NCBI RefSeq assembly: GCF_009712225.1
Contig: NZ_WASP01000003.1
Coordinates: forward strand, 333,852-397,851
Direction: 5' to 3'
DNA: 64,000 nucleotides
From: Desulfovibrio sp.
GTDB taxonomy: Bacteria; Desulfobacterota; Desulfovibrionia; Desulfovibrionales; Desulfovibrionaceae
The stretch's first letter is position 1, and each line of letters opens with the position of its first letter. Positions 1-64,000 of the stretch are shown piece by piece. A program made the position numbers and the translations under genes. A model generated the notes under the pieces. The model did no database searches, was not told the origin of the DNA, and saw only the letters and a program-made list of their open reading frames with translations.

Positions 1-17
1 ACACAAAACCGGCCTCG

Positions 18-60
18 CCCCACTGCCCGTTTTCGGGCAGTGGGGGGCTCCTGTTTATAT
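18..60 (+). terminator. Hairpin, probable terminator of an upstream gene
   Basis: A perfect 12-bp stem (18-29 with 34-45) closes on a TTTT loop. The following bases are only moderately T-rich, so this could be an intrinsic terminator of a gene lying before the window or a factor-dependent one. Confidence 0.5.
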
Positions 61-107
61 CTGTGGAAACATCTGACTAATCCCAACAAAAACACGTCAT
101 TTACCTA

Positions 108-138
108 TTGACGATGCGTGGCCCTGCATTACTTTTAA
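108..138 (+). promoter_or_regulatory. Possible promoter of the cbpA-cbpM-clpB operon
   Basis: TTGACG at 108-113 is followed by an AT-rich TTTTAA at 133-138. The 19-base spacing is longer than ideal, so the -10 is uncertain. No CIRCE inverted repeat (the HrcA operator) is visible between here and the start codon at 209, so if the operon is heat-induced it is not by that route. Confidence 0.3.
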
Positions 139-208
139 TGGGCAGGCGGCGCGAACAGGTGTACTCTGGACGCACGTCAAGGAAACGACCCGACGGGGAG
201 CACGCATC

Positions 209-1171
209 ATGGCAGTATCGTACAAGGATTATTACAAACTTCTGGGAGTAGAGCGCGCAGCGTCAGCTGAAGAAGTATCCAAGGCTTACAAAAAGCTGGC
301 CCGCAAATACCACCCCGACCTCAACCCCGGCGACAAGCAGGCAGAGGAGAAGTTTAAGGAAATCAACGAAGCCTATGAAGTGCTCAAAGACCCGGAAAAG
401 CGCAAACTGTACGACCAGCTTGGCCCCAACTGGCAGCACGGCCAGCAGTTTCAGGGCGAACCGGGCTTTGAGAATGTGCATTTTACGTTCAACGGCAAAA
501 ACTTCGACGGTTCGGGCTTTTCAGACTTTTTTGAAACCCTGTTTGGCGGCGGAGGCCAGTTTGGCGGTCCCTTTGGCGGTCAGGCCGCCGGGAGAGGGGC
601 CAATTTTGGGCCCGACCCCTTTGGCGGTTTTTCGTCGCGCCAGCGGCGTGGCCGCGATGTAGAGGCAGAGCTTGGTCTGAGCCTTGAAGAAGTGCTGCGC
701 GGCGGCCCGCGCTCTGTAACCATCAACATGCCCGCTGGTGCAAAAACCCTAGAGGTCAACGTGCCCGCTGGCATACGCGAAGGTGCAAAGCTGCGCCTCG
801 CCGGTCAGGGTGACCCCGCACCGGGCGGCACGCCGGGCGACCTGTTTTTGCGTGTGCGCTATCTGCCCCATTCAGTTTTCAAGGTGGATGGCGATAACCT
901 GCAATGCGACCTTGCCCTGACCCCGTGGGAGGCCACCCTGGGCGCACGGGTTGAAGTGCCCACCCTTGAGGGCAGCGTAGAAATGCAGATTCCCGCCGGT
1001 TCCAGCTCAGGGCGCAAGTTCCGCCTGCGCGGCAAGGGCCTGGGCGCTGGCGACAAGCGCGGCGATCTGCTGGTAAAAATCATGGTTCGGGTTCCCGCCC
1101 AGGTTACTGACGAAGAACGCGAACTGTGGAGCAAGCTGGCCGAAATTTCGGCCTTCAAGGCCCGCTCGTAA
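209..1171 (+). CDS. cbpA: CbpA-type DnaJ family co-chaperone
   Basis: This 320-residue protein is a class B J-protein that stimulates DnaK ATPase activity and binds unfolded clients in the cytoplasm. A J domain covers about residues 5-70 with the HPD tripeptide at 35-37. A Gly/Phe-rich linker (about 75-145) and a C-terminal substrate-binding beta domain (about 150-310) follow. The CxxCxGxG zinc-finger repeats of true DnaJ are absent, which together with the length and the next gene supports CbpA rather than DnaJ. The start has a GGGGAG ribosome site. It is followed by its modulator gene cbpM and by clpB, giving a compact disaggregation operon. Confidence 0.93.
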
Positions 1172-1311
1172 GACTCGCCCCAAGGCTTGAACAGATCACA
1201 TCTGGCAGCCGCCAGCGGGCACACCCCAGCGGCTGCACACAGGGTTTGCATGCGTATTCCAGCGGCGCCGCCGCAGGCGGCAACCGATACGGTTACTGGT
1301 GGAGGACACAA

Positions 1312-1629
1312 ATGAGCATGACCCCAAAAAAATCTTCACTGCCCGTGCCTTCAACGGTCATGGTCTGGCAGGAATTCATCGAAGCCACGGGCATAGCGCC
1401 CGAACGGCTTCAGGAACTTCTGGGACTTGGCTGGATAGAAGCCCGCACCAGCGCGGCGCAAGACTTCCTTTTTCGCGATGTAGACATCTACCGGGTACGC
1501 AAGCTTGAGCGCATATGCTGCGACTTTGAGCTGCCCGTGCTTGGCGGCACCATCATCGTGGATCTTCTGGAACGCATCGATTCCCTCGAAAGACACGTGC
1601 GAAGATTACAGCATTTTGAAGAAGAATAG
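1312..1629 (+). CDS. cbpM: CbpM-like MerR-type chaperone modulator
   Basis: This 105-residue protein resembles the CbpM/YccA-type modulator family, small proteins with a MerR-like winged helix and a C-terminal helix that bind the J domain of CbpA and restrain it. The visible pattern is an N-terminal helix, a helix-turn-helix-like segment and a C-terminal leucine/arginine-rich helix. The start at 1312 was chosen because GGAGG sits at 1301-1305; the open frame runs further upstream into the end of cbpA without a ribosome site. Its position between cbpA and clpB agrees with the CbpA-CbpM pairing known in proteobacteria. Confidence 0.82.
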   Translation: MSMTPKKSSLPVPSTVMVWQEFIEATGIAPERLQELLGLGWIEARTSAAQDFLFRDVDIYRVRKLERICCDFELPVLGGTIIVDLLERIDSLERHVRRLQHFEEE

Positions 1630-1710
1630 CCGGTTTGAGAGCATGCAGCCTCCCGGCCAGAAATAACAGAAATTTCGTCCGCCACCGCGCGGACAAGGTG
1701 GAGGAAGCTT

Positions 1711-4314
1711 ATGGATATCAACAAATTTACCGATAAAGCCCGCGAGGCTGTAGGTCAGGCCCAAAGCATTGCCGCAGGCATGGGGCATCAGGAAACAGAC
1801 GCCGAGCATCTGGCCCTTGCCCTTGTGCAGCAAGAAAAAGGCATTGTGCCCCGCATTCTGGAGCAGATGGGCGTACAGCCCAAGGCTCTCAGTGTTGCCA
1901 TTGAGGGGGCGCTGCGCAAACGGCCTTCTGTCTCTGGCGGCGGCATGGATCCCAACAAGATCATGATTACCCAGAGGCTGGCAAAAATTCTGGGCGACGC
2001 GCAGAACGAAGCCAACCGCATGAAGGACGAATACGTCAGCGTAGACCACCTGTTTGCAGCGCTGACCGATGTTTCGCCCTCCTCGCCCCTTGGCGAAGTG
2101 TTCAAGGAATACAAGATCGCCCGAGCCCGCTTTGTGGCAGCCATGGAAGAGCTGCGCGGCGGTGCGCGAGTGACCAGCGCCACCCCCGAGGACACCTTCG
2201 AGGCGTTGACCAAGTACGCTCGCGACCTTGTGGAGGCCGCCCGTCAGGGCAAGATGGACCCGGTCATTGGCCGCGATGCCGAAATTCGCCGCGTCATCCG
2301 CATTCTCTCGCGCCGCACCAAGAACAACCCGGTGCTTATAGGCGAGGCGGGCGTGGGCAAAACCGCCATTGTGGAAGGTCTGGCCTTCCGCATTGTGAAG
2401 GGCGACGTGCCGGAGGGCCTCAAGGGCCGCAAGCTCTTTGCCCTCGACATGGGTGCGCTTATAGCCGGTGCCAAATACCGTGGTGAGTTTGAAGAACGGC
2501 TGAAAGCCGTACTTAACGAAGTGGAAAAGAGCGACGGGCAGATCATCCTGTTCATCGACGAGCTGCACACCATCGTGGGCGCGGGCAAGACCGAAGGCGC
2601 CATGGACGCGGGCAACCTGCTCAAACCCATGCTGGCGCGCGGCGAGCTGCACTGCATCGGTGCGACCACGGTGGACGAGTACCGCAAGTATATTGAAAAA
2701 GACCCGGCCCTCGAACGCCGCTTCCAGCCCGTGATGGTTGAAGAACCTACGGTGGAGGACGCAATTTCCATTCTGCGCGGGCTCAAGGAACGCTTTGAGG
2801 TGCACCACGGCGTGCGCATCAGCGACTCGGCCATCGTTGAGGCAGTGGTCCTTTCGCACCGATACATCACCGACCGCCAGCTGCCGGACAAGGCCATCGA
2901 CCTCATCGACGAGGCCGCAGCCATGATCCGCACCGAAATTGATTCGCTGCCCGCAGATCTGGATGAAGTGAACCGCAAGGTCATGCAGCTTGAAATCGAA
3001 CGAGAAGCCCTGCGCCGCGAAACAGACGCCGCCTCGCGCGAACGCCTTGAAAAGCTTGAAAACGAGCTGGCCGACCTGCGCGCGCAGCAGGCCAACATGC
3101 GCAAACAGTGGGAGAGCGAAAAAGGCTCTATCGACAATGTGCGTGAAATCAAGGAGCAGATCGAACAGACCAAGCTGGCTATCGAGCAGGCAGAGCGAGC
3201 ATACGACCTCAACAAGGCCGCCGAGCTCAAATACTCCAGGCTGCTTGAACTGGAAAAGAAGCTGGCTGCCGCATCTGGCCCGGGAGCCGAAAGCGAAGGC
3301 CCGCGCCTGCTCAAGGAAGAAGTGCGCCCCGACGACGTGGCCGAAATTGTGGGCAAGTGGACGGGAATTCCCGTTACACGCCTGCTCGAATCCGAGCGCG
3401 AAAAACTGCTGCGTCTTGGCGACCAGCTGCACGAGCGGGTTGTGGGTCAGGACGAGGCCGTTACAGCGGTAGCCGATGCGGTGCTGCGTGCCCGCGCGGG
3501 ACTTTCCGACCCCTCGCGGCCCACGGGTTCGTTTATCTTCCTTGGCCCCACGGGCGTGGGCAAAACCGAGCTTTCCAAGGCTCTGGCCGAAGCCCTGTTT
3601 GATACAGAAGACAATATGGTTCGCCTCGACATGAGCGAATACATGGAAAAACACTCTGTTTCGCGGCTCATCGGTGCGCCTCCAGGCTACGTGGGCTATG
3701 ACGAAGGCGGTCAGCTTACCGAGGCAGTGCGCCGCAAGCCCTATTCCGTCATCCTGTTTGACGAAATTGAAAAGGCGCACCCCGACGTGTTCAACACCCT
3801 GCTGCAACTGCTGGACGATGGCCGCCTGACAGACAGCCAGGGCCGCACGGTAGACTTTCGCAACTGCATAGTCATCATGACCTCCAACATCGGCTCCATG
3901 CATCTGTTGGACGGCATCTCTGCCGACGGCACGCTCAAGGAAGGCGCGAGAGAAAGGGTCATGGAGGAACTGCGGGCGCACTTCCGCCCCGAATTCCTCA
4001 ACCGCGTGGACGAAACCGTGGTCTTTCTGCCCCTGCGGCGCGACCAGATTGCACGCATTGTGGATCTTCAGGTCAACCGCCTGCGCAAGCGGCTTGAAGA
4101 CCGCAAGATCAGGCTTGAGCTTACCGACGAGGCCCGCAAATTTATTGCCGATGCCGGTTACGACCCGGTGTACGGCGCGCGGCCCCTCAAGCGCTATGTG
4201 CAACAGGCCGTGGAAACCCCGCTGGCCAAGGAACTGGTGGGCGGCAAGATTCGCGACGGCCAGACCGTGGTTGTGGACGCGGCAGACGGCAGCCTGCAAT
4301 TCCGCACCGCATAA
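1711..4314 (+). CDS. clpB: ATP-dependent disaggregase ClpB
   Basis: This 867-residue Hsp100 protein is the hexameric disaggregase that threads aggregated polypeptides with DnaK/DnaJ help. An N-terminal Clp-N domain covers about 1-150. NBD1 has Walker A GEAGVGKT with its lysine at 217. A long middle coiled-coil domain (about 410-530) distinguishes ClpB from ClpA and ClpC. NBD2 has Walker A GPTGVGKT with its lysine at 618, and a Clp D2-small domain ends the protein. Length and domain order are normal. GGAGGAAG precedes the ATG, and it is the last gene of the operon. Confidence 0.98.
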
Positions 4315-4346
4315 GCGGCACAAGGCTGACAGCCAACCCAAAGACA

Positions 4347-4382
4347 AAAGGGGGATTCCTGAACAGGAATCCCCCTTTTTTA
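4347..4382 (+). terminator. Rho-independent terminator after clpB
   Basis: A 12-bp perfect stem (4350-4361 with 4364-4375) is extended by A-T pairs and followed by a run of T. The flanking A-run means it can also work in reverse, serving the convergent gldA-like gene that ends at 4422. Confidence 0.92.
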
Positions 4383-4421
4383 ATGACAATTTCACCTTGC
4401 GGGTTTGCCCCTCGGATGTGT

Positions 4422-5546
4422 CTAACTTCTGTAGGCGTTGCCCAAGGCGTCTGCCGACAAGATGGCTGCGGCAATGCCTTCTTCCGTAATGGGAAAGGGC
4501 ATGCCATGAATGGATTCTTCTGGCAGGCAGGCCTTGCGGGCCACCTTGCGTAGGTCTTCTGCGCTGATATCGGTAACGCCAATGTCCTTGAGGCACACGG
4601 GCAGGCCCACCGAGGTGCAGAATTCCAGCACTTCTTCAATTTCTTCGGTGGGCGCGTTTTCCAGCACCAGCTGGGCCAGGGTGCCAAAGGCCACCTTTTC
4701 GCCATGCAGGTAGGCGTGGGTTTCTTCCAGCGCGGTGAGACCATCATGTATGGCGTGGGCAGCGGCAAGGCCGCCGCTTTCAAAGCCAAGGCCAGAGAGC
4801 AGCGAGTTGGCTTCGATCACGTTTTCCAGTGCAGGGGTTGCCATCTTAGCCTGACAGGCCAGCACTGCCTTGTAGCCATCTTCCAGCAGGGTGCGGTAAC
4901 AGGTGCTGGCAAGAGCCTGCGCGGCAAGGGTTCCCCTTGCGGGCGGGCAGTCGCCCGTGCGTGCGCCGCAGGGCAGCCCCGCGTTGACGGCAGAACACGA
5001 GCGCCGGGTGGCCCGCGCCTCAAAATAGGTGGAAAGCGCATCGCCCATGCCCGAAACCAGATAACGCACCGGCGAGACTGCTATGATCGAAACGTCCATC
5101 AGCACCACATCGGGATTGCGGGGAAAGTAGGCGTAGTCTTCCATTTCGCCGTTGGGTTTGTAGATGACCGCCGAGTGGCTGGTGGGCGCATCTGTGGCCG
5201 CAGTGGTGGGCACCACGATAAGCCCCTGCCCTGCCGCAACGCAGCGCGCCGTGTCCAGAGCCTTGCCGCCGCCAAGTCCAACGGTGCAGTGGCAGGAATG
5301 CTTGCGGGCCAGATCGCCCAGGCGGGCAATTTCATCGCGCGAGCATTCGCCCTGAAAGTCCGTTTCCACAAAGGTAACGCCAAATTTTGCCGCTGTGGCG
5401 TCCAATGCCTCGCGCACCCGCCTGACGCTGCTCTTTGTAGCTACCAGCAGGGCCGAAGTGCCGTACTGGCGCACAAAATACCCCAGATTGAGCAGTTCGT
5501 TTTCGCCCTGCACATACTTGGACGGACAGATAAACGCTCTTCTCAT
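4422..5546 (-). CDS. gldA: Glycerol dehydrogenase-like iron-type alcohol dehydrogenase
   Basis: This 374-residue protein belongs to the GldA branch of the iron-type (group III) alcohol dehydrogenases, which oxidise glycerol to dihydroxyacetone with NAD+ and one Zn2+. The cofactor loop GLGGGKALDTAR and metal ligands are visible: Asp in GMGDALSTYFEA, His in AAAHAIHDG and His in AYLHGEKVAFG. A cysteine-containing insertion of roughly eight residues (LPCGARTGDCPP) lies just after the Asp helix and makes it slightly long for the family. The start has GGAGC upstream. It follows ftsY on the same strand with a 54-bp gap. Substrate specificity is inferred from family only. Confidence 0.85.
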   Translation of the reverse strand: MRRAFICPSKYVQGENELLNLGYFVRQYGTSALLVATKSSVRRVREALDATAAKFGVTFVETDFQGECSRDEIARLGDLARKHSCHCTVGLGGGKALDTARCVAAGQGLIVVPTTAATDAPTSHSAVIYKPNGEMEDYAYFPRNPDVVLMDVSIIAVSPVRYLVSGMGDALSTYFEARATRRSCSAVNAGLPCGARTGDCPPARGTLAAQALASTCYRTLLEDGYKAVLACQAKMATPALENVIEANSLLSGLGFESGGLAAAHAIHDGLTALEETHAYLHGEKVAFGTLAQLVLENAPTEEIEEVLEFCTSVGLPVCLKDIGVTDISAEDLRKVARKACLPEESIHGMPFPITEEGIAAAILSADALGNAYRS

Positions 5547-5600
5547 GGCATGCTCCGCTTCCGGTTTGTGGCCGGCATTGCAGGTTAGAGGCGGTTGCCC

Positions 5601-6971
<1,371 letters not shown>

Positions 6972-6980
6972 ACTATCTCC

Positions 6981-8132
6981 TTATCTTCCACCCTCTTGAA
7001 CCGAGGGCTTGCTTTCCTTACGAGGCTGCCCTTCCAGGGCTTCCAGCACTTCACGCAGCGCCAGCACGCATTCTTCCACGGCCTGAGCCGCAACCGCGGC
7101 ATCCGCATCATTCACGGCCCACTGCATGGCGTGTGCGGCAGAGGCCAACCGCTCCGCGCCTACGCAGGGCGCTGCTTTTTCCAGTATCCGCCCAAGGCGG
7201 CACAGGTTTTCCGCGTCTTCTGCCGTGTAAAGCCGCAACAGCAAACTTGGTGCACAGGCAAAGGTTCTGCCAAACAATCCTGCGGTGATGCGCCAGGCTT
7301 CAGGCCTGCGCAGCAAGAAGGCGCGGCCAAGCTCCGCGCTTATAACTGTGCCTGCCGCAATGCCGTCGCTCTGCGGGGCGGGTGTCATATCGGCAGTTGC
7401 CATTTCTGTCTGCGCCTCTACCGCTGGCATTACCCCACCAGCCGGAGCAGGGGCAACGGCAGGCGCAGGGTCGGGAGCAGGAGCAGGAACAGATGTCTGC
7501 CCTTCGCCAGCCAAAGCCGCGACAGCAGAATCCGCCTGTTTTGACGCGTCCGCACGAAATGGTGTGCGCACAAAAAACAGAACCCGCACGCGGGTCAGAT
7601 CACCCCAGTGCCACAGCAAAAGCAGCAACACCAGCGTGCAAAAAACAGCAGAAAGGCTGAACCGCGCCACTTCCCTGCGCGCCTTTTGCGCCAGATCTTC
7701 ATCAGTGATGCGGGGCGAAAGGTATACTTCAACCGAGCCCACGGGGCGGCCTTCCATCTTGAGCGGGTTCATGCCCTGCACGCTGTTTTCGGGAATTTCA
7801 TCATCCCACGGCACGGGTTCCCACTGATAGTTGCGCCGCTGCCCTTCCAGCATGCCCTTGTTGGTCTGCACCTTGATGGCATAGATGGATTCGTCGGCCA
7901 TGGCGGCCATAACAATGGTGCGCGCGGCCAGTTCGTCCAGCTCCCAGGCGGGCAACGAAAGCAGGGCCGCCAGTTGCGCCGCCATGCGCCCGGCATCGCT
8001 GCCAAGACGGTTTTCGGCCTCCTGTCTGTCCTCATTGACGTTCCACACGCCCATGAGCAGGAACAGCAGCAGTGCGGCGGCCCAGACAATCAGGGCCAGC
8101 CTGCGGCGCATAACATGATTTATATGGGCCAT
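6981..8132 (-). CDS. Two-TM sensor-like membrane protein with Hpt-like C-terminus
   Basis: I do not recognise a named family. The 383-residue protein has an N-terminal membrane helix (about residues 8-30), an extracytoplasmic domain of about 130 residues and a second membrane helix near residue 175. A Pro/Ala-rich cytoplasmic linker follows, then a helical C-terminal domain of about 100 residues. The last domain contains AAHAMQWA, reminiscent of the phospho-accepting helix of histidine phosphotransfer (Hpt) domains. The topology is that of a sensor, but no kinase or HAMP domain is seen. The start at 8132 was picked because longer frames run back into murJ. It lies between murJ and ftsY, 9 bp before ftsY. 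Confidence 0.6.
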   Translation of the reverse strand: MAHINHVMRRRLALIVWAAALLLFLLMGVWNVNEDRQEAENRLGSDAGRMAAQLAALLSLPAWELDELAARTIVMAAMADESIYAIKVQTNKGMLEGQRRNYQWEPVPWDDEIPENSVQGMNPLKMEGRPVGSVEVYLSPRITDEDLAQKARREVARFSLSAVFCTLVLLLLLWHWGDLTRVRVLFFVRTPFRADASKQADSAVAALAGEGQTSVPAPAPDPAPAVAPAPAGGVMPAVEAQTEMATADMTPAPQSDGIAAGTVISAELGRAFLLRRPEAWRITAGLFGRTFACAPSLLLRLYTAEDAENLCRLGRILEKAAPCVGAERLASAAHAMQWAVNDADAAVAAQAVEECVLALREVLEALEGQPRKESKPSVQEGGR

Positions 8133-8172
8133 ACACGTTGTCGCGAGAACCGCATCCCCGCGCTCCTTACTG

Positions 8173-9900
8173 TTAGTGTGGTCTGCCGTGCAGACGGTGT
8201 ACCAGCGCGCGGACAGCCACAAGAGCATCGCCATCGCGCAGGGCCAGTAGACATAGCAGCCAGGCCGCCGCACCGCCAGCAATGGCCACGGCCAGCTCCA
8301 GCCAGATGCCGTAACCGCGTAAACACTCAAGCAGCTGCCACGCTGCCAGAGCTGTGGCCGCCGCAGCCGCGCACTGCCGCAGCACAGAGGCAGCGCCGGG
8401 CAGGCAGGCCAGTCCCGCAGATGGGCCCGTTGCCGCGCCCAATGAATTCTTTTTCAGGCTGCTGGCAAGTATGTACAGCAAAAAGCCGCATTGCAGCCAC
8501 AAACCCAGACTCACGGCCAGCGCTGGAGCCATGACCCCAAGGCTGCCCGAAAGACTATGGACCAGTGCCGCCCCAACCGCAAGCGTGGCTACCACGGCCC
8601 ACACAGCGCTGACAGCAGTGCGCCGCACCTCGCCCAAGGCATTGCATGCGGCCAGCAGCGACCGGTTGACCGCAAAGGCGGGCAGACCCGGCAGATAGGC
8701 CCACAGGGCAAGCCCTGTTTCATAGGCTGCGTTGTCGCCAAAGGCTCCATGGCGCAGCAAGCCTTCAACCAGGCGAGGCCCCACAGCCCACAGCCCAGCG
8801 GCAGCGGGCAGACTCAGCAGCAGGGTCAGGCGCAGCGCCGTGCGCAGCTGATCGGAAAACAGGGCAAAATCTTTGGCCGCAGCAAGGCGGCTCAAGGTTG
8901 GCAGGCTTGCCATACCAAGGCACACGCCCACCAGCCCCAGAGGCAGCTCCAGCAGGCGCTCGGCATAATACAGGGCGGCAACCTGCCCGCGCCCAAGGCT
9001 TGATGCCAGCGACATGGCCGCCAGCATGGCCAGCTGCGGGGCTGAGGCCCCAAGCAACCCTGCGGGCAGACGGCCCAGGCATTTCCATGCGAGGGATGCC
9101 GCACGCGAATGCAGCGCAGCCTGCTCTTTGTCCTGACCAGCATCTATGCTGGCAGCCCGATGAGCATGCACAGGCGGCAGCAGACGCCGCACGGCCAGCC
9201 ACTGGGCAAACCACTGGGCCAGGCCGCCGCACAGCATGCCCACGGCCAGCGCGGGCGCTGCAGGCAACAGGCCCAGCCCCGCAGCTGCGGCAAACAGCAG
9301 AATAACAATGTTGAACAAGGCAGGGGAAGCCGCAGGCAGCCAGAACACTCCAAGGCTGTGCAACAGGGCCATGCCAAGGGCCGCCATACCCGCCGCCAGC
9401 GTATAGGGCAGACAGATACGCAGCAGGTATATGGCCTCCTGCCGCTCTGGCCCGTAAAAACCGGGGGCCAGCACTTCGGCAAGCCAGGGAGAGCCAACCA
9501 TGCCAAGGGCGGTAATAAGGGCCAGCACAAGGCCCAACCGTGTGGCCAGAGCCTGAGCCAGCAGGCGCATGCTGCGGCTGCGCTGCAAACCGGCGGCATG
9601 ACTTTGCGCCACGCCAAGGCGCTCAAGGTGCACAAGGCTGGCTGTGAGGGTCATGGAAAGCGAGCCCTCGCCCAGCATGCGGCGCAGCACATGGGGCAGG
9701 CGCATAGCCGCCACCAGAGCGTCGGCTGCTGCACCGCCTCCCACAAGCCAGGCCATGCTCATATCGCGCAAAAGACCGAGCACGCGCGAAACAAGGGCAA
9801 AGCCGCCCAACAGGGCCGCCGTGCGGGCAATGCCGCCCTGTTGCGAGCCGGGTTGTGAACCGGGCTGACCGTGCGTGTCGCCGCTTTCAGAAGCGATCAT
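8173..9900 (-). CDS. murJ: Lipid II flippase MurJ
   Basis: This 575-residue polytopic membrane protein belongs to the MATE-like MVF family that flips lipid II across the inner membrane for peptidoglycan synthesis. The N-terminal signature SRVLGLLRDM and the following MLGEGSLSMTL segment are typical, and about 14 hydrophobic segments follow. The start at 9900 was chosen because GAGGAAG lies just before it; the frame continues 17 codons upstream without support. An N-terminal Gly/Gln/Ser-rich stretch of about 20 residues precedes the first helix. Confidence 0.92.
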   Translation of the reverse strand: MIASESGDTHGQPGSQPGSQQGGIARTAALLGGFALVSRVLGLLRDMSMAWLVGGGAAADALVAAMRLPHVLRRMLGEGSLSMTLTASLVHLERLGVAQSHAAGLQRSRSMRLLAQALATRLGLVLALITALGMVGSPWLAEVLAPGFYGPERQEAIYLLRICLPYTLAAGMAALGMALLHSLGVFWLPAASPALFNIVILLFAAAAGLGLLPAAPALAVGMLCGGLAQWFAQWLAVRRLLPPVHAHRAASIDAGQDKEQAALHSRAASLAWKCLGRLPAGLLGASAPQLAMLAAMSLASSLGRGQVAALYYAERLLELPLGLVGVCLGMASLPTLSRLAAAKDFALFSDQLRTALRLTLLLSLPAAAGLWAVGPRLVEGLLRHGAFGDNAAYETGLALWAYLPGLPAFAVNRSLLAACNALGEVRRTAVSAVWAVVATLAVGAALVHSLSGSLGVMAPALAVSLGLWLQCGFLLYILASSLKKNSLGAATGPSAGLACLPGAASVLRQCAAAAATALAAWQLLECLRGYGIWLELAVAIAGGAAAWLLCLLALRDGDALVAVRALVHRLHGRPH

Positions 9901-10054
9901 TCTTCCTCGTTTCAGCCTTGCGAAAAATTGAGGGCCTGAACTGCAGGGCAACCGGGCAGTACGCCCACATCAGCCTCGCCCCCTGCAGATGGTATGCAAG
10001 CCGCTTGCTGCTTCTGACCAACACTTGAGCCAGGAGCAGCAAGCAGCCAGAATC

Positions 10055-10558
10055 CTACGGACGGTGCGGATCGGGTTCAGACTTCCACGCCGCCACGGCT
10101 TCGCGCACAAGGCGGTTCTGCTCTTCGGGCATGCCGTCCTTGAACAGTTCGGCAAAAACGTGGATGCGAGTGCCGCCGCGCGGTGCAAACAACCCTTTGA
10201 CCCTGCACCAGCAGGGGTTAAGAATTGTGCGCAGGTCTTCCAGTACGTTGTTGGTGATGGTTTCCATAAAGGACTGATGATTGCGGAAGGCAAACATATA
10301 GAGCTTGAAACTCTTGGACTCCACACACAGCTCATCGGGAATATATTCCACGGTGATGGTGCCGCAGTCGGGCTGACCGGTCACCGGGCACAGCGAAGTA
10401 AATTCGGGAAAGCTGATGCTGATCACGTAGGGGCGCTGGGGAAAGCAGTTGGGAAAGGCCTCCAGCAAGGCTACGCTGGGGCCACCCTCTGGGGACTGAA
10501 GCCGGCCTGTGCCGAGAACCTTCAGGTCCTGGGTCTGATCCTGGCTGCGGGTACTCAT
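10055..10558 (-). CDS. queF: NADPH-dependent preQ0 reductase QueF
   Basis: This enzyme reduces 7-cyano-7-deazaguanine to preQ1 in queuosine biosynthesis. The 167-residue length is that of the one-domain (type I) QueF. The thioimide-forming cysteine (C57 in SLCPVTGQPD), the catalytic aspartate D64 and the NADPH-binding ESKSFKLYMFAFRN motif are all visible. AAGGAG lies 6 bases before the start at 10558. I saw no preQ1 riboswitch in the 260 bases upstream. Confidence 0.96.
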   Translation of the reverse strand: MSTRSQDQTQDLKVLGTGRLQSPEGGPSVALLEAFPNCFPQRPYVISISFPEFTSLCPVTGQPDCGTITVEYIPDELCVESKSFKLYMFAFRNHQSFMETITNNVLEDLRTILNPCWCRVKGLFAPRGGTRIHVFAELFKDGMPEEQNRLVREAVAAWKSEPDPHRP

Positions 10559-10734
10559 GGGATACTCCTTAAATAACACGGGAAATAACGCTGCAACACA
10601 GCGTGGGGGGCCGCCCGGTGCGGTGCGGCAAAGGCGCATGCGCAAAAAAAGGTTGCCCTTGGCGGCGCACAAATGCAAACGCGCAAGCCTGAGTCGCCAG
10701 CAGAGCATGGCGTGGAGCCGGGCGCGTATCGGAC

Positions 10735-10763
10735 TTGTAACCCATTGCGCTTGCGGCTACAAT
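10735..10763 (+). promoter_or_regulatory. Promoter of the mog-like/ubiA/darP operon
   Basis: TTGTAA (10735-10740) and TACAAT (10758-10763) are separated by exactly 17 bases, a good sigma70-type match, 58 bases before the start codon at 10821. Confidence 0.55.
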
Positions 10764-10820
10764 ATTCTATTCCCCACTCCAATCCGATTGCACTCCATCG
10801 GCCAGTTCACGGAGCATAGT

Positions 10821-11654
10821 ATGAACATCCTGCTGCATGTCCATTCCTGCAAGCGGGGCCAATGCCTGCCCCTACTGCCTGTTGCCGCCACGGATACAGA
10901 TTTTTGCCGCAGTCACGGCCTCATGACGCCCGAACCATGGGCAGTGCCGCACCTGAGGGTGGGTACATGCTTTTGCGGGGCCTGCGGCACGGCCCTGCTC
11001 AAGGTCACCGGGCGAACCTGGATGCCCCTGCCCCCCTCCATGGCAGCTCTTGGCAGCAAAGGAGACGAACCCTGGCAGGCGGCCCACGCGGCGCAGTGCC
11101 TGCTGCTTACGGCGCTTACCGACCTGCCCGAAGGCCCGCTGGAAGTGACTACAAGAAAAACAGGCCACAGCCTTGCATGGGTGACCCTTTCCGACAAGGG
11201 CGCGCGGGGCCAGCGGCTTGACCTGAGCGGCCCGGCCATTGCCGAAATGATTGGTTCCACCATGCCGCTCTGCCACAGCCAGGGGTTTTTGCTGCCCGAC
11301 GAACCGGACCAGCTGCGCGCCCTGCTCACAGACCTGGCACTGAGCATGGGCTTTGACATTATCTGCACCACGGGTGGCACGGGGCTTTCGCCGCGCGACA
11401 TAACGCCGCAAACCACTGCCGCCCTGCTTGATACGCCCCTACCGGGCTTTACACAGGCCATGCTGGCCGCCAGCCTTGCCAAAACGCCCCACGCTGTCAT
11501 ATCGCGTGCGGCGGCAGGTACGCTGGGGCAAAGCATCATCATTAACCTGCCGGGCAGCCGCAAGGCCGTTGTGGAAAACCTTGCCGCCGTGCTGCCCGCC
11601 CTGCCCCACGCCCTTGCCAAGTTGCAGGGCGACCCCGCCGATTGCGGCGGTTAA
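10821..11654 (+). CDS. MogA/MoaB-like molybdenum cofactor protein with Cys-rich N-terminal domain
   Basis: The C-terminal part (about 110-265) is a MoCF/MPT-binding domain of the MogA/MoaB family, which adenylylates molybdopterin. The signature TTGGTGLSPRD is intact, as are the helix with QTTAALL and the C-terminal LPGS loop. The first 100 residues are not part of MogA or MoaB: they hold six cysteines (10, 15, 29, 50, 52, 55) including CFCGAC, suggesting a metal-binding module. GGAG lies at 10811-10814 before the ATG. It begins a three-gene operon with a prenyltransferase and darP (gaps of 9-10 bp). Confidence 0.8.
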   Translation: MNILLHVHSCKRGQCLPLLPVAATDTDFCRSHGLMTPEPWAVPHLRVGTCFCGACGTALLKVTGRTWMPLPPSMAALGSKGDEPWQAAHAAQCLLLTALTDLPEGPLEVTTRKTGHSLAWVTLSDKGARGQRLDLSGPAIAEMIGSTMPLCHSQGFLLPDEPDQLRALLTDLALSMGFDIICTTGGTGLSPRDITPQTTAALLDTPLPGFTQAMLAASLAKTPHAVISRAAAGTLGQSIIINLPGSRKAVVENLAAVLPALPHALAKLQGDPADCGG

Positions 11655-11663
11655 GGAGAACAC

Positions 11664-12557
11664 ATGCGCTTTTTTTCGCTCTCCGGCACCAGGCTTTCCA
11701 CGCCTTTTGGCCAGTTTGGCGACATCTGCCGGATGATCAAGATCGAGCATTCTGTTTTTGCGCTGCCCTATGCCTGGGCGGGGGCTTTTCTGGCCGCGCG
11801 GGGGGTACCCTCTGCCCGCAGCCTGATTTTTCTGACCATTGGCATGATCGCGGCACGCTCGTTTGCCATGGCCTTCAACCGGCTGGCCGACCTCCCCTTT
11901 GACCGCGACAACCCACGCACACAGCAGCGCCCCCTTGTCACGGGCGTAATCAGCCAAAAGCAGACCTGGGCATTCTGCGCGCTCATGGCCGTGATTTTTA
12001 TTGTAGCCTGCGCCGCGCTCAACAAGGTTTGCCTGTGGCTTTCCGTACCTGCGCTGCTGTTTGCTGCCATTTACAGCCTGCTCAAGCGCTTTACGGCCCT
12101 GTGCCACTTCTGGCTTGGGGCAACCCTTGGGCTGGCCCCGCTGGCGGGCTGGCTTTCGGTCAATCCTTCAAGCCTTGGTCTTGCGCCCATTTTGCTGTTT
12201 TGGGCTGTTACCTTTTGGGTGGCCGCCTTTGATATTTATTACGCCTTTCAGGATATGGATTTTGACGTGGCCTTTGAGCTGCACTCCGTGCCTGCCACCC
12301 TTGGAGCAGATACGGCCCTGACGCTGGCGGCTTTTTCTCACGCCATGACGTCCATCTTTCTGCTCCTGACGGGTTATGCCGCAAACCTTTCCTGGCCGTG
12401 GTACATTGTATGGTTTGGCATCAGCGTAATGCTGCTGGTGGAACACAGGCTCATGAAGCCCCAGGACCTGCGCCACGTGAATACGGCTTTCTTTACACTC
12501 AACGGCATCATTTCGCCGGTCGTGCTGATCGGCGTGCTGCTGGGCATTTACATCTGA
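11664..12557 (+). CDS. ubiA: UbiA-family prenyltransferase (MqnP/UbiA type)
   Basis: This 297-residue membrane protein has about eight hydrophobic helices and attaches a polyprenyl chain to an aromatic ring in quinone biosynthesis. Both Mg-diphosphate motifs are visible: the first as NRLADLPFDRD and the second as DIYYAFQDMDFD. In sulfate reducers the quinone is menaquinone, often made by the futalosine route, where the homologue is MqnP; the sequence alone does not separate MqnP from UbiA. It is preceded by AAGGAG and lies 9 bp after the mog-like gene. Confidence 0.87.
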   Translation: MRFFSLSGTRLSTPFGQFGDICRMIKIEHSVFALPYAWAGAFLAARGVPSARSLIFLTIGMIAARSFAMAFNRLADLPFDRDNPRTQQRPLVTGVISQKQTWAFCALMAVIFIVACAALNKVCLWLSVPALLFAAIYSLLKRFTALCHFWLGATLGLAPLAGWLSVNPSSLGLAPILLFWAVTFWVAAFDIYYAFQDMDFDVAFELHSVPATLGADTALTLAAFSHAMTSIFLLLTGYAANLSWPWYIVWFGISVMLLVEHRLMKPQDLRHVNTAFFTLNGIISPVVLIGVLLGIYI

Positions 12558-12567
12558 CGGAGGCGGC

Positions 12568-13167
12568 ATGCCGCGCAAAAAACAGTATCAATGGAAGAAC
12601 AGCGACGAGGCCGAGGGCTTTGATTCCCTGCCGCCAAGCCGCTCTGAAAAAAAACGCCAGAGCATTGCCTTGCAAAACATGGGCGAGGAGCTGACGCGCC
12701 TTGGCCCGCAGGAGGTCAAAAATCTTGACCTGCCCGCAGACCTCAAGGAAGCACTGCAACTTTACGCCCGTATAGGCGACCACGAAGGCCGCCGCCGCCA
12801 GATGCAGTTCATTGGCCGTGTCATGCGCGAGATAAATCCAGCGCCCATCCGGGCCATGCTGGATGCGCGCCGCGAGGTTTCTGCGGCAGCCACCGCCGCC
12901 CTGCACAAGGCAGAGCAATGGCGCGACCGGCTGTTGACTGCCGACGAGGCAGAGCTCACGGGGCTGATTGACACCCTGCTTGCCGCAAGACCAGCGCAGC
13001 CCGAATCAGATGCCACGGAAGAAGCGGACATCAGGTCGGGTAAAAAGCCCCTTGGGGCAGATGAGCTGCGCATCATGGCCGCAGCCGCCCGCAAGGAAGC
13101 GGCAGAAAACACAACTCCCCAGGCTCGCCGGGCTCTCTTTCGCGCCATTCACGGCATGCTGGGCTAA
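12568..13167 (+). CDS. darP: Ribosome-associated protein DarP (YjgA, DUF615)
   Basis: This 199-residue highly charged helical protein matches the YjgA/DarP family, which binds the maturing 50S subunit and promotes peptidyl-transferase-centre formation. The family hallmarks are present: a basic N-terminus rich in Lys/Ser, a helix around KRQSIALQNMGEEL, and GRVMREI in the middle. The C-terminal 60 residues are Ala-rich. It ends 115 bp before tRNA-Thr. Confidence 0.85.
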   Translation: MPRKKQYQWKNSDEAEGFDSLPPSRSEKKRQSIALQNMGEELTRLGPQEVKNLDLPADLKEALQLYARIGDHEGRRRQMQFIGRVMREINPAPIRAMLDARREVSAAATAALHKAEQWRDRLLTADEAELTGLIDTLLAARPAQPESDATEEADIRSGKKPLGADELRIMAAAARKEAAENTTPQARRALFRAIHGMLG

Positions 13168-13234
13168 GAGGGTTGCCCAAAAACCAGCGTAACCCGCGCA
13201 ATTATAAAAAAATAAAAAAATTGCGCAGGAATAC

Positions 13235-13261
13235 TTGACGGTCAGCGGGTGTTAGTATAGA
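13235..13261 (+). promoter_or_regulatory. Promoter-like sequence upstream of tRNA-Thr
   Basis: TTGACG (13235-13240) and TATAGA (13256-13261) lie 22 bases before the mature tRNA 5' end. The 15-base spacing is short but the hexamers are good, and an A/T-rich tract precedes the -35. Confidence 0.5.
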
Positions 13262-13282
13262 AACCTTCTTCGTTGCTACGAC

Positions 13283-13358
13283 GCCCTTGTAGCTCAGTCG
13301 GTAGAGTGCATCCTTGGTAAGGATGAGGTCAGCAGTTCAATCCTGCTCAAGGGCTCCA
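13283..13358 (+). tRNA. tRNA-Thr (anticodon GGT)
   Basis: The 76-base sequence folds as a cloverleaf. The acceptor GCCCTTG pairs with CAAGGGC, and the D arm begins GCTC. The anticodon stem CATCC/GGATG encloses loop TTGGTAA (anticodon GGT), and the T arm AGCAG/CTGCT encloses TTCAATC. An encoded CCA end is present. Confidence 0.96.
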
Positions 13359-13455
13359 CAAAAATCAAAGGACTTACGGATAAACCCGCAAGTCCTTTTT
13401 TTTCGTCCCCAGTTTGTCCCCAGTTCGCCGCATGCCGGTCTTTACGCCGAAGCTG
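13359..13455 (-). pseudogene. Probable C-terminal tail of a lost tyrosine integrase
   Basis: Read on the minus strand, an in-frame stop at 13456-13458 is followed by an open stretch running towards the tRNA 3' end. It encodes QLRRKDRHAANWGQTGDEKK and then a short hydrophobic tail. The NWGQTGDE-type ending beside a tRNA 3' end is what I know from phage and island integrases, whose 3' ends abut their tRNA attachment site. No catalytic domain remains. It overlaps the tRNA terminator. This is inference from a short motif and could be chance. Confidence 0.45.
13366..13403 (+). terminator. Terminator after tRNA-Thr
   Basis: AGGACTT (13369-13375) pairs with AAGTCCT (13390-13396) and is followed by seven or more T. 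Confidence 0.85.
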
Positions 13456-13508
13456 TCAATACGAATCCCCCTCGCTGTGCATCAGCAGGCAGCGCCCCAA
13501 TAAACGAC

Positions 13509-13532
13509 AAAAACCCCGCAAGCGGGGTTTTT
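13509..13532 (-). terminator. Terminator of the choline microcompartment operon
   Basis: A perfect AAAAACCCCGC/GCGGGGTTTTT stem with a 2-base loop gives a T-run on either strand. On the minus strand it lies 100 bases past the last operon gene, which makes it the likely operon terminator. Confidence 0.85.
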
Positions 13533-13632
13533 ACATCATTACGCAAAAGTACGCAGGTAAGGCCGCAAAGTCTGGCCTACGCTCCGTCAGGAGTGCTGAT
13601 ATCTGCTGTGCTGCGGTTAGTTCTGTCGCAAG

Positions 13633-14064
13633 TCAGAATATCTCCCGCGCAAACTCTTTCATGGCCGCACTTTCGGCACCTTCAAGAATATTTACGGTGT
13701 GGATAGCCTGCAACCCGGCGCTGGCCAAAAAACGCCCTGCGCGGGCAGTGTTGGCCCTGGGGCTGTCTGGCTTGGTAATGAGGCCCAGCACGCGCTGGTT
13801 AAAGGTGCGCGCAAAACCGGGGGGAAAGGCAGAGGTTGCACGGGTGGCATCCTGCACAAAAACAAGGGTACGGCACTCCATGGCAGAGGTAATGAGGGCG
13901 CGGTAAAACCGCCTGTTTTCCATAAATTCTGCTGGCGGCAACACAAAAGGGCCAGCGTATTCCACCGCCAGCGGGCACAGACCAGCAGGCGGCGCAAAGC
14001 CCAAGGCGTGGACAAGACTACGCCTGCCCACGCCCTTTTCTCCAATCAGCATTACGCGGTGCAT
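13633..14064 (-). CDS. eutP: EutP/PduV-like small GTPase homologue with degenerate P-loop
   Basis: This 143-residue protein aligns with EutP/PduV, Ras-like proteins encoded in microcompartment operons and thought to link compartments to the cell interior. The fold pattern is kept: N-terminal strand, P-loop region, and a TKPD guanine-specificity motif. However, the P-loop reads GEKGVGRRS where GxxxxGK[ST] is expected, so the lysine and the Ser/Thr are both arginine. GTP hydrolysis is therefore doubtful. It is the last gene of the operon, 5 bp after eutS. Confidence 0.8.
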   Translation of the reverse strand: MHRVMLIGEKGVGRRSLVHALGFAPPAGLCPLAVEYAGPFVLPPAEFMENRRFYRALITSAMECRTLVFVQDATRATSAFPPGFARTFNQRVLGLITKPDSPRANTARAGRFLASAGLQAIHTVNILEGAESAAMKEFAREIF

Positions 14065-14069
14065 ACAGC

Positions 14070-14417
14070 CTATGAACGGGTCAGTTCTGTCAGGTCGTAG
14101 TGCAGCACCGAGCCAAAATAGCGCAGTACTTCACGCAGGGCGGCCTCTACGCTGGCAACGTCGCCGGTAAGCAGCAGCGAACCGCCAAACCGGTCAAGAA
14201 AGCCAATGCCCACCGCTGCGGCCTTGGTGGCAATGTCGGCGGCGATGATCACGCCCTCGCTGGGTGTGATGGTCAAAATGCCAATGGCCGTGGCGGTTTC
14301 GTCGTCCAGCCCCAGCTTGATGTAAATATCGCGTTGGGGGCTGGCTATCAGATGCGCCAGGGTTATCTGCCTGCCTGGCACATATTCCTGAATGACGCGC
14401 TGCTTTACTTCTTCCAT
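14070..14417 (-). CDS. eutS: EutS/PduU-type circularly permuted BMC shell protein
   Basis: This hexameric shell protein is 115 residues from the start at 14417. The N-terminus [19 protein letters not shown] matches the EutS beta-barrel cap, followed by the permuted BMC domain with [10 protein letters not shown]. The start at 14417 was chosen over one six codons upstream because GGAG lies nine bases before it and because EutS proteins begin at this point. It lies between the PduT-like gene and eutP. Confidence 0.92.
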
Positions 14418-14477
14418 GGGCTTTGTCTCCGCCATCGTTTGCGGCTAACCTGCGGTTTGCTTGCGGCTTGCCGGGGG

Positions 14478-15029
14478 TTACAGCAGCTGCCGTTTCAGAT
14501 CTTCGCTGGGTGAGGGAATGACAATCTTGCTCACCACGGGGCCGCCGTCGGTCACGTTGGCCGCGCCAGCGTCCACCGAAGACTGCACGGCGCTGACCTC
14601 GCCGGTCATGACCACAAAGGCCTTGCCGCCAAGCCCGGCCGAAAGGCGCAGGTCAAGCAGGCTGACCTCACCGGCCTTGGCAGCTGCATCGGCCGCCAGT
14701 ACGCAGGATGCGGCAGTGTAGGTTTCAATAATGCCCAGCGCGTTGATGCGGTCGTGAATGGCGGTTCCATTCATGGCCGGAATGACGCTTTCGTGCACAT
14801 TGGGGATCACGAACGAATCCACCACCATGTCCGCTCCCAGGTGCAAACCTGTTTGTACGGAGCTCGTCACTGCGCCAGTGTCACCGGTAACAACAATAAG
14901 ATAGCGGCCCGGGCAGGTGGTACGAGCCATGACAAGTTCCACATTGGCAGCCTTGACCATTTCGTCCGCAGTCTGCATGCCCATGCCGATGCTGCTCAGT
15001 TCAACACAGCCTATAGTACGTAATTTCAT
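14478..15029 (-). CDS. pduT: PduT-like trimeric shell protein with Fe-S pore cysteine
   Basis: This 183-residue protein has two tandem BMC domains (about 1-90 and 95-183), forming pseudohexameric trimers. It matches PduT over its length, including TTCPGRYLIVV and the linker PNVHESVIP. C109 in ETYTAASCVLAAD aligns with PduT C108, which in PduT coordinates a [4Fe-4S] cluster at the trimer pore. It is 3 bp downstream of the PduS-like gene, the same pairing as in the propanediol operon, supporting an electron path across the shell. Confidence 0.92.
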   Translation of the reverse strand: MKLRTIGCVELSSIGMGMQTADEMVKAANVELVMARTTCPGRYLIVVTGDTGAVTSSVQTGLHLGADMVVDSFVIPNVHESVIPAMNGTAIHDRINALGIIETYTAASCVLAADAAAKAGEVSLLDLRLSAGLGGKAFVVMTGEVSAVQSSVDAGAANVTDGGPVVSKIVIPSPSEDLKRQLL

Positions 15030-15032
15030 TGT

Positions 15033-16367
15033 TTACCTGCCCTGCCCCTTGATGGTTACCATACCGTTTTCCACTGCCGTGACCACGCCGTTGATGCTGG
15101 CGTGAACGCGCGCGCCCATGGCTTTTTCAGGTATTTCGCCAATAACATCGCCAACCTTTACGTTCTGCCCTGCGCTGACCACGGCCACCGCGGGCGCGCC
15201 AATATGCTGGCGCAAAGGAATGCGTACTTCTGCCGGTTCAAAATCACCCACAAAAGGCGGATGTGCTTCGTACCCGGCCAGCCCAAGCCTTTTGACAAGG
15301 CGGCTGGTGGGAATGCGGCGCTCATCCCTGAAACGCGAGGGGGTCAGGGGGTGACCGTCGTATTCCCATTTGATGCCTGCGCCCATGAGCTCTTTTTTCA
15401 GCAGGGCGTTTACTTCGCGGGGCGAAATGCCCATGGGGCAGGCAAATTTTTCGCAGATGCCGCATTCGGAGCACAGCAGGGCCTCTTTGGCCACGGGCTG
15501 CTCAAGAGTCTGGCCGTTCAGAACCCGCATGAGCTTGTGCGGGTGCAGGCTGTGCCCAAGCAGGCTGCGGGGGCACATGTCTGTGCACTGCGAACACTGG
15601 CAGCACACGGTATTGGTGATACGCCGCACCTTGGCGGGATCCATGACCTTGCGCGCCACCACGTTATGGTCGGGCGGCAGCACCAGCAGGCCGCTGGTGG
15701 TCTTGGTGACAGACTGCTGGGCATCGGCCAGAACCCGGCCCATCATGGGGCCGCCGTCCACCACGCGGTACTCGCTGATGGTGGGGCCGCCCGCAAAGGC
15801 CAGCACATCTGAAACCAGCGTGCCTACAGGCACGCGCACCACCATGGGGCGGGCAACCTCACAGCCTACCGTAAGGTAACGGTGGGTGACGGGTGCGCCT
15901 TCCATGGCGTGGGCAACATTGCAAAGTGATTCCACATTGCTGACAACAGCGCCGATCTGCAGGGGAATACCCCTCTCTGGCACTACCTTGCCCAGCACTT
16001 CATACACCATGACCTGCTCGTCGCCGGCAGGGTAAAAATCGCCCAGCTCAAAAACCGAAATGCGGCCTTCGCCCAGTCGGTCGGCAGCTTCACGCACACT
16101 ACGCATGGCCCCTGCGTGCTTGCCTTTGAGACAGATAATGCCGTTGGCGGCCCCAGTGCAGTCCATCATGGTTTTCAGGCCCCGCATCAGCGTATCTGCC
16201 TGAGTCTCCATGAGGAAAGGGTCGCTCATGAGCAGGGGTTCGCACGAAGCCCCGTTCACCAGTACCGTTTGGGCCGTGGCGTCTGCCTTCACATGTGCTG
16301 GCAGGCCTGCTCCGCCCGCGCCAACAACACCGGCAACGCGGATGGCCTCAACTATGGGTTTTCCCAT
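15033..16367 (-). CDS. pduS: PduS-like flavin/Fe-S electron carrier (RnfC-like)
   Basis: This 444-residue protein matches PduS, related to the RnfC/NqrF-type and complex I NADH-binding subunits. In PduS the protein carries FMN and two [4Fe-4S] clusters and oxidises NADH. A glycine-rich GVVGAGGAGLPAH motif (about 13-25) is followed by the NADH/flavin domain and then two cysteine sets: CCQCSQCTDMCP and CSECGICEKFACP. A C-terminal biotinyl-lipoyl-like domain follows. No B12-dependent enzyme is encoded here, so its likely role is redox balance rather than cobalamin reduction. AGGAGA precedes the start. Confidence 0.9.
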   Translation of the reverse strand: MGKPIVEAIRVAGVVGAGGAGLPAHVKADATAQTVLVNGASCEPLLMSDPFLMETQADTLMRGLKTMMDCTGAANGIICLKGKHAGAMRSVREAADRLGEGRISVFELGDFYPAGDEQVMVYEVLGKVVPERGIPLQIGAVVSNVESLCNVAHAMEGAPVTHRYLTVGCEVARPMVVRVPVGTLVSDVLAFAGGPTISEYRVVDGGPMMGRVLADAQQSVTKTTSGLLVLPPDHNVVARKVMDPAKVRRITNTVCCQCSQCTDMCPRSLLGHSLHPHKLMRVLNGQTLEQPVAKEALLCSECGICEKFACPMGISPREVNALLKKELMGAGIKWEYDGHPLTPSRFRDERRIPTSRLVKRLGLAGYEAHPPFVGDFEPAEVRIPLRQHIGAPAVAVVSAGQNVKVGDVIGEIPEKAMGARVHASINGVVTAVENGMVTIKGQGR

Positions 16368-16445
16368 GACTGTTCTCTCCTTTAAAGCAGATTGACTGAT
16401 GGGGGCCTGCTTTCAGGTTCAAGAACGCTTCACCGTAACCAGCGG

Positions 16446-16576
16446 GCGCACTATCGCAGTGCGCGCTGGCGAGTGGGGCTTCTGAGCTCATGAACACAGA
16501 TCAGTCAACCTGGTATCGTTCAACTTCTGGCCTGCCAGCCGGTCTGGCCGGGCTGTTTTTCTCCAGCCAGACCGGC
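16446..16576 (-). other. Intercistronic region with two hairpins between cutO and pduS
   Basis: The 246-bp gap holds GCGCACT/AGTGCGC (16446-16452 with 16458-16464) and an 11-bp perfect stem (16538-16548 with 16566-16576, 17-base loop). No gene is seen. The distal stem lies 38 bases past the cutO stop and may attenuate or protect the transcript. Confidence 0.55.
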
Positions 16577-16613
16577 GTTTACAAGGCCGTTTTGCCTGCA
16601 ATGCGGCAAAAAG

Positions 16614-17720
16614 CTACCACGCGCTCTCGAGTAGCAATACAAGATCATCGCGCGACGGCAGCCGGGGGTTGCTGCGCGTGCAGATATCTTCAAGAGCGTT
16701 GGCCGCCATGGCCTCAAGGCCACGGTGATATTCCTGTTCGTCCACCTTGAGCTCCCGCACGCGTGCGGGAATGTGCATGGCGGTGTTGAGGTCGCGCACG
16801 GCATTGACGAGGTTGCGCGTGCCTTCCTCGACTGTTGCCGAGGGCAGACCGATCATTTCAGCGATTTCGCGGTATTTTACGCCAGCGTCAAAGCTGTTGA
16901 AGCTGATAACATAGGGCAGCAGCACCGCATTGGCCAAACCGTGCGGAATGTGGAACTGCCCGCCAAGGCTGTGGGCCAGACTGTGCGTGACGCCCAGCCC
17001 GCTGTTGGTAAACGCCAGACCGGCCATGCACGAACCGATCAGCATGTTGTCGCGCGCGACCATGTCGTCGCCGTGGTCATATGCACGCTGCAAGTAGTTG
17101 AATACGTTCCTGATGGCCCTTTCGGCATAAATAGCCGTAAATACGTTGCTGTAACGCGAGGTGTAGGCCTCTATCGCATGGGTAAGCACGTCCATACCCG
17201 TTGAGGCAGTGACGTGCGGGGGTACCGTGCGGGTAAAGCGGGCATCAAGAATGGCCGCATCAGGAATGAGAGATTCATCATTAAGCGGAATTTTTACGGC
17301 ATTGGCCTTGTCGGTTATTACCGCAATGGACGTTACCTCAGACCCCGTGCCGCTGGTGGTGGGTATGGCCACCAGCATCGCCTTGCGCCCGCCGTCGGCC
17401 TTGTTACCGAAGTAGGCGATGGCCTTGGCCATGTCGATGGCCGAACCGCCGCCAAGGGCAACAATCATGTCTGACCTGCTGCGCAGGAAATGCCCCGTTG
17501 CTTCAACCACGGCCTGCAGCGTGGGGTCAGGCTCCACACCGGAAAAAACGCTGTAGCCAATACCCTTGCGCTTCAGGTGGCTGATGGCCTGATCGGCAAA
17601 GCCGCTCTTGACCATGAATGGGTCTGTTACCACAAAGGCGTGCCGCGCCGGAAACGATTCGAGCGTTTCCAGAGCATAAGGGCCATAGCAGATCTTCGTT
17701 TTTCCATAAAACTGGGTCAC
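16614..17720 (-). CDS. cutO: Iron-type alcohol dehydrogenase of the choline operon (CutO/PduQ type)
   Basis: This 368-residue group III alcohol dehydrogenase should reduce acetaldehyde to ethanol, regenerating NAD+ inside the compartment. The NAD loop ALGGGSAIDMAK, the TTSGTGSE motif and the His-rich metal site (GVTHSLAHSLG and FHIPHG) are visible. The frame opens at a GTG at 17750, but the GTG at 17720 is preferred: GGAGGATAAA lies directly before it and the protein then begins with TQFYGKTK, as PduQ-type proteins do. It follows a BMC-H gene and an 11-bp hairpin. Confidence 0.9.
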   Translation of the reverse strand: MTQFYGKTKICYGPYALETLESFPARHAFVVTDPFMVKSGFADQAISHLKRKGIGYSVFSGVEPDPTLQAVVEATGHFLRSRSDMIVALGGGSAIDMAKAIAYFGNKADGGRKAMLVAIPTTSGTGSEVTSIAVITDKANAVKIPLNDESLIPDAAILDARFTRTVPPHVTASTGMDVLTHAIEAYTSRYSNVFTAIYAERAIRNVFNYLQRAYDHGDDMVARDNMLIGSCMAGLAFTNSGLGVTHSLAHSLGGQFHIPHGLANAVLLPYVISFNSFDAGVKYREIAEMIGLPSATVEEGTRNLVNAVRDLNTAMHIPARVRELKVDEQEYHRGLEAMAANALEDICTRSNPRLPSRDDLVLLLESAW

Positions 17721-17738
17721 TTTATCCTCCACGGTTTG

Positions 17739-17765
17739 CGCGGAGACCACGGGCTGGTCTCCGCG
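17739..17765 (-). other. Strong intercistronic hairpin after a BMC-H gene
   Basis: An 11-bp perfect stem (17739-17749 with 17755-17765) with a five-base loop sits 33 bases past the BMC-H stop and just before the cutO ribosome site. There is no T-run, so it is better read as a 3'-end stabiliser or processing site than a terminator. Confidence 0.65.
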
Positions 17766-17798
17766 TTACCGTACACCTGTCTCTCCGAAGGCCGGTTC

Positions 17799-18083
17799 TC
17801 ACTTGCGCTTGGGCAGAATCATTTCCACTTCTTCGTGGGGACGGGGGATCACGTGCACGCTCACCAGCTCACCCACGCGGGAAGCGGCGGCAGCACCAGC
17901 ATCGGTGGCGGCCTTAACGGCACCCACATCGCCACGCACCATCACGGTCACCAGGCCAGAACCAACCTGTTCACGGCCGATCAGGGTCACGTTGGCGGCC
18001 TTCACCATGGCATCGGCCGCTTCCACGGCGCCCACAAGACCACGGGTTTCAATCATGCCCAATGCGTCAGTCATCGTCGCCAT
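17799..18083 (-). CDS. BMC-H hexameric shell protein (PduA/EutM type), copy 1
   Basis: This 94-residue single-BMC-domain protein is a major facet hexamer. It opens with [20 protein letters not shown] and ends with [15 protein letters not shown], both characteristic. It differs from copy 2 (21746-22033) at only a handful of positions outside the termini. GGAG lies five bases before the ATG. It sits between the 106-residue protein and cutO. Confidence 0.96.
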
Positions 18084-18162
18084 TGTTGTCTCCTTACCTC
18101 AAGGGTGTGTTCATCCGGCTGAGCCGGAATTTTGCAACGGCCACGGGGGCCGCAGGTTTGAT

Positions 18163-18483
18163 TTAGTGCAGGTCTTTGCCGATGGCGGCCACGGTTTCAA
18201 GCGTGACCTTTTTCAACGTTTCGGGGTCGGTAATGCCGTAGTGCTGCCGGATAATGGCGGCAACGCCCACAAGCAGTTCTTCGTCGTACTGGGCTTCGTG
18301 GGGCGCGTGCGCCTGTTCGTGGCAGCAGCACTGGCCTTCCGCCTCGCCGTAAACCACCTCGATGCCGCGCCTGATCAACTCGTCGCGCGCACCGGCGGTG
18401 ATAATTTTGGAGCTGTCCATGGCAAGCTTGCCGCAGCAGACAAATTCATCAATATTATCAAGTGTTATCAGTGTCTTGCCCAT
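18163..18483 (-). CDS. Small microcompartment-locus protein with Cys-His cluster
   Basis: I cannot name this 106-residue protein. Residues 27-45 (IITAGARDELIRRGIEVVY) resemble the ITPxARDxLxxxGIEI motif at the start of EutT/EutQ-type microcompartment proteins. A cysteine-histidine cluster follows (QCCCHEQAHAPH), then a predicted amphipathic helix near the C-terminus (about 68-105) that could act as a targeting helix. The CCCH string recurs in the CutF linker nearby. GAGG precedes the start. It is 11 bp after the BMC-T gene. Confidence 0.7.
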   Translation of the reverse strand: MGKTLITLDNIDEFVCCGKLAMDSSKIITAGARDELIRRGIEVVYGEAEGQCCCHEQAHAPHEAQYDEELLVGVAAIIRQHYGITDPETLKKVTLETVAAIGKDLH

Positions 18484-18494
18484 ACATACCTCTT

Positions 18495-19094
18495 CTATCC
18501 CTCAGCCGGGCTCTCGCGCCTGGCGGAGGATGCTTGACTGACGTTATGGGCGGCCATACCCGCCAGTGCCTTTGTTACAGCAGGATCAGGTTGCGGAATA
18601 ACCACCTGCTGCAACAGGCTTTTGCCCAGAATGGCGGCAGAAGCAGCGGCAGCTTCACGCACTGCCTCCACATCGCCGGTGAGGACAAAGTAGGATTTGC
18701 CTCCAATGCCTTGGCCCAGCACCATGCGCACAAGGGCCACGTCGGCCCGCTTCACTGCCCCGTCGGCGGCGATAACGCCGTCGGCGGCGTTGCGGCATTC
18801 AATAACACCAAGTGCGCGGCCTCTCGGCTGCACCGGTTCGCGGCGCAAGGCACCCAACACCTGCGGCGACACGTGCGAAACCACGTAACTGCCCGCCAGA
18901 TGCCAGCCAGAATCAACAGCGGCGCGAACCGATGTTTCCACGGCCTCGCGATCGCCTTCCACAAGAATGAGAAAACGCCCGGCACAGACAACAGAGGCCC
19001 GCACCAGTACGACCGGCGCAGCCTTGAGCATGATGTCAGCCAGTTCTGCGCCAGCGGCGATGCTGCGGCTGTCCACAATGCCAAGGGTATCCAT
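18495..19094 (-). CDS. Tandem-domain BMC-T shell protein
   Basis: This 199-residue protein has two BMC domains (about 1-88 and 92-180) and a short C-terminal tail. It is related to the PduT-like protein at 14478-15029, with CAGRFLILVEGD and GGKSYFVLTGD matching. The residue equivalent to the PduT pore cysteine is glycine (ECRNAADGVIAAD), so no pore Fe-S cluster is expected. It begins 2 bp after the eutN stop, with GGAGG overlapping that gene's end. Confidence 0.9.
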   Translation of the reverse strand: MDTLGIVDSRSIAAGAELADIMLKAAPVVLVRASVVCAGRFLILVEGDREAVETSVRAAVDSGWHLAGSYVVSHVSPQVLGALRREPVQPRGRALGVIECRNAADGVIAADGAVKRADVALVRMVLGQGIGGKSYFVLTGDVEAVREAAAASAAILGKSLLQQVVIPQPDPAVTKALAGMAAHNVSQASSARRESPAEG

Positions 19095-19096
19095 TG

Positions 19097-19384
19097 CTAA
19101 TTGACCTCCGGCAGCTTGCCCATCATTTCTTCCTGATCAAGAATACCCACAATGGCGGCGTCTACCGGCGATTCCTGATTATACAGGGCCTTGCGCGCAG
19201 AGCTGCCCGTGGTGATGAGAACGCGTTCGCCGATACCGGCACCAACGCAGTCCACGGCTACAAAGCTTTCGGCCAGCTTGTTGTGCGCAAGGTCAAGACG
19301 CTGCACCACCATGAGCTTCAGTCCGTTAAGGGAGTCTTCCTTACGGGTGGCCCAAACGTTACCGACAACAATGCCTATCAGCAT
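19097..19384 (-). CDS. eutN: BMC-P pentameric vertex protein (EutN/CcmL)
   Basis: This 95-residue protein forms the pentamers that close the 12 vertices of the shell. It begins MLIGIVVGNVWATRK and contains the VDCVGAGIGERVLITTGSSA core, both diagnostic for EutN/CcmL. The locus has one BMC-P gene. Confidence 0.96.
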   Translation of the reverse strand: MLIGIVVGNVWATRKEDSLNGLKLMVVQRLDLAHNKLAESFVAVDCVGAGIGERVLITTGSSARKALYNQESPVDAAIVGILDQEEMMGKLPEVN

Positions 19385-19391
19385 GTGGCAC

Positions 19392-19985
19392 CTACAGATT
19401 CTTCAAAATGGTCATATTGTGGTCTGCCGCGGCTTCTTCAGCCAGAGGCGTAACCACAGCGCAATGGGGTACACGCAACACGCGTGCGCCCTTAGCGGCG
19501 GCCATAGTCACATGTTCAGCCGTTACCGGCGTATGCGGCACGCTGACGCTTTCGGGCGACTGAGCGGCAAGCTCGGTCAGGCCGTAGGTTGCAAGAGTTG
19601 CCACATAGCCTTCATACAGCCGCCGCAGGGCGTAAGGCGCTGTTTGCGTATGGGCGCGCCAGGCAAAGCCCAGGGTGCGCACATCCTTGCCCTGCATGAG
19701 CAGATCGAGCACCGACCGCAGGGCAATGCTGCCCCCCCGGCCCACGGCCAGATCTGCCGTATCAGAGCACGAAAGTTCCGGCAGCACGTACAGGTCTGGC
19801 TGCGCAGAGGGCTCGTTGCCCTGAAAGTACACCTGCGCGTTGCCGCCCAGGCGGTTTTGCACTTCGCTCGTAAGCCCGTCGCTTGCCGGGGCCAGCACAA
19901 GGGCCACAGGCCCGGCTGGTTTTTCCAGCCTGTGCAGCACCTCGCTCACGATGGCGGCTATAAGCGTTTTGGTATCCACAGCCAT
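19392..19985 (-). CDS. Microcompartment-locus flavoprotein-like protein
   Basis: This 197-residue protein begins with a predicted amphipathic helix (TKTLIAAIVSEVLHRLE), a likely encapsulation peptide. The middle has alternating strands and helices and resembles the flavoprotein (Dfp/PduM-neighbour) type seen in glycyl-radical microcompartment operons, although no flavin motif is unambiguous. The last 45 residues (VTAEHVTMAAAKG and then CAVVTPLAEEAA) repeat the EutT/EutQ-like TPxA motif also seen in the 106-residue protein. Function unknown. AAGGA precedes the ATG. Confidence 0.65.
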   Translation of the reverse strand: MAVDTKTLIAAIVSEVLHRLEKPAGPVALVLAPASDGLTSEVQNRLGGNAQVYFQGNEPSAQPDLYVLPELSCSDTADLAVGRGGSIALRSVLDLLMQGKDVRTLGFAWRAHTQTAPYALRRLYEGYVATLATYGLTELAAQSPESVSVPHTPVTAEHVTMAAAKGARVLRVPHCAVVTPLAEEAAADHNMTILKNL

Positions 19986-20013
19986 GGTTCTGTCCTTTCG
20001 CCCGGTACCTGCA

Positions 20014-20835
20014 CTAATCCCTGCAGTTGAGGGCTATGCCCAGGGGCGTCACCAGAAAAGGATTGGCGGGCTTGAACGTGGGCACGCCAGTATATTTTTC
20101 AATCACGCCTTCCATGCCCTCGAGGCAGCAGGTACCGCCCACAAGGTAGAGAGCGGACACATTGCGGCTCTCGATGTGCCTTTTGACAATGGAAGCCATT
20201 TTTTCCACCACGGGGCGCACCACGGGCAGAATTTCCTTTTGGCGGGCGGCATCTTTTTTCAGGTCTTCCGCCTCTTCAAAAGTGATGTCGTAGTTGCCGG
20301 CGAGCACCAGCGAAACGTGCGTTCCGCCCGTGGGTTCGTCGGCCACGTAGACAACCTTGCCCTTTTCAAGCACGGATATGCCCGTTGTACCGCCGCCAAT
20401 GTCCACAATGGCCCCGTCGCGCACGTTGAGAACGCTGTTGGCCGCCGTGGGCTCATCCAGCAGGGCAGTAACCTGATAGCCAGCGCCCTCCACAACGTAA
20501 CGGTGGGTGGCGCAGTCGCGCTCGCTCGTGCCGGGGGGCACGGCGATGGCGGCTTTTTCAAGCTTGCGGCCAAGGCGTTCTTCCAGTTCCTGCGTCAGCT
20601 CGCGCACAATGCGCATGCCGCCGGAATAGTCAACCACCAGACCGTCCTTGACCACCTGGGCAAAGCGCATGGCGCAGGCCACGGGCTCTTTGGCGGCATT
20701 GACAACCACCACAACGATGTAGGCGGTTCCAAGGTCAACACCCACATAGAGGGGCTCGGAAGGGCTTACCTCAAGGGGGGTGTGGCGGCGCTGTTCCAGC
20801 TCGGCCATGAGTTTGTCGGCGGCGGTAAAATCCAT
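20014..20835 (-). CDS. eutJ: EutJ-like actin/Hsp70-fold ATPase
   Basis: This 273-residue protein matches EutJ, a proposed chaperone for enzymes of the ethanolamine compartment. Actin-fold phosphate loops are visible: YVGVDLGTAYIV (about 30-41) and AIVDIGGGTTGIS (about 141-153), plus the adenosine motif LVGGTCCLEGM. No B12 lyase is encoded here, so the client is probably CutC or another cargo enzyme. It starts 2 bp before the pduL stop. Confidence 0.88.
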   Translation of the reverse strand: MDFTAADKLMAELEQRRHTPLEVSPSEPLYVGVDLGTAYIVVVVVNAAKEPVACAMRFAQVVKDGLVVDYSGGMRIVRELTQELEERLGRKLEKAAIAVPPGTSERDCATHRYVVEGAGYQVTALLDEPTAANSVLNVRDGAIVDIGGGTTGISVLEKGKVVYVADEPTGGTHVSLVLAGNYDITFEEAEDLKKDAARQKEILPVVRPVVEKMASIVKRHIESRNVSALYLVGGTCCLEGMEGVIEKYTGVPTFKPANPFLVTPLGIALNCRD

Positions 20836-20837
20836 GA

Positions 20838-21521
20838 TCAGCCCCTGCTGTGCCCGATGATGGTTCCGTTGGTGCCGGGCTTCCAGCCAGAGCTGTTGCC
20901 CTCGTCCGCATCAATGTGCATGGCCAGCTTGAAATCGTCGCTGACGCGCACCAGAACATTTTCGAGAATCATGGGACGCTCGGTTTCAAGGCGCACATCA
21001 ACCATGTCCTTGTCCTTGAGGCCAAAACGGCGGGCATCGTCTGTGTGCATGTGAATGTGGCGGGCGGCCACGATAACGCCGGTTTCGAGCCCCACAATGC
21101 CGGTGGCCGAGGCAAGAATGACGCCAGGGGTTTCCCTGATGTCGCCGCTCTGGCGCACGGGCGGGTCAATGCCCAGAATGCGCGCGTCGGTCTTGGAAAT
21201 TTCAACCTGCGAAACACCGCGTGAAGGGCCGAGAATGGCAACCTTGTCCATGACGCCCTTGGGGCCGATGAGGCGCACACGCCCGGAGCTCAAAAACTGC
21301 CCAGGTTGTGAAAGCGGACGCTCAGGCCGAAGGGCCTCGCCAAAAAGTGCGATGGCGTCATCGTTGCTCAAATGGACGTGCCGCGCCGAAATTTCCACCG
21401 GGATAGGCCCGGCGTGCATCTGCGCGCTGCATGCCTGTGCGCCCTGCCCAGCCAGAGCCTTGCGCACCACGTCCGCCAGAATGGTTCTGACGGTCTGTTC
21501 GTTTATCACTTGATTGTTCAT
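20838..21521 (-). CDS. pduL: PduL-type phosphate acetyltransferase
   Basis: This 227-residue enzyme converts acetyl-CoA and phosphate to acetyl-phosphate and recycles CoA inside the compartment. The two zinc-binding histidine motifs are visible: SARHVHLS and AARHIHMH. An N-terminal amphipathic helix (INEQTVRTILADVVRKAL) is a clear encapsulation peptide. The start at 21521 was chosen because the family begins there and GGAG lies just upstream; the frame itself is open to 21638. Confidence 0.94.
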   Translation of the reverse strand: MNNQVINEQTVRTILADVVRKALAGQGAQACSAQMHAGPIPVEISARHVHLSNDDAIALFGEALRPERPLSQPGQFLSSGRVRLIGPKGVMDKVAILGPSRGVSQVEISKTDARILGIDPPVRQSGDIRETPGVILASATGIVGLETGVIVAARHIHMHTDDARRFGLKDKDMVDVRLETERPMILENVLVRVSDDFKLAMHIDADEGNSSGWKPGTNGTIIGHSRG

Positions 21522-21605
21522 CTTGGCTCCACATCCGGCCAGCTGCGCGTAAAGGCGGCCATACCGGGATAATGCGCGGGCGCTGCACGCGTGCAGCTCC
21601 CCTGT

Positions 21606-21638
21606 GTGCGGCCTCCGCCCCTGGGGCAGAGGCCGCAC
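21606..21638 (-). other. Very strong intercistronic hairpin after a BMC-H gene
   Basis: A 10-bp perfect outer stem (21606-21615 with 21629-21638) continues into an inner GCCCC/GGGGC stem, forming a near-continuous hairpin. It lies 108 bases past the BMC-H stop and about 85 bases before pduL. It lacks a T-run. Confidence 0.7.
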
Positions 21639-21745
21639 GGCCCTTGGGCCAGAACCACGTACCTATTACAGCCTTAACAGGTTACAGGGCGAAGGGGGGT
21701 AGGATGATTAACTTCGCCTTGCAAAAACGGGCTGCGGCAGAGGTT

Positions 21746-22033
21746 CTAGGCCTCGCGGGTGGGCAGGATCATCTCCACTTCGCTGTGGGGGCGGGGGATG
21801 ACATGCACGCTCACAAGCTCACCGACCTTTTTGGCGGCAGCAGCGCCAGCGTCGGTAGCGGCCTTGACCGCGCCCACGTCGCCGCGCACCATCACGGTAA
21901 CAAGACCGCCGCCCACCTGGCTGCGGCCGATAAGGGTAACGTTGGCGGCTTTCACCATGGCATCAGCGGCTTCGACAGCGCCGACGAGGCCACGGGTTTC
22001 GATCATGCCCAGAGCGTTGGAAGAGGAAGTCAT
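21746..22033 (-). CDS. BMC-H hexameric shell protein (PduA/EutM type), copy 2
   Basis: This 95-residue single-domain shell protein is nearly identical to copy 1 (17799-18083), with substitutions mainly in the pore-distal loop (RSQVGG), at AAAAKKVG and at the C-terminus. AAAGGAG is 7 bases before the ATG, a strong ribosome site. It lies between cutF and pduL. Confidence 0.96.
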
Positions 22034-22101
22034 AGTGGTATCTCCTTTAATTTATGTGCAATATATTTGGGTAGATGCAGTCAGGCATGGCCTGTCGGCA
22101 G

Positions 22102-23670
22102 TTACAGAACCTTTTTCAGTTCAGCCACGATCATTTCGGTAACGGCATTGATGTCCAGCGTGCCGCCAGCATGGGCGGCAGTCTGGGGAGCCACCACGGC
22201 GTCATGGTTGGCACCATGGCAGCAGCAACCGGCAACCCCAGCAGAGGGCGGATAATGCGTGGCAGGAGCGGTTGAAACGCCGCAGGCAGCAGTTGCGTGG
22301 TGCGCGGGGGCAGCGCAGCAGCCGCACTGGGAGTTGAGGTCGTAAGCCACGCGACGCACGTTCATAAGGTTGAGGGGCGTAACGTTGTCAGAGGTGGCAC
22401 TGCCGCCCACTGCGCCGCAGCCCAGGGTAAAGGACGGGAAGAGCCCGGTGGAGATGCCCACAGCACCCTGGGTGGAGGGCGTGTTGACCAGCATGCGCGA
22501 AACGGGCTTTTTCAGACCGAATTCACGGATCACTTCTTCGTTGCGCGAATGAATGGCCATGGAGTGGCCCACGCCGCCGTTGTGCAGCAGGGCCGTGCAC
22601 AGTTCGCAGGCTTCGTGCCAGTCTTCAACCACATAGAAGCCCAGAAGCGCGGTGAGCTTTTCCTTGGAGAAAGGATACTTGGGTCCAACGCCCTTTTCGT
22701 CCGAAATGAGCAGACGGGTTCCCGCAGGCACGTCGATGCCAGACACATGGGCGATGCTGAGAGCGTCGCGTCCCACAATGGCGGGGTTCATGCTGCCGTT
22801 GCCGCGTTCCATGACGCGCTTGACCTTTTCGAGCTTTTCGCCGGTGAGGAAATAGCCGCCCTGGGCTTCCAGAGTGGCGCGAACCTTGTCGGCAATGCAG
22901 GATTCGGTGACGATGGACTGCTCGGAAGCGCAGATGGTACCATTGTCAAAGGTCTTGCTGCTCATGATCTTGCTTACGGCGTCTTCAATATCGGCGCTGC
23001 GTTCAATGAAGGCAGGCACGTTGCCCGCGCCAACGCCCAGGGCGGGGGTGCCGGAGCTGTATGCGGCCTTGACCATGCCGGGGCCGCCGGTGGCCAGAAT
23101 GAGGTCAGAAATCTTCATCAGTTCGTTGGTGCCTTCAATGGAGGGCATGCTGATGCTGCCGACCAGATCGGGCGAAACGTGGCAGCCACGCAGAGCGCCC
23201 TGAATGACCTCGACAGTCTTGGCAATGCAGTTGCGCGCGCTGGGGTGCGGCGTAAACACAATGGCGTTGCCAGACTTGAGCGCGATAAGCGACTTGTAGA
23301 TGACCGTGGAGGTGGGGTTGGTGGAAGGCACGATACCGGCAATCACGCCCACGGGCACGGCAATCTCAACCACCTTGGTGCTGGGGTTGGAATGCAGCAC
23401 GCCAATGGTTTTCATGTCCTTGATGCAGGCATAGACCTTTTCACTGGCAAGAAGATTCTTGATTTTCTTGTCCTGCGGGCGGCCAAAGCCTGTTTCTTCC
23501 ACCGCCATGTTGGCCAGAACTTCGGCCTGGGCGGCGGCAGCTTCGGCAACAGCCTTCACAACCTCGTCCACACGTTCCTGGCTGAGCTGCGCAAATTCCG
23601 GCTGGGCCTTGCGCGCCGCGCGAACCAGGGCGCGGGCTTCCTGAATGGAAAGTAAATCCTTATCAACCAT
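22102..23670 (-). CDS. cutF: CoA-acylating acetaldehyde dehydrogenase CutF
   Basis: This 522-residue enzyme oxidises acetaldehyde to acetyl-CoA with NAD+ and CoA. The catalytic cysteine C247 (FDNGTICASEQS) and oxyanion asparagine N118 (PSTNPTST) are intact. After the catalytic domain (about 1-450) comes a linker of about 50 residues rich in Cys, His and Ala. It contains CGCC and GCCCHGANH. A C-terminal amphipathic helix (DINAVTEMIVAELKKVL) follows, a typical encapsulation peptide. AAGGAG precedes the start. It is 3 bp after the extended BMC-H gene. Confidence 0.95.
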   Translation of the reverse strand: MVDKDLLSIQEARALVRAARKAQPEFAQLSQERVDEVVKAVAEAAAAQAEVLANMAVEETGFGRPQDKKIKNLLASEKVYACIKDMKTIGVLHSNPSTKVVEIAVPVGVIAGIVPSTNPTSTVIYKSLIALKSGNAIVFTPHPSARNCIAKTVEVIQGALRGCHVSPDLVGSISMPSIEGTNELMKISDLILATGGPGMVKAAYSSGTPALGVGAGNVPAFIERSADIEDAVSKIMSSKTFDNGTICASEQSIVTESCIADKVRATLEAQGGYFLTGEKLEKVKRVMERGNGSMNPAIVGRDALSIAHVSGIDVPAGTRLLISDEKGVGPKYPFSKEKLTALLGFYVVEDWHEACELCTALLHNGGVGHSMAIHSRNEEVIREFGLKKPVSRMLVNTPSTQGAVGISTGLFPSFTLGCGAVGGSATSDNVTPLNLMNVRRVAYDLNSQCGCCAAPAHHATAACGVSTAPATHYPPSAGVAGCCCHGANHDAVVAPQTAAHAGGTLDINAVTEMIVAELKKVL

Positions 23671-23673
23671 GTC

Positions 23674-24282
23674 TTACTCCTTTTCCTTCCGTGCCGCCCG
23701 GTCGATGGCGTCGATCAGCGTTTGCCGGTTGGCAGAGGCGACCTGTTCACGTGTAAGGTCAACCTTTGTTGCAACAGCAAGCTGACGAAGTTTGTTCATA
23801 CTCATGGTCTTGCATTTATCGCGGCTGAACCCGGCGGTTTCAGGGCCTGTCTGCCCTGCTTCCGCCGCCTTGATCTCTTCTGCCGTCGAGACCGTTGCCG
23901 CGGCCCTGGCCTTTTCTGAAGCCCTGGCCGGTTCTGCCGTAAATTTCTCTGCCTGCGCACCGCTCGCAGCGGCCTCAAGCACGGGTTCTTCCGCCGTCGG
24001 TTCCACCGGGCGAAGCAACAGTATCTGCTCAAGCCCGGCGTCAGGACGCGGAATGACATGACGCGACACGCACACCACGCCTTCTATGCGCTCAAGAGAA
24101 GCCCTGGCGGCATCCACAGCCGACTGCACGGCCGCCACTTCACCAGCAATGGTGATGGTTACCAGACCGCCCGAGGCAAGCGACTTTTCGAGCAGGCGCA
24201 CGTCGGCTGCCTTGAGCATGGCATCTGCCGCTTCGATGGCCCCGATCAGCCCCTTGGTTTCTATAAGACCCAGTGCAAGCAT
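23674..24282 (-). CDS. BMC-H shell protein with C-terminal extension
   Basis: Residues 1-90 form a BMC-H domain (ALGLIETKGLIGAIEAADAM and HVIPRPDAGLEQIL). A disordered Ala/Glu-rich linker follows (about 95-155), then a small helical module (about 158-198, MNKLRQLAVATKVDLTREQ). Similar extensions occur in PduK-type and glycyl-radical compartment shell proteins; the module resembles SAP/Rho-N-type helices. Total 202 residues. It probably forms hexamers with tails projecting to one face. GAGGAGG precedes the start. Confidence 0.9.
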   Translation of the reverse strand: MLALGLIETKGLIGAIEAADAMLKAADVRLLEKSLASGGLVTITIAGEVAAVQSAVDAARASLERIEGVVCVSRHVIPRPDAGLEQILLLRPVEPTAEEPVLEAAASGAQAEKFTAEPARASEKARAAATVSTAEEIKAAEAGQTGPETAGFSRDKCKTMSMNKLRQLAVATKVDLTREQVASANRQTLIDAIDRAARKEKE

Positions 24283-24311
24283 GGGCTGTTCCTCCTCGCT
24301 GTTTTTGGCCG

Positions 24312-25244
24312 TTAGTGTCTGACCACTTTGACAGCCAGGCCGTAGCCTTTCAGAATATCTTCCATGCGCCGCAAGTCGTCGTCTTCAAGAACAGGGTTGC
24401 CCGTGATGGCATATTCCTTGTCCAGCTGGGCATATTTGCTCACACCCATCTTGTGGTATGGAAGCAGATCAATGCCCTTGAAATTTTTTCTTTCGCCATG
24501 GCCAGCCAGGAATCTTCCCACGGCATGCATTTCGGCATCATCATCGTTGTACCCCTTCAGTACGGGCATGCGGATGTGCACGTTGCGACCGTTTTCAAGC
24601 AGCCACTGCAGGTTGGACAGAATAAGCTCGTTGCGCACACCGGTCAGTTCGTAGTGCTTTTCCGGATCCATGTGCTTGATGTCGAACAAAAACAGGTCAA
24701 CCACTTCGGCCAGGGCGCTGACCACCTCGGGCTTGGCGTAGCCAGAGGTTTCCATGGCGGTATTGATGCCCTTGTGCCTGCAGGCCAGCAGCAGGTTTGC
24801 CACCGCTTCGTGCTGGGTCATGGGCTCGCCGCCGCCAACTGTCACACCACCGCCGGAGTTCTCGTAGAACATCCAGTCCTGCTCCACGGCTTCCAGCAGT
24901 TCAGAAATACCCTTGCGTTCACCGGCAATGGCCAGGGCTGCCTGCGGACAGGCGTGCACGCACTTGCCGCAGTTGACGCATTCCTTTGACCTGTCGACCA
25001 CGTGTTGCGATCCGGCGTTGGTCATGCCGTGTATGCCCGCCGGGCACACTGGCACGCAGCTGCCGCAGTGCACACACAGATCTTTTTTGAACAACACTTC
25101 GAAGCGGCGGCTCTGGCTCTCGGGGTTGGAACACCACTTGCAGCGCAGCGGGCAACCCTTGAAGAACACCAGGGTGCGTATGCCCGGGCCGTCATACATG
25201 TTGTATTTCTGTATGTTGAAAACAATGGCCTTTCTTTCAATCAC
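24312..25244 (-). CDS. cutD: CutD, glycyl-radical activating enzyme of CutC
   Basis: This 310-residue radical SAM protein installs the glycyl radical on CutC. The SAM cluster cysteines are C31, C35 and C38 (CPLRCKWC). Two ferredoxin-type clusters follow (CVHCGSCVPVC and CVNCGKCVHAC, about 57-105), as in other activases of this type. GGGEPM lies further on. The start is a GTG with AGGA upstream. It is separated from cutC by 92 bases containing a hairpin. Confidence 0.96.
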   Translation of the reverse strand: MIERKAIVFNIQKYNMYDGPGIRTLVFFKGCPLRCKWCSNPESQSRRFEVLFKKDLCVHCGSCVPVCPAGIHGMTNAGSQHVVDRSKECVNCGKCVHACPQAALAIAGERKGISELLEAVEQDWMFYENSGGGVTVGGGEPMTQHEAVANLLLACRHKGINTAMETSGYAKPEVVSALAEVVDLFLFDIKHMDPEKHYELTGVRNELILSNLQWLLENGRNVHIRMPVLKGYNDDDAEMHAVGRFLAGHGERKNFKGIDLLPYHKMGVSKYAQLDKEYAITGNPVLEDDDLRRMEDILKGYGLAVKVVRH

Positions 25245-25286
25245 GGTGCTTTTCCTGCCGTATGGTCAACGCGCCTGCTGTTCCGG

Positions 25287-25316
25287 GCCGCGCCCCCTCC
25301 GGAGAAGGGACGCGGC
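25287..25316 (-). other. Intercistronic hairpin between cutC and cutD
   Basis: GCCGCG (25287-25292) pairs with CGCGGC (25311-25316), and the enclosed CCCCTCC and GGAGAAGGG can continue the stem. It begins about 20 bases past the cutC stop and lacks a T-run, so it probably tunes cutD relative to cutC. Confidence 0.55.
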
Positions 25317-25336
25317 ATTTCGGTACTGCAGTGCTG

Positions 25337-27889
25337 CTAGAAGTTGTGCAGCACGGTGCGGCTGATGATTTCGTCCTGCACGTCCTTGCACAGCTCCACA
25401 AAAAAGGCGCTGTAACCGGCCACGCGCACCACGAGGTCGCGGTAATCCTTGGGGTTGCTCTGGGCTTCCAGCATGGTCTTGTTGTCCAGGTAGTTGAACT
25501 GCATTTCGCCGTTACCCAGAATGCTGGCAGTGCGGATAAGGGTAATGAGGCCCTGCTCGCCTTCGGGCGTATCCAGCAGGCCGGGCAGCAGCTTGAAGTT
25601 GTGCACCATGCCAATGTTCATGTTGTCATTGGACATCTTGGACACACTCTTGATGATGGCCGTGGGTCCCTTGTAGTCCGCGCCCTGGGTGGGGCTGATG
25701 CCATCCGAAAGGGGCAGCCAGGCCTTGCGGCCATTGGCCGAAGCGCCCAGCAGCTGACCAAAGGGCGTGTTGTTCGAGATGGACAGCGTACCGTGGCTCA
25801 GCACGGAATACAGGGTGCGGTACTTGCGGTGCTCGCGTTCGGTAAAGGCAATCAGCTCGGCGGCGATGCTGTCGGCGTAGTCGTCGTCGTTGCCGTACTT
25901 GGGCGCTGCGAGGCAGTCGGCCAGAATGGCGTCGTAGCCTTCAAAGTTGGCTTTGAGAGCCTCGTTGATCTGGTGCAGGGTGTACTTTTTGTCGTCGAAC
26001 ACCAGCTTCTTGATGGCAGCCATGGAGTCGGTGTAGGTGGCAAGACCGCTCCAGACCACGCCGGGGCCAAAGTTATACATGGCACCGCCAGCGGCCACGT
26101 CGAGGCCCTTTTCCATGCAGCCTTCGTACATGATGGACATGAGCGGCTTGGGAGCCAGATCGCGCTGCACACGCTGCGAAATGACCGTGGCAACGCTCGA
26201 CCACTTGGTGATGTACTTGATCTGTTCCTTTACAGCGGCGTCAAACTTTTCGTAGGTGTCGTACTGGTCAAGTTCGCCCAGATCGGGGCACACCTGCTTG
26301 CCGTACCACTGGGGCACGCCGTGGTTGAGCACAAGCTCGATGCAGATGGGCCACTGGGTGTAGGCGGTGGAGGTCCACTGGTACAGGCGGCCAGCCTTTT
26401 GCGGCTCAACGCAACCCATAAGGCAGTAGTCACGCGCGTCTTCAATGCTCACGCCCTTGGCAAGCATCATCTTGATGTGGGTGTCGTCAAAGTGCACGGC
26501 GGGAAAGCCCATACCCGAGCGGATGACCGACACGATCTTTCTGAGATATTCCTGCGGCGAGGAATTGTGCACGCGTGTGGCAAGCGAGGGCTGGTAGATT
26601 CGCACGTGGCGCACCGCATCCATCAGCAGATAGGTGAGCTGGTTGGTGGCGTCGCGGCCTTCGCGGCTCACGCCGCCCACGCACATGTTCACGAAGGGCT
26701 GATAGCCAGCAAAAAACTTGGAGCTGCCCTCACTGGTGAGCCACATCATTTCAGACATTTTGATGAGCATGCAGCCCGCAAGATCAAAGGCCTCGTACTC
26801 GGTCATGCGGCCAGCTTCAAGGTCGGCCTTGAAGAGCGGGTACATGTACTGGTCCACACGGCCAATGGACATGCCGGTCTGGTTTTCTTCCACAACCAGC
26901 AGCGATTCCACGGTCCACACAGCCTGAATGGCTTCCCAGAACGTGCTGGGCGCGTGGGCGGGAACGCGGGCGTTGACTTCAGAAATCTTGAGTAGCTCGG
27001 CCTTGCGCTTGGGGTCAGATTCCCTGGCAGCCAGCTGTGCCGCATATTCAGACATGCGGCGGGCGTAACACATGACGCCCTCGGTGGTTTCGATCACCGA
27101 CTTGTAGAAGTAAATCTTGTCGATATCTTCAGGGCGGTCATAGTCGAGGTGTTCCAGATGGGCCTGGGCTTCGTGCTGGATGTCCAGCATGCCCTTCTTC
27201 ATAAGGATAACGTCGTAGCCGGGGTTGGAGTCGCCGCCGCCGTTGAGGGCGTGGTACGAGCAGTCGGAAACATACGACTCGCCCGAAAGTTCCCACAAAC
27301 CGGCTTCGCGGTACTGGGCCTCGCAGTACTCGTCTACAGACTTGCCCGCCCAGTAGGGAAAAATCTCTTCCTGAAGCACTTTTTTGTCTTCATCGGCGAG
27401 ATAGAAGGGGTCCTGGGCGCGTGTGCCGATGGAATCCAGCTCGTCCCTGAGCCAACGCCACGAAATATCAGGAGAAAAAGCGCCAGCGCGCGGCGCGCCG
27501 TTGGGTGCGCCCACGATGAGTTCGTGGTCCTGAATGACCAAGGGGGCAGTTTCGCAGCAGTAGCGAAACGCCTTGGCGCGCAGCATGATGCGCGGCATGC
27601 CGGGATTTTCACTGTCGATCTTGGTGATGGCCTTGGCGCGGTGAATGGTGATGCGCGGGACCTGCTTAAGATAGTTTTCTTTCAGCAGCAGGTGACGCTG
27701 GGTGGGGCCTTCCGGCACGCTGGCACCATCGTGATGCGCTACGGCGACGGCAGGCGCAGCCCCGGCTGGGGCGTGAGCGGCTGCGCCAATGGTGGCATTG
27801 GCAAAAATCCTGCGCAGTTCTTCACGTTCCTGCGGGGAGAGACTTTTGGTAACTTCAGCTATTTTGCTTGTAAAATCATGAAGATCCAC
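25337..27889 (-). CDS. cutC: CutC choline trimethylamine-lyase
   Basis: This 850-residue glycyl radical enzyme cleaves choline to trimethylamine and acetaldehyde. The thiyl cysteine C493 and general base E495 lie in MGCVEP; the radical glycine G825 lies in RVAGYSAF. Choline-pocket residues are also present: Y212 and D220 ([10 protein letters not shown]), F399 and Y510. All sit at +4 relative to what I recall of the D. alaskensis enzyme, which argues for true CutC over other glycyl radical diol or lyase enzymes. The N-terminus has a short helix ([16 protein letters not shown]) and an Ala-rich linker, a likely encapsulation peptide. The start is GTG with GGAGG upstream. Confidence 0.98.
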
Positions 27890-27936
27890 GTTGATTCCTC
27901 CATGTTGTGCTTTCAGACCGGCCAGACTGAAAAATG

Positions 27937-29421
27937 TCAGTGGGGCAGCTGCAATGAGGCCAGGGCTTCACGCAGCACGCGCCGCAGCACGTCAAATGGT
28001 TCATCTGCCCGCATGGCGCCGTCTGCGGACGCTGTTTTTGCCGGGCCAAAATCTGCCAGGTGCGCGATGCCGCGCACGCCGTAGCCAATTTTTCTGCGAT
28101 AAATGAGATTCAGGGGCGAAATATTTTCAGATGTGATGCCGTAGCCAGCTATGCCGCTGCCCTGGGTCATGGCGGGGGTGAGGTTTGTGGTCAGGCCCAT
28201 GCCGCCAAAAGACGCGCCCGTGTTGACCAGCAGGCGGGCAACGGGCTTTTTAAGGGCAAACTGGCGGATAACCTCATCGTCTGTGCTGTGAATGGTCAGG
28301 GTTTGCGCGTGGCGCTCCTGCAGCAGCAGCTCAAGACATTTCTCGCAGGCGTGCTTCCAGTCTGGCTCAACGTAGTAGCCGAGCACAGGTGAAAGCAGTT
28401 CACGTATATAAGGATCGTGACCGGTAACGTATTTGCGCTCGGCCACAAGAACCCTAGTTCCAGCTGGGATGGCAAAGCCCGCTTTTTCGGCCAGCGCTGC
28501 GGCACTCTGCCCCACCATGTCGCGGCGGCGTCTGCCATCGCGGTGGAACAGCACATTGCAAATGGCGCTGGCCTCTGCCTCTGTCATGAAATACGCGCCG
28601 TTGTCCTGAAAGGCGCGGCGCACCTGCCGCTCAACACAGCCGTCCACAATTACGCACTGCTCGGCGGAAGGGGCCAGACCGTTGTCAAAGGCCTTGCTGG
28701 CGACAATGTCGCCTGCTGCTGCGGCAATGTTGGCGCTGCGCTCGATAAAGACCGGGCCGTTGCCCGTACCGCCGTAGATGAGGGGCTTGCCGCTGGCTCG
28801 CGCGGCTTCAAACATGCCAAGCACGCCCGTAACCATGACCAGGGCCACACCGGGGTGTTGCATGAGCTCCTGCGTACCGCTTTTGGCCACGATATCGAGG
28901 TACGAAACGGCCCCTTCGGGCAGACCGTGCGCCCTGCCAGCAGCTACCATCACATCAAGGGCATGGCGCATGCTGTCGATGGCGCGGGGATGCAGGGAAA
29001 AAATGATCGCGTTGCCAGATTTGACGGCCAGCAGGGTTTTGTACATGGCAGTTGAAACAGGGCTTGTGACGGGGCAAAGCGCCACAATAACGCCCAGCGG
29101 CACACCCACCTCACGCACAGAGCCGTGATTCAGGTCGCCATCAAGCGGCCCCACGCAGCGCACGCCGCGCAGGCTGTTGCGCACCTGCCTGGCAACAAAA
29201 AGGTTTTTGACCATTTTGTCCTGCCACACGCCACAGTCACTTTCTTCGTGGCACATGACGGCCAGCGACTGGGCGTGGGCTTCCACCGCTTCGGCCATGG
29301 CCTCCACAATGGAATCCAGTGCTTCCTGCGGCAATACGGCCAGCTTTTTTTGGGCTTCTACCGCATTCTCAGCCAGGATACGCGCCTGCTGGATGGAAAT
29401 GAGATCCTTGTCGCCGATCAT
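27937..29421 (-). CDS. cutB: CutB-type aldehyde dehydrogenase homologue lacking catalytic Cys
   Basis: This 494-residue protein aligns end to end with CutF, beginning [12 protein letters not shown]. The catalytic loop reads [12 protein letters not shown] where CutF has FDNGTICASEQS, so the catalytic Cys position is Pro251 (codon at 28669-28671). The oxyanion Asn is Ser120 (VTSPVST versus STNPTST). It is therefore probably not an acylating dehydrogenase. A C-terminal helix ([16 protein letters not shown]) resembles an encapsulation peptide. The start at 29421 was preferred over 29427 because GGGAG then has a normal spacing and the N-terminus matches CutF. A scaffold or regulatory role is possible. 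Confidence 0.88.
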
Positions 29422-29445
29422 CCGCATCTCCCAAAAGTGCTCTGG

Positions 29446-30042
29446 CTAGGCCAGAGAATACCGCCGCACAATCTTGACCAGATGCCGGTGGGGCGTGGGG
29501 ATGACGCACGAGCTGTACACATCGGCGCCCATGTTTTTCACGGCCTTCACACCAGCTTCAACAGCCGACTTGCAGGCGGCCACATCGCCCTGCACAAGAG
29601 CCGAGCAGTAGCCTGAAGCCACGTTTTCGTAACCGATCAGTTCCACATCAGCGGTCTTGATCATGGCGTCGGCGGCTTCCATCAGGTAGACGATGCCAAA
29701 GGTTTCGATCATGCCAAGCGAGCGCAGGCCGGGGTCGTCGTCAGGCACAGCGTCAACCACATGGGCCATGGCAATGCCACCCACACCGCGCACGGGCCGG
29801 GGCATGACATTTTGCGAGGTGAGTTTGCCGATCGAGGCGGCGGCAACCGCGCCAGCAGCCACAGATGCCTGCACGGCGGCCACGTCGCCCTTTACCATTA
29901 CGGTAACAAGGGTCGAGCCCACGTTTTCATAGGCTATCAGCTCCACATCGGCGGCCTTGAGCATGTTGTCCGCACCGTAAATGGCGGGAACCATGCCCAG
30001 CGTTTCAATGAGGCCAAGGGCCTCTTCTCCTTCATACAGCAT
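29446..30042 (-). CDS. Tandem-domain BMC-T shell protein, first gene of the operon
   Basis: This 198-residue protein has two canonical-order BMC domains (about 8-85 and 105-190) joined by an acidic linker, so it should form pseudohexameric trimers. The first domain begins ALGLIETLGMVPAIYGAD and the second SLGMIETFGIVYLMEAAD. No pore cysteine matching PduT is present. GGAG precedes the ATG. It is promoter-proximal, 62 bases from the predicted transcription start. Confidence 0.92.
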   Translation of the reverse strand: MLYEGEEALGLIETLGMVPAIYGADNMLKAADVELIAYENVGSTLVTVMVKGDVAAVQASVAAGAVAAASIGKLTSQNVMPRPVRGVGGIAMAHVVDAVPDDDPGLRSLGMIETFGIVYLMEAADAMIKTADVELIGYENVASGYCSALVQGDVAACKSAVEAGVKAVKNMGADVYSSCVIPTPHRHLVKIVRRYSLA

Positions 30043-30110
30043 ACGCGCTCCGTGAAATACAAACGTTCGGGAAAGCCGTTCGGGTCGATGAAAAATTGAA
30101 CCTTATGCCA

Positions 30111-30142
30111 GTTGTAACCCTTCCCCTAGGGGGGAAGGTCAA
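30111..30142 (-). promoter_or_regulatory. MerR-family promoter and operator of the cut operon
   Basis: On the minus strand TTGACC (30137-30142) is followed by an elongated spacer and TACAAC (30111-30116, 20-base spacer) or TTACAA (30112-30117, 19-base spacer). The spacer holds a perfect 8-bp inverted repeat, CCTTCCCC (30119-30126) and GGGGAAGG (30131-30138). A 19-20 base spacer filled by a dyad is the hallmark of MerR-activated promoters, and this one closely resembles CueR-type sites. It lies 69-100 bases before the first operon gene. Confidence 0.8.
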
Positions 30143-30246
30143 GGGCTTTTCCAACTTTTTGTTCAAATAATTTTTTTCCTCGTTCAAAATTTCCCAAGTC
30201 AGTATTTTCCGTTTGGGTAATCACTCAATTTTGAAAACTGGTTTCA

Positions 30247-30280
30247 TTGATTATTTCTGAAAATGACACGTATATATAAT
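30247..30280 (+). promoter_or_regulatory. AT-rich segment with TATAAT in the divergent control region
   Basis: A TATATATAAT tract (30271-30280) contains a perfect -10 hexamer, but the nearest TTGATT (30247-30252) is 22 bases away. A small dyad TGAAA-ACTGG-TTTCA precedes it. It may be an activator-dependent promoter or a melting region; support is weak. Confidence 0.3.
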
Positions 30281-30364
30281 GATAACTATTTACACTAGTG
30301 CGATGAAATGGAAGCGCGGACAAAAAAAAGTTACTGTCCGGGAGAACATTCTTTGCGAATGGCA

Positions 30365-30395
30365 TTGACCTTCCAGTGCGCCGCAACCTTAGGCT
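30365..30395 (+). promoter_or_regulatory. Second MerR-like promoter, facing the transporter
   Basis: TTGACC (30365-30370) and TAGGCT (30390-30395) are separated by 19 bases. The first ten bases, TTGACCTTCC, are identical to the left part of the cut-operon promoter, but the right half of the dyad is poor. It lies 75 bases before the transporter gene, so the same regulator may control both directions. Confidence 0.5.
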
Positions 30396-30470
30396 TTTAC
30401 TAAGCAGGCGAGGCGGGCTTTTGCTGGGGCAAAGGACCTGCCGCACAATCACTCAGAGAAGGAGCATGTC

Positions 30471-31568
30471 ATGGAGCATGTGGCTGAACCCAGCGCAACG
30501 GCCGGAAAGGGCGGAATCGCCCCGGCCCTGGCCGCAAAAATGAAACTTGCCACCGATTTCAGAAGGCGCGGCATGTTTGTCGCGACCATGTCGGGTGTTG
30601 CTTACGGCAACTATACGGCATTCATGACCCTGGCCATGACCATGGGGGTATGGTCTGTATGGTATGGGGCGGATTCTGGCCTTTCGGAATTTTCCACACT
30701 GTTTTTACTGGGCGCGCTGGGCGCGGCCACAACAGATGCGTGCAGCGCCGTATGGGCACTGCTTATAGCCACTTTCAAGGGCAAGCTGGGTGACGTGTTT
30801 CGCAGCGCTGCCAGCAAGCCAGGCGTGATCCTGATTGCGGCGGCGGTTATTGGCGGCCCTCTCGCCAGCACCTGCTACGTGCTTGGCCTGCAAAGCGCCG
30901 GGTCCATCATCGTGCCCATCAGCGCCCTGTGCCCGGCCATCGGCTCCATTCTGAGCCGCATCCTGTTCAAGCAGCCGCTTACTTCCCGTACACTTACGGG
31001 CATATTCATCTGCTTTTTGGCCAGCGCCATGATCGGCAGCACCGGTCTGGCAGAAAACGCGCCGCCGAACCTGTTTCTCGGTCTGGCCTTTGGTTTTCTG
31101 GCCGCTTTTGGCTGGGGGCTTGAAGGCTGCGTTGGCGGCTACGCCACTTCCATGATTGACCCCGAGATCGGCATCACCATCCGCCAGGTGACCTCGGCTT
31201 TCACCAACCTTATGGTGCTGGTGCCGCTGTTTGCCTACATCGGCAATGCCGACGCCTTTGCCATGATTACCACCGCCTTTACCGATACGGTCGCCATGCC
31301 CTGGTTTGCCGTGGCTGGTTTTGCGGCCTACTTCGCCTTTATGCTGTGGTATAAGGGCAACGCCATGTGCGGCACGGCGCTGGGCATGTCGTGCAACGGC
31401 GCGTTCTCGTTCTGGGGTCCGTTCTTCTGCTGGCTTGTGCTTGGACTCTGGTTCGGCATCGACGGCTACGCACTTGCGCCCATCGTGTGGGTTGCAGCTG
31501 TGGTCATGGTTGCGGGTATCTTCATAATTGCTGTCAACCCGCTAGAATTATTCAAGAAGAAAGGATAA
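30471..31568 (+). CDS. DMT-superfamily (EamA-like) membrane transporter
   Basis: This 365-residue protein has about ten hydrophobic helices in two repeats, typical of the drug/metabolite transporter superfamily. An unusual N-terminal cytoplasmic stretch of about 35 residues precedes the first helix. It is divergent from the choline operon across a shared control region, so choline import or trimethylamine/ethanol export is the natural guess; nothing in the sequence fixes substrate or direction. GAAGGAG precedes the ATG at 30471. No BCCT, SMR or ABC choline importer is visible in the window. Confidence 0.8.
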   Translation: MEHVAEPSATAGKGGIAPALAAKMKLATDFRRRGMFVATMSGVAYGNYTAFMTLAMTMGVWSVWYGADSGLSEFSTLFLLGALGAATTDACSAVWALLIATFKGKLGDVFRSAASKPGVILIAAAVIGGPLASTCYVLGLQSAGSIIVPISALCPAIGSILSRILFKQPLTSRTLTGIFICFLASAMIGSTGLAENAPPNLFLGLAFGFLAAFGWGLEGCVGGYATSMIDPEIGITIRQVTSAFTNLMVLVPLFAYIGNADAFAMITTAFTDTVAMPWFAVAGFAAYFAFMLWYKGNAMCGTALGMSCNGAFSFWGPFFCWLVLGLWFGIDGYALAPIVWVAAVVMVAGIFIIAVNPLELFKKKG

Positions 31569-31572
31569 CACC

Positions 31573-31839
31573 ATGAAGCCGTTGAACTATGCCATCCTTA
31601 AATATATGACGACTGTGAAGGACGCCTGCCCCGAAGACGTGATTGACGCGCTGGCTTCGCAGTACTGCACCTTTCGGGCGTTCAACAAGGCTGATGTGCT
31701 CACGGCGCTGCTGACCGCCGAGGCCAACGGCCTGCTGGAAGAATCGCGCTTTGACCTTGATGCCGATGGCGAACTGCGCCTGTTCTTTCGCGCCCATGCC
31801 GAAGGAATGGAAACCATCAACCGTTATATTCCCGGCTAG
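31573..31839 (+). CDS. Uncharacterised 88-residue protein coupled to the transporter
   Basis: I do not recognise this small acidic protein. It is predicted helical, with VIDALASQYCTFRAFNKADVLTALL-like spacing suggesting a winged-helix-like or small helical bundle, and an acidic beta-like tail (DLDADGELRLFF). AAAGGA lies in the end of the transporter gene and only 4 bp separate the two, so they are translated together. A role as a partner or regulator of the transporter is inference. Confidence 0.75.
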   Translation: MKPLNYAILKYMTTVKDACPEDVIDALASQYCTFRAFNKADVLTALLTAEANGLLEESRFDLDADGELRLFFRAHAEGMETINRYIPG

Positions 31840-32156
31840 CTGAACAGAGGGCAGCGGCAACTGCGCAGTGAAGGCCGCGCATTGCCTTGCCCCTCAGGTA
31901 TTACCCCTGTGGGCTGGCGGCGTACCGGGCGAAAAAATCTTCGCCCGGTGCCCGCCGGGTTAACGCGACATCAGGTACAGCCTGAAAAATCAGGCGGGGC
32001 AGCCCCGCCACAGATGAGATACGATTCTTTTCGTATAGTGCGGAGCAGCCTCACCCGCCCGGTCTGAAGGCCGGAACACGCGCAGCGCAGACCTTGTGCA
32101 CAGCGCCCCGGGCCAACTCCGTCTTTTATCCCCCCCAAAAGAATCCGGGTGCGGCC
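31840..32156 (+). other. Non-coding stretch with hairpins between the transporter unit and the MerR gene
   Basis: No gene is seen. It contains a perfect 10-bp hairpin (31924-31933 with 31940-31949), a GCCTGA-AAAA-TCAGGC hairpin (31980-31995), an adjoining GGCGGGGC/GCCCCGCC stem (about 31993-32009), and ATACGA/TCGTAT (32019-32024 with 32031-32036). The first is the likely end of the transporter transcript although no T-run follows. The last could be an autoregulatory site for the MerR gene. Confidence 0.5.
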
Positions 32157-33059
32157 ATGAAAACACAAGGCTATACAATCAGCCAGATGAGCGATATTTC
32201 CAAGATATCAAAAAAAGCCCTGCGCTTTTATGACGATCTCGGGCTTATCTCTTCAAAGCGGCACGGAGCCAACAACTACCGTTACTATACACACGAAGAT
32301 CTGCTTTCTGTTCCCCCACTCAAATACTACAAGCAGATGGGCTTTAACCTTGGGGAAATACGCGCGGCGTTTGAGGTGGGCAGCAACACCTCGCTTTCGG
32401 CCCTGCGCAAAATGTTCATGGAAAAAATCCAGCTGCTGCAGGACGAAGAAAAAATTCTGCATCTTCGGCTTACCTCTGTGCGCGACTGGCTTGAACTGCT
32501 GCACGAGGCCGAGATGGTGCTGGAAAACAATCTGCAGAGCGTTTCCGTAAAGTACATTGCGCCAGAGCAGTTGCTGTTTCAAAAGCAGACCTTCACGTCA
32601 GACATCAAATCTGCCATCATCAACATTGATTTTACCAATCATGTTGAGTCGTTGGGCAACAACATCACCGGGCCGGTCATCATCTATTTTTCGTCCACCA
32701 GCGACAGGCTGAACAGCTCCGAGCAGCAGATTCAGATGCTGCAACGCACCATCTTTCCCTGCCCGGAAGAACAGACCCACGCATTTGGTGGCTTTCTGGC
32801 GGCAAGCTGCTACCACATCGGCTCGCACGAAACCATCAACCAGACATACAAAAAGATTCAGCGCTGGTGCTCCGCAAACAACTATGTCTATGACGCGGGA
32901 GCATACGAACGCTACATCACCGATTTCTGGACAACAAACAACGAAGAGCTGTTTGTTACCGAAATCATTGTGCGGGTCAGCAGGCCGGGTATGGTTGTGC
33001 ACCGCCAGATAGCGCGTGACGATGATGACATGGTTCTGTGCAGGGACGATGACGACTAG
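32157..33059 (+). CDS. BmrR-like MerR-family transcriptional regulator
   Basis: This 300-residue protein has an N-terminal MerR winged helix (YTISQMSDISKISKKALRFY, then YRYYTHEDLL, about 1-75) and a dimerisation coiled coil (about 80-120). A C-terminal domain (about 150-290) with YHIGSHETINQTYKKIQRW and ITDFWTTNNEELFVTEI resembles the GyrI-like effector domain of BmrR. That domain binds bulky or cationic ligands in an aromatic/acidic pocket, so choline or trimethylamine are plausible effectors. It is the best candidate to bind the dyads at 30111-30142. The ATG at 32157 fits the MerR N-terminus, although no strong ribosome site is seen. Confidence 0.85.
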   Translation: MKTQGYTISQMSDISKISKKALRFYDDLGLISSKRHGANNYRYYTHEDLLSVPPLKYYKQMGFNLGEIRAAFEVGSNTSLSALRKMFMEKIQLLQDEEKILHLRLTSVRDWLELLHEAEMVLENNLQSVSVKYIAPEQLLFQKQTFTSDIKSAIINIDFTNHVESLGNNITGPVIIYFSSTSDRLNSSEQQIQMLQRTIFPCPEEQTHAFGGFLAASCYHIGSHETINQTYKKIQRWCSANNYVYDAGAYERYITDFWTTNNEELFVTEIIVRVSRPGMVVHRQIARDDDDMVLCRDDDD

Positions 33060-33261
33060 TCCCACGCGTTTTGCGCGTTGGTAGCGCGGCAATACCGCAT
33101 GTACCTGCGCGATGTGCGGAGCAGGCAATTTCGCTGGCCTTTTTGCGCAACCGCTGCTACACGCCATTTTACAAGGCTTGGGCACGACATGGAAATTGCA
33201 CGCCGACACGTGCAACCAATCCGTGCAATAGCGACCTGCCACAGGGATAACGGAACTGCCT

Positions 33262-34653
33262 ATGAACACATGCAATACATGGCAGAAGGAAATTCAGGAT
33301 GCCCTGAATCTTCTGGCCAGCAACCGTGCTGAAGACAGCGCCGCCAAGCTGCGCACTGTGTTGCGCAGCTGCGATAACGACCCACACTGCTGTGCTCTGG
33401 CGCTCGACGGCCTTGGCCGTGCCCTGCTTGCGCTCAAGCGTCCCCTTGAAGCATGCCAGACCATGGAACAAGCTCTTGCCGCGGCCCGAGGCGCTTTTGG
33501 CAACAACTCCATTTTGACGCTGGGAATATTACAGAATCTGGCCCATGTGCAGCTGGAATCGGGCAAGGCAGGGCAAAGCGAAATTCTTGGGCGCGAGGCA
33601 GCCAGCCTGTGCGAAGCTGTTTACGGTGCCAATTCTCCCCATGTGGCCGAAGCACTGCTGCATCTTTCTGCAGCCTGTTACCGCCAGCAAAAGCTCGCTG
33701 ATGCGCAGCACTGCCTGCAACGGGCCGTGCAGATATGGCAGGCGCAGCCAGAGCCATCGCCCCGGCTGGGAACCTGCCTCAACAATCTTGGCCGTATTGA
33801 AGAAGAGCGAGGCAACCATGCCCAGGGCATTGCCCTGCACCGCAAGGCTGTAGTCCTGAGGCGCAGTCTTTTGGGCGAATGCCATGAAGACACGGCATTT
33901 TCGCTGGGCAACCTTGGTGTGGCCCTGGCTGCAAGCGGCCAGTGGCACGAGGCGGCAGACGTTCTTGAATCTGCGCTGGCTTGCTACGCTCGCCTTGGCA
34001 GACACAAAAGCCCCGAGGCCGATGGCTACAGAAAAAACCTGGTCGTCTGCCGCAAGGCATTGGGACAGCAATCCCCCTTGCGCACTGGCAAAACCACGCA
34101 TAATGCGCCCAGCCGCGCCACGCTGTTGCACGAAATCATTGAAAAAGAACTGGTCATGTTTCTCGCCACGCCCAATCAGGGCGGCACAGCCAGCTGCCAG
34201 CAGAATCCGCAGGGCTTCCGCATCATGCGCCGCATGAGCCTGACGCCCTTGAGCGATGCCACGCTGGCACACTACCTGGATGACCTGCACCGTGCAGAAG
34301 CTCAGGGCCGCAATTTCATGATCGAAAAATACGCCCGCATGGACAGCCTCATCCCGCCCTTGCAGGCCAGCCCGCTGGTAGACGAAATTGTGCGCGCCGA
34401 AACCGCCTTCATCCAGACGGCCTCGGCACAGTACCCGCATGTGATCCGCCACGGCGGCAACAGCGCGTTTCAGAATTACCTGCGCTGCGAGGCAGAAACC
34501 TACTCGCCCGCCACGCTTGAATCTTACTCCGCCGATCTGCGCCGCGCCCGGCAGCAGGGGCGCAACCCGGCCATTGAGCGCTTTCGCTGTCTGGCCGACC
34601 TGCTGGGCAAACCCAGCCTTGAGGCCTTTGAGCAGGAAGCCCGCGCATTGTAA
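33262..34653 (+). CDS. TPR protein with DUF4125-like C-terminal domain
   Basis: This 463-residue protein has an N-terminal array of about six tetratricopeptide repeats of the kinesin-light-chain type (about 10-270), for example LGTCLNNLGRIEEERGNH and TAFSLGNLGVALAASGQW. The C-terminal 180 residues contain EIIEKELVMFL, GGTASCQQNPQGFRIMRR, LHRAEAQGRNFMIEKYARM and a terminal near-repeat LRRARQQGRNPAIERF. These match my memory of DUF4125, a family of unknown function. No signal peptide, so cytoplasmic. It follows the MerR gene after 200 bp on the same strand. Confidence 0.75.
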   Translation: MNTCNTWQKEIQDALNLLASNRAEDSAAKLRTVLRSCDNDPHCCALALDGLGRALLALKRPLEACQTMEQALAAARGAFGNNSILTLGILQNLAHVQLESGKAGQSEILGREAASLCEAVYGANSPHVAEALLHLSAACYRQQKLADAQHCLQRAVQIWQAQPEPSPRLGTCLNNLGRIEEERGNHAQGIALHRKAVVLRRSLLGECHEDTAFSLGNLGVALAASGQWHEAADVLESALACYARLGRHKSPEADGYRKNLVVCRKALGQQSPLRTGKTTHNAPSRATLLHEIIEKELVMFLATPNQGGTASCQQNPQGFRIMRRMSLTPLSDATLAHYLDDLHRAEAQGRNFMIEKYARMDSLIPPLQASPLVDEIVRAETAFIQTASAQYPHVIRHGGNSAFQNYLRCEAETYSPATLESYSADLRRARQQGRNPAIERFRCLADLLGKPSLEAFEQEARAL

Positions 34654-34832
34654 AACGGCGTGATTCTTCCACACGTGATTACATTTGGCATATCCAGCGC
34701 TGCATGTGGGCAGGGAACAGTCCCGCGCGGGGTAAACTTATCCCTTGCTCCCGGCATACAGGCTACCGTAGCGCACGGGCAAAGTACCAGCACAGACAGC
34801 GCGCCACGGTATGCAGGTAAAAGTATGCGCAG

Positions 34833-35492
34833 CTAGGTTTGCGCCCGGGCCATGGTAAGTCCAGAAGCTATACGCCGGGCCCAGAGGCTGAACGCATCCA
34901 TGGCATCGTCGTACGAACCGCGAAACGGCGCCTTGGTTCCCACGCGGCGGTCAACGGCTGCGCCAAGGCGTTCGCCGCTGGCGGCATCAACTAGCTCCAT
35001 CTCAACCTCCACCTTGCCCACATCTGCATATTCCCCCGTGGCCATCTTGGTCGCCCCGGCTATGGCCGCCCCTACGGGCAGCACAGAAAGCACACCGCGC
35101 ACAGGGCTGCCGGGAACCACATCTGTTATTGCCACACGCAGTCGCATGCTTTCAGGCCCAGCAACACTTGCCATCGGATAGATCGGGGCAATCTCCTTTA
35201 CCAGTTCCTCGTGAAAGGTCTTTGCAAGCTCTGTCAGTTCTTCCAGATCGAGCGATCTGGCATCAGAATCAGCCCGCAGCACAACCTTTACAGGGTCGAT
35301 AACAATATTTTTGTAGCCCCGCATGTCAGCGTCCGGCTTGCGGTAAACCATTACCGCGCCATCCACCTCGCCGGGCTTGAGATGCTCGTAATGCTGCAAA
35401 AAACCCGTCTGCCCCACTGCCTGAGCCCTGTGCGCGGCGCAGGCAGGCATCAAGCCAAAGACAAAAGACACAATTATAATCAGTGTTTTCAT
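34833..35492 (-). CDS. DUF3313-type exported (lipo)protein
   Basis: This 219-residue protein begins with a signal sequence (MKTLIIIVSFVFGLMPACA). The PAC near the end could be a lipobox, although it is a poor one. The mature part (GFLQHYEHLKPGEVDGAVMVYR and YKNIVIDPVKVV) matches the DUF3313 family of Gram-negative lipoproteins of unknown function. AGGAG lies ten bases before the start at 35492; the frame runs 19 codons further without support. Confidence 0.8.
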   Translation of the reverse strand: MKTLIIIVSFVFGLMPACAAHRAQAVGQTGFLQHYEHLKPGEVDGAVMVYRKPDADMRGYKNIVIDPVKVVLRADSDARSLDLEELTELAKTFHEELVKEIAPIYPMASVAGPESMRLRVAITDVVPGSPVRGVLSVLPVGAAIAGATKMATGEYADVGKVEVEMELVDAASGERLGAAVDRRVGTKAPFRGSYDDAMDAFSLWARRIASGLTMARAQT

Positions 35493-35593
35493 AATAGTAG
35501 CTCCTATCTCACGAACAAATGCGTCACATTGACGCATAGTTCCAAACATGCTGATACCAAGCGCAAGCGGTCAGCTCGTTCTAACTGCAATGT

Positions 35594-35983
35594 CTAGCTG
35601 CGCCTGCCGTACACGACTACCCGCCCCCTTTTGAGCGTGCCAGACCGTGTTTTATATTCCAGAATAATGCGGGTTATGTACCTGCTGCCACGCGGCAGTT
35701 GCAATGCAACGGTTTCGCCGCCTTTTCTGATAAAGCTGCGCACCGGCATCTCCCGCCGCTGACCGTCGCCAAAAACGACCACCACTTTTCTGAACTCAAC
35801 CCCCTGATCGAGCACTTTGAGCTTGATGAAATTATACCTGTTGTGGTCACTGACCCAGATACTTTCCCGCTCTCCCAAGAGATTGACTGTCTTCTCTCCC
35901 AGTTTTTTCCAGTCACCGGCAACGGCCTGATTGCTCAAAACAAAGACGCACAATAACATTGCCAGCAACATTCTTTTTTTCAT
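35594..35983 (-). CDS. Small exported beta-rich protein
   Basis: This 129-residue protein has a clear signal peptide with cleavage after AVA. The mature domain of about 105 residues is beta-rich and strongly basic, with GEKTVNLLGERESIWV, KVVVVFGDGQRREMPV and TLKRGRVVVYGRR. It resembles a family of exported DUF2541-like proteins; I cannot assign a function. The start at 35983 (ATG) is preferred over an upstream TTG. Confidence 0.7.
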   Translation of the reverse strand: MKKRMLLAMLLCVFVLSNQAVAGDWKKLGEKTVNLLGERESIWVSDHNRYNFIKLKVLDQGVEFRKVVVVFGDGQRREMPVRSFIRKGGETVALQLPRGSRYITRIILEYKTRSGTLKRGRVVVYGRRS

Positions 35984-36311
35984 CAACAACCTGTCCCGTT
36001 TCTGTTAGCGGCCGCTGCAGCCCTGCCGCATGGTCTGCCAGGTGAAGGCGTAAGCATGATGGATTGCCCAACCTGTGCGTTGTATTCCCTGCTGCCAAGA
36101 TGTAACCAAATGATTACAATTTTCTCCTAACTTTCCAGGGGCGTACTTGTCAAGGCAACGCCTAATACAGATCAGACGCAGATTGAGCGCAGATTGGGCA
36201 CAGCTCTCCTGTTTGCTGCCAAAGGCAGGCAACCTCCTATTATTTATATAACCAACTGACTACAAAGATAAATACACCGCTTTTGAGCTGATCCCATCAT
36301 AAAATGTGCCA
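35984..36311. other. Intergenic stretch without a gene
   Basis: No open frame of interest is seen. On the minus strand TTGACA (36148-36153) with TTAGGA 17 bases further (36125-36130) is a possible promoter for the exported protein at 35594-35983. A short tandem duplication, GCAGATTG twice within 36180-36200, lies on the other side, as does an A/T-rich segment (36240-36275). Confidence 0.35.
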
Positions 36312-36340
36312 TAAAAAAGGCCGCCCTAAACGAGCGGCCA
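36312..36340 (-). terminator. Terminator of the gene at 36376-36864
   Basis: Read on the minus strand, GGCCGC pairs with GCGGCC and is followed by TTTTTTAT. Confidence 0.75.
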
Positions 36341-36375
36341 AATTGGTGAATGTATGGGATAAAAAATATGGGCAG

Positions 36376-36864
36376 CTAGGGCAGCTGCGGCGGCTGTGGC
36401 ACCAGAGCCCGGTAAGGACTGCGCATACTGTACACAAAATTTGCCATGCGCAGGTCGCCACTGACCACAAGCATGAGCAACAGCTTGGACTGCGTATCTT
36501 CGCGCACAACGCCATAGCCTTTCACGCCCTTCTGCTCAAAGGTAAATTCCCACTGTCCGTTGCGCAAAACAGGAGCGGTACCGCCCAGCCGCTGGGCATT
36601 GCCCTTGGCGGCCTGCTCGCCCTCGCCCGCATTGGCGGGTCCAACAATAACCAGGGCAGAGCTTTTGTGGTCCTTTTGGCCCATCACCACCTGAACGGCT
36701 TCCTGCACCTTGACCGGCCCGCTCACCACCACCCAGTCGGCTGGCAGTTCAAGGCTGTAATGTTTTGTGGTCAGGGGCACGGCCTGCGCCTGCACGGCCA
36801 TAAAAATGACCAGCACAAGCAGGGTCAGCGCACTCACGGCACCACGGCAAAAGCGATTAGGCAT
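36376..36864 (-). CDS. Exported protein of unknown function (paralogue of 44722-45270)
   Basis: This 162-residue protein has a signal peptide with cleavage after AQA (about residue 28). The mature part begins HYSLELPADWVVVSGPV and has alternating strands, and the tail is proline-rich. It shares the pattern of a signal peptide, then Y-x-L-x-LPAxW, then a charged-substrate-like domain with the protein at 44722-45270, so they are distant paralogues. No function known to me. A terminator follows. Confidence 0.7.
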   Translation of the reverse strand: MPNRFCRGAVSALTLLVLVIFMAVQAQAVPLTTKHYSLELPADWVVVSGPVKVQEAVQVVMGQKDHKSSALVIVGPANAGEGEQAAKGNAQRLGGTAPVLRNGQWEFTFEQKGVKGYGVVREDTQSKLLLMLVVSGDLRMANFVYSMRSPYRALVPQPPQLP

Positions 36865-36993
36865 GATTTTCTCCGTCAGTTTTCATGTATGTGCGCACTG
36901 TACGGCGCAGCCGCCCCGCTGTCCACACGGCAGACAAGCCAATCCCCTTGCCGGGGAACGGGCATACCTGTAATATGGAAAGCTGAGGATTAT

Positions 36994-37806
36994 ATGCTGA
37001 AATTACACGCACTGCGCACACGTCTTTACGAAAACCGCTTTGAGCTGCTCATGGGGTCGCTGTGGTGCATCTTCATTCTGAACATCCTGTTTCCCGACAA
37101 CATTTACCGGGGCTACGCGCAGGCCATCTACCTGCCCATCCAGCTGCTGGCGGCCCTGGTACTGTTTGACAACAGGCCGCGCATACTGCGTTTTGCCCTG
37201 TTTCTTGGCGGCCTGCTCATTGCTGCCAGAGCTCTTGATCTGATTTTTGTCAAAAGCCTGAAAATTGAAATGCTGCTGCTCTACCTGTTTTTCTTCGGCA
37301 GCATCATGTTTGAGGTATTTCGGCAAATCGCGCATGCCAAGATGTTTACCTTCAAGATGATCTACGCTGCGGTGTGCGGGCTGCTGCTCATTGGTTACTG
37401 CGGCTATTTTCTGTTTTTGACCATCGAATTCAGCCAGCCGGGTTCTTTTCGTGGTCTTGGCCCGGGCGATCAGGCCATCAACGACCTGTTCTACTTCAGC
37501 TATGTGACCATTCTTACCATCGGCTACGGCGACATAACGCCCAAAACGTGGATAGCCAAAAACGCCACGGTACTGGTGGGCTTTACGGGCTATCTCTATT
37601 CCATTGTGGTCATCGCACTTATCGTGGGCAGGGCCCACCGCATACCGCGAGCCAGTGCTTCACCAATCAAAAAACCGGGGCCGCTGTTGGGGCATCCGCC
37701 AGTGCCGGGTCAGGCTGCGCCGCAACCGGGGCAGGCTGTGCCGCACCCCGTACAGGCTGCACAAACAATTCAGCCCCAAGCCGAATCCCCCAGGCACGAA
37801 GACTAG
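36994..37806 (+). CDS. Two-pore-helix-type potassium channel protein
   Basis: This 270-residue membrane protein has about six hydrophobic segments and a K+ selectivity filter TIGYGD at 175-180, followed by a final inner helix. That is the ion-channel (Ion_trans_2) arrangement of a voltage-gated-like or KtrB-unlike simple channel. The last 60 residues are a low-complexity Pro/Gln tail with PGQAAPQ and PGQAVPH repeats. There is no RCK/TrkA-N regulatory domain. The start at 36994 has GAGGA upstream. Confidence 0.85.
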   Translation: MLKLHALRTRLYENRFELLMGSLWCIFILNILFPDNIYRGYAQAIYLPIQLLAALVLFDNRPRILRFALFLGGLLIAARALDLIFVKSLKIEMLLLYLFFFGSIMFEVFRQIAHAKMFTFKMIYAAVCGLLLIGYCGYFLFLTIEFSQPGSFRGLGPGDQAINDLFYFSYVTILTIGYGDITPKTWIAKNATVLVGFTGYLYSIVVIALIVGRAHRIPRASASPIKKPGPLLGHPPVPGQAAPQPGQAVPHPVQAAQTIQPQAESPRHED

Positions 37807-37860
37807 CCCACTCCCCCTGCTTTCTGCCGCGCGGGCTACCGAGCAGCCGTCCGCTGCCAA

Positions 37861-39009
37861 TCAGGCCTTGCGCTTGAACATCCACACGGCAACCCCCACG
37901 GCCACCATGCTGATGCAGGCGATCTTGCCGAGGTTTACGGCTGCCGCCGCCACGGTAATATCCTTGAGAAACACGCCCTGAACAATAGCGGTAAAGTGCC
38001 GCATGGGATTGAGCTGGCTGGCATACTGCAAAAAGGGCGGCATGTTGATGACCGGCGTAACCGCGCCGGAAATAAGAATGCACGGCACGCCCACCGTAAA
38101 AGCCCCCAGAAAGGCCTGCTGCTGCGTCGCGGAAAGTGAAGACACCATGAGCCCGATACCGCCCGAGGCCATGGCAAAAACCAGCATGGCCACATACAGC
38201 AGCACCAGCGAACCGGTAAAAGGCACGCCAAAGCCAAAAACAGATATGAGCAGAAAGATGGTTCCGTGCACCAGCCCCACCAGGCAGCCCGGTATGAGTT
38301 TGGCCAGGGCAATCTCTGTGGGCGTGGCAGGCGAAACCAGCAGCTGGTCAAACGTACCCACCTCGCGCTCGCGCGCCACGGAAAGCCCCGTTACCACCAG
38401 CCCAAGCATAAAGCTCAGCATGCCAATAAGGTTGGGCAAAAAGAACCACTGAAATTCCAGGTTGGGGTTAAACCAGCAGCGCACGCGCACATCCAGCCGG
38501 GGTGCGCTGGCGGCAGCCCCCAGAGCCGCCTGCCCCATGACCGTTGATTCACCAATGCCGCGCACGATGGTTTCAAGATAATACGAGGCAATCTGCGCCG
38601 CGTTGGAGCGCCTGCCGTCAAGAATGACCTGCATCTGCGCGGGCGTGCCCGCATCAATGCGACGAGAGAATTCTTCGTCAAAAACCACCACAAACAGGGC
38701 CTGCTGCCTCTCGATGGTGGGCCGAATATCCGCCTCGCCGTTCAGAAAAGTAACGCTGCGAAAGGTGTGCGAACCCTGCAGCCTGCGCACTACCTCGCGG
38801 CTCCAGTTGCCGCTGTCGTGATTGAGCACGGCCACATCCACATTGCGCACCTCCATGGTGGCCGCCCAGCCAAAAATAACTATCTGCATGAGCGGCGGCA
38901 CAATGATGAGCATGCGCGAAACCTTGTTGCACAGCAAAACCAGCAGTTCCTTGCGCACAATGGTGGCCATGCGCCGCAGGTTGAGCCGGGGCAGGGTTAA
39001 CCTTGCCAT
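37861..39009 (-). CDS. ybhR: ABC-2 type exporter permease (YbhR-like)
   Basis: This 382-residue permease has an N-terminal membrane helix, a large extracytoplasmic domain (about 50-180) and five further C-terminal helices, as in ABC-2/DrrB-like YbhR/YhhJ proteins. The RKELLVLLCNKVSRMLI start and the REREVGTFDQLLVSP motif are typical. It is the last gene of a four-gene exporter operon and overlaps the preceding permease gene by one base. Confidence 0.87.
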   Translation of the reverse strand: MARLTLPRLNLRRMATIVRKELLVLLCNKVSRMLIIVPPLMQIVIFGWAATMEVRNVDVAVLNHDSGNWSREVVRRLQGSHTFRSVTFLNGEADIRPTIERQQALFVVVFDEEFSRRIDAGTPAQMQVILDGRRSNAAQIASYYLETIVRGIGESTVMGQAALGAAASAPRLDVRVRCWFNPNLEFQWFFLPNLIGMLSFMLGLVVTGLSVAREREVGTFDQLLVSPATPTEIALAKLIPGCLVGLVHGTIFLLISVFGFGVPFTGSLVLLYVAMLVFAMASGGIGLMVSSLSATQQQAFLGAFTVGVPCILISGAVTPVINMPPFLQYASQLNPMRHFTAIVQGVFLKDITVAAAAVNLGKIACISMVAVGVAVWMFKRKA

Positions 39010-40136
39010 TACGCATCCAGCCTTTTGACAAGGTTACGGTACACAAGCCCCAACAGCACCGAGGCCAGCAGTCCCATAAAGAGCAGGCTTGGGCCAAACA
39101 CCGCCCACACGTCGCCGGTCAGAAATATGGTGCGCAGACAGGTATTGAAATAGCTGGCGGGCAAAAGCCGGGTAAGAGCCTGAAGCACCGGCGGCATGCT
39201 GTTGATGTCAAACACAAAGCCAGAGAGCAGCAAGGCTGGCAAAAATCCGGAAAACAGACCGGCCTCCGCCGCCACCAGCTGCCCGCGCAGGGTTACGGAA
39301 ATAAGCAGCCCCTGACCCAGCGCGCTCAGCATGAAGACAGAAGACAAAAGCACAAGCACCCACAGCGAACCGCGAAATGGCACGGCAAAAAGGGTTACCG
39401 CCGCCACGGCGCACAGGGCCATGCTGAACATGCCCATGCAGAAATACGGAATCAGCTTGCCCAGCAGCAGCTGCATGCGGCTTACCGGTGTGGCAAACAT
39501 GGCCTCCATGGTTCCGCGCTCCCATTCGCGGGCAAATACCAGCGAGGTAAGCAGGGTGCCGATAAGGGTCATGATGACCGTGATGGCGCCGGGCACAAGA
39601 AACTGCACGCTCTTGGCCGCCGGGTTGTACCAGAAGCGCGGCTGGATATTGATGGGCAAGGCTGCGGCATTGCCACCGGGCAGGGCCGTGCGCTGCCACG
39701 ACATTATCAGTCCCTGGCTGTAATTCTGGATATACTGGGCGGTGTTGGGTTCCGATCCGTCCACCAGAATCTGCACAGATCCAGCACTGCCGCGCGCCAA
39801 CTGCTCGTCAAAATCCTGCTGGATCACCAGAATGCCCTGTACCGCAGAATCGCGCATCATGCGCCCGGCTTCGGCCATGGTACCTACTGGCCGCGTGGCA
39901 AACCAGGGGGAATGGGCAAAATCAGCTGCAAGACTCAGGGAGTGCCGCCCGCCGCTCTGGTCCAGCACGGCCAGCCGCAGCACGCCCGCATCAAGCGTAA
40001 TGCCGTAGCCAAAGAGCAGCAGAAAAATAAAGGGCAAAACCCCGGCCACAAGATAGGACGAGGGATCGCGCACAATCTGCTGAAATTCTTTGCCTACCAG
40101 GGCAAAAAGCTGTCGTATCCAGATACTGCGTTGCAT
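39009..40136 (-). CDS. ybhS: ABC-2 type exporter permease (YbhS-like)
   Basis: This 375-residue permease has the same layout as its downstream partner: a membrane helix near 30, an extracytoplasmic domain, and five C-terminal helices with EWERGTMEAMFATPV. VGKEFQQIVRDPSSYLVAG is characteristic of the YbhS branch. The two permeases together form the membrane part of the exporter. Confidence 0.87.
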   Translation of the reverse strand: MQRSIWIRQLFALVGKEFQQIVRDPSSYLVAGVLPFIFLLLFGYGITLDAGVLRLAVLDQSGGRHSLSLAADFAHSPWFATRPVGTMAEAGRMMRDSAVQGILVIQQDFDEQLARGSAGSVQILVDGSEPNTAQYIQNYSQGLIMSWQRTALPGGNAAALPINIQPRFWYNPAAKSVQFLVPGAITVIMTLIGTLLTSLVFAREWERGTMEAMFATPVSRMQLLLGKLIPYFCMGMFSMALCAVAAVTLFAVPFRGSLWVLVLLSSVFMLSALGQGLLISVTLRGQLVAAEAGLFSGFLPALLLSGFVFDINSMPPVLQALTRLLPASYFNTCLRTIFLTGDVWAVFGPSLLFMGLLASVLLGLVYRNLVKRLDA

Positions 40137-40207
40137 GGTTGCTGCCGGTTGAATGTTGCAAAGCTGAAAATATGCGTGCCGTCCAGCTGTTGGCCCTTGT
40201 TGGCCGC

Positions 40208-42022
40208 CTACTGCGGATGCTCCCTGTCGTATTTTTCAATGCTGGCGATAAAAGCTTCTTCCAAGGTGGGATCTTCCACTTCTGTGCACGAGGCCTTGAG
40301 CTCGTCGGGCGTGCCCATGCTGATCATGGCCCCCCGATAGATCAACGCAATGCGGTCGCAGTATTCGGCCTCTTCCATAAAATGGGTGGTCACCAGCACG
40401 GCCGCCCCGGCGGTGGTCATGGCCGAAATATGCTTCCAGAAATCCCGGCGGGTACGCGCGTCCACGCCCGAGGTGGGTTCGTCAAGAAACAGCACGGGCG
40501 GTTCGTGCAGGGTGGCGCACAAGAGGGCCAGCCGCTGCTTTTGCCCCAGGGGCAGCGAACCCGTGCGGCTGCGCAGGTAGGGCTGCAATTCCAGGGCCTC
40601 GGCCAGACCGGGCAGCAGCACGTCGCGGCGCTCCCTGCTCAGACCGTACAGTTCGGCAAAAATGGTAATATTCTCGCGCACGGGAATATCCGGGTACAGC
40701 GAAAACTTCTGTGCCATGTATCCAAGACGCGAACGGGCCTCGCTGCCCGCCCGCAAAAGATCCACGCCGTCCACTGCGCAAGTGCCCGCGGTAGGCCGCG
40801 AAAGCCCGCACAGCATGCGGAAGGTGGTGGATTTGCCCGCGCCGTTGGGGCCGAGGAGGCCAAAAATTTCGCCAGGCCGCACGTCAAATGAAATATCGCG
40901 TGCCGCCACAAAGGCCCCAAACTGTTTGGTGAGGTTGCGGGCCGAAATGGAGTACACGGGGCTGGATGTAGTGGAAGAGGAAACGGAAGAGGTCGGTGCT
41001 GCAGAAGCCGCTTGCGCCGCCGTGGCATTGTCCCCAGCCCCGCCGTTGTGGGCCACATGCAGCTTGCCGTAAGGCGAGGGACTCTGGTTTATGCCGCCCA
41101 CGGCGCTCATGTAGGCGTCCTCCAGCCGGGGGGCCACTTGCTCACCGCCCTTTTCCAGAACCCCGCGGCGCAGGGATTCGGGGGCATCTGCCGCCAGTAC
41201 CAGCCGTATACGGCTGCCCTGAATGAGTGCGTCCTCTATGCCGGGGCGCATGGTCCAGAGGGCCAGCTCTTTTTTATGCGTACCCGCATCGGCCCGCAGC
41301 AGAAAAACGCGCCCTTCGGCCCCCGCGGTAAGTTCCTGCGGCGGCCCTTCAAACAGCACCCGTCCATTGTCCAGCATTATCACGCCGGGGCAGCGTTCGG
41401 CCTCGTCCAGATAGGCGGTGGACCACACAACGGTCATGCCGTCCTGACTCAGATCCTGCACCATGCGCCACAGCTCGCGGCGCGACTGAGGGTCAACGCC
41501 TACGCCCGGCTCGTCAAGCAGCAACAGGCGCGGCGATCCCAGCAGGGCACAGGCAATGCCCAGCTTCTGCTTCATACCACCAGAGAGCCTGCCCGCAAGG
41601 CGGTCGGTAAATGGGGCAAGGCTGGTGAAACCCAGCAGCTTTTCAAACACGCGGTCGCGCTCTGCCCCTTCCAGCCCTCGCAGACTGGCGTGCAGGCGCA
41701 TATTGGCCATAACGGAAATATCTTCGTACAGGCCGAAACGTTGCGGCATGTAGCCAATGCTGTTGGGCTGGCTGCGCATGAGCTCGGTGGGGCTGTATCC
41801 AAAAAGGCTGGCCCGGCCCTCGCTTGGCGGCATGAGCCCGGCCATGATGCGCATGAGCGTGGTTTTGCCCGCAGCATCAGGCCCCACAAGCCCTGTGATG
41901 CGGCCAGCGGGAATAACGGCGTTGACGCCGTCCAGAGCGGTTACGGCCTCGCGCCCTTTGCCAAAGCGCATGACCAGCCCCTCGAGGCAGACGGCCTGAC
42001 CATCGGCAACGCACGAGGTCAT
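40208..42022 (-). CDS. ybhF: Fused two-domain ABC exporter ATPase (YbhF-like)
   Basis: This 604-residue protein carries two ABC ATPase domains. The first has Walker A GPDAAGKTTLM (about 37-47) and signature LSGGMKQKLG; the second has GPNGAGKSTTF (about 385-395). In the second domain the LSGGQ-type motif is degenerate (LPLGQKQRLALL). Both D-loops and Walker B aspartates are visible. It starts inside the stop of the HlyD gene (4-base overlap). Confidence 0.92.
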   Translation of the reverse strand: MTSCVADGQAVCLEGLVMRFGKGREAVTALDGVNAVIPAGRITGLVGPDAAGKTTLMRIMAGLMPPSEGRASLFGYSPTELMRSQPNSIGYMPQRFGLYEDISVMANMRLHASLRGLEGAERDRVFEKLLGFTSLAPFTDRLAGRLSGGMKQKLGIACALLGSPRLLLLDEPGVGVDPQSRRELWRMVQDLSQDGMTVVWSTAYLDEAERCPGVIMLDNGRVLFEGPPQELTAGAEGRVFLLRADAGTHKKELALWTMRPGIEDALIQGSRIRLVLAADAPESLRRGVLEKGGEQVAPRLEDAYMSAVGGINQSPSPYGKLHVAHNGGAGDNATAAQAASAAPTSSVSSSTTSSPVYSISARNLTKQFGAFVAARDISFDVRPGEIFGLLGPNGAGKSTTFRMLCGLSRPTAGTCAVDGVDLLRAGSEARSRLGYMAQKFSLYPDIPVRENITIFAELYGLSRERRDVLLPGLAEALELQPYLRSRTGSLPLGQKQRLALLCATLHEPPVLFLDEPTSGVDARTRRDFWKHISAMTTAGAAVLVTTHFMEEAEYCDRIALIYRGAMISMGTPDELKASCTEVEDPTLEEAFIASIEKYDREHPQ

Positions 42023-43017
42023 GGCGCGGAAGCGTCCTGTAAAATAATGGTCACGGGCATGCCCTGCCGCATGACGTTATCGGGATCTTCTGCCTGCACG
42101 CGCAGGCGATAGACCAGAGCCGTGCGCACCTCGCGGGTTTCAACTGTCTTGGGCGTAAATTCTGCCGTGGGCGAAATAAAGCCCACCGTGCCGGAAAAAT
42201 TTTTTCCGGGTGCGGCATCCACCTGAACTTTTACATTCATGCCGGGTTTGACGCGCCCAAGATTGGGTTCGTCCACATAGGCCCGCAACCACAGGGGATC
42301 GGTGAGCGTGAGCGTGTACACGGTCTGCCCCGCCTGCACAATGGCCCCGGCCTCACGAGCGCGTGTAAGCACTATGCCCTTTTGCGGAGCCACCAGGGTT
42401 GCGTCGTGCAGCTGGATTTCCGCATGGTTGAAGGCAGCCTCTGCGGCGGCCACAGCGGCTTTCTGCGCCTGCACTTCTTCTTCGCGGTAACCGGCAAGCA
42501 GCATGTCGAGCTGGTCCTGATTGGAACGCAGCTTGGAACTGGCCTCGGTATACTGGGCGCGGGCGTTGTCCAGATCTTTTTGCGAGATGGCGTTGGTGGC
42601 GCGCATGGCGGCCACACGGTTCAGATTGATCTGCGCGTTTTCGGCCAGCGCTGCAGAGCCGCTCACCGCGGCGCGTGCCTGGGCGATTTCCTCCACCCGA
42701 TAGCCGCGCTCAAGCCGTATCAGTGAGGCCCGCTGTTTTTCAAGCTCTGCGGCGGCCTGATCCCGCTGCTGGGTAAGCAGATCGTTGTCCAGCAGGGCGA
42801 GAGGCTGGCCGGGGGCAACGATATCGCCCTCGTCCACCAGCACCTTTGCGATGCGCCCGTTGACACGAAAGCCCAGATCAACCTGCCTGATATCGACGTT
42901 GCCGTAGAGCACAAGGCGGTCGCCGTTATGACCAACCCACCACTGCCACAAAAGAACCACAGCCAGCACCACAGCCAGAGCCGCGCCAATGCCAATAACC
43001 TTACGGGGTACAGCCAT
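42019..43017 (-). CDS. ybhG: HlyD-family periplasmic adaptor (YbhG-like)
   Basis: This 332-residue protein begins with a membrane anchor (about 7-25), followed by a barrel-sandwich (lipoyl) half, a long coiled-coil hairpin (about 85-200) with LEKQRASLIRLERGYRVEE, and the second lipoyl and beta-barrel parts. It is the membrane-fusion protein joining the ABC-2 permeases to an outer-membrane factor, which is not in the window. GGGAGG precedes the start at 43017, chosen over a longer frame to 43899. Confidence 0.9.
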   Translation of the reverse strand: MAVPRKVIGIGAALAVVLAVVLLWQWWVGHNGDRLVLYGNVDIRQVDLGFRVNGRIAKVLVDEGDIVAPGQPLALLDNDLLTQQRDQAAAELEKQRASLIRLERGYRVEEIAQARAAVSGSAALAENAQINLNRVAAMRATNAISQKDLDNARAQYTEASSKLRSNQDQLDMLLAGYREEEVQAQKAAVAAAEAAFNHAEIQLHDATLVAPQKGIVLTRAREAGAIVQAGQTVYTLTLTDPLWLRAYVDEPNLGRVKPGMNVKVQVDAAPGKNFSGTVGFISPTAEFTPKTVETREVRTALVYRLRVQAEDPDNVMRQGMPVTIILQDASAP

Positions 43018-43242
43018 ATTCCTCCCTGCGTGCAATCGCCGCAAGCGGTTGCCGCACCTCACAGTTTTCAGCCAGGGGCGTGCGCCCCCATGCGAACCAG
43101 AATAGCCAGTGGCGGCAGCCTTGTCCATGCCGCGCATCACATATGAACCAACTGTTGATGCAATAGTTGATTTCCCCGGTCTTGTGGTGCAAGCAGGTGT
43201 TGTTGGCAACAAAGCCACATATTCAACCCTGTAGGGGGCGAC

Positions 43243-44694
43243 ATGACAGAGCATTTGCCTAGATTCCGGGTGACATGTCTGACCGCGGCCATCTGTCTGC
43301 TTGCGGCGCTGGCTTTCCCACCACACGGCGTTGCCGCACAACAGGCAGGAACCTTTCCCGACGCCGCCACGGTGGAAAACATCGCAGCGCAGGGCTATGT
43401 GTACGGACTGCCCACCGTGATGCACTATGCCATTACCTATGAATATTCCATAGACACCACATCGCCACAGTACAAAGCCCCGTTCAATCACCTGCTCAAC
43501 GGAGCACGGGTTTTTACCTACAAGGATACGGTGGTCATAACGCCCAACAGTGACACCCCCTACTCCTTTGCCTGCCTTGACCTGCGGGCCGAGCCGGTGG
43601 AGATCAGCGTACCGCCTGTGACCGACGGGCGCTATTTCAGCGTGCAGCTGGTGGACGCAAACACCTACAACTTTGGCTACATCGGCAGCAGAACCACGGG
43701 CAATAAAGGCGGAAGCTACATGATAGTGGCCCCGGAATGGCAAGGCACCGCCCCTGCGGGCATGGCCGTATTCCGCTCCAGCACGCAGTTTGCCCTGGCG
43801 CTGTTCCGCACCCAGCTTTTCAGCCCCGCAGATATTGAAAACGTCAAAAAATTCCAGACAGGCTATGCAGTGCAGACGCGTTCGGCCTATCTGGGGCAAA
43901 CCCCGCCCCCGGCCCTGCCCATACCACTCTTCCCCAACATTGGGCAGAATTTTGTGAAACCGGAATTTTTTGACTATCTGGCCTTTGCCATGCAGTTTGC
44001 CCCAGCCGCGCCGGAAGAAAAAACTATCCGCGCCCAGCTTGCCAGCATTGGAGTGGTGTCAGGCAAGCGTTTTGACTTTACCGCCCTGCCCAAGGATTGT
44101 CAGGAGGCGCTGCTGCGCGGGCTCAAAAAAGGCGAAGCCATGGTTGACGCCTCTATCAACGGCCCCGGCATACGTGTTAACGGCTGGAAAGTAAGCTCGC
44201 CCTTTGGCAACCGAGAATACTTCAACGGCAACTGGCTGAAACGGGCTGGCGGTGCCAAGGCGGGCATTTACGGCAACGATGCGGAAGAAGCCGTGTACCC
44301 CATGACAAGAACACTGGCCGACGGTACGCCCCTCGACGGCAGCAGGCACAAATACCGCATCACCATTCCCGCAGGGCAGTACCCCCCGGCCAGGGCGTTC
44401 TGGTCGGTGACCATGTACGACGGCAAAACCCAGCTGCTCATCAAGAACCCCATTGACCGCTACCTCATCAATTCTCCCATGCTGCCGGACATGAAGAAAA
44501 ACGCCGATGGTTCACTCACTATCCTGATCCAGCGCGATTCGCCCGGCAAAAAGTATGAAAGCAACTGGCTGCCCGCGCCCGACGGCCCCATCTTTCTGGT
44601 GATGCGCCTGTACTGGCCCGAAACGCAGGGCATGTCGGTGCTGCCCCTGGGCAAGGGCACATGGCAGCCACCCCGGGTGGAACTGAACGATTAG
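43243..44694 (+). CDS. Exported DUF1254/DUF1214 protein
   Basis: This 483-residue protein has an N-terminal signal peptide with cleavage after VAA. DUF1254 (about 45-170, with YVYGLPTVMHYAITYEYS and ITPNSDTPYSFACLDL) is followed by DUF1214 (about 330-470, with YRITIPAGQYPPARAFWSVTMY). The pair is widespread in proteobacteria without an assigned function. It lies divergent from the exporter operon. Confidence 0.9.
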   Translation: MTEHLPRFRVTCLTAAICLLAALAFPPHGVAAQQAGTFPDAATVENIAAQGYVYGLPTVMHYAITYEYSIDTTSPQYKAPFNHLLNGARVFTYKDTVVITPNSDTPYSFACLDLRAEPVEISVPPVTDGRYFSVQLVDANTYNFGYIGSRTTGNKGGSYMIVAPEWQGTAPAGMAVFRSSTQFALALFRTQLFSPADIENVKKFQTGYAVQTRSAYLGQTPPPALPIPLFPNIGQNFVKPEFFDYLAFAMQFAPAAPEEKTIRAQLASIGVVSGKRFDFTALPKDCQEALLRGLKKGEAMVDASINGPGIRVNGWKVSSPFGNREYFNGNWLKRAGGAKAGIYGNDAEEAVYPMTRTLADGTPLDGSRHKYRITIPAGQYPPARAFWSVTMYDGKTQLLIKNPIDRYLINSPMLPDMKKNADGSLTILIQRDSPGKKYESNWLPAPDGPIFLVMRLYWPETQGMSVLPLGKGTWQPPRVELND

Positions 44695-44721
44695 ACGCGC
44701 AACCACGCGCAAGGGACCAGC

Positions 44722-45270
44722 ATGTTTTTTTATAGAACACGCCGCTTGTCCACGGCTGTGATTACGGCAGTGGTGATAAACCTGTTCATGGTTCTGGGCT
44801 TTGCGTCGCAAGGGGCGCAGGCTCAGGACTATGGCTGGTTTTTGCTTGATTTGCCCGCAGGCTGGCAGGCAGAAGCCCCGGCAGACATGGGCGGAACGTG
44901 GATTTTATCGTTGAGCGGGCCGGATGAAGCCGTACACGCGCGCATATTGGTGGGCAAAACGGCAGGCCCGCCAGACGCGGCCGATGTGGCCGCCCTGCTG
45001 CGAGCGGCAGCCGGTGTGCGCGAGCCGGTGCGGCGGGCTGACAACCAGTATGTTTTCAGAGGCAAGGACGCCCTTGGTGTGGAAACTGCCGGAACTGTGG
45101 GGGCAGACCCGCAGGCAGGCCTGTATATGGCGGTTTTGTGCAGCGGCGAGGTTGAGCAGGCAGAAGATATGCTGGCTGCGCTACGTGGCGGCACCAACCC
45201 GGCCATGCTGCCCCAGCGCCACGTGGTGCGCGGCAGCCTTGAGCCGCGCTTTATACCTGCGGCTCCGTAG
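44722..45270 (+). CDS. Exported protein of unknown function (paralogue of 36376-36864)
   Basis: This 182-residue protein begins with a signal-anchor segment (about 10-32, cleavage likely near QGAQA) followed by DYGWFLLDLPAGWQAEAP, the same opening as the protein at 36376-36864. The rest is a mixed alpha/beta domain with no motif that I recognise. It starts 27 bp after the DUF1254 gene, so they probably share a transcript. Confidence 0.65.
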   Translation: MFFYRTRRLSTAVITAVVINLFMVLGFASQGAQAQDYGWFLLDLPAGWQAEAPADMGGTWILSLSGPDEAVHARILVGKTAGPPDAADVAALLRAAAGVREPVRRADNQYVFRGKDALGVETAGTVGADPQAGLYMAVLCSGEVEQAEDMLAALRGGTNPAMLPQRHVVRGSLEPRFIPAAP

Positions 45271-45278
45271 GCATTGGT

Positions 45279-46037
45279 TTACTGCTGCAACACAGGCTTG
45301 CGGCTGCGCTGTATGGGCTTGCCCAGCCCCATGGATTCGGTGGCGCGCAGCACTTCCGCCGCTCTGGCATCGTCGCCGCGCAGCAGCACAAGCACCACAT
45401 ACAGTTTGCCGGAACGCTCCATCTTGGTGCGCATGCCCCGGCCCTCCAACCGCTGGCGCAGGGAATCCACGGAATCCGCATCCTTGAATGCACCCACCTG
45501 AAACACATAGTCGAAGAGCCCCGACACCTGCGGTGCCTTGACTATTCCCGAAGGCTGGGCTGCGCTCTGACCCTGCGCGCCTGCATTTGCGCCCTGGGGC
45601 ACACCGGCCTGCACAACACCCGCAGGCTTTGGCTGCACGGGAGTCATGGGCGGCATGGGTTTGAGAGGCGCATCGCCCGTGGCGGCATCGTTGCGCAGCA
45701 CCCGTGAAAAACGCAGTTCTTCCGCTGCCAGAACTTTCTGCCGGGGTTCTGCGCCTTCTTCGCCTGCTTTTGCTGCGGGGCCGCCGGGGTTGGGACCATC
45801 GTCATCCATTGCAGTGGCGGGTGAAACCGCACCGCTGGCAGGCGCCGCCTGTTTGGCGGCCACCGGTTGCGGATGCGCCTTCCAGTAGGCTCTGCCGCTC
45901 ATGACGCCGCCAAGGTATGCCAGCACCACCGCCGCCACCACAAGAAAAACTGCCGCCAGCAGGGATGAAGGGCGCAGGCACAGACATTTTTTTTCAGTTG
46001 CCTGATCCGATGAATTCTGACGGCTCTGTGGAGGCAT
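45279..46037 (-). CDS. SPOR-domain membrane protein
   Basis: This 252-residue protein has a cytoplasmic N-terminus with basic residues, one membrane helix (about 24-45) and a Pro/Ala-rich periplasmic linker. A C-terminal SPOR domain (about 178-245; DYVFQVGAFKDADSVDSLRQ and YVVLVLLRGD) follows. SPOR domains bind denuded glycan at the division septum. The start at 46037 has CAGGAG nine bases upstream; the frame otherwise runs to 46178. Confidence 0.85.
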   Translation of the reverse strand: MPPQSRQNSSDQATEKKCLCLRPSSLLAAVFLVVAAVVLAYLGGVMSGRAYWKAHPQPVAAKQAAPASGAVSPATAMDDDGPNPGGPAAKAGEEGAEPRQKVLAAEELRFSRVLRNDAATGDAPLKPMPPMTPVQPKPAGVVQAGVPQGANAGAQGQSAAQPSGIVKAPQVSGLFDYVFQVGAFKDADSVDSLRQRLEGRGMRTKMERSGKLYVVLVLLRGDDARAAEVLRATESMGLGKPIQRSRKPVLQQ

Positions 46038-46255
46038 GTAATCTCCTGATGCTGGGGTTTGTTGCTCAAAAGTCGCAGCAGGGCTGCAAGGCCGTTGGCG
46101 GTGGCAACCATACCAATGCATGCGGCAGGCGTAAAGTGTCCCTCTTCTCCTTGCCTTCTGGCATGCGAATGCCCGCAACAGGCGGTCTGGCCGCTTGCGG
46201 GGCAGCCCCGCGCTCTGCTATTATGACTCCAAGCAAAAAAATATGGAGTAATGCC

Positions 46256-47248
46256 ATGACCAAGGCCCTATGGTTTTTTCGCATATATGTGGTCATCTGT
46301 CTTGTGCTGGCTGGGCTTTCTGGCAATGCCGCATTGGCAGCGCATATTGCCAAACCCGGTCCCGAGCCACAGATTCTGTCCCTCGTCAACGCCACTGGTG
46401 AAGACGTGCTGAGCATGGGCTTTCAGACTGGCCGCAACATGCACTTTGTGCGGCTCGACATGCCTCCTGGAGGCAAGGACGATATTGAAAACCCGGGCGC
46501 GCTCACAAACCTGCGCATTGACACGGGCCTCGCCCTGTGGCTGTTCAAGGATGTGCCCCTGAACAAGGCGCAGACCATGACCCTGCGCATGGGCGACAAG
46601 CCCGTGATTGAACTGGCCGCGCCCAAGGCCGAGCCCCAGCGCCTCTCGGGCGAGGTGCAGAGCCTGCTGCCCGGTCCCGATGCGGGCCCGGTGTGCGCCC
46701 TTGACCGTTTTCGCCCCGGCATGCCCATGAAGGACGTGTGCGCCCTGCTGAGCGCCACCCCGCAACGCGACGACAACGATGCCGTGCTTGCCAGCCTTGG
46801 CTTTGCGGGCATGGTATGGGCAGCGCGCCTGGAACCTGCCCAGCCCGAAGGCAAGCCCGCCAGCAAGGCCGCTCAGGTACTCGACCACATGGAGCTGCGC
46901 CGCAAGCTTGACCACGAAACCGTCGACAAGCTGATGCAGGCCCTCTACGACCAGAAGTACAGCCCCTGGCAGGCAGAGCTACCCGGTCTGGACATCAACT
47001 TTACCCAGATGCCCTCCATGGATCTGGCCAAGCAGAAGGATATGCTACGTCAGGTGCTGGAGTATTTTCTGGCTGCTGGCAAGGGCGAGGCCACAATCAT
47101 GCTGGCTCCCACAGACATACTGCCCAAGCTGGCCGATGCGGACGCGCCCAACGGCGATGTGCAGTTGTTTACCATAACCCTGCGCCCCACTTCAAAAAAT
47201 ATTGTGGTGGATGTGGCCGCCTACCGCGAGAGTGAAGAATCACACTAG
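46256..47248 (+). CDS. Exported protein of unknown function
   Basis: This 330-residue protein has an N-terminal signal peptide (about 1-28) and a mature part with two segments: an N-terminal beta-rich domain (about 35-125) and a helical part with repeated Asp/Met-rich helices. I do not recognise the family. The start at 46256 has GGAG upstream; an in-frame ATG 33 bases earlier lacks one. It converges on hypB and shares a terminator. Confidence 0.6.
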   Translation: MTKALWFFRIYVVICLVLAGLSGNAALAAHIAKPGPEPQILSLVNATGEDVLSMGFQTGRNMHFVRLDMPPGGKDDIENPGALTNLRIDTGLALWLFKDVPLNKAQTMTLRMGDKPVIELAAPKAEPQRLSGEVQSLLPGPDAGPVCALDRFRPGMPMKDVCALLSATPQRDDNDAVLASLGFAGMVWAARLEPAQPEGKPASKAAQVLDHMELRRKLDHETVDKLMQALYDQKYSPWQAELPGLDINFTQMPSMDLAKQKDMLRQVLEYFLAAGKGEATIMLAPTDILPKLADADAPNGDVQLFTITLRPTSKNIVVDVAAYRESEESH

Positions 47249-47280
47249 AAACCTGATTTCGAGCTCCCAGACAAGGACAC

Positions 47281-47317
47281 AAAAAAGGCATCCCCGGCCA
47301 AACCGGGGATGCCTTTT
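47281..47317. terminator. Bidirectional terminator between converging genes
   Basis: A 15-bp perfect stem, AAAAGGCATCCCCGG with its complement around a five-base loop (47298-47302), has A/T runs on both flanks. It ends the gene at 46256-47248 and hypB. Confidence 0.9.
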
Positions 47318-47342
47318 AACTTTACCGTCAAAGGTGGTGGGA

Positions 47343-48011
47343 CTAGCCCAGCCGACCTTCCTTCTTGGCGGCGCGCATGCTGCGCAGCCAGTTGTACCAG
47401 CCTTCAAGGCCATCGCCCTTGCGGCAGGACACTTCAAAAATATCAAGATCCTTGTTGAGCTTGGTGGCAAAATTGCGGGCGCGCGCAAGGTCAAAATCCA
47501 CATAGGGCAGCAGATCTGTCTTGTTGAGCACAAGCGCCCTGGCAAGGTTGAACAGCAGGGGGTATTTTTCCGGTTTGTCGTCGCCCTCGGCTACGCTCAG
47601 CAGGGCCACCTTGGCGTCTTCGCCGCAGTCGAATTCCACGGGGCACACAAGGTTGCCCACGTTTTCGATAAAAAGAATATCCACGCCGGTGAGGTCGAGG
47701 CTCTCCAGCGAGGTAAGGATCATATTGCTGTCGAGGTGGCAGCCGCCGTCGGTATTGATCTGCACGGCCTGCGCGCCGGTGGCGGCAACGCGGCGGGCGT
47801 CGTTGTCTGTCTGCAGGTCGCCTTCCACCACGGCCATGCGAAATTCGCCAGCCAGGTCGCTCAGGGTGCGTTCAAGCAATGTGGTTTTGCCAGCGCCGGG
47901 CGAACTGATGAGATTCAGGGCCAGTATGCCTTTTTCAGAAAGCAGCCGCCGCACATGCACGGCCATTTTTTCGTTTGCTTCCAATACATTACGAACCACA
48001 GGAATTTGCAT
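47343..48011 (-). CDS. hypB: Hydrogenase nickel incorporation GTPase HypB
   Basis: This 222-residue GTPase delivers Ni2+ to [NiFe] hydrogenase large subunits with HypA. The P-loop SSPGAGKTTLLE (about 37-48), the metal-binding motif GGCHLDSNM, ENVGNLVCP and NKTDLL are all clear. There is no N-terminal histidine-rich nickel-storage tail. It is 120 bp downstream of hypA, with a short CTCCTG/CAGGAG hairpin (48107-48123) between them. Confidence 0.96.
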   Translation of the reverse strand: MQIPVVRNVLEANEKMAVHVRRLLSEKGILALNLISSPGAGKTTLLERTLSDLAGEFRMAVVEGDLQTDNDARRVAATGAQAVQINTDGGCHLDSNMILTSLESLDLTGVDILFIENVGNLVCPVEFDCGEDAKVALLSVAEGDDKPEKYPLLFNLARALVLNKTDLLPYVDFDLARARNFATKLNKDLDIFEVSCRKGDGLEGWYNWLRSMRAAKKEGRLG

Positions 48012-48130
48012 TCAGTTCTCCTTGCTTGCCGCCTGTACGGCGTGGTCATGAGCCAGAAACAAAAAGATCAAGACGAAGACGGTATTGAAAGAGCAAACCT
48101 GCGGCTCCTGTAAATCAGGAGAGCAAAGGG

Positions 48131-48484
48131 CTAGCTGGCTTCCAGACGGTTGAGGTACAGTTCCCTGCCCTGCTCAACCACATGCCCAAACTGCTCGCCG
48201 CAACCGGGGCACGGCAGCCACAGGGCATCCTGCCCCTCGCCGCCAAAAACCTTGCCGCAGGCCGAACAGCGCAAGCGTAGAGGAAGCTCGTTGAGCTCCA
48301 GCCGCGCGCCCTCGTGCGGGGTTCCGTGCACCATGGTTTCAAAACAGAATTGCAGCGATTCGGGCACAACTCCAGAAAGCGAGCCGTAGGTCACGCTCAC
48401 AACTTCCAGGCGGGTGCAGCCCTGACGGGCTATTTCATCCTCTGCCATCTGCAACAGGCTTTGCGCTATGGACATTTCGTGCAT
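48131..48484 (-). CDS. hypA: Hydrogenase nickel insertion protein HypA
   Basis: This 117-residue protein begins MHEMSIAQSLLQ; His2 is a nickel ligand in the family. The zinc ribbon cysteines are visible as CSAC and CPGC (about 73-94). Length and order agree with HypA, and it is encoded just before hypB. No hydrogenase structural genes are in the window. Confidence 0.96.
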   Translation of the reverse strand: MHEMSIAQSLLQMAEDEIARQGCTRLEVVSVTYGSLSGVVPESLQFCFETMVHGTPHEGARLELNELPLRLRCSACGKVFGGEGQDALWLPCPGCGEQFGHVVEQGRELYLNRLEAS

Positions 48485-48553
48485 TGGGTCATGCTAGCCC
48501 AAAGACCCGGTTCCGTAAAGGCCAGAAGCGAATCTTGCTATTCGACACAAATA

Positions 48554-49546
48554 ATGTACATTTTGCCCATGCGTCGCTCAAAATTTTCTGGCGTCTTCTC
48601 TTTCTCTGCCGACTGGACAGCTAGCCGCAGCAAAACGCACTTCTTCGTCTGGGAACTTCCTGACGGAGCATACGCAGTGCAAGAGCTCAACGCCGCGTTC
48701 CAGCCTGTTGCAGAAGTGGAACGTATTAGCGCCAAATCATTTCTCCGCGAATTCAAGGCAGAGCCCAACATTCTGGCTATGCCTGTGGTTACGCCGGATT
48801 TAAGCCATTTTGAGGCGAGACCGGTCGCGCCCCAGCCCGATGCCAGTTCGTCTGCCCCCCAACCCGTGCGCAAAACAGCGGAAGTCCCAGCTGCCAACCC
48901 CGGTTTTGCCCCTCTCGAAATGGCCAAGCCCAAAGGGAAACTGCCCGATTCCGTACAGGTTGTAACGGGCAAGGCCGATCAGGCCCCCCTGCCCTTTCCC
49001 ACGCGCGCAGCCACGGGTGTCACCGCCGTACGCTACGAAGAAGGCCAGCCCCCGGCTGCACCAGCCGCGCAGGCTGTTCAGGCCGGCCCCAAAAAGGCCT
49101 ATGACCTGGAAGCCGCCCGCAAGGCCAAGGTGGTGGAAACCAAGCTGAGGGAAACATTCCGGCAAACCCTGCTACGCCTCAAGCGCCCGCGCGAACGCAA
49201 GGCCGCTCTGCTAGCCCTTGAGCAGCTGGCGCACACCAAGGAAGGGATCACGCCCTCGCACAAGCACATGTTTCGCGATTTTGGCGTTCGTCTGCGTCAA
49301 AACTCACAGCCAGACCTGGCCCTGCTGTTTTCACGCAAGGCAGTGGAACTGGCCCCCGAAGACGATCACGCCCACTTCAACCTGGCACGCATTCTGTGTT
49401 CACTTGGCATGTACGATGAAGCCGCAGCCCATGTTGCTGCGGCCCTGAGCGTGTCGAGCGAAGAGCCTCTCTACTTCAAGCTGTTGGAACATATCCGCGA
49501 GCTCAAGCAGGCGCGTAGCGCGGCCAAGGCCGCGCGTCAGCGCTGA
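48554..49546 (+). CDS. TPR-containing protein of unknown function
   Basis: This protein of about 330 residues has an N-terminal beta-containing domain (FFVWELPDGAYAVQELN), a Pro/Ala-rich middle and a C-terminal pair of TPR-like repeats (about 240-310, QPDLALLFSRKAVELAPEDD and HAHFNLARILCSLGMYDEA). The start is uncertain: neither the ATG at 48554 nor the one at 48569 has a clear ribosome site, so a leaderless or short-leader start is possible. It lies divergent from hypA with only 70 bp between and 41 bp before the AMIN gene. Confidence 0.65.
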   Translation: MYILPMRRSKFSGVFSFSADWTASRSKTHFFVWELPDGAYAVQELNAAFQPVAEVERISAKSFLREFKAEPNILAMPVVTPDLSHFEARPVAPQPDASSSAPQPVRKTAEVPAANPGFAPLEMAKPKGKLPDSVQVVTGKADQAPLPFPTRAATGVTAVRYEEGQPPAAPAAQAVQAGPKKAYDLEAARKAKVVETKLRETFRQTLLRLKRPRERKAALLALEQLAHTKEGITPSHKHMFRDFGVRLRQNSQPDLALLFSRKAVELAPEDDHAHFNLARILCSLGMYDEAAAHVAAALSVSSEEPLYFKLLEHIRELKQARSAAKAARQR

Positions 49547-49587
49547 GCGGCTGTTTCAACCCAAGTCATTGGCAGGAGCCTTTCGGC

Positions 49588-50361
49588 ATGAACAAAGTTA
49601 TTCTCAGTCTTCTTGTGGCTGTCTGCGTTCTGGGCATGGCGCTTATCATGCTTAACGAACGCCTCCGCAAGCCCGAACCCGCAACCCCTGCTGGCATTAT
49701 CGCGCCAGTTACCCCGCCTGATGCGGCCCCGCCCGTTGGGGCAGGCAGCCCCGTTGCCGCTCCCAATGTCGCAGGCGGCCCAGGTACCAGCATGCAACCT
49801 CAGCCCTATCTGCCCCCGCAATCGCAGGCTGGCATTCCAGACCGAAATGCCAGCAGCGAGGCCCCGGCCCGAGCGCCCATTCCCAGCCTGAAACAGGACG
49901 AGAAAAGCGCCCCAGTCAGCAGTCTTGCATCGTCCGACCCGCAGCCTGCAGTGGCCAAGCCGGTGGTACAGCCCAAGCCCGTTACTCCGGTTACCGAAAA
50001 AACCACGGCTGCGGCTGAACCCACCAAGGAAAAGGCCGCCAAGGCCGCTCCCCAGCACAAGACCATCACCAAGTTTGTGGTGCTTGCGCGTGACAAGGGC
50101 GCCACTGTGCGTCTGGTGGGAGCTGCCCCCATTGTATACAAAAACATGCAGCTCAGCGGACCGGACCGTCTGGTTATCGACCTTGACGGCAAGTGGCAGA
50201 TCAAGGCTCCGGGCGTACCCAAGAACCCTGCGGTTACCAACGTGCGCCTTGGTAAGGACAGCGACAAGACACGCATAGTCATTGACCTTTCGGGCAAGGT
50301 TCAGCCCAAATTTATTCTTTCCAAGGACGGTCACACGCTGGATATCCGGCTGGATCACTAG
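49588..50361 (+). CDS. AMIN-domain membrane-anchored protein
   Basis: This 257-residue protein begins with a membrane anchor (about 4-22). A Pro/Ala-rich linker of about 135 residues leads to a C-terminal AMIN domain (about 158-257). That domain has KFVVLARDKGATVRLVG, PDRLVIDLDG and VRLGKDSDKTRIVIDL, the pattern found in periplasmic peptidoglycan and secretion-associated proteins. AGGAG precedes the start, and a strong terminator follows at 50384. Confidence 0.85.
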   Translation: MNKVILSLLVAVCVLGMALIMLNERLRKPEPATPAGIIAPVTPPDAAPPVGAGSPVAAPNVAGGPGTSMQPQPYLPPQSQAGIPDRNASSEAPARAPIPSLKQDEKSAPVSSLASSDPQPAVAKPVVQPKPVTPVTEKTTAAAEPTKEKAAKAAPQHKTITKFVVLARDKGATVRLVGAAPIVYKNMQLSGPDRLVIDLDGKWQIKAPGVPKNPAVTNVRLGKDSDKTRIVIDLSGKVQPKFILSKDGHTLDIRLDH

Positions 50362-50383
50362 AAATTCTGCCTGCTGGAACAAT

Positions 50384-50421
50384 AAAACCCCCGGCTGTTC
50401 ATCGAACAGCCGGGGGTTTTT
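50384..50421 (+). terminator. Terminator after the AMIN-domain gene
   Basis: A long perfect stem of 17 bp (50384-50400 with 50404-50420) is closed by a three-base loop and followed by T. The reverse strand ends proC (stop at 50455) equally well. Confidence 0.92.
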
Positions 50422-50454
50422 GCATGCTGCCCAAGGCAGTCTTTCAGCGCATGC

Positions 50455-51252
50455 CTAGCTTTCCATTTCCTTGCCGCGGGCATTGGCAGCCAGCACGGAA
50501 TCCACCAGCAGGCCGATGAGCCCCTCGCGGTCAAGCACGTTCACACCGGCAATGGTCAGCCCGCCGGGTGAGCACACGTCGTCGCGCAGCTGCATGAGCG
50601 GCTTGGAGCTTTGCTCGACCATTGTGGCGCAGCCGCCAAAAAGAGCCGCAACCATATCGCGCGATTCTTTGTGCTGAAAGCCAAGGGTAACCCCTGCCTG
50701 CACCAGCCCCTGCATCATGGCAAACACGTAGGCCGGACCTGCGCCAATGAGAGCCGAGAAAGCCGTAAACTTGCTTTCAGACAGCTCCACGCACACGCCA
50801 AGTGCGTTAAAAAACGCCAGCACATCGGACTTGCGTGCATCGGGCAGGGTGGGGTCTTCAAAGCACAGGGCAAAAACACCCTTGCCCACCAGAGCCGGAG
50901 TGTTGGGCATGCAGCGCACCACAGGGCAACGGCCTTCCACTGCGTCGCTCAGCCGCTGGCGGCTCACACCGGCAGCAACCGAAACCACGGTCTTTTCAAC
51001 CGTCAGCCCCGGGCGCATCTGCTCCAGCACTTCAGCAGCCTGATAGGGCTTGACGCCCAATACCAGCACGTCGGCGGCCTGCGCCACGGCCAGGGGGCTT
51101 TCAAGCACGCGTACGCCAAGCTCTTCAAGAGGGCGCATGCGCGCAGCGGTTCTGTTGTATCCACACAGACTGTAACCACCCTTATGGGCAAGACCGGCCA
51201 TGATGGCCCCGCCCATATTGCCGCAACCGACGCAACCGATAGTGAGCGCCAT
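50455..51252 (-). CDS. proC: Pyrroline-5-carboxylate reductase
   Basis: This 265-residue enzyme catalyses the last step of proline biosynthesis. The N-terminal Rossmann motif GCVGCGNMGGAI and the C-terminal catalytic helix pattern (DDVCSPGGLTIAGV, corresponding to the conserved SPGGTT region) are clear. It begins 4 bp after ndk on the same strand. Confidence 0.96.
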   Translation of the reverse strand: MALTIGCVGCGNMGGAIMAGLAHKGGYSLCGYNRTAARMRPLEELGVRVLESPLAVAQAADVLVLGVKPYQAAEVLEQMRPGLTVEKTVVSVAAGVSRQRLSDAVEGRCPVVRCMPNTPALVGKGVFALCFEDPTLPDARKSDVLAFFNALGVCVELSESKFTAFSALIGAGPAYVFAMMQGLVQAGVTLGFQHKESRDMVAALFGGCATMVEQSSKPLMQLRDDVCSPGGLTIAGVNVLDREGLIGLLVDSVLAANARGKEMES

Positions 51253-51256
51253 AGTA

Positions 51257-51673
51257 TTACTCCGTGATTTCCAGGCCGCTGAAGAAGTAGCCTATTTCAA
51301 AAGCCGCGGTTTCAGCGGCGTCCGAACCGTGTACAGCATTGGCTTCCAGGCTTTGGCCATACTTGTGACGCATGGTTCCGGGTTCGGCCTGAGCCGGATT
51401 GGTGGCCCCCATAAGGGCACGCCAACGCGGAACAGCGTCTTCGCCGCGCAGCACAACGCAAACCACAGGGCCGGAGGACATGTATTCGGTCAGGCTGTCA
51501 AAGAAGGGGCGTTCCTTGTGCACAGCGTAAAAGCCGGCGGCCTGCGCCTTGGAAAGGTGCAAGCGCTTGAGAGCCACGATCTTGAGGCCGGAAGCTTCCA
51601 TGGCAGCCAGAATTTCCCCGGTCAGATTGCGCGAAACTGCGTCAGGCTTGATAATGGCGAAAGTGGATTGCAT
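51257..51673 (-). CDS. ndk: Nucleoside diphosphate kinase
   Basis: This 138-residue kinase balances nucleoside triphosphates. H115 in NAVHGSD is the phosphohistidine, and the N-terminal [12 protein letters not shown] is typical. It is 8 bp after the deacetylase-like gene. Confidence 0.98.
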
Positions 51674-51681
51674 GCTTACTC

Positions 51682-53220
51682 CTATTCCATATTATTGTTG
51701 AGGGAATGGGTACCTGCCGCAGCAGCGGCATTGTCCTGGGCCAGTTTCCAGATGATGCGCCGCAGTGGCACAACCGCCGCACCTTCCCTGTCCTCCCACT
51801 GGCGCAGGGCGCTCAGGGTTTCGGGATAGGGATGACCAATGGCCACAGCCATACCTTTTGCGCGGGCGCGGGCTGCCGCCGCGTCCAGCGCTACAAGGAT
51901 GGCCGCAGTGTCGCGGCGCGTATCCAGAAAAACATCGCGTGCAAGGGCAACCAGCCCGGCTTCTCTGGCGGCAAGCGCCAGCTTCGGGTCCGAACGCGTC
52001 ACGCTGTCGAGCACGGCCAGCCCGTGGCCGTTCAACATGCCCACCAGCGTTCTGCACAGCGAAACATCGCCTGTAAAGGCTGATCCCATATGGTTATTCA
52101 GGCCAATCACCGTGGGCAGTGCCCGCAGGTTACTGAACAGTACCGTTCTTATTTCTTCCGCGCTCATACCTGTGAGCAGCGCGCCGGGGCCGGGATCGGG
52201 CCGTCGGTGGTCAGCCCTCGGCAGTGGTTCCATGGGCTGATGCAAAAGGCAGTCAAGCCGCCTGGTTGCTGCAATTTCAGCCACTTTACTGGCGTGCGGA
52301 GCTCTGGGCCAGATGGAAAAAGTCACGGCAAAGGGTAGCGCGGCGGCTTCGTCCGCAGCTTCGGCCCCCTGCCCCATGTCGTCAATAACCAGAGCCAGCG
52401 CCACTTCTGGCAGGGGCTGCGCAAGATCTGCCAGCTGCCCCACATGCCCAGGAAACCTAACAACATAGTATACCAGATGATTGAGTAGGATTTCAAGAGC
52501 CCCGTGGGGGGACCACCGCACATCCGCCCGCGCGCCCGCAGATTTTAGCGTTCCGGCCCGTGCGGTTAGGCCTTCCAGCAGGGCCAACCCCAGCCGCAAG
52601 GGGGCGCAGGGCCCACTGACGGTAAATTGCCGCACACCGCCCACCCCTGCCAGCGATGGCAGCTGCTGCGCAAGTGAGCCTGCCACGGGGGGCGTGAGCG
52701 CAGCTGACGTTGCTGCAGAAGCATGTTCGGGAAGAATGGCAGAGGAACCTGACAATGAAGGCGACACCGCAGCCCCGGCCTCACCGCCAAACACGGCATC
52801 GTCGCCAGGCTGATCGCCCGTAGCGCCATTTTGCGGCAGCAGCACGCGCTGCCACTGTGCCAGGGGCAGGGTCTGGGGCAATGCCTGGGCAACCAGCGTG
52901 TCTATCAGATCCAGCACAAGGGTTTGGTCAAAGGCCCGCCACACCGTATGTGAGACAGCAAGGGCGAGGGGGAGAGACTGCGGCTTGGCAATGCCCGGGG
53001 CAGCAATATCTGTGGCAGAACGGGAGGCAGAGTTGAGGAATGACGGCGCGTCGGACGCGTCTTGCATGCGCCACTGCACCCAGCACGAAAAAACGAGGCT
53101 GAGCACAAGCCACAACACGCCGCCCACGGCCAGCCCTGTAGAAGCAGACAGCCTTTCGGCTGGCCGCGAAGGGCTGACCGAAAGGCTGTCTGAAGATTTT
53201 GTGTCGCGCAATGGCAACAC
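51682..53220 (-). CDS. Divergent polysaccharide deacetylase (YibQ family)
   Basis: This 512-residue protein has an N-terminal cytoplasmic part, one membrane helix (about 30-50), a long variable periplasmic region and a C-terminal divergent polysaccharide deacetylase domain (about 275-490). Domain motifs are [30 protein letters not shown] and [10 protein letters not shown], matching YibQ/DUF610. The start appears to be a GTG at 53220. In other bacteria the gene is often near ctpA and the envelope-hydrolase activator envC; here it is downstream of ctpA. Confidence 0.88.
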
Positions 53221-53260
53221 CCTTGTTTATACCTGCCCGCTCGCCTTGCGGTGAAAGGGG

Positions 53261-54589
53261 TTAGTTTCTAATTTCCCGCATTTTGGGAAGGCTCTTGACC
53301 ATCTGCAGGGCCATGCGCAGCTGGTTGTCACGCGCCAGCTGTTCGGCGGCGTCTTCCTTGCTGCCCTTGGTCTTGGACGACTTTTTGTCCTTGCCGTTTT
53401 CGATATGACGGTTCAGATCCTGCTCGCGCACCATCAGGCGGGAGTTCTCCTTTTCGTCAGTGCGGGGCGCTTCAAAGGGCACTTCCACGTCGGGCACAAT
53501 ACCTTCGGCCTGAATGGAGCTGCCGCTGGGCGTATAGTACAGGGCCACAGTCAGCTTGAGGCCAGAACCGTCGGAAAGGGGAATAATGTTCTGCACAGAT
53601 CCCTTGCCAAAGGAACGCTCGCCCACGGTGAGGGCGCGCTTCTGGTCACGCAGCGCGCCAGCCACGATTTCGGAGGCAGAGGCGGAACCGGCGTTGATCA
53701 GCACCACCATGGGCGCATGGATGTCGTCGCCCTGCTTTTTGGCTTCGTACACGCGGTCGGTATTATCGCGACGTCCCTTGATGGAAACGATCACGCCCTT
53801 GTCGAGGAAGGTATCGGAAACACTCACGGCCTGGTCAAGCAGCCCGCCGGGGTTGTTGCGCAGGTCGAGCACAATACCCTTGACACCGCCAGCGTTCTTG
53901 GCTTCCTTGTCGGCAGCCTTGAGGGCATCTCTCAGTTCTTCGGTGGTGCGCTCAGAGAACCGTGTGAGACGAATCCAGTAGTAACCGTCTTCCAGTTTTT
54001 TGGATTTCACGCTGATAAGCGGGATAGCATCACGCACAATGCGTACGGTCTGCGGAGTTTTGGCATCGCTGTGCATGATGGCCAGTTCCACTTCCGAGCC
54101 CTTGGGGCCACGGATGCGCGAAACCACTTCCTGCAGCGAAAGTTCCTGGGCGGGCTGGCCGTTGATGGACAGGATGATATCGCCCGACTTGAGACCGGCA
54201 CGGTAGGCAGGGGTGTCCTCGATGGGGGTCACCACTGTAACCTGTCCGTTTTCCATAGAAATTTCTATGCCAATACCAAAGAATTCGCCGGAGGTCGTCT
54301 CCTGCATTTCTTTGTATTCATCAGCGGTCATAAAGGTAGAATGCGGGTCAAGGCCCTGAAGCATGCCCTTTACCGCGCCATTGATGAGGTCGCCCTGCGT
54401 CACATCGCGCACATAATAACGCTCAACCAGATCCAGAACCTGACTGAAGCGCTTGAGCGCGTCAAATTTATTGGGGGCTTCCTTGGACGCTTCTTTTTTT
54501 TCGGCACACATGGGCGCGCCCGGCAAGGCAACCATACCGCCCACGGCAAGCAGAAGCACCAGAACACTAAGACGGACAAGAAGACGCAT
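53261..54589 (-). CDS. ctpA: C-terminal processing (S41) protease CtpA
   Basis: This 442-residue periplasmic protease has a signal peptide, a PDZ domain (about 100-185) and an S41 catalytic domain. The catalytic serine S304 lies in GSASASE and the lysine K329 lies 25 residues on in RSFGKGS, the family's fixed spacing. A Lys/Glu-rich tail of about 50 residues ends the protein. GGAG precedes the start at 54589, chosen over a frame open to 54676. Confidence 0.95.
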   Translation of the reverse strand: MRLLVRLSVLVLLLAVGGMVALPGAPMCAEKKEASKEAPNKFDALKRFSQVLDLVERYYVRDVTQGDLINGAVKGMLQGLDPHSTFMTADEYKEMQETTSGEFFGIGIEISMENGQVTVVTPIEDTPAYRAGLKSGDIILSINGQPAQELSLQEVVSRIRGPKGSEVELAIMHSDAKTPQTVRIVRDAIPLISVKSKKLEDGYYWIRLTRFSERTTEELRDALKAADKEAKNAGGVKGIVLDLRNNPGGLLDQAVSVSDTFLDKGVIVSIKGRRDNTDRVYEAKKQGDDIHAPMVVLINAGSASASEIVAGALRDQKRALTVGERSFGKGSVQNIIPLSDGSGLKLTVALYYTPSGSSIQAEGIVPDVEVPFEAPRTDEKENSRLMVREQDLNRHIENGKDKKSSKTKGSKEDAAEQLARDNQLRMALQMVKSLPKMREIRN

Positions 54590-54971
54590 ATCAACGATCT
54601 CCACACATACGTAATGGACAAAGACAGCGCCGCAAGCCAACAGCCGCAGCGCAGGGGGTGCAGCAGCGTCAGCCAAAGCAGGGGCCGCGCACCAGCCGGA
54701 TAGTGACCCTTTTCACGTCAAAATGCAACGCCAAAAGGCGTAATTTGCGCACTGGCAAACCACTGTGAGCGGCAGCACAACAGAGGTTTCGGCTTGGGGA
54801 CCACGCCATCGCAGCCCTCTTAAACACCATGCGCCGGGTCAAACCTTCGAGAGTATCGTCAGTTCTTCCCGGCGCATATCGGTCGCATGATCAGGCACAG
54901 TCAGCCAAGGGCAGCCTCTGCCTGTCAATCGGCCATATCAGTCTGAAGTCAGGCCGACCTTTTATCAGATA
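54590..54971. other. Intergenic stretch, nothing identified
   Basis: About 380 bases between ctpA and the rubrerythrin gene hold no convincing gene, RNA or strong hairpin. The ctpA promoter is presumably here but no clear hexamers were found. Confidence 0.4.
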
Positions 54972-55466
54972 TTAGTCTTCAACCTTGAAAAAGGCAGCAG
55001 CACCACCGCCACACACGGGGCAGGCATCGCAGGGGCCTTCGTGGGTGTAGCCGCACACCTTGCACACGTAGTAATCGGTGGCGGGCAGGCCAGCGGGATT
55101 TTCTAGAGCCTTCTTGTACAGGTTGGCGTGGATTTCTTCCACCTGGTTGGCAAAGTCAAAATACTTGGCAACCGCAGCCTGACCTTCGGCCTTGGCCTGC
55201 TCGATCATGGCGGGGTACATGTTGGTGAATTCGTAGGTTTCGCCTTCGATGGCAGACTTGAGGTTGGCCACGGTGTCGCCGATTTTGCCTGCATTCTTCA
55301 GGTGGGCATGGGCATGGACGGTTTCTGCGGCTGCGGCTGCGCGGAACAGCTTGGCAACCTGATGCAGGCCTTCCTTGTCGGCTGCGGCGGCAAAGGCGAG
55401 GTACTTGCGATTGGCCTGGGATTCGCCAGCAAAAGCGGACATAAGGTTTTCGTGGGTGTTGCTCAT
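54972..55466 (-). CDS. rbr: Rubrerythrin
   Basis: This 164-residue protein reduces peroxide in anaerobes. An N-terminal four-helix ferritin-like domain (about 1-125) carries di-iron ligands in GESQANRKY, AETVHAHAH and QVEEIHANLYKK. A C-terminal rubredoxin-type domain (about 130-164) has CKVCGY and CPVCGG. It is shorter than the classical 190-residue rubrerythrin. AAGGAG precedes the ATG, and a good promoter lies upstream. Confidence 0.95.
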   Translation of the reverse strand: MSNTHENLMSAFAGESQANRKYLAFAAAADKEGLHQVAKLFRAAAAAETVHAHAHLKNAGKIGDTVANLKSAIEGETYEFTNMYPAMIEQAKAEGQAAVAKYFDFANQVEEIHANLYKKALENPAGLPATDYYVCKVCGYTHEGPCDACPVCGGGAAAFFKVED

Positions 55467-55514
55467 TTGGATAGTCTCCTTGGTGAAGAAGTTGTTTTTA
55501 TCAGGAACAATTAC

Positions 55515-55543
55515 TAATTAAAGAATTCAGCTGGGCTTGTAAA
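55515..55543 (-). promoter_or_regulatory. Promoter of rubrerythrin
   Basis: On the minus strand TTTACA (55538-55543) and TAATTA (55515-55520) are separated by 17 bases, about 50 bases before the start codon, in an unusually A/T-rich stretch for this genome. Confidence 0.6.
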
Positions 55544-55631
55544 GCTTTTTTTCAAAAAAATAAAATTAATCGGCATGCCCTCCCCCCTTGTCCCCGTTGC
55601 GCAGAAGCGTATGACAAGCTAAAAGGAATCT

Positions 55632-56180
55632 ATGAACGCCCAAGAAATCATATCCCATTTCGGCATGCGTCCCCACCCCGAAGGGGGGTTCTTTTATCGC
55701 ACCTATGAAGCCCCGCAGATTCTTTCAGCAGAAGAGATGCCCTGCGGGTTTGTTGGGCCACGGCCTGTTTCCACCGCCATTCTTTTTCTGCTTGAGCAGG
55801 GGCATTACTCGCGCCTGCACCGCATCCGTCAGGATGAACTGTGGCACTTCTATCTGGGCGGCCCCCTGCGTCTGGCCTGCATAGACACGCACGGTCACCC
55901 GCGCGAGGTAACGCTGGGGCACGATATTTTTGCTGGCCAGCACTTGCAGTTTACCGTTCCCGGCGGCTGCTGGTTTGGTGCCACGCCCGCCCCCGGTTCG
56001 GCCTTTTCCCTGGTGGGCTGTACGGTTTCGCCCGGCTTTGACATGGACGATCTGCGCATCGGCCAGCCGGAGGAACTGACCCTGCGCTACCCCAAGGCCA
56101 AGGACTGCATCCGCGAATTTTGCCCGCCGCTGAGCGATGCCCAGCGCGAGGTATGCAGAAGATGTGGTGACGACGAATGA
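55632..56180 (+). CDS. DUF985 cupin-like protein
   Basis: This 182-residue protein matches the DUF985 cupin family. It has HPEGGFFYRTYE near the N-terminus, LWHFYLGGPL in the middle and GCWFGATPAPGSAFSLVGCTVSPGFD at the second half of the barrel. The family has no firm function. AAAGGAA precedes the start. It overlaps the next gene by four bases (ATGA). Confidence 0.9.
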   Translation: MNAQEIISHFGMRPHPEGGFFYRTYEAPQILSAEEMPCGFVGPRPVSTAILFLLEQGHYSRLHRIRQDELWHFYLGGPLRLACIDTHGHPREVTLGHDIFAGQHLQFTVPGGCWFGATPAPGSAFSLVGCTVSPGFDMDDLRIGQPEELTLRYPKAKDCIREFCPPLSDAQREVCRRCGDDE

Positions 56181-56815
56181 CCCGATATGCCGTGCCGGAT
56201 GTTGCGCCGCAACAACCGCACTGCACAGAGATTGTCATTCGCCGAAGCCGCTTTTTAGCCCAGTGCGCCCATACGCCAGACCCGGCTGCGGCGCGTGCCT
56301 TTGTTGAACAGATCCGCCGGCTGCATGCCGACGCAACACACAACTGCTGGGCCTATGCCGCTGGCGCGCCGGGGGATACGGCGCAAATTGGATCATCTGA
56401 CGACGGTGAACCGCACGGCACAGCTGGCAGACCCATGCTTCAGATCGTGCTGCACGGCGGCGTTGGCGAACTGTGCGTTGTGGTCAGCCGCTGGTTTGGC
56501 GGCGTAAAACTGGGCACGGGCGGTCTTGTACGGGCCTATCAGGACAGTGTGCGCGAAAATCTCGCCACCCTGCCCCTGCGCCAGCGCGTGCCGGAATGCA
56601 GCCTGCAGCTGACCCTTGGTTATGCACACCTGGACGCCCTGCGTCGCATGCTGCCCACCTTTGAAGCCCGTATTGAATGCGAAGAATATCAGGCTGATGC
56701 CCGCATGCAGCTACGCCTGCCGCTGGAACATGTGGATGCCTTTACGGTGGCGCTGGCTGGCATAAGCAACGGAGCCGCCCAGTGCAGCGTGCTGACAGAA
56801 GAAAGCACAGACTGA
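56177..56815 (+). CDS. yigZ: YigZ/IMPACT-family protein
   Basis: This 212-residue protein has an N-terminal UPF0029/Impact domain (about 15-135; KSRFLAQ-like RRSRFLAQC, HNCWAYAAG, SSDDGEPHGTAGRP, VVVSRWFGGVKLGTGGL) and a C-terminal DUF1949 domain. Members are probable RNA- or ribosome-associated proteins. It is translationally coupled to the cupin gene and followed by a terminator. Confidence 0.93.
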   Translation: MTRYAVPDVAPQQPHCTEIVIRRSRFLAQCAHTPDPAAARAFVEQIRRLHADATHNCWAYAAGAPGDTAQIGSSDDGEPHGTAGRPMLQIVLHGGVGELCVVVSRWFGGVKLGTGGLVRAYQDSVRENLATLPLRQRVPECSLQLTLGYAHLDALRRMLPTFEARIECEEYQADARMQLRLPLEHVDAFTVALAGISNGAAQCSVLTEESTD

Positions 56816-56844
56816 CCATATACGTATTTATGTAAAAATGCACC

Positions 56845-56878
56845 AAGGCCCTGCGGCACAAATAGCAGGGCCTTTTTT
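56845..56878 (+). terminator. Terminator after yigZ
   Basis: A 10-bp perfect stem (56845-56854 with 56865-56874) is followed by six T. Confidence 0.9.
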
Positions 56879-56918
56879 AGTTGTGGGGGCTGCCTTTTGA
56901 GCCAGACAGACATCTATC

Positions 56919-56955
56919 AAAAAAACAGGGCCGCCGGAAAATCCCGGCGGCCCTG
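56919..56955 (-). terminator. Terminator of the TPR/YkgJ gene group
   Basis: On the minus strand a 12-bp perfect stem (56926-56937 with 56944-56955) is followed by seven T, 26 bases past the stop at 56981. Confidence 0.92.
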
Positions 56956-56980
56956 AACAGTTTCATTCAGCAAGCGCTGA

Positions 56981-57607
56981 CTAGACGCCCTGCGCCTTGA
57001 GCTCTTCAATAAAGCCTTCCGGCACTTCAAAGCCAAGCGCCTGGGCCTTTTTGACAGATTCGGCGGCATCGGTGAACTGGCCCATTTCAAACTGGGCCAG
57101 GGCAAGGTTGTTCCACGCCGGGGCAAAGCCGGGCTGCTGCTTGAGCACTTCCTTGCAGGCCGTTTCGCAGGCGGTAAAGTCGCCCTTCATGTAATAGGCA
57201 GTAGACAGGGCACTTCTTGCCTGCACAAAGTTGGGGTCCCACTTGAGGGCCTTGTTCAGTGCGGTAATGGCCTTGTCGGGTTCGCCTCGCTGCAGGTGCA
57301 CAAAGCCAATGTTGCTCCACGGCACGGGAAACTTGGCGCGGCAGTTGGCGGCTTCTTCGTTGTAGCGCAGGCAGCCGTCGAGGTCGCCGCGTTCAAGGCA
57401 GATGCCGCCCAGCTGCACGTAGGCTTCGGCCAGGTGGGGCGAATTACGCACGGCGTTGAGCAGGGCTTCTTCTGCCGCCACAAAGTCGCGCTTGGTCAGC
57501 AGGGCCAGACCAAGATTGTAGTAGTGGGTAGCGCACTGCTCGTTTTGGGCAATTTCTGCCTTGAGGTCGGCAATGTATTCATCCAGGTCATCGTAGCGAG
57601 CTTTCAT
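56981..57607 (-). CDS. TPR protein
   Basis: This 208-residue cytoplasmic protein is almost wholly TPR: about five repeats (30-205), for example HYYNLGLALLTKRDFVAAEE, PWSNIGFVHLQRGEPDKAI and AWNNLALAQFEMGQFTDAAE. It starts within the stop of the preceding gene (four-base overlap), so they are coupled. A protein-protein adaptor role is the family expectation. Confidence 0.85.
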   Translation of the reverse strand: MKARYDDLDEYIADLKAEIAQNEQCATHYYNLGLALLTKRDFVAAEEALLNAVRNSPHLAEAYVQLGGICLERGDLDGCLRYNEEAANCRAKFPVPWSNIGFVHLQRGEPDKAITALNKALKWDPNFVQARSALSTAYYMKGDFTACETACKEVLKQQPGFAPAWNNLALAQFEMGQFTDAAESVKKAQALGFEVPEGFIEELKAQGV

Positions 57608-57996
57608 GCTATGTGCCCCTCTTTTTTCAAAAGATCATAGTACCATCGGCAAAAATCAAAGATGCCCATGTACTTTTCGTCCTTGTTGACCACGCCAAGG
57701 GCGCATTCGGTAGCGCCCTTGCTGTAGGCCTTGCCATACGGGCCTTTTTTGGCCGCGTTTCTCAAAAATTCATTTACCAGCTGCTGGGTGGTGCGCTTGG
57801 ACACATCGGTACGCATATCAAGCGGTTCGTTGGGCTTCTGGAACGGATCCCAGTTGTCATAACCGATGCGATCAACAAATTTGCGACGGCGCGGATTCAT
57901 GCGGTCATAAATTTCGCGCTTGAGAGCTTCCTGCTCATCCGTAAGCTGTTGCGGCGTTCCATCGCGAAAGACGGTGGCGGGAATGCTGCCGTACAT
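57604..57996 (-). CDS. Conserved-looking 130-residue protein of unknown function
   Basis: I do not recognise this protein. It is charged and mostly helical, rich in Tyr, Arg and Lys, with RMNPRRRKFVDRIGYDNWDP and a C-terminal GIFDFCRWYYDLLKKEGH. No signal peptide or membrane segment is seen. It lies in a tight group with the YkgJ-like gene (22 bp upstream) and the TPR gene (4-base overlap), so the three probably act together. Confidence 0.7.
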   Translation of the reverse strand: MYGSIPATVFRDGTPQQLTDEQEALKREIYDRMNPRRRKFVDRIGYDNWDPFQKPNEPLDMRTDVSKRTTQQLVNEFLRNAAKKGPYGKAYSKGATECALGVVNKDEKYMGIFDFCRWYYDLLKKEGHIA

Positions 57997-58018
57997 CTCA
58001 AACTCCTTTCACGCCCGA

Positions 58019-58690
58019 TCAGGCCTCTTCTTTCTTGGCCGGGCCAATGCCCAGATAAGCCTCATCGTAGCGGGTCAGCAATGCCATGGACAAAGGCACA
58101 TACACATCGTGCAGTTCCTTGAAACGGGTCTGCACGGTGGTGGCCACTTCCCTGCTCAGGTCTTCAAGCCTGTTCTGGATCTTGTCCAGATGGATGGTGG
58201 GATAGGGCTGGCCTTTTTCAAAAGCGGAATAGCCGCACACATGCCCCTGCCCGGCAATGGCCGTGGGCACGCCGTAAACACGGCAGGTAAGAGGCCTGGC
58301 GTGGTACATCAGGCAATGGTCGTTTTCGTCCAGCAGGGGGCAGCGCAGTTTGACCTGGGCGGCTTTCTCCATGATGGCTTCGGGGCTTTCGCCGTCTTTT
58401 TCTGCCCGGTACAGTTCGCGCTTGATGCGCGTGGCGCGGCGGTCCAGTTCTGAGGCGCGCTCAAGAATGGCGGAACGCTGCGGCCCGTGACCAAAGGTGG
58501 ATTCAAAAGCCCTGTGGATATACATGGCTTCGACAAGCGAAAGATCAAAAAGTGCGTGACAGCAATCGCTGCAGCCTTCCTTGCAGACTACGCACTGGGG
58601 AAAAGCCCCGCGCACCCTGCCAAAAAGGTCGTCAACTTCAGCCCGCAATGCTTCATAGCGGGTAAAAATAGAGCTCAGATCAGGGATCAT
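58019..58690 (-). CDS. YkgJ-family cysteine-cluster protein
   Basis: This 223-residue protein matches the YkgJ (CxxxCxxCC, putative Zn/Fe chelating) family. CVVCKEGCSDCC occurs near residue 33, with CPLLDENDHCLMYHARPLTCRVYGVP in the centre. The family probably binds a metal or Fe-S cluster; function is not established. First gene of a three-gene unit with the 130-residue and TPR proteins. Confidence 0.87.
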   Translation of the reverse strand: MIPDLSSIFTRYEALRAEVDDLFGRVRGAFPQCVVCKEGCSDCCHALFDLSLVEAMYIHRAFESTFGHGPQRSAILERASELDRRATRIKRELYRAEKDGESPEAIMEKAAQVKLRCPLLDENDHCLMYHARPLTCRVYGVPTAIAGQGHVCGYSAFEKGQPYPTIHLDKIQNRLEDLSREVATTVQTRFKELHDVYVPLSMALLTRYDEAYLGIGPAKKEEA

Positions 58691-58754
58691 GGTTATCCTG
58701 CGATAGTGCGGAAGACATGGGGAGGAATAGCCGGAAGACGGCTTGTGCCTGTGA

Positions 58755-58786
58755 AAATGCCGCCTGGCGCGTGCGCGCCGGGCGGC
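58755..58786 (-). terminator. Terminator of the ferredoxin gene
   Basis: A long, nearly perfect GCCGCC-GGCGCG stem (58759-58786) is followed on the minus strand by ATTTTCA, about 60 bases past the ferredoxin stop. A second small hairpin (GATGCC/GGCATC, about 58817-58833) lies between. Confidence 0.65.
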
Positions 58787-58844
58787 ACAATGAAAACTTT
58801 GGACAGGTCAGCAATGTGATGCCGCGGGGGCATCCATGCGATCC

Positions 58845-59033
58845 CTAGTTTTCTTCAACGGTGATGGCGCTGACTTCGCAAACTTCCACACAGGATTCGC
58901 AGCCCAGGCATTCTTCGGCGTTCACGGCTTCGGACTTGCCGTCCTTGATTTCGTAAACTTCAACGGGGCACACGTCCACGCATTCGCCACAGCCCACGCA
59001 CTTGTCGACGTCAACATTAACATTATAACCCAT
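58845..59033 (-). CDS. 2[4Fe-4S] ferredoxin
   Basis: This 62-residue electron carrier has two cluster motifs: CVGCGECVDVCP and CLGCESCVEVCE. In the second the proline after the last cysteine is Glu, as in Desulfovibrio-type ferredoxins. The start at 59033 was chosen because GGAGG lies seven bases before it; an in-frame ATG four codons upstream has none. It may serve CutD activation or PduS-linked redox, but this is only by co-occurrence. Confidence 0.93.
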   Translation of the reverse strand: MGYNVNVDVDKCVGCGECVDVCPVEVYEIKDGKSEAVNAEECLGCESCVEVCEVSAITVEEN

Positions 59034-59251
59034 GGTGTCCTCCAAATTTGCATTGACTTGCTTGATTTTTCAAGCGGCTAAATTCCGCTTGTGCAATGGA
59101 TAGCTTTAGGCTTCCACCCTGTCAAGTGCCGGTTCGGAAATTGCCAACCAGACAAACTTTACAGGGTTTCGAACTGCATTTCCCTGACGCACGAAATTCA
59201 CATTTTAAAAAAAAGTTGCCACTCCAACACCTTACCCGCTCCGCTCCCTTG

Positions 59252-60685
59252 TTAAGGAATCAATCGCGCGTAATACCCCTTGCCGTTGCGCACAACCTGA
59301 AGCAACACCTGCCCAGACATGCGCTCTCGCCTGAAAACCTGTAAAAAATCTTCCATGGTCTGTATTTCGGCAGCGCCCACGGCGGTTATGCGGTCTCCCT
59401 GACGCAGAAAATCTGCGGGGCCACCAGCACGGGCCTGACGCACTACCACACCCTGCGCTGTCTGCGCAACGCTGAATCCCCAGCGGCGTTCCAGCAAGGA
59501 GCGCGCATCGGCATCGCTGAAGGGTTCTGGCGTGGCCTCAAGCTTCACCGGGCCACCATCGCGCAACACCTGCAGGCGCAGGGCCGTGCCAGCTGTCTGG
59601 TTGCGCAGAATATCAAGATAGTCGCGCCTGTCGCGCACCGGCGAGGCATTGATGCTTTCAACTATATCGCCGGGCGCAATGCCTGCCTTGGCCGCTGGCG
59701 AACCGGGAAACACCGCGGTAACCAGCACGCCACCCGCATCCCTGAGCCCGAGCGCCATGGCCGTGCGGCCATCCACATCCTGCAGGTCAAGGCCCAGCCA
59801 CAGCGGAGCCACCTTGCCCGCGCTCATGAGGTCGTGCATGACCCGGCGGGCCTTGTTGATGGGTATGGCAAAACCTATGCCCTCGGCGCGCGTGTCTACC
59901 GCTGTATTGATACCGATAAGCACACCCTCGATATTCAGCAGAGGGCCACCGCTGTTGCCGGGGTTAATGGCGGCATCGGTCTGTACAAGGTCGGTAAATG
60001 CGCCGTCCTTGTTGCGTATGGTGCGCCCGAGGGCGGAAACAACACCGGTTGTCACCGTATGGTTAAACCCAAAGGGATTGCCAATGGCAATGACCGTTTC
60101 GCCAGGCATGATATCGCCCGAATCGCCCAGCTTTACGGCTGGCAGCCTGGATGCGCCCTTGATCTGCAGCACGGCAATGTCAAAATCGGGGTCTGCTCCC
60201 TTGACGGCGGCAGGAAATTCCCTGCCGTCCAGCAGGTGCACCATGACCTCGTCGCCGCCAGAGATAACGTGGGCGTTGGTGAGCACAAGGCCTTTTTCAC
60301 CGTCCACAATCACCCCGGAGCCGAGGCTGACGCGTTTCTGCTTTACACGGCGGCCCCCCGGCACATCAAAACCGGGCAAGCCCGGAAACCCCGGGCCAAA
60401 AAACTGCTCAAGGGGCGAAATTCTCTGCCCTTCAACTATATGCGTGCTTGTTATGTTTACAACCGCCGGGGCCACGGCCTGCACGGCCCGCACCACGGGG
60501 GTCAGGCGGGGGCTGTCTGGCGCAATGGCACGTGCCCGCGCGGGCAGACACAAAAGCAGCGCAACCGCCAGCAACACAAACAGCCAGCGCGCGTCAAAAC
60601 CAGTATCAGCCGCCGCTGCAACTACCCGGGCTCTGACCGGCTGGCTGCGCCTGCAGCGTTGTATATGATTGGATGTGGTTTTCAT
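59252..60685 (-). CDS. degP: HtrA/DegP-type periplasmic serine protease
   Basis: This 477-residue protein has a signal-anchor (about 34-52), a trypsin-like domain with the triad H139 (TNAHV), D169 (DFDIAVL) and S245 (GNSGGP), and two PDZ domains (about 290-375 and 395-477). The two-PDZ layout is that of DegP/DegQ rather than DegS. The start at 60685 has AAGGAT upstream. Confidence 0.94.
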   Translation of the reverse strand: MKTTSNHIQRCRRSQPVRARVVAAAADTGFDARWLFVLLAVALLLCLPARARAIAPDSPRLTPVVRAVQAVAPAVVNITSTHIVEGQRISPLEQFFGPGFPGLPGFDVPGGRRVKQKRVSLGSGVIVDGEKGLVLTNAHVISGGDEVMVHLLDGREFPAAVKGADPDFDIAVLQIKGASRLPAVKLGDSGDIMPGETVIAIGNPFGFNHTVTTGVVSALGRTIRNKDGAFTDLVQTDAAINPGNSGGPLLNIEGVLIGINTAVDTRAEGIGFAIPINKARRVMHDLMSAGKVAPLWLGLDLQDVDGRTAMALGLRDAGGVLVTAVFPGSPAAKAGIAPGDIVESINASPVRDRRDYLDILRNQTAGTALRLQVLRDGGPVKLEATPEPFSDADARSLLERRWGFSVAQTAQGVVVRQARAGGPADFLRQGDRITAVGAAEIQTMEDFLQVFRRERMSGQVLLQVVRNGKGYYARLIP

Positions 60686-60817
60686 AAAATATCCTTGCTT
60701 GCAACCTCGTCGCAAACATAAGCACGCTGACTGAATCGTAAAGTACCCGGTGCGAGATTAGTTTGCCCCCAGCCGCTCTACCTTGCACACAGAAGCCGTT
60801 AAGGATAAACAAACGGC

Positions 60818-61924
60818 ATGAATACCACCCAATCCAACCTGCTGGAACTGATCTTGCCCGGTCTGAGCATCGCGCCCCTGCTTGATAAAGATCTGGACGC
60901 TGCCCAGGCCCACCTGGACGACCTCACCAAGCCCCAGGGCAGCCTTGGCCGCCTTGAAGACCTTGCCCAAAAGCTCTACGCCATCAGCGGCGGCCAGACT
61001 CCCATCAATGTCAGCCCGGCCATCATGCTTACGGTGGCGGGCGACCACGGTGTGGCCGAGCAGGGCGTTTCGCCCTTTCCCAAGGCCGTAACCCGGCAGA
61101 TGGTGCAAAACTTTTTTAACAACGGCGCTGGCGTAAATGTTTTGTGCCGCACATCGGGCATGGATTTGCGCGTAGTGGACGCGGGATGCGACGGCGGCCC
61201 CTACGAGCCCCACTCCATCCTGATCGAACGCCGCCTTGGCGACGGCACTGCCGACATGAGCCAGGGCCCGGCCATGAGCCGCGAGACCTGCCTCAAAGGT
61301 CTGCGCATGGGCGTTGAGCTGGCCCACCAGCTGGCCGACGAAGGCTATCGATGCCTTGGTGTGGGCGAAATGGGCATAGCCAACAGCACTGCGGGCACTG
61401 CCCTGTACTGCTCGCTGCTCAACTTTACTCCGGAGCAGATGACCGGCCCCGGCGCAGGCGCCAATGCCGACATGGTGCGCCACAAAACCGAGATTGTGCG
61501 CAAGGCTCTTGCCGTAAATGAGCCCATGCTGCGCGACGGCGACCCCATCAACACCCTGGCGGCGGTGGGCGGTTTTGAAATTGTTCTTATGGCTGGCCTG
61601 ATGCTGGGTGCGGCCTCGCGCCGCCTGCCCGTGCTGGTGGACGGCTTTATCTGCAGCGCGGCCTATGTGGCGGCCCTGCACATCTGCCCCCAGCTGGCCG
61701 ACTACGCCGTGCTGTCGCACGCCTCGGCAGAGCCGGGTCATGTACGCGCACTGTCCAAGCTGACCGGCGGCGAATCGCGCAACAATCCCCTGCTGCACCT
61801 GAGCATGCGCCTTGGTGAGGGCACGGGGGGCGCTGTGGCCTACCACCTGCTGCGTTGCGCTGCCGCAATGTATAACGACATGGCAACCTTCAGCTCTGCC
61901 GGAGTGGCGGGCAAGACATGCTAA
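60818..61924 (+). CDS. cobT: Nicotinate-nucleotide-DMB phosphoribosyltransferase CobT
   Basis: This 368-residue enzyme activates the lower-ligand base in cobamide synthesis. TKPQGSLGRLE, the LGVGEMGIANST loop and the C-terminal LGEGTGGAVA, holding the catalytic Glu of the family, are all present. No cobalamin riboswitch was found in the short (about 130-bp) region before it. It overlaps the ABC ATPase gene by seven bases. Confidence 0.97.
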   Translation: MNTTQSNLLELILPGLSIAPLLDKDLDAAQAHLDDLTKPQGSLGRLEDLAQKLYAISGGQTPINVSPAIMLTVAGDHGVAEQGVSPFPKAVTRQMVQNFFNNGAGVNVLCRTSGMDLRVVDAGCDGGPYEPHSILIERRLGDGTADMSQGPAMSRETCLKGLRMGVELAHQLADEGYRCLGVGEMGIANSTAGTALYCSLLNFTPEQMTGPGAGANADMVRHKTEIVRKALAVNEPMLRDGDPINTLAAVGGFEIVLMAGLMLGAASRRLPVLVDGFICSAAYVAALHICPQLADYAVLSHASAEPGHVRALSKLTGGESRNNPLLHLSMRLGEGTGGAVAYHLLRCAAAMYNDMATFSSAGVAGKTC

Positions 61925-62895
61925 ACCAGCACATGCCGGAACAGACTTCGGATTCAGCCCTGCTGCGGCTGGAGGATGTTTCGCGCGTGTTTGATATCAG
62001 ACGCGGTCTGTTCGGCGACAGGCGCTCGCTTGTCGCCGTCGACCACGTCAGCCTGAGCCTTGCAAAGGGAGCCAGCATTGGCCTTGTGGGCGAATCCGGC
62101 TGCGGCAAGTCCACCCTCGGGCGGCTGGCCTGCGGCCTGCTCACCCCCTCGCAGGGAGAGGTACTGCTTGAAGGCCGCCCCCTGCCACCCGCAGGAGCCG
62201 ACAGCTGGGCTGCCGGGCGCATCCAGATGATTTTTCAGGATCCTTTTTCATCGCTCAACCCGCGTCTTTCAGTAGGCAGCGCCGTGGCAGAACCGCTGGC
62301 CGCGCGCGGGGTCAGCCGCGCCGAGCGCCGCGCGCAGGCCGAGGACATGCTGGCGACCGTGGGTCTTGGGGGCATGGGCAACCGCTATCCGCACGAATTT
62401 TCTGGCGGTCAGCGACAGCGCATTGCCGTGGCCAGAGCGCTCATCACCCGGCCCGATGTGGTTGTGTGCGACGAACCGGTTTCGGCCCTTGATGCCTCGG
62501 TGCAGGCCCAGACGCTCAACTTGCTGCGCGATGTGCAGGAGCAGTTTGGCCCGGCATACCTCTTTATTTCGCACGATCTTGCCGTGGTGGGCTTTTTGTG
62601 CCGCCACATCATGGTGATGTATCTCGGCCAGATTGTGGAAGAAGGCCCCGCCGAAGCCCTCTTTGAAGGCGCTGCCCACCCCTACACCAAGGCGCTTATG
62701 GCGGCCATGCCCACGGGCAGTCGTCGGGGCGAGCCCATTGCCGCGCTGGAAGGCGAATTGCCGAGCCCGCTTGCGCCGCCAGCCGGTTGCCGTTTTCATC
62801 CGCGTTGCCCAACGGCAAAGGATATCTGCCGGCACGAAGCCCCGCAGTGGAAAGAGCTTGGGGCGGGATGGCGTGCGAGGTGCTGGCTGGCGTAA
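61918..62895 (+). CDS. Oligopeptide-type ABC transporter ATPase (OppF/DppF)
   Basis: This 325-residue ATPase has Walker A GESGCGKSTL (about 59-68), signature FSGGQRQRIA and Walker B VVVCDEPVSALD. A C-terminal oligopeptide-transporter tail carries CRFHPRCPTAKDICRHE, a cysteine set found in OppF/DppF-type ATPases and in some that bind an Fe-S cluster. No permease, binding protein or OppD partner lies in the window, so the partners are elsewhere or downstream. The start overlaps cobT; an ATG at 61933 is also possible. Confidence 0.9.
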   Translation: MLNQHMPEQTSDSALLRLEDVSRVFDIRRGLFGDRRSLVAVDHVSLSLAKGASIGLVGESGCGKSTLGRLACGLLTPSQGEVLLEGRPLPPAGADSWAAGRIQMIFQDPFSSLNPRLSVGSAVAEPLAARGVSRAERRAQAEDMLATVGLGGMGNRYPHEFSGGQRQRIAVARALITRPDVVVCDEPVSALDASVQAQTLNLLRDVQEQFGPAYLFISHDLAVVGFLCRHIMVMYLGQIVEEGPAEALFEGAAHPYTKALMAAMPTGSRRGEPIAALEGELPSPLAPPAGCRFHPRCPTAKDICRHEAPQWKELGAGWRARCWLA

Positions 62896-63655
62896 TTTCG
62901 CCTGCGCGGCGGGCGGTCTTTTTTTGATTTTGCTGCCCTGCGGGCACGAAGTTTCGCCGTCCGGCGATGTTTTGGACGCCTGTGCGGCGCGCAGCAAGGT
63001 GGGACCGGTTATGGGGCTCCGCCCCCTTCTCGGCCCCCCTTGCATCCCCCCGAAGCACCCCCTAAGAAAAGTTTTCAATTTCCGCAGCATGGCGAGGGCA
63101 CGCGGCTAGTGCTGTGGGAGCTTCCCTCTCTCGCTACGCTCGTTCAGGTGATCTCCCTCCGCGCCGCGTAAATGCCATACCCCGCTTCTGCTTTGGGCAA
63201 AGGCCCTTTCAGCCAACAATCATGGCAAAATTGCTACTCAAAAAAGCTTCGCGCATCCGTAATCCCTTCCATCAAACTCTCTCTACCATTGTGCATTTCC
63301 CCGCCACAGATCACACCATTTTCGCACTGCACATATTGCCTTTCCTACCTTTCGCACCCGCCATCAAAAGCAGGTTGTCGCGTCGCCTTCCTTAAACTCG
63401 CCGCAGCGAAGCGCAGGCGATGGCTGGTGTTGAGCGAATGTGCAAAATACGCGTTTTTCGGCCAAAAAAGGAAGCGCCGGGATTTTGAGCGCAGCGTACT
63501 CAATTCAGGGTGGATCAAAATCCCGGCGCAGACGCATTCAGGGCGGAAAAGTCGGTTTTGTGTAAATGCGGCTGACAGGCTCTTACCCCCATCAACACAA
63601 AAACTCTCCCCTTCCCCTATGCCGTATCTAAACCATGCAGCCTCGCTACACAGCC
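62896..63655. other. Long non-coding stretch with C-rich tract and inverted repeat
   Basis: About 760 bases without a convincing gene. A CGCC/GGCG stem followed by seven T (about 62899-62930) may end the ABC gene. A GGGGCTCCGCCCC hairpin and a C-rich tract follow (about 63015-63062). A 15-bp perfect inverted repeat lies at 63475-63530. The open frame at 63172-63708 has no family resemblance or ribosome site. Confidence 0.5.
63475..63530. repeat. 15-bp inverted repeat element
   Basis: GCGCCGGGATTTTGA (63475-63489) and its exact complement (63516-63530) enclose 26 bases. The surrounding sequence is A/T-richer than the genome and carries TTTTTCGGCCAAAAAA nearby, as in interspersed palindromic repeats. 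It could also be an RNA hairpin for speA's 3' end. Confidence 0.6.
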
Positions 63656-64000
63656 CTACCGTTCAAAATAGGTATACCCGCGCAGGCCGTCTTCAAACAC
63701 CTGCATGATGGCAAAGCGGTCACTGGGCGAAATCCGCCCCTGCCTCACGGCCTGCTCTGCCGTGCTGCGCAGATCTTCAAGAATGCGGCGCGGCTCATAT
63801 TCCACATAGCTCAGAATATCAGCCACAGAGTCACCCCTGATTTCACGCACGTACTCATAATTGCCGTCATCCCGCACACGTATGGAAACCACGTTGGTGT
63901 CGCCCATAAGATTGTGCAGATCGCCCAGAGTCTCCTGATACGCACCCACCAGGAACACACCAAGGTAATATTCCTCGCCGTCGCGCAGCGGATGCAGGTC
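63656..64000 (-). CDS. speA: Biosynthetic arginine decarboxylase SpeA (3' end only)
   Basis: The gene enters from the right edge; 114 C-terminal residues are seen. FLVGAYQETLGDLHNLMGDTN is the highly conserved C-terminal signature of the PLP-dependent arginine decarboxylase that makes agmatine for polyamine synthesis. The end (DGLRGYTYFER) is also typical. The frame is open to base 64000, so the start lies beyond the window. Confidence 0.93.
   Translation of the reverse strand, partial: DLHPLRDGEEYYLGVFLVGAYQETLGDLHNLMGDTNVVSIRVRDDGNYEYVREIRGDSVADILSYVEYEPRRILEDLRSTAEQAVRQGRISPSDRFAIMQVFEDGLRGYTYFER

Follow-up and report, generated by a model that had tools for sequence, protein, structure and literature searches.

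The element at 30111-30142 of the window (the whole 64-kb stretch of DNA that we analyzed) is very probably the promoter of a choline-utilization (cut) operon, worked at a dyad in its spacer by the regulator encoded at 32157-33059. We propose that it acts as a sigma-70-type promoter, overlong in its spacer by 2-3 bp, for the choline-to-trimethylamine microcompartment operon, and that a dimer of the MerR/BmrR-type regulator would bind the spacer dyad. Without ligand the regulator would hold the promoter off. Once a cationic choline-like ligand had entered the GyrI-like domain, the spacer would be kinked and untwisted, bringing both boxes within reach of RNA polymerase. A second target of this regulator is probably the divergent promoter at 30365-30395, which would drive a putative transporter, an 88-aa PadR-like protein and the regulator itself. 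The direct basis of this explanation is the geometry of the site, its uniqueness, its conservation, the co-occurrence, the predicted fold of the regulator and a conserved glutamate; from these we infer binding, activation, the transcription start and the ligand.

The plus strand of the window reads GTTGTA (30111-30116), CCTTCCCC (30119-30126), TAGG (30127-30130), GGGGAAGG (30131-30138) and GGTCAA (30137-30142). The features of the promoter region are:

30111..30142, minus strand: elongated MerR-type promoter of the cut operon, with the -35 TTGACC at 30142-30137, a 20-bp spacer at 30136-30117 and the -10 TACAAC at 30116-30111 (by reading; unique in the genome, core conserved in relatives)
30119..30138, no strand assigned: predicted operator, a perfect 8-bp dyad CCTTCCCC-N4-GGGGAAGG running from the -35 end into the spacer (by reading)
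30143..30182, minus strand: A-rich stretch directly 5' of the -35, a possible UP element (from the sequence; seen by eye in many of 22 aligned promoters, conservation weak)
30043..30104, minus strand: predicted 5' leader, with a start expected near 30104, GGAG at 30051-30048 before the ATG at 30042 and no stable RNA fold (sequence and folding)

Read along the minus strand the dyad is CCTTCCCC-CCTA-GGGGAAGG, and its first two bases are common to the -35 (the outer 2 bp overlap). If the -10 is taken as TTACAA the spacing becomes 19 bp, and both spacings fit the window sequence alone. The preliminary description of this DNA had reported a TTGACC and a TACAAC (or TTACAA) separated by 20 (or 19) bases around a perfect 8-bp dyad with a 4-base centre; the coordinates and both spacer readings proved exact. 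The -10, TACAAC, lacks the final T of TAnnnT. The promoter is directed along the minus strand towards a BMC gene with its ATG at 30042, 68 bp before this first shell gene of the cutCD cluster. MerR promoters have spacers of 19-20 bp according to the available parts of PMC8113463 and PMC7722741, and here both a -35/-10 gap of 19-20 bp and a palindromic operator inside the spacer were found. A simple scan for sigma-70-like promoters with a 16-18-bp spacer gave none on the minus strand in 29950-32300, and in the 600 bp preceding the cut operon of the window no sigma-54 promoter reached the threshold chosen here. When 22 promoters were aligned (window included), strong conservation was confined to the 32-bp core, with no second conserved operator seen in the 40 bp upstream or the 58 bp downstream of it. 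As a separate matter, an RNA element in the leader was considered and rejected, the fold of 30110-30040 being matched or beaten by 200 of 200 shuffles.

The operon that this promoter faces contains the following genes:

29446..30042, minus strand: tandem BMC shell protein of 198 aa, first gene of the operon (PF00936, 1.2e-49, two stretches)
27937..29427, minus strand: aldehyde dehydrogenase-like protein (PF00171; TIGR02518 477.6 bits, below the cut-off of 620.1)
25337..27889, minus strand: CutC, choline trimethylamine-lyase (TIGR04394 1649.7 bits, cut-off 1050)
24312..25244, minus strand: CutD, CutC activase (TIGR04395 545.3 bits, cut-off 360)
23674..24282, minus strand: BMC shell protein (PF00936 2.9e-25)
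22102..23670, minus strand: acetaldehyde dehydrogenase, acetylating (TIGR02518 660.5 bits, cut-off 620.1)

CutC, CutD and BMC shell genes thus stand together, as in a cut (GRM1-type) choline microcompartment cluster. Choline induction of the cut genes in Desulfovibrio is reported second-hand in the available text of PMC5026066.

The site is rare. Searching the 64-kb window for TTGACNNTCCCCNNNNGGGGANNGNNTA with up to three mismatches gave one match, with no mismatch (shuffle mean 0.01; a match in 1 of 100 shuffles). CCTTCCCCN4GGGGAAGG is found at one place in the 3,668,018-bp genome and its reversed-pattern control at none, while the longer pattern TTGACCTTCCCCN4GGGGAAGG with up to three mismatches has the window site as its sole place in the genome (an exact match on its own strand, 3 mismatches on the opposite one), the control also giving one place. 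Over the 199 whole genomes described below, a longer pattern was found at 27 places against 7 for the reversed-pattern control. Cut or transporter promoters account for 19 of the 27, and four more (G069, G080, G133 and G091:C1:1525113) are away from any recognised target, which is consistent with the 7 control places. A nearest-plasmid search returned one weak 128-bp match.

In order to follow regulator and operon through the Desulfovibrionaceae we used a sample of 199 genomes of the family, counting a regulator homologue at E <= 1e-40 and CutC above 1590 bits (our own threshold). The regulator homologue was present in 38 of the 199 and CutC in 42, with both in 37 (p = 1.3e-33, uncorrected). 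A single genome has the regulator without cutC (G070) and five have cutC without the regulator (G073, G094, G120, G176 and G187). The family profile NF053782.1 at E <= 1e-60 finds the same 38 of 199 genomes, 17 of the 199 exceeding its curated cut-off. At the curated cut-off of 1050, CutC is found in 44 of 199; the extra two (G003 and G152) have no regulator homologue and, in the scan of the 199 whole genomes, no match of the long pattern used there.

We then scanned the cut loci of all 42 genomes with TTGACYTTCCCCN4GGGGNAGG. Using this motif, which was derived from these same genomes so that motif and test set overlap within the family, the site appeared upstream of the first shell gene in 37 of 37 genomes with the regulator (34 with up to three mismatches, G103 and G172 with four, G184 with five). 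It was found in none of the five cutC loci without the regulator (15-18 kb each) at up to four mismatches, nor at five with TTGAC exact. The comparison of 37/37 against 0/5 gives a Fisher p of 1.2e-6, uncorrected for shared ancestry. Among the 37 cut promoters, window included, the best fit to a -10 (15-22 bp tried) was at 20 bp in 30 and at 19 bp in 7. We also used a motif-free score for a dyad in a long spacer, covering 400 bp upstream only and set against 60 shuffles. It missed five of the regulator genomes (G057, G079, G108, G142 and G151), where about 450-470 bp separate the site from the first BMC match; the motif scan found these. In 25 of the other 32 regulator genomes, 0 of 60 shuffles reached the score, and in the remaining 7 it was reached by 1-7 of 60 (worst G129, 7/60). 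For the five cutC genomes without the regulator, 11 to 60 of 60 shuffles reached it.

Because the scan motif came from the family's own genomes, a test across phyla weighs more. Scanning genome contigs with the regulator alignment, we took the best 80 of 204 loci, which belong to Desulfobacterota, Clostridium and other Clostridia, Photobacterium and a Cetobacterium. These best 80 of 204 loci hold 69 sites at up to three mismatches in 1,026,692 bases, and none in the reversed sequence. All except two of the 69 are in the right direction and no more than 900 bp upstream of a gene of the cut cluster (66 sites) or of the regulator gene (1 site); those before cut genes include sites in other Desulfobacterota, in Clostridium and in Photobacterium. 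With spacers of 16-21 bp tried, the best -10 fit was at 19-21 in the 67 near sites and at 19 in the other two, one of which (L182) precedes an alkaline phosphatase gene. Several Clostridium loci read TTGACT-20-TATAAT, which to judge by its letters is a near-consensus promoter spoilt only by the spacer, as a MerR-type switch would need. Outside the Desulfovibrionaceae, going by the labels of the best 80 of 204 loci, 35 of 59 regulator loci have the site and 24 have none at up to three mismatches. The figures are 35 of 50 (absent in 15) for the loci with a CutC, BMC1 or transporter match, and 30 of 41 for those with CutC. No site was found even at five mismatches in 8 of those 15 site-less loci. 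The 15 of 50 mean that the promoter-regulator module is common in the regulator family but not universal, or that the operator has drifted. The 21 Desulfovibrionaceae loci among the best 80 of 204, with the site in 6 within the flanks covered, overlap the 199-genome set and are not independent. The preliminary description had taken the element for a MerR-type promoter with the 32157-33059 regulator as its partner, and this is supported both by the family comparison and by the recurrence across phyla. In the window itself the pairing rests on position and co-occurrence.

Some sites were seen in other surroundings. An operator-promoter precedes an alkaline phosphatase gene at L106 5011, L105 5092, L222 2293 and L182 7999 (PF00245 in L106 and L182, recognised by eye in L105 and L222), followed by a YibE/F-type gene (PF07907 in L182), and in L182 this site is right beside the regulator. 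Perhaps the phosphatase releases choline from phosphocholine. Around the motif-like sites L221 2579 (G021) and L223 2347 (G096) no cut gene was recognised by eye.

On the other side of the cut promoter a divergent operon begins, with a promoter of its own that the preliminary description did not contain:

30365..30395, plus strand: another elongated promoter, TTGACC-19-TAGGCT, whose dyad is degenerate, directed at the transporter-regulator operon (from the sequence; position and form shared with L140, the dyads of L077-L080 being clearer)
30471..31568, plus strand: predicted hydrophobic protein of 365 aa, candidate choline transporter (9 hydropathy peaks; gene kept near the regulator in many loci)
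31573..31839, plus strand: 88-aa protein with a PadR-like winged-helix fold in the model, conserved in the operon (pLDDT 96.5; best Foldseek matches PadR-type)
32157..33059, plus strand: MerR/BmrR-type regulator of 300 aa, with a MerR HTH and a GyrI-like effector domain (PF13411, PF06445; NF053782.1 383.7 bits; fold)

The dyad of this second site keeps 4 of 7 half-site pairs, and the same weak form appears in L140, whose regulator is 91% identical to that of the window. Of 33 fetched loci that carry the transporter gene, 26 have a site facing it and 7 have none. The best spacer of this site was 19 bp in 19 of the 26, 21 bp in 6 and 22 bp in 1, the six 21-bp cases reading TATAAAT, for which 19 bp is also possible. 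On the transporter side, Clostridia and other phyla mostly have a 20-bp spacer (22 of 28, among the best 80 of 204 loci), and a 19/20 difference between the two promoters is therefore a feature of the Desulfovibrionaceae. The recurrence of a second site before the transporter-regulator operon suggests that the regulator probably controls its own operon, perhaps weakly in this window. The putative transporter had no Pfam or NCBIfam match at E 0.001. For the 88-aa protein of the window there was no Pfam match over the cut-off and no NCBIfam match, and its best Foldseek match was 6abt (E 2.7e-4). Of 43 aligned members, 24 match PF03551 weakly (E 0.0016 at best), the window's own protein not among them. 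The protein is 31-92% identical in 42 aligned relatives and is encoded between the transporter and regulator genes in several phyla. Downstream of the regulator, at 33262-34653 on the plus strand, there is a TPR and DUF4125 protein, with homologues near the regulator in several loci of the same genus and, weakly (28-34% identity), just upstream of the regulator in some Clostridia loci.

The regulator has a MerR-type winged HTH (PF13411 48.2 bits, cut-off 21.6; PF00376 44 bits, cut-off 28.2) and a GyrI-like effector domain (PF06445 48.2 bits, cut-off 26). Its match to NF053782.1 is full-length (profile 5-277 of 278) and the gene lies inside the cut cluster, the score of 383.7 bits (383.9 in the genome search) being under the curated equivalog cut-off of 450. 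This profile matched the regulator of the window, and likewise each of the 34 sequences in alignment A1. The CueR profile TIGR02044 gave 43.6 bits, under its cut-off of 147.4. The closest named relatives, among the best 80 of 204 loci, were from Deltaproteobacteria (91%), Desulfovibrio sp. MES5 (77%) and a D. desulfuricans MAG (74%). An AlphaFold2 model built on 48 sequences (pLDDT 87.3) found by Foldseek, among its best solved-structure matches, EcmrR, BmrR on DNA and BmrR with acetylcholine. Against BmrR crystal structures the model aligned over 262-266 residues (Z 15.1-16.1, rmsd 3.4-3.6), and against 3q5s, BmrR with acetylcholine, over 263 residues (Z 15.3, rmsd 3.5; VIA-align). Glutamate E251 is invariant in 48 of 48 sequences. 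In HMMER alignments, with positions counted along, the EcmrR residue opposite it is E243, in a segment that is significant (30.7 bits), and the BmrR residue is E253, in a segment that is not (0.9 bits). According to the available text of PMC8113463, E185 and E243 of EcmrR dictate its preference for cationic compounds. By this alignment E251 would be the glutamate of a cation-binding pocket, like EcmrR E243 and BmrR E253; a choline-like cation would then be the ligand, and distortion of the spacer the mechanism.

A different member of the MerR family might instead use the dyad as its operator, be it a CueR/HmrR-like metal sensor, a further BmrR-like protein or a paralogue on contig C6; the adjacent regulator would then not be the partner of the dyad. 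The half-site CCTTCC/GGAAGG of the window dyad is indeed that of CueR, whose signal is given as ACCTTCCC-5-TGGAAGGT in the available part of PMC1526738 and was also read in the E. coli copA promoter, and with identical half-sites the binder cannot be told from the sequence alone. PF13411 matches at seven places in the genome, window regulator included; by eye, two of them are Cys-rich MerR-type proteins of small size encoded on the same contig, and one is a longer BmrR-like protein. The C6 paralogue, a second NF053782-type regulator (L071 9744-10586, minus strand), is 63% identical to that of the window and could bind the same dyad; it is 82.7-83.7% identical to the regulators beside cutC in three genomes of the genus (G068, G146 and G169). 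However, in the 18 kb fetched around it there is no site at up to five mismatches and no cut gene. The site, moreover, tracks the NF053782-type regulator in the family (37/37 against 0/5, in a comparison based on the regulator and CutC) and recurs beside this type of regulator across phyla. We therefore regard the intervention of another MerR protein as improbable.

We give even less probability to control of the cut promoter mainly by the 88-aa protein (31573-31839), whether it represses or co-regulates, with the MerR protein acting only on its own operon. The modelled PadR-like fold of the 88-aa protein and its conservation with transporter and regulator across phyla would speak for such a role, but the conserved core has the spacing of a MerR promoter and the 22 aligned promoters offer no second conserved operator within the flanks given above. 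Least probable of all, and very unlikely in our view, is an unrelated promoter with the dyad nearby as a chance inverted repeat or as an RNA element. The -10 is imperfect, and 29950-32300 has 6 terminator-like matches against a shuffle mean of 2.9. On the other hand, the dyad is unique in the genome, with its position, sequence and spacing conserved; it is located between the -35 and the -10, outside the leader, and the leader itself folds worse than its shuffles. Control of the cut promoter by the 32157-33059 regulator at the spacer dyad is by far the most probable reading.

In G146 and G169 (L072 7729-11819, L074 7232-11319) an orthologous transporter-88 aa-regulator operon is found opposite a gene for an iron alcohol dehydrogenase, which has an elongated promoter to itself, and cutC is elsewhere, with the other regulator paralogue. 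From this arrangement it seems that, within the genus, targets were exchanged between the two copies of the regulator. Three of the five cutC genomes without the MerR regulator have a PAS and sigma-54 activator with a Fis-type HTH about 4 kb or less from the cut genes (L100 13442-14905, L102 10721-12259, L104 6923-8395), which suggests a regulator swap. G073 has a perfect TGGCAC-N5-TTGC some 500 bp upstream of its first shell gene.

Bacterial choline cleavage is a main source of trimethylamine in the gut, and the switching of the cut operon is little described in the literature searched. With a defined operator, a regulator and a predicted ligand-contacting residue, the switch is directly testable. 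For D. alaskensis G20 there is a collection of mutants (PMC4215793). The motif TTGACYTTCCCC-N4-GGGG-N-AGG before TA can be used for finding choline regulons in genomes and metagenomes. If our explanation is true, a catabolic microcompartment is added to the targets of spacer-remodelling MerR activators. A wider reading, which we put forward tentatively as a possibility, is that of a choline-sensing MerR/EcmrR-type activator dedicated to a catabolic organelle, with choline or another small quaternary ammonium compound bound via E251 and an aromatic pocket. It would work a two-promoter switch (with a spacer of mostly 20 bp on the shell-enzyme side and, in Desulfovibrionaceae, mostly 19 bp on the transporter-regulator side) from Desulfovibrio to Clostridium and Photobacterium. 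The 88-aa PadR-like protein would be a second, undescribed part, and the regulon would reach alkaline phosphatase in some lineages.

Regarding earlier work, no MerR protein tied to cutC was apparent in the available text of the literature searched on choline/cut regulators and MerR promoters, and the available parts of PMC4215793, PMC6620236, PMC4207490, PMC8217296, PMC6325248, PMC12977544 and PMC5026066 name no MerR choline regulator. PMC11585892 and PMC10710832, which came up in these searches, were discarded, given that in the available text 'Merrill' is an author in the former and 'transcriptional activator' stands in a reference only in the latter. We found no description of the operator, the two-promoter layout or the cross-phylum reach in the literature searched, without claiming their absence from print. 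The NCBIfam entry NF053782.1, 'choline utilization transcriptional activator' (model ChlnTransRegdde3219), in the form consulted, gives no operator or mechanism. The preliminary description had suggested that a MerR/BmrR switch would be a distinct control logic for trimethylamine formation. This is only partly new, as NF053782.1 already names a choline activator family. Other cut clusters can use other regulators, such as the two-component pair of Clostridium ljungdahlii (available part of PMC12016505).

Several known systems can be set beside the one described here. BmrR of Bacillus subtilis controls a multidrug pump, not a catabolic organelle. It is like the window regulator in its MerR HTH, coiled coil and GyrI-like domain, in the full-length fold match and in having a glutamate at E253, and its complex with acetylcholine has been solved, but the identity is about 16-17%. 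The spacer of Pbmr is 19 bp in the available text of PMC7722741, against 20 bp in the window promoter. EcmrR of Escherichia coli is the best Foldseek match over the whole chain (E 1.6e-13), with its E243 aligned to E251, although its domains are set differently (rmsd 14.9), the identity is about 16% and its target and ligands are other ones. The CueR/HmrR copA promoters share the operator TTGACCTTCCCC...GGAAGG in an elongated spacer; CueR differs in its 19-bp spacer, 5-bp centre and short metal-sensing protein, whereas in the window there are a GyrI-like domain and a 4-bp centre. The GRM1 cluster of C. ljungdahlii is choline-induced and comes with a histidine kinase and a response regulator, its authors having predicted sigma-54 promoters (available part of PMC12016505); it is like the window in being a choline GRM1 cluster and unlike it in the two-component regulator pair. 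The system of the window is of a kind already known, a MerR-activated elongated promoter with a regulator of a family that NCBIfam has named for choline use.
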